From: Thioalkalivibrio sp.
GTDB lineage: Bacteria > Pseudomonadota > Gammaproteobacteria > Ectothiorhodospirales > Ectothiorhodospiraceae
Direction of reading: 5' to 3'
Length of the DNA: 9,938 nt
Assembly (NCBI GenBank): GCA_003555285.1
Contig: PWGH01000136.1
Location: 1-9,938, forward strand
The notes beneath the pieces were generated by a model. That model saw only the letters and a list, made by a program, of their open reading frames with translations, had not been told where the DNA came from and did no database searches. Positions 1 through 9,938 of the stretch are shown in pieces; within the stretch, counting starts at the first letter, position 1, and each line of letters opens with the position of its first letter. The position numbers and the translations under genes are program-made.

Positions 1-267
1 GGCACCCACCCACGAGCCATGGATGGCCATCTTCGAGCGCTCAGGGACGACTTGAGCGGGTCCGGACCGGGCACACCCCGCACGGCTCGGGCACCGACCC
101 CAGGGCCATGGATGGCCATCTTCGAGCGCTCAGGGACGACTTGAGCGTGTCCGGAACGGGCACACCCCGCACGGCTCGGGCACCCACCCACGAGCCATGG
201 ATGGCCATCTCCGAGCGCTCAGGGACGACTTGAGCGTGTCCGGAACGGGCGCACCCCGCACGGCTCG
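1..267. repeat. Three tandem copies of an 89-bp non-coding repeat
   Basis: Copies lie at 1-89, 90-178 and 179-267, each starting GGCACC and ending CGGCTCG, with an exact 89-base period. By eye, copies 1 and 2 differ at 6 positions, 2 and 3 at 6, and 1 and 3 at 4. Each unit contains the palindromes CCATGG, TGGCCA and GAGCGCTC, and an inverted pair CGCTCA/TGAGCG around a 9-base loop. The period is not a multiple of three, so the repeats cannot encode a periodic protein, and reverse-strand reading frames across them are artefacts. The first copy begins at base 1, so the array probably continues beyond the window. Function is unknown. Confidence 0.95.
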
Positions 268-470
268 GGCACGGCACCACGCGTGAATCGGCGCTTTGGG
301 CGAGGGCCTGGACCACGACCGGGTGCAGCCCGCACGGTTTTGGGGCATTTCTGGGCCGGCGGCGAGCGCTGTCGCGTTGCAGACGTTCCAATCGCGGCCA
401 AACTGGGTGATAATCCCCAGGTTCCCCCAGGTGGAATACCTCGCCTAAACCCAGGCCACGACACTGCCGA
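268..470. other. Gene-free DNA with a decayed partial repeat copy
   Basis: I see no convincing gene here. Positions 317-337 (GACCGGG..GCACGG) resemble the tail of the 89-bp unit but are about 15 bases out of register, so this looks like a degenerate partial copy. Positions 415-432 hold a short direct repeat, CCCCAGGT twice. The preceding AACTGGG (401-407) can pair imperfectly with the first of these, but no T-run follows. No LysR-type cbbR gene is visible on the reverse strand, although cbbR often lies divergent to cbbL. Confidence 0.6.
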
Positions 471-478
471 TCTCGATG

Positions 479-500
479 TATAGACGAAGATCTATCTATA
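479..500. promoter_or_regulatory. Inverted repeat TATAGA-N10-TCTATA, candidate CbbR operator
   Basis: TATAGA at 479-484 and TCTATA at 495-500 form an inverted repeat with a 10-base spacer inside the AT-rich island before cbbL. Its centre lies about 64 bases before the start site predicted from the promoter at 518-546. That is the usual place for a LysR-type regulator, and CbbR is the known regulator of many cbb operons. The match to the LysR T-N11-A box is not exact. Overlapping TATCTAT repeats (493-499 and 511-517) could create this symmetry by chance. Confidence 0.3.
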
Positions 501-517
501 TCATCTAATTTATCTAT

Positions 518-546
518 TTGCCATCGGCTATGGGTCTTTCTACTCT
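518..546 (+). promoter_or_regulatory. Candidate sigma-70 promoter of the cso operon
   Basis: TTGCCA at 518-523 (5 of 6 to the -35 consensus) is followed after 17 bases by TACTCT at 541-546 (4 of 6 to the -10 consensus). Transcription would start near 553, leaving a leader of about 46 bases before cbbL. The site lies in the most AT-rich part of the upstream region. It argues against any cbbL start at or before 553. Confidence 0.45.
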
Positions 547-598
547 CACCCGACTTCCGATCTCACCATCCGATTTCTACAAGCGCAGGAGACAATCA

Positions 599-2020
599 AT
601 GGCCGTCAAGAAATACGACGCGGGCGTGAAGGATTACCGGCATACCTACTGGACCCCGGAATACGTTCCGTTGGATTCCGACCTCCTGGCATGCTTCAAG
701 ATCACCCCGCAACCGGGCGTCGACCGTGAAGAAGCCGCCGCGGCCGTTGCCGCCGAATCGTCCACCGGGACCTGGACCACCGTCTGGACCGACCTGCTGA
801 CCGACATGGACTACTACAAGGGCCGCGCGTACTCGATCGAGGACGTGCCCGGCGACGACAGCGCCTTCTACGCGATGATCGCCTACCCGATCGACCTGTT
901 CGAAGAAGGCTCTATCGTCAACGTGTTCACCTCGCTGGTCGGCAACGTGTTCGGTTTCAAGGCCGTTCGTGCCCTGCGCCTGGAAGACGTCCGCTTTCCC
1001 CTGCACTACGTGAAGACCTGTAACGGACCGCCGCACGGCATCCAGGTCGAGCGCGACAAGATGAACAAGTACGGGCGTCCGCTGCTCGGCTGCACGATCA
1101 AGCCCAAGCTCGGCCTGTCGGCGAAGAACTACGGCCGCGCGGTGTACGAGTGCCTGCGTGGCGGCCTGGACTTCACCAAGGACGACGAGAACATCAACAG
1201 CCAGCCGTTCATGCGCTGGCGTGACCGCTTCCTGTTCGTCGCCGACGCGATCCACACCTCCGAGGCCCAGACCGGCGAGCGCAAGGGACACTACCTGAAC
1301 GTGACCGCACCCTCCCCCGAGGAGATGTACGAGCGCGCCGAGTACGCCAAAGAACTCAACATGCCGATCATCATGCACGACTACCTGACCGGTGGTCTGA
1401 CCGCGAACACCGGGCTGGCGCGCTGGTGCCGCAAGAACGGCGTGATGCTCCACGTCCACCGTGCGATGCACGCCGTGCTCGACCGCAGCCCGACCCACGG
1501 GATTCACTTCCGCGTGCTGGCGAAGGCGCTGCGCCTGTCCGGCGGCGACCACCTGCACACCGGTACCGTGGTCGGTAAGCTCGAAGGCGACCGCGAGGCG
1601 ACGCTGGGCTGGATCGACCTGCTCCGCGAATCGTTCATTCCCGAAGACCGCAGCCGCGGCATCTTCTTCGACCAGGACTGGGGCTCGATGCCGGGCGTCT
1701 TCGCCGTGGCCTCCGGCGGTATCCACGTGTGGCACATGCCGGCGCTGGTCAACATCTTCGGCGACGACTCGGTGCTGCAGTTCGGTGGCGGCACACTCGG
1801 TCACCCCTGGGGCAACGCCGCGGGCGCCGCAGCGAACCGTGTGGCCCTCGAAGCCTGTGTGGCAGCGCGCAACTCCGGGCGCGAACTGGAACGCGAAGGC
1901 AAGGAAATCCTTACCGAAGCGGCCCGGCACAGCCCCGAACTGAAGGTCGCCATGGAAACATGGAAAGAGATCAAGTTCGAATTCGACACCGTCGACAAGC
2001 TCGACGTCCAGAACCGCTGA
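599..2020 (+). CDS. cbbL: RubisCO large subunit, form IA (carboxysomal)
   Basis: Carboxylates ribulose-1,5-bisphosphate in the Calvin cycle and is the main cargo of the alpha-carboxysome as CbbL8S8. The protein has 473 residues, the usual form IA length. Active-site residues are all present with a constant offset of 7 from spinach numbering: carbamylated Lys194 with Asp196 and Glu197 (DFTKDDE), Lys168 and Lys170 (TIKPK), His287, His320, loop-6 Lys327 (VGKLEG), and Glu53/Thr58/Trp59 from the N-domain. The ATG at 599 is chosen because the protein then begins [11 protein letters not shown] as in the family and has AGGAG (587-591) seven bases upstream. The in-frame extension back to 518 falls in the leader. 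It heads the operon and is followed 42 bases later by cbbS. Confidence 0.98.
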
Positions 2021-2062
2021 TCCGCCACACCGGCCAAGTCAAGACTATCAGGAGCCAGAACC

Positions 2063-2395
2063 ATGTCTGATGTTCAGGATTACAAACAAGCCATCAAGTT
2101 CGAGACCTTCTCGTACCTGCCCCCGATGACTGCCGACCAGACGCGCCGGCAGATCGAGTACATCGTGGCCCAGGGCTGGAACCCGGCGGTGGAGCATGTC
2201 GAGCCCGCGCGCTCGTTCAACCACTACTGGTTCATGTGGAAGCTGCCGTTCTTCGGCGAGCAGAACGTCGATGCCATCCTCAACGAGATCGAGGCGTGCC
2301 GCCGCGAACACCCCGGGCACCACGTGCGGTTGATCGGCTACGACAACTACACCCAGAGTCAGGGTACGGCCTTCGTGGTGGTTCGCGGGGCCTGA
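2063..2395 (+). CDS. cbbS: RubisCO small subunit, form IA
   Basis: Caps the CbbL octamer at both ends to form the L8S8 holoenzyme. With CbbL it forms the surface groove that binds CsoS2 N-terminal repeats in the Halothiobacillus system (established knowledge). The 110-residue product has the small-subunit core, with TFSYLPPM near residue 13, the [12 protein letters not shown] helix, and the [11 protein letters not shown] strand around residues 54-64. It ends shortly after the YDNYTQSQG segment. The length fits the short form IA type. AGGAG at 2050-2054 lies eight bases before the ATG, a strong site like that of cbbL and consistent with matched synthesis. A perfect hairpin follows the gene before csoS2. 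Confidence 0.98.
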
Positions 2396-2407
2396 GGGAC
2401 CAAGGGT

Positions 2408-2429
2408 CGCCGGACGGTTCCGTCCGGCG
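2408..2429 (+). promoter_or_regulatory. Perfect hairpin between cbbS and csoS2
   Basis: CGCCGGACGG (2408-2417) and CCGTCCGGCG (2420-2429) are perfect reverse complements separated by two bases. In RNA this would fold as an 8-bp or longer GC-rich stem. No T-run follows, so it is not a standard intrinsic terminator. It begins 12 bases after the cbbS stop and ends 26 bases before csoS2. It could stabilise the 3' end of a processed cbbLS message or attenuate downstream transcription, which would suit the large excess of RubisCO over shell proteins. The role is inferred. Confidence 0.75.
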
Positions 2430-2455
2430 TGCAGAGACGAGCATGAGGAGGCACC

Positions 2456-5206
2456 ATGCCTGAACAGACTGCAACAAACGCGGCCAGGGGACGTGCGGCC
2501 GCCAAGGCGCGGCGACAGGCGGTTACCCAGAACGGCGGGGCCGCATCGACCCCGTACCGGGCGGGTGGACGACCCACCAAGGCACAGCCGGCGGCAGCGT
2601 CGGCTGGGCCATCGGGCCTGAGCGGAAGAGAACTCGCTCGCGCACGACGGGCCGCCATGACCAATAGCGGAAAGAACGCTGTCGCCACGGCGCCATCGGC
2701 CGCCCCATCCACACCGCCTCCCGCGGCAGCACCGGGGCCTGCCCCGGTTACCGCGGCCCCGGTTGCGGCGACACCGGCTGCCAACGTACCGGCAGCCGTG
2801 CTGCGTGTGGAGACTCCGGCCGATCTGGCGGGCCTGAGCGGACGCGAGCTGGCTCGTGCCCGTCGGGCCCTGCTGGCTCGTGGCGGCAAGCTCGCGCCGG
2901 CGAAGGGCTCCGTCTCTGCATCCAAACCCCGTACGCGACCCAAAGCACCATCGACTCCGGTCGTGGCGCCAGCCGCGGCCGCAACGGAAACGCCGTCCGC
3001 GTCGGCATCCACCGCGGATGACGCGAACAGCGACGAACTCGATCAGTTGTGCGAGATCGCACAAAGCAATCCCTCGGCCTTGGGACCCGACGCCAACAGC
3101 GTCCGGCAGTGGTGCCGCGAACGCCGTCAGGCGCTGTCGACCCGCGGCAAGAAGGCCCTGCCCCGGGTGGGCCAGGCAGCCACCCGGGCCCCCGGCTCCG
3201 GACGCCGTAACGGCACCAGTGGCCTGCAAGGTCGTGATGCCGCGCTGGCGCACCGTGCGCAGCAATGCCGCAATGGCCGCGGCAACAGCCCGGCGTGCCG
3301 CCCCACCGGGCGGCAACGACCGAATGCCAGCGATGCACCCGCCAAGGTGGAAACCGGCACGACCCTTTCGGGGGGATCCGTTTCCGGCACGCAGGTCGAG
3401 CGCAAGGAACGAGTGACCGGGAACGAGCCCGGCACCTGCCGGACCGTCACCGGAACCGAATACGTCGGTGCCGAACAATTCGATCGCTTCTGCGAAACGC
3501 GTCCCAAGCCGGGGGTCCCCAAGGTGGGCAGCAGCATCACCAGCGGGGGACGCTCCCTCACCGGCACGGAAATCGGCCGCTCACGTGCGGTCACCGGTGA
3601 CGAAGCCGGCGACTGCCGATCGGTCACTGGGACCGAATACCTGGGCAGCGAACGCTTCGATGAATTCTGCGAAACCAAGGGGCTGCAACAACAGCCCGCC
3701 AAGGTCGCAATGGGCACCACGGAACGCCTGGGTCTGACGATCAGTGGTGCCGACAACGCGCGCACCGGTGCGGTCACGGGTCAGGAAGCCGGCAGCGGAC
3801 GGGCCATCACTGGCTCGCAGTACTCCGATGGCGGTGCCGCGCGTGCGACCATCAACGGACCCGCCAAGGTCGCACTGACCCATACCATCGCCGGACGTCC
3901 GGTGTCCGGTACGGAAGTCGGCCGGTCAGTCCAGGTGACCGGCGATGAGGCCGGCTCCTGCCGCCAGATCTCGGGCACGGAATACTTGTCGAACGAGCAG
4001 TTCACGACGATCTGCGACACCCGCCCCGCCGCCCCGCCCGCCAAGGTGGGCGTGGATGAAAGCCGTCAAGGCCAACGGATCACCGGAAACCTGGTCGACC
4101 GTTCCGAGCGCGTGACCGGTAACGAGCCGGGCTCGTGTCAGAAGGTGACCGGTTCCCAGTACGGTCGCTCGACGCTGTGCGGCGGCGGACCGGAGAAGGT
4201 CCAGCGCCAGCAAACCCTCGCCGGCCGCGCGCTGACGGGTAGCCGGGTCGATCATGGCCCAAAAATGACCGGTGACGAGCAAGGTGGGTGCAAGCCCGTC
4301 ACCGGGACCGAATATTACGGTCGGGAGCAGTACGATGCGTACTGCGAAAGCACCCCCATGCCTGCCGCGGCGAAGGTCGGCATCAGTGAAAGCCAACGCG
4401 GTCTCCCGGTGTCGGGAACCCCGATGGGTCGCTCCGGCAACGTGACCGGGGCCGAACCTGGCAGCGGGCTCGCGATCAGCGGCACGCCCTACAGTGGACG
4501 CGAGCAACTCACGGCAGCGCCATCGGCGCCGCCGATGCCGGACCTCGTGCGGCGCGAACCGCCGCGCGGTTCCACGCGCTACCAGGCACCAACCGGGCAA
4601 CCCTTGCCGCAGCCGGAACCGGCTCCGCAGGCGCCCGTTGCGACCCCCGCTGACTTCAGCATCGTCAGCCCGGCCCGCTATGCGCAGGAAAAGCGCGAGC
4701 GGATCACCGGCACCGCCTATGCGGGTGGCGGTCGCATCACCGGTCCGGTGAACATGGCCGCGGGCCTTGTTTCCGGCACACCGGAGTTTCGCTACCGCGA
4801 TGAAGAGGCCGAACACGGACCCGCGGTCGCCATGCAACCGCGGCCCGAGCGTGGCCCGCAGCGCGGACACGGACGTGCGCAGGAACGCCGTCCCGAGCCG
4901 ATGCTGCCGCAAGCCGCCGAGGCCGAAGCCGAGATCGTTTCCCGCGTCACAGGGGATGGCCACGCCGCGAGCAAACGGATCACCGGCGATGACTGGGCAC
5001 GAGGCAATCTCGTCACCGGTACCGAAGGTCACTGGGCGGGGCGCAACCCCACCCAACGCGGCACCAACCGCGGTATGGCCGTGGGCGCACGGGTGAACAA
5101 GGAGATCGAACGTCCGGCTCCGGCGCCGGCAACCAACATCACCGGTAGCAGCGGCAACCATGGCGCAGGTGCCATGATTACCGTGTCCGGTGGGGCGCGG
5201 GGCTGA
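2456..5206 (+). CDS. csoS2: CsoS2, disordered carboxysome assembly scaffold
   Basis: A 916-residue intrinsically disordered protein that nucleates the alpha-carboxysome by linking RubisCO to the shell. The N-terminal domain (1 to about 295) carries basic RubisCO-binding repeats near residues 8-31, 54-77, 126-149 and 214-240, two containing GRELARARRA, and a weaker fifth near 256-277. The middle region (about 296-690) has seven repeats of about 55 residues built on VTG..EXG.C..VTGTEY. Five carry a Cys pair (328/346, 387/405, 502/520, 561/575, 612/630); the third and seventh have none. The C-terminal region has ITG/VTG repeats (about 749-783 and 830-869) and ends in the conserved shell-anchoring peptide (from NITG at 894). 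AGGAGG at 2446-2451 precedes the ATG. A -1 frameshift signal in the sixth repeat predicts a short isoform, as known in Halothiobacillus neapolitanus. Confidence 0.97.
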   Translation: MPEQTATNAARGRAAAKARRQAVTQNGGAASTPYRAGGRPTKAQPAAASAGPSGLSGRELARARRAAMTNSGKNAVATAPSAAPSTPPPAAAPGPAPVTAAPVAATPAANVPAAVLRVETPADLAGLSGRELARARRALLARGGKLAPAKGSVSASKPRTRPKAPSTPVVAPAAAATETPSASASTADDANSDELDQLCEIAQSNPSALGPDANSVRQWCRERRQALSTRGKKALPRVGQAATRAPGSGRRNGTSGLQGRDAALAHRAQQCRNGRGNSPACRPTGRQRPNASDAPAKVETGTTLSGGSVSGTQVERKERVTGNEPGTCRTVTGTEYVGAEQFDRFCETRPKPGVPKVGSSITSGGRSLTGTEIGRSRAVTGDEAGDCRSVTGTEYLGSERFDEFCETKGLQQQPAKVAMGTTERLGLTISGADNARTGAVTGQEAGSGRAITGSQYSDGGAARATINGPAKVALTHTIAGRPVSGTEVGRSVQVTGDEAGSCRQISGTEYLSNEQFTTICDTRPAAPPAKVGVDESRQGQRITGNLVDRSERVTGNEPGSCQKVTGSQYGRSTLCGGGPEKVQRQQTLAGRALTGSRVDHGPKMTGDEQGGCKPVTGTEYYGREQYDAYCESTPMPAAAKVGISESQRGLPVSGTPMGRSGNVTGAEPGSGLAISGTPYSGREQLTAAPSAPPMPDLVRREPPRGSTRYQAPTGQPLPQPEPAPQAPVATPADFSIVSPARYAQEKRERITGTAYAGGGRITGPVNMAAGLVSGTPEFRYRDEEAEHGPAVAMQPRPERGPQRGHGRAQERRPEPMLPQAAEAEAEIVSRVTGDGHAASKRITGDDWARGNLVTGTEGHWAGRNPTQRGTNRGMAVGARVNKEIERPAPAPATNITGSSGNHGAGAMITVSGGARG
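4258..4322 (+). promoter_or_regulatory. Probable programmed -1 ribosomal frameshift signal in csoS2
   Basis: The heptamer C CCA AAA (4258-4264) fits X XXY YYZ in the csoS2 reading frame (codons GGC CCA AAA, residues 601-603). Four bases later a perfect 9-bp stem can form, CCGGTGACG (4269-4277) with CGTCACCGG (4297-4305), closing a 19-base loop. A second small hairpin follows (GACCG 4306-4310 with CGGTC 4318-4322). After a -1 slip the ribosome reads AAT GAC CGG and stops at TGA 4273-4275. That gives a protein of 606 residues lacking the C-terminal anchor. H. neapolitanus csoS2 is known to make CsoS2A and CsoS2B by this mechanism. Part of the stem comes from repeated coding sequence. Confidence 0.8.
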
Positions 5207-5217
5207 GGCGCGTTGCG

Positions 5218-6864
5218 ATGAATACCCGTAACGCCTATGCCCTGCGGGCCGCTCGGGCCGCCGCCAAGCGCAGCGCCCGAACGGGCTCGGCGGCTGGCAA
5301 TCTGTCGGCACCACCACGCCCGACGTCGGTGGCCGCACAACGCCCGTTCGCCGGCGCAACCGACTCCGGTTTGAACCACGCCGTGTCGAACCCTTCGGGG
5401 TCGCACGACGTCGGGCCGAACTCCACCGGCACCGCCGGTGGTCCGTCCCGGGTGCTCCCTGCGGACCGCCATCCCTTGGCGGATCTGGCCGCCAACGCGC
5501 GGCTGGCCCACTGTGAGGAGACCGTGAACGGTCGCTTTGGCGCCATCCTCCCGGTATTGAAGACCCTTTCAAGCCTGGCGCGTGACGAACACTTTTCTGC
5601 CAAGGCCCAAGCCATTGCCGAGGAGCGGCTGGGTTACCCGCTGCCGGCGGCGACGCTCGAGGCCTCCTGGCTGGTCGGTCTCGATCTGCAGAAACTGTAT
5701 GCCCATTGCGTGTTCGCGGCGCTGAACGCCGCGGTCGCCCAGTTTGCCGAGGATCTGCGCACGCACGTCGAGTCCGTGCAGGACACGCGCAACTTCTTCC
5801 TGGACTGCGGCTTTCACGCCGTGGACATCAGCCCCTGCTCCGACGGGCGGCTGAAGGGCCTGTCGCGGTACATCCTGCGCCTGCCGCTGACGTCGTTCAC
5901 CCGACGCACGGCCCATGCCGGCGCGCTGTTCGACGTCGAGGACGACGTTCGCCATTGGGAATCCACCGAGTTGCGCCGCTACCGCGAGGGCGTGCCGACG
6001 ACCACCGATGCCGGCACTCGCTACCTGAAGGTCGCGGTGTACCACTTGAGTTCCTCCGACCCGACCCACCTGGGTTGCGCGGCGCACGGCAGCAGCGATC
6101 AGCGGGCGACCGAGGCCGCGCTGGAGCGCCTGAACGAATTCCGGGAATCGATCGAGAACGCCTTCTGTTGCGGCGCCAGTACCGACCTGCTGCTGATCGG
6201 CGTCGATACCGACAACGATTCGATCCGGGTGCACATTCCGGATGCCGAGGGCGACCTGTCGATCCACCGCTTCGTAGACAATGCCGCACTGCATGCGGCA
6301 ACCGCCGGCATGCATGCGGATCAGGCCTGTCTGGCCATCTACGAGGCCATCCGCGTTGCCGGCCAGACCACCCCGTGGGGCCAGGGTCGCGGCGAACCGC
6401 ATGACGGCATGCGCCGACTGGTCGCCAATCTGCTGATCAACAACCTGTCCCAGATCGACTACGTGAACGAATTGCATGACGGGCGCTATGCCGACCTCGG
6501 CCACGCCGAACGCTACATCAGCGTCGGCGACGGCTTCGAAGAGGTGCAGATGCGCAACATCGCGTACTACGCGCACCTGCACACCCTCGAGGAAGGCCAC
6601 GCCGACATGGACGTGGGCATCAAGATTTTCACTGGCCTGAATGTCCGCCACGGCCTGCCGATTCCGATCGCCGTGCATTACCGTTACGACGCCCGCGTGC
6701 CGGGTGCTCGGGAACGCGCCGCGGCCCGGGCCCTGCGCGTGCGTGCGGCCATCCGTGCGCGTTACCCCGAACTGGATGCCCGGGGACAGCTGGTCTTCCA
6801 GCTGTCGGTGCAGGATCGCCCCGCGGGCAGCGCACTCGAGCTTCTGGAAGGAGGCCTGTCATGA
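5218..6864 (+). CDS. csoSCA: CsoSCA, carboxysomal beta-class carbonic anhydrase
   Basis: Zinc enzyme inside the shell that dehydrates bicarbonate to CO2 for RubisCO; formerly CsoS3. The product has 548 residues. Zinc ligands align with H. neapolitanus Cys173/His242/Cys253 at a constant offset of 34: Cys207 (SPCSDGR), His276 (VYH) and Cys287 (HLGC). The Asp209/Arg211 dyad is also present. The first 95 residues or so are low-complexity and look disordered, with a basic stretch (about 6-27) like the CsoS2 N-repeats. The equivalent region of the H. neapolitanus enzyme binds RubisCO. The C-terminal domain (from about 390) matches the degenerate, non-catalytic half in the family. The ATG is 11 bases after the csoS2 stop, with GAGG (5205-5208) overlapping that stop, a modest site fitting low expression. 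The gene overlaps csoS4A by 4 bases. Confidence 0.96.
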   Translation: MNTRNAYALRAARAAAKRSARTGSAAGNLSAPPRPTSVAAQRPFAGATDSGLNHAVSNPSGSHDVGPNSTGTAGGPSRVLPADRHPLADLAANARLAHCEETVNGRFGAILPVLKTLSSLARDEHFSAKAQAIAEERLGYPLPAATLEASWLVGLDLQKLYAHCVFAALNAAVAQFAEDLRTHVESVQDTRNFFLDCGFHAVDISPCSDGRLKGLSRYILRLPLTSFTRRTAHAGALFDVEDDVRHWESTELRRYREGVPTTTDAGTRYLKVAVYHLSSSDPTHLGCAAHGSSDQRATEAALERLNEFRESIENAFCCGASTDLLLIGVDTDNDSIRVHIPDAEGDLSIHRFVDNAALHAATAGMHADQACLAIYEAIRVAGQTTPWGQGRGEPHDGMRRLVANLLINNLSQIDYVNELHDGRYADLGHAERYISVGDGFEEVQMRNIAYYAHLHTLEEGHADMDVGIKIFTGLNVRHGLPIPIAVHYRYDARVPGARERAAARALRVRAAIRARYPELDARGQLVFQLSVQDRPAGSALELLEGGLS

Positions 6865-7112
6865 AGATCCTGCAAGTCGAAAAGACCCTGGTCTCGACCA
6901 ACCGCATCGCCACGCTGGGCCACCGTCCGCTGCTGGTGGTGCGCGAAAAGGAAGGCGGGGCGCGCCAGGTCGCGGTGGATGCGATCGGCTGCATCCCCGG
7001 CGACTGGGTGATCTGTGTGGGTTCGTCGGCAGCGCGTGAGGCGGCCGGCAGCAAGGAATACCCCTCCGATCTGACCATCGTCGGCATCATCGATCATTGG
7101 GCGGGCGAGTGA
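6861..7112 (+). CDS. csoS4A: CsoS4A, pentameric shell vertex protein
   Basis: An 83-residue member of the CcmL/EutN (BMV) family. Pentamers of these proteins cap the 12 vertices of the icosahedral shell and keep it tight to CO2. Family signs are the start MKILQVEKTLVST, the GCIPGDWVICVGSSAAR segment (residues 43-59) and the C-terminal SDLTIVGIIDHW. The ATG overlaps the csoSCA stop in an ATGA, so translation is probably coupled. A full AGGAGG (6849-6854) also lies six bases upstream, stronger than expected for so scarce a protein. The next gene, csoS4B, is a paralogue starting one base after this stop. Confidence 0.96.
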   Translation: MKILQVEKTLVSTNRIATLGHRPLLVVREKEGGARQVAVDAIGCIPGDWVICVGSSAAREAAGSKEYPSDLTIVGIIDHWAGE

Positions 7113-7351
7113 CATGGAGATCATGCAGGTGCGATCCGACCTGGTGGCCACCCAGCGCATCCCCGGCCTGAAGAACACCTCCCTGCGTGTGCTGGTGGAC
7201 GCGAAGGGAGCCCTGAGTGTGGCCTGTGACCCGGTGGGCGTACCGCCGGGCAAGTGGGTCTTCACCGTGAGCGGCTCCGCCGCCCGGTACGCGATTGGCG
7301 ATGCCTCGATCCTGACGGATCTGACCATCGCCGGCATCATCGATCATTGGG
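7068..7351 (+). repeat. 34-bp near-identical block at the 3' ends of csoS4A and csoS4B
   Basis: Bases 7068-7101 and 7318-7351 (GATCTGACCATCG... to ...CATTGGG) differ at one position only (7081 T, 7331 C). The block encodes SDLTIVGIIDHWA in csoS4A and TDLTIAGIIDHWD in csoS4B. Identity at silent positions here is higher than in the rest of the pair. Confidence 0.8.
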
Positions 7352-7365
7352 ATCCGCTTGGCTGA
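7114..7365 (+). CDS. csoS4B: CsoS4B, second pentameric shell vertex protein
   Basis: An 83-residue BMV-family pentamer subunit, paralogous to CsoS4A and also used at shell vertices. It shares the start MxIxQV, a PGKWVFTVSGSAAR segment (residues 45-58) and the ending LTDLTIAGIIDHW. Only one base separates it from csoS4A. I see no good Shine-Dalgarno sequence (only GGGCGAG nearby), so translation probably depends on coupling to csoS4A. The last 34 bases encoding the shared C-terminal motif match csoS4A at all but one position, although the rest of the two genes has diverged. A 41-base AT-rich gap separates it from csoS1C. Confidence 0.96.
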   Translation: MEIMQVRSDLVATQRIPGLKNTSLRVLVDAKGALSVACDPVGVPPGKWVFTVSGSAARYAIGDASILTDLTIAGIIDHWDPLG

Positions 7366-7406
7366 CCCTTTATTTTATCTGTTTGTTTATGCGAGAGGAG
7401 TAGGAA
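7366..7406 (+). promoter_or_regulatory. AT-rich csoS4B-csoS1C spacer, possible internal promoter
   Basis: This short gap (TTTATTTTATCTGTTTGTTTAT) is one of only two AT-rich islands in the window. It contains TTTATCTGTTTG (7374-7385), which matches TTTATCTATTTG at 509-520 in the main promoter region at 11 of 12 bases. A weak promoter can be drawn as TTGGGA (7347-7352), 18 bases, TATTTT (7371-7376). An extra promoter here would help raise shell hexamer levels above those of CsoSCA and CsoS4. Alternatively, the AT-rich stretch just keeps the csoS1C ribosome site (GAGGAG, 7395-7400) unfolded. Confidence 0.35.
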
Positions 7407-7703
7407 ATGGCTGAAGTGACTGGAATTGCCCTGGGCATGATCGAGACGCGTGGACTGGTTCCCGCCATCGAAGCGGCCGATGCGATGACCAAGGCGGCGG
7501 AAGTGCGCCTGATTGGGCGTCAATTCGTCGGCGGCGGCTACGTGACCGTGCTGGTGCGCGGTGAGACCGGTGCGGTGAACGCGGCCGTGCGTGCTGGTGC
7601 CGATGCCTGTGAGCGGGTCGGCGACGGCCTGGTGGCCGCGCACATCATCGCGCGCGTGCATTCGGAAGTGGAAGGCATCCTGCCCAAGGCCCCTGACGCC
7701 TAG
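7407..7703 (+). CDS. csoS1C: CsoS1C, major hexameric shell protein
   Basis: A 98-residue single BMC-domain protein; hexamers tile the flat facets of the shell, with a narrow central pore for bicarbonate and RuBP. The pore loop FVGG lies at residues 40-43, and the family core [18 protein letters not shown] at 10-27. GAGGAG (7395-7400) lies six bases before the ATG, a strong site. The product differs from the csoS1A product at only residues 3 (Glu/Asp) and 5 (Thr/Ser). The names C, A and B are assigned from gene order as in H. neapolitanus, because sequence alone cannot separate C from A. Confidence 0.97.
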   Translation: MAEVTGIALGMIETRGLVPAIEAADAMTKAAEVRLIGRQFVGGGYVTVLVRGETGAVNAAVRAGADACERVGDGLVAAHIIARVHSEVEGILPKAPDA

Positions 7704-7714
7704 GTGGAAAATCC

Positions 7715-7737
7715 GGTGGCGGCCGCCGGCCGCCGCC
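7715..7737 (+). promoter_or_regulatory. GC-rich hairpin between csoS1C and csoS1A
   Basis: Bases 7715-7724 pair with 7728-7737 as a 10-bp stem (nine Watson-Crick pairs and one G-U) around a GCC loop. No T-run follows, so it is a poor terminator. It lies in the 65-base gap between two nearly identical shell genes and could stabilise or punctuate the message. The role is inferred. Confidence 0.7.
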
Positions 7738-7768
7738 TCTTGAATCCCTGAAACGCAAGGAGAAGGAA

Positions 7769-8065
7769 ATGGCTGACGTAAGTGGAATTGCCCTGGGCAT
7801 GATCGAGACCCGTGGCCTGGTACCGGCGATCGAAGCGGCGGATGCGATGACCAAGGCCGCCGAGGTCCGTCTGATCGGTCGCCAGTTCGTCGGCGGCGGC
7901 TATGTGACCGTGCTGGTCCGTGGTGAAACCGGTGCCGTGAACGCCGCGGTGCGCGCCGGTGCGGACGCCTGCGAGCGGGTCGGCGACGGCCTGGTGGCGG
8001 CGCATATCATCGCCCGTGTGCACTCGGAAGTGGAAGGCATCCTGCCCAAGGCCCCCGACGCGTGA
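7769..8065 (+). CDS. csoS1A: CsoS1A, major hexameric shell protein
   Basis: A 98-residue BMC hexamer subunit of the shell facets, with pore loop FVGG at residues 40-43. It is 96 of 98 identical to the CsoS1C product, yet the genes differ at about 35 silent codons by my count. The pair is therefore not a recent exact duplication and the protein sequence is under tight constraint. AAGGAG (7757-7762) lies six bases before the ATG. A long hairpin (8074-8140) separates it from csoS1B. Confidence 0.97.
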   Translation: MADVSGIALGMIETRGLVPAIEAADAMTKAAEVRLIGRQFVGGGYVTVLVRGETGAVNAAVRAGADACERVGDGLVAAHIIARVHSEVEGILPKAPDA

Positions 8066-8073
8066 TCATCCCG

Positions 8074-8140
8074 GGTAGGCGGTGAACCGACGGTGGCTGG
8101 CATGATGCCTGCCCCCTCGCCGCTCGGTTTGCCGCCTGCC
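8074..8140 (+). promoter_or_regulatory. 17-bp stem-loop between csoS1A and csoS1B
   Basis: Bases 8074-8090 can pair with 8124-8140 in an unbroken 17-bp RNA stem: 14 Watson-Crick pairs and three G-U pairs. The 33-base loop holds an inner hairpin (GGCA 8099-8102 with TGCC 8106-8109). No U-tract follows. It ends 27 bases before csoS1B. Such a structure could hold back read-through or protect the upstream message, giving less CsoS1B than CsoS1A/C. The fold is read by eye, and the role is inferred. Confidence 0.7.
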
Positions 8141-8167
8141 ATAACCCGTTGAACGTGGAGTAGAACA

Positions 8168-8506
8168 ATGGCAGCAGGCATAGGTATTGCGTTGGGCATG
8201 ATCGAAACCCGTGGTTTGGTCCCCGCCATCGAGGCGGCGGATGCGATGACCAAGGCGGCGGAAGTGCGCCTGATCGGCCGCGAGTTCGTCGGCGGCGGTT
8301 ACGTCACCGTGCTGGTGCGGGGCGAAACCGGCGCGGTCAACGCCGCGGTGCGCGCCGGCGCGGACGCCTGCGAGCGGGTCGGCGACGGCCTGGTGGCGGC
8401 GCACATCATCGCGCGGGTGCACTCCGAGGTCGAGACCATTCTGCCGACGACACCGCAATCCGGTGGCGGCGGTCGCGATGGTGAACTCACCACCGAGCGC
8501 AGTTAA
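8168..8506 (+). CDS. csoS1B: CsoS1B, hexameric shell protein with C-terminal extension
   Basis: A 112-residue BMC protein forming shell hexamers. Residues 6-89 match CsoS1C except Gln39Glu, which sits next to the pore loop FVGG (40-43). The first five residues differ, and the tail after about residue 90 is longer, polar and Gly-rich ([10 protein letters not shown]). The longer C-terminus is the mark of CsoS1B in H. neapolitanus and is the basis for the name. GGAG (8157-8160) lies seven bases before the ATG, a weaker site than those of csoS1C and csoS1A, consistent with a minor component. Confidence 0.95.
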
Positions 8507-8513
8507 GTCCCTG

Positions 8514-8963
8514 ATGCGAATCCATCCCCGTCTGGCTGGCTTCCTCACGCAGGCCCTCAGTCATGAACTGACGGCAGTGCAGCAGTACCTGACCCAGGGC
8601 ACGTTGTGTGGGTTGTGGGGATTCACGGAAGAAGCCGCCTACTTCCGTCGCGAGGCGGGCGAGGAACTGGACCATGCCGAGCAGATCATCCGGCGGATGC
8701 TGACGCTCGGCATGGCGCCCAACGGCTCGCGACTCGAGCCGGTGCGCCCGGGCCGCGATCTGACCGAGATGCTGACCCTCGATCGCGGGCTGGAACTCGA
8801 CGCCGTATACCTGTACGACGACGCGCTGCGCTTTTGCGAACGGGACGGCGATGCGGACTCCGCGGCGCTGTTCGCCCAACTGCTGGGCGACGAACAGCAT
8901 CACCTGCAGGAACTCGATCGCATGTTGGCGGCACTCGCACAGAAGGAGACAGGCCATGGCTGA
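8514..8963 (+). CDS. Bacterioferritin-like four-helix diiron protein
   Basis: A 149-residue ferritin-superfamily protein commonly found in gammaproteobacterial cso operons; its role in carboxysome biology is not settled. Starting at the ATG at 8514, the di-iron ligands fall at exactly the E. coli Bfr numbers: Glu18, Glu51, His54, Glu94, Glu127 and His130. This supports the start and suggests a working ferroxidase centre. Bfr haem is held by Met52, which is Leu52 here, so haem binding is unlikely. In-frame upstream starts (GTG 8463, ATG 8478) would overlap csoS1B and add residues that the family lacks. No clear Shine-Dalgarno site is seen before 8514; the gene starts seven bases after csoS1B and may be coupled to it. 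It overlaps acRAF by eight bases. Confidence 0.85.
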   Translation: MRIHPRLAGFLTQALSHELTAVQQYLTQGTLCGLWGFTEEAAYFRREAGEELDHAEQIIRRMLTLGMAPNGSRLEPVRPGRDLTEMLTLDRGLELDAVYLYDDALRFCERDGDADSAALFAQLLGDEQHHLQELDRMLAALAQKETGHG

Positions 8964-9225
8964 ACCCCTATCCGGTACCGCCTGGCGGGTGCAGCAACGA
9001 CCGCCGTTGCTGACCCGCCGGTATGACTTCGCGTCCTACACCGAGACGCGGAAATTCCTCGACGATCTGGCCACGTGGTCGGAGCGTACGGGCCTGTTTC
9101 CCGATCTCAGTTTCGGCACCACGTATGTGAACATCACCGTCCCGCTGCAGGCCGACGTACCCGATGCCGCCGAGGAGACGATGGCGTTGGAAATCGACGC
9201 ACTGGCCGCCCAGGCCGGCGGTTGA
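8956..9225 (+). CDS. acRAF, PCD-like RubisCO assembly factor
   Basis: An 89-residue protein of the pterin-4a-carbinolamine dehydratase (PCD) fold. In alpha-carboxysome operons this family acts as a chaperone for form IA RubisCO assembly rather than as an enzyme. The core is RRYDFASYTETRKFLDDLA (about residues 23-41), then TGLFPDLSFGTTYVNITV. True PCDs have a catalytic His-His-Pro where this protein has Leu-Phe-Pro, so dehydratase activity is not expected. The ATG at 8956 is chosen for AAGGAG (8943-8948) seven bases upstream; an in-frame extension back to 8851 would lie inside the ferritin-like gene. The gene overlaps the preceding one by eight bases and is followed 13 bases later by mcdA. Confidence 0.9.
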   Translation: MAEPLSGTAWRVQQRPPLLTRRYDFASYTETRKFLDDLATWSERTGLFPDLSFGTTYVNITVPLQADVPDAAEETMALEIDALAAQAGG

Positions 9226-9238
9226 CCGGGAGCACGAA

Positions 9239-9874
9239 ATGACGTGCCGTTTGATCGCGCTGGCCAGCCTCAAGGGGGGCTGCGGAAAGTCCACCCTGGC
9301 GCTGAATCTGGCCGCCGGACTGGCCCGTCGGGGCGGCACCCTCGGCCTGCTCGACGCCGATCCCCAGGGCGCCTTGCAGCACTGGGCGGCCTGGGGACCC
9401 GAGCAGGGCCTGCCGCAGGTGCTCGCCGGCGGCACGGACCCGGTGGCGGCCTTGGCGCAGGCGGCACGACAGTTCGACACCGTTGTGGTGGATTGCCCGC
9501 CCTCGCTGGACATGGTGATCACCGGGGCGATCCTGGAGCATGTGGATATGGTGCTGATCCCGGTCCTGCCCTCCGCGTTGGATCTCTGGGCGGGCGCGGG
9601 CACCGCGGAGGCCGTCGCCGAAGCGCGCCAGCGCAATCCGGCACTCGGCGCCTGGATGTTGCTGAACCAGGTGGAACCGCGCAGCGCCCTGTCCCGCGCG
9701 ATGACCCAGGCCTTGTCGGGCCTGACGATTCCGACGCTGGAGAACCGGGTTCGACGGCGGGCCGCATTCCGGCTGGCCGCGGTGGAAGGCGTCAGCGTGT
9801 ACCAATTGGGGGCCCGGGGCCGCGAGGCGGCGCGGGAAATTGATCAGGTTATCGAAGAGGCATTGCAGACATGA
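9239..9874 (+). CDS. mcdA: McdA, ParA-type carboxysome positioning ATPase
   Basis: A 211-residue ParA/MinD-family ATPase. Alpha-carboxysome McdA coats the nucleoid and is released by McdB, spacing carboxysomes along the cell so both daughters inherit them. The deviant Walker A motif KGGCGKST is at residues 12-19 with signature Lys12 and Lys17, Walker A' LLDADPQG at 37-44, and Walker B VVVDCPPS with Asp85. There is no N-terminal helix-turn-helix domain, so it is the short ParA type used for cargo positioning. The ATG at 9239 puts Walker A close to the N-terminus, as usual, with GGGAG (9228-9232) six bases upstream; the longer frame back to 9164 overlaps acRAF. Its stop overlaps the next start in ATGA. 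Confidence 0.93.
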   Translation: MTCRLIALASLKGGCGKSTLALNLAAGLARRGGTLGLLDADPQGALQHWAAWGPEQGLPQVLAGGTDPVAALAQAARQFDTVVVDCPPSLDMVITGAILEHVDMVLIPVLPSALDLWAGAGTAEAVAEARQRNPALGAWMLLNQVEPRSALSRAMTQALSGLTIPTLENRVRRRAAFRLAAVEGVSVYQLGARGREAAREIDQVIEEALQT

Positions 9875-9938
9875 GCACACTGGAAGAGAAACTGAGCGCC
9901 AGCATCAAGCCCGCGGCCCGGGTCGCCGCCGCCACGCC
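9871..9938 (+). CDS. Start of a probable mcdB, cut by the window edge
   Basis: An ATG overlapping the mcdA stop (ATGA) opens a frame that stays open to the window end, giving 22 full codons: MSTLEEKLSASIK followed by Pro/Ala/Arg-rich residues. AGAGG (9856-9860) lies ten bases upstream. The four-base overlap with mcdA and the gene order of alpha-carboxysome loci suggest McdB, the carboxysome-bound partner that stimulates McdA ATPase. The visible residues are too few to confirm this by sequence. Confidence 0.65.
   Translation, partial: MSTLEEKLSASIKPAARVAAAT

Follow-up and report, generated by a model that had tools for sequence, protein, structure and literature searches.

A programmed -1 frameshift element in an alpha-carboxysome csoS2 gene, with a probable long-range pseudoknot as its stimulator

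The csoS2 gene of a Thioalkalivibrio sp. carries what we consider, with high confidence, to be a programmed -1 ribosomal frameshift element of the alpha-carboxysome, stimulated very probably by an H-type pseudoknot and not by a lone hairpin. The core of the signal is known biology from another organism, since such frameshifting has been published for the csoS2 gene of Halothiobacillus neapolitanus. A preliminary description of this DNA had referred to that case as established, and the accessible text of PMC5009743 bears it out: -1 frameshifting with an efficiency of 50% yields products of 869 and 570 residues, the last three residues of the shorter one are encoded by the -1 frame, and frameshifting is predicted for csoS2 in 79 of 162 species. 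What is new is a pseudoknot, supported by covariation, that very probably stretches the element to position 4355. The preliminary description had delimited it as 4258 to 4322 and had missed the downstream partner strand, with which we now read the element as ending (Table 1).

Table 1. Features of the csoS2 gene and of its frameshift element (positions in the window).
Feature	Position	Strand	Basis
csoS2, 916 residues, full-length CsoS2B-type product	2456..5206	+	ORF; Pfam PF12288 CsoS2_M, 8.3e-177
Predicted short product, CsoS2A-type, 606 residues	2456..4275	+	Sequence; production presumed from what is published for H. neapolitanus
Slippery heptamer C_CCA_AAA, in phase with csoS2	4258..4264	+	Sequence; recurs with hairpin in relatives
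Stem 1, 5' arm CCGGTGACG	4269..4277	+	Predicted fold; relatives
-1 frame stop TGA, within stem 1 5' arm	4273..4275	+	Sequence
Predicted pseudoknot stem 2, 5' strand (apical loop hexamer GGGTGC)	4286..4291	+	Covariation in relatives
Stem 1, 3' arm CGTCACCGG	4297..4305	+	Predicted fold; relatives
Predicted pseudoknot loop 3, 44 nt, including a non-conserved second hairpin	4306..4349	+	Fold and relatives
Predicted pseudoknot stem 2, 3' strand (GCACCC)	4350..4355	+	Covariation in relatives

The window, that is the whole stretch of 9,938 nucleotides analysed here, contains an alpha-carboxysome operon encoding the large and small subunits of Rubisco, csoS2, csoSCA, two CsoS4-type pentamer genes and three copies of csoS1. 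The csoS1 copies are followed by a bacterioferritin-like gene, a pterin-dehydratase-like match that scores slightly below the Pfam cut-off, and a ParA-type ATPase.

The slippery heptamer is located in middle repeat 6 of csoS2. Codon 602 is CCA (4259-4261), codon 603 is AAA (4262-4264) and the preceding base is C (4258); direct reading confirms the phase that had been announced, and this is the sole in-phase X_XXY_YYZ heptamer (where Y is A or T) of the gene. The -1 frame at the slip reads CCC AAA AAT GAC CGG TGA, with the stop three codons past the slip and inside the stem, as had been noted. The short product is read in the zero frame through the AAA ending at 4264 and then as AAT GAC CGG TGA, which gives the 603 + 3 = 606 residues predicted earlier and the C-terminal end NDR. 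Judged from the sequence of the window by itself, this signal is weak and barely above chance: among synonymous-codon shuffles (n = 5000), 4.2% place a slippery heptamer at this position and 20% contain CCCAAA in phase at some point of the gene. The use of AAA for Lys603 had been singled out in a gene that mostly uses AAG; the counts are right (4 AAA and 21 AAG), but the observation is uninformative.

Stem 1 (9 bp in the prediction) begins after a spacer of four bases (4265-4268), and the RNA fold reproduces it as first described. The folding z-scores of four pieces, relative to dinucleotide shuffles, are -3.3, -3.6, -4.1 and -1.6. On its own, stem 1 is unremarkable in this repetitive gene: as VTG...VTG is encoded in every repeat, 47-nt pieces of the six other repeats fold with -15.4 to -26.5 kcal/mol, and three of them are more stable than the slip repeat at -20.1 kcal/mol. 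The second small hairpin of the preliminary description (4306-4310/4318-4322) is indeed predicted in three of the four folded pieces but is not conserved, with 63% of its cells paired and no excess of double changes in 43 genes. Taken with a further local hairpin at 4327-4334/4338-4345, it was rejected as part of the element, the two being paired in 61-63% of cells over the 43 genes with double changes inside the shuffled range. A search of Rfam with positions 4100-4600 gave four matches with E-values of 2.5 to 7.4, all far beneath the gathering scores.

These figures leave some room for a reading, in our opinion very unlikely, in which there is no working frameshift signal, the heptamer being a chance occurrence in a repetitive gene and the hairpin a by-product of the VTG...VTG coding repeats. 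The stable folds of other repeats and the frequency of CCCAAA among the shuffles are compatible with it. It is opposed by the homologous site established experimentally in H. neapolitanus (PMC5009743) and by the recurrence of heptamer plus hairpin in relatives, although no more than 725 of the 5767 Pro codons counted in 96 of the slip-bearing genes are CCA. It is this comparison with relatives, not the single sequence, that makes the signal more than chance.

The sample of relatives consisted of 200 distinct csoS2 ORFs, some of them partial and the window counted in, which came from the best 80 of 223 confirmed places in a contig scan, from two plasmid loci and from PF12288 profile searches of whole genomes (at most 30 loci each). 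Since this sample is tilted towards window-like genes, fractions of 200 are not prevalences. The motif C_CCA_AA[AG] followed by the hairpin arms was found in 105 of the 200 ORFs (60 with AAA and 45 with AAG), a count that selects for C_CCA_AA[AG] itself. When Pro-Lys in any codons was accepted before the same arms, eight extra sites were recovered, seven of which align with other repeats, the eighth (CCC AAG in L236) being aligned with residue 602. The -1 stop is located three codons past the slip in 103 of the 105 genes and one codon past it in the other 2. Orthologues freely using CCG or AAG at the two codons had been proposed as evidence against the signal. Concerning CCG, its combination with a Lys codon is absent from the slip site of the genes with hairpin arms. 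Concerning AAG, the argument fails because 45 of the 105 genes use it and because C_CC.A_AA.G, combined with an IS3 pseudoknot in E. coli, reached 54%, the top of the tested range in the available text of PMC4066793. One of the genes with AAG is L097, which we take for the H. neapolitanus type since it encodes 869 residues, is near-identical end to end with the CsoS2B of PDB entry 9ly8 and would give 570 residues after the slip. In L097 the heptamer is C_CCA_AAG, and GGGTGC faces GCACCC at 44 nt.

The apical hexamer of stem 1 in the window is the exact reverse complement of the hexamer that ends the element. The predicted pseudoknot would combine stem 1 with a loop 1 of 8 nt, a stem 2 of 6 bp (-10.2 kcal/mol by itself), 5 nt between and the loop 3 given in Table 1. 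Among the relatives, 104 slip-bearing genes were testable, and 83 of them (82 if L203 is removed) contain, within 65 nt past the stem, the exact reverse complement of the apical hexamer that they carry themselves, whereas permuting the hexamers among genes in 10,000 rounds gave a mean of 53.2 and a maximum of 65. L055, which has too little downstream sequence, was left out of the partner counts and of the loop scan. The latter, carried out on 95 genes, peaks at this hexamer with 74 exact matches; the overlapping neighbours give 37 and 28, and other places 0 to 10. Genes with the loop GGGTGC have a GCACCC partner in 70 of 72 cases. Those with GAGTGC have GCACTC in 9 of 9 and GCACCC in 0 of 9. 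For the other loops, the exact partner is present in 1/1 for GTGTGC, 1/1 for GGGCGC, 1/3 for GGATGC, 0/5 for GGGTGT, 0/11 for GGCTGC and 0/1 for CGGCGC. The exact partner of L203 (loop GGGGGC, 1/1) is not treated as compensatory because GCACCC is also present beside a run of C, and the match looks like that run. A match of GGCTGC at 28 nt in L059 and L151 looks like chance and was discarded.

The covariation was also seen in a MAFFT alignment of 43 representatives that was built without structure (the 45 genes used for the tree, without L076 and L081). In it, 89.5% of the cells of the helix are paired, compared with 33-55% if the partner strand is shifted along the alignment. Double-change cells number 9 against a shuffled mean of 1.7, and none of 500 shuffles reaches 9, while the count of pairs that show such a change is unexceptional (reached in 77 of 500 shuffles). 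On the tree of 45 genes, three separate origins have to be assumed for GAGTGC, represented by L014 (Lamprocystis), L029 (Acidithiobacillus) and L070 (Thiobacillus); L002, L013 and L015 carry three further loop variants with matching partners, so that matched variants occur in about six lineages. Covariation thus points to a pairing between the loop of stem 1 and a downstream single strand, which is the arrangement of H-type and IS3-type pseudoknots.

We regard it as extremely unlikely that the bases are conserved because the amino acids of repeat 6 (Gly-Cys) and of the Ser-Thr-Pro linker after it are constrained. The partner is admittedly most often read as STP or GTP (60 of 83). However, its reading frame is not constant, 70 genes having it in one frame and 12 in another, where it is read as APx (L203 left out of both counts). 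Its distance from the stem in the exact cases also varies from 14 to 52 nt, with 14 nt in four genes (L056 from Thiomonas, L058 and L081 from Nitrobacter, and L073) and 35-52 nt in the others. As the partner moves in both frame and distance, protein conservation does not explain the pairing. Moreover, loop changes that replace Gly by Glu, Gly by Val or Cys by Arg are accompanied by a matching partner.

The pairing has exceptions. No exact partner was found in 21 of the 104 slip-bearing genes, and nine of these 21 remain unpaired even if G-U is allowed. Seven of the nine form one group (L157, L158 and L160-L164, loop GGCTGC, from the order to which the Leucothrix genome G013 belongs) with heptamer and hairpin and no partner within 65 nt; the two others are L038 and L024, which have no full partner over the same distance, L024 being able to pair 5 of 6 positions. 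The idea that the group of seven is of Thiothrix type proved unfounded, since the Thiothrix nivea protein P0044, unlike L157, has STP at the partner. Pairing that depends on G-U was found in L030, at an unusual distance, in the five GGGTGT genes and two GGGTGC genes (L006 and L067), some of them weakly, and in four L046-type genes, at 14 nt. These exceptions mean either that the pseudoknot is not strictly required or that slipping is weaker or lost there. The nine genes without a full partner also fit a reading in which the same frameshift signal is stimulated by the hairpin only and the GGGTGC/GCACCC match is incidental or has another role in the mRNA, as does the accessible part of PMC5009743, where the csoS2 stimulator is described as a 3' stem loop and not as a pseudoknot. 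We consider this hairpin-only reading unlikely in view of the compensatory changes in about six lineages, with their shifting frame and distance, and of the association of the partner with the slip site.

This association was examined in the 189 genes that can be aligned at the site (10 of the 200 are unalignable and L055 is too short). An exact partner is present in 83 of the 105 genes with the heptamer, a set that includes L146 (heptamer present, without the usual 3' arm and without partner), against 4 of the 84 genes without it. In L009 (C_CGA_AAA) and L032 (C_CCG_CAA) the hairpin is mostly kept and the partner mismatched; judging from these sequences, both look like recent losses of the slip site. 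Only five supported pairs are independent of kinship, and on average 3.4 of them go the same way, 0.0 the opposite way and 1.6 show no difference; with so few independent events, the association between slip site and pseudoknot cannot reach significance.

A separate group of genes lacks the repeat-6 heptamer. It comprises Thioalkalivibrio sulfidiphilus and T. denitrificans (L045/L047) and L179-L194 from genomes of their order. In all 18 genes of the group examined, G_GGA_AAG occurs in phase close to ORF position 508-520, and the -1 frame reaches a stop one or seventeen codons past the slip; GGA accounts for 136 of the 2402 Gly codons in these genes, and the predicted downstream folds vary in shape from gene to gene. 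Other loci titled Thioalkalivibrio (L064, L066 and L072) retain the repeat-6 site. The heptamer G_GGA_AAG may be a replacement slip site, which we treat as a lead only because these genes are close kin. A broader proposal, which we put forward tentatively and hold to be possible but rather doubtful, is that the proteobacterial csoS2 element (alpha-, beta- and gamma-lineages, H. neapolitanus type included) is a long-range H-type pseudoknot that sets a CsoS2A:CsoS2B ratio near 1:1, and that lineages losing the pseudoknot lost slipping or, like L045/L047, gained G_GGA_AAG elsewhere in the gene. If so, the two-isoform design would be under selection and would have been re-invented.

Returning to the pseudoknot-stimulated element of the window, we infer that slipping takes place in this organism, that the pseudoknot forms and that it raises the slip rate. 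Ribosomes would arrive at CCA AAA in repeat 6, where stem 1, its apical GGGTGC also paired to GCACCC, would resist unwinding. A fraction of them would slip to CCC AAA, continue through AAT GAC CGG and terminate at TGA. The CsoS2A of 606 residues released in this way would retain five middle repeats and the N-terminal domain that binds Rubisco, and would be without the C-terminal shell-binding domain; the remaining ribosomes would make the 916-residue CsoS2B. Such a short isoform had been suggested beforehand and is supported by homology, the signal having the same place and the same three-residue -1 tail as in H. neapolitanus. A proportion of roughly half and half is taken from the published work on that species. 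According to the available text of PMC9040747, the CsoS2A/CsoS2B ratio is 1.3:1 in native carboxysomes and 1.2:1 in carboxysomes made in E. coli.

The extent of the element matters in practice, as csoS2 is carried into recombinant carboxysomes. Should it extend to 4355, a construct that stops after repeat 6, or whose linker has been recoded, could be missing part of the stimulator without this being noticed. The CsoS2 isoforms are linked to carboxysome size and Rubisco packing (PMC11481516, in part), and with expression of csoS2 from a neutral site only CsoS2B was observed, reduced frameshifting there being thought likely by the authors (PMC11365436, in part). With the present element, a cellular gene of bacteria would have a pseudoknot stimulator backed by covariation; the bacterial examples mentioned in the accessible literature are insertion sequences.

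Among known systems, the closest is csoS2 of H. neapolitanus, which shares with the window the gene, the place in repeat 6, the heptamer with a 3' structure, the three-residue -1 tail and a short form without C-terminal domain. It differs by AAG in the H. neapolitanus-type L097 where the window has AAA, and the sequences of both contain the pseudoknot pairing. Programmed -1 frameshifting of this gene is reportedly the subject of Chaijarasphong et al. 2016. Within the open-licence literature searched we found no description of a pseudoknot in csoS2 frameshifting; that article lies outside this scope and may already show one. The available portions of PMC5009743 and PMC12799943 do not connect the two.

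The dnaX gene uses A_AAA_AAG and an upstream Shine-Dalgarno stimulator. It resembles the window by a -1 slip, a hairpin and an early stop leading to a shorter subunit, with products near 1:1 (PMC5009743, in part), and differs in that no GGAG, AGGA or GAGG is found in the 59 nt before the heptamer of the window. In the ALIL pseudoknots of IS3411 and relatives (Mazauric 2008, via the accessible text of PMC5009743), the apical loop of stem 1 likewise pairs some tens of nt downstream, but the partner is the internal loop of a second stem-loop. Judged on the two predicted downstream hairpins of the window, neither of which is conserved, the csoS2 partner does not lie in the internal loop of a conserved second stem-loop. 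In IS3-type pseudoknots, the loop of stem 1 pairs with a sequence located downstream. The slippery heptamer, the short spacer and this pairing are common to the IS3 type and to the window (PMC4066793 and PMC5009743, in part). The two differ in the length of loop 3, which is 44 nt in the window with the partner at 14-52 nt in relatives, and in outcome: the IS3 shift fuses two ORFs into the transposase, whereas the csoS2 shift would truncate the scaffold protein of a cellular organelle.

The slippery heptamer C_CCA_AAG of middle repeat 6 and the hairpin 3' of it are both retained in the csoS2 loci L157, L158 and L160-L164. The apical hexamer of this hairpin is GGCTGC, and its downstream reverse complement, the partner in the proposed H-type pseudoknot, was not found in these loci, which represent a natural test of the pseudoknot requirement.

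The repeat-6 heptamer is absent from the csoS2 of L045, L047 and L179-L194. All 18 of these sequences display an in-phase G_GGA_AAG with a -1 stop close by, possibly a replacement frameshift site. In the order of the Lamprocystis genome (G004), 78 csoS2-bearing genomes were found and 30 of these were read (L205-L234); none of their 29 distinct csoS2 ORFs contains the heptamer with the repeat-6 hairpin. A csoS2 (L080, L121) was also detected in G016, a MAG titled Nitriliruptoraceae. Since it is carried by a contig of just 3.7 kb and PF12288 was recovered from none of the 35 other genomes searched within its own order, this occurrence is probably a binning error.

Concerning the window itself, a tandem array (89-bp unit, 3.1 copies, 93% matches) is localized upstream of cbbL. 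Among the three consecutive csoS1 shell genes, the first and second encode proteins near-identical across 98 aa. The operon tail includes a ParA-type ATPase that may be a carboxysome-positioning ATPase.

Positions of the features in the window and in related csoS2 ORFs
Feature	Position	Sequence	Basis
89-bp tandem array	1-272	window	
csoS1 genes (three)	7407-8506	window	
Bacterioferritin-like, pterin-dehydratase-like (weak) and ParA-type ATPase genes	8463-9874	window	
G_GGA_AAG site	about 508-520 (csoS2 ORF)	L045, L047, L179-L194	sequence
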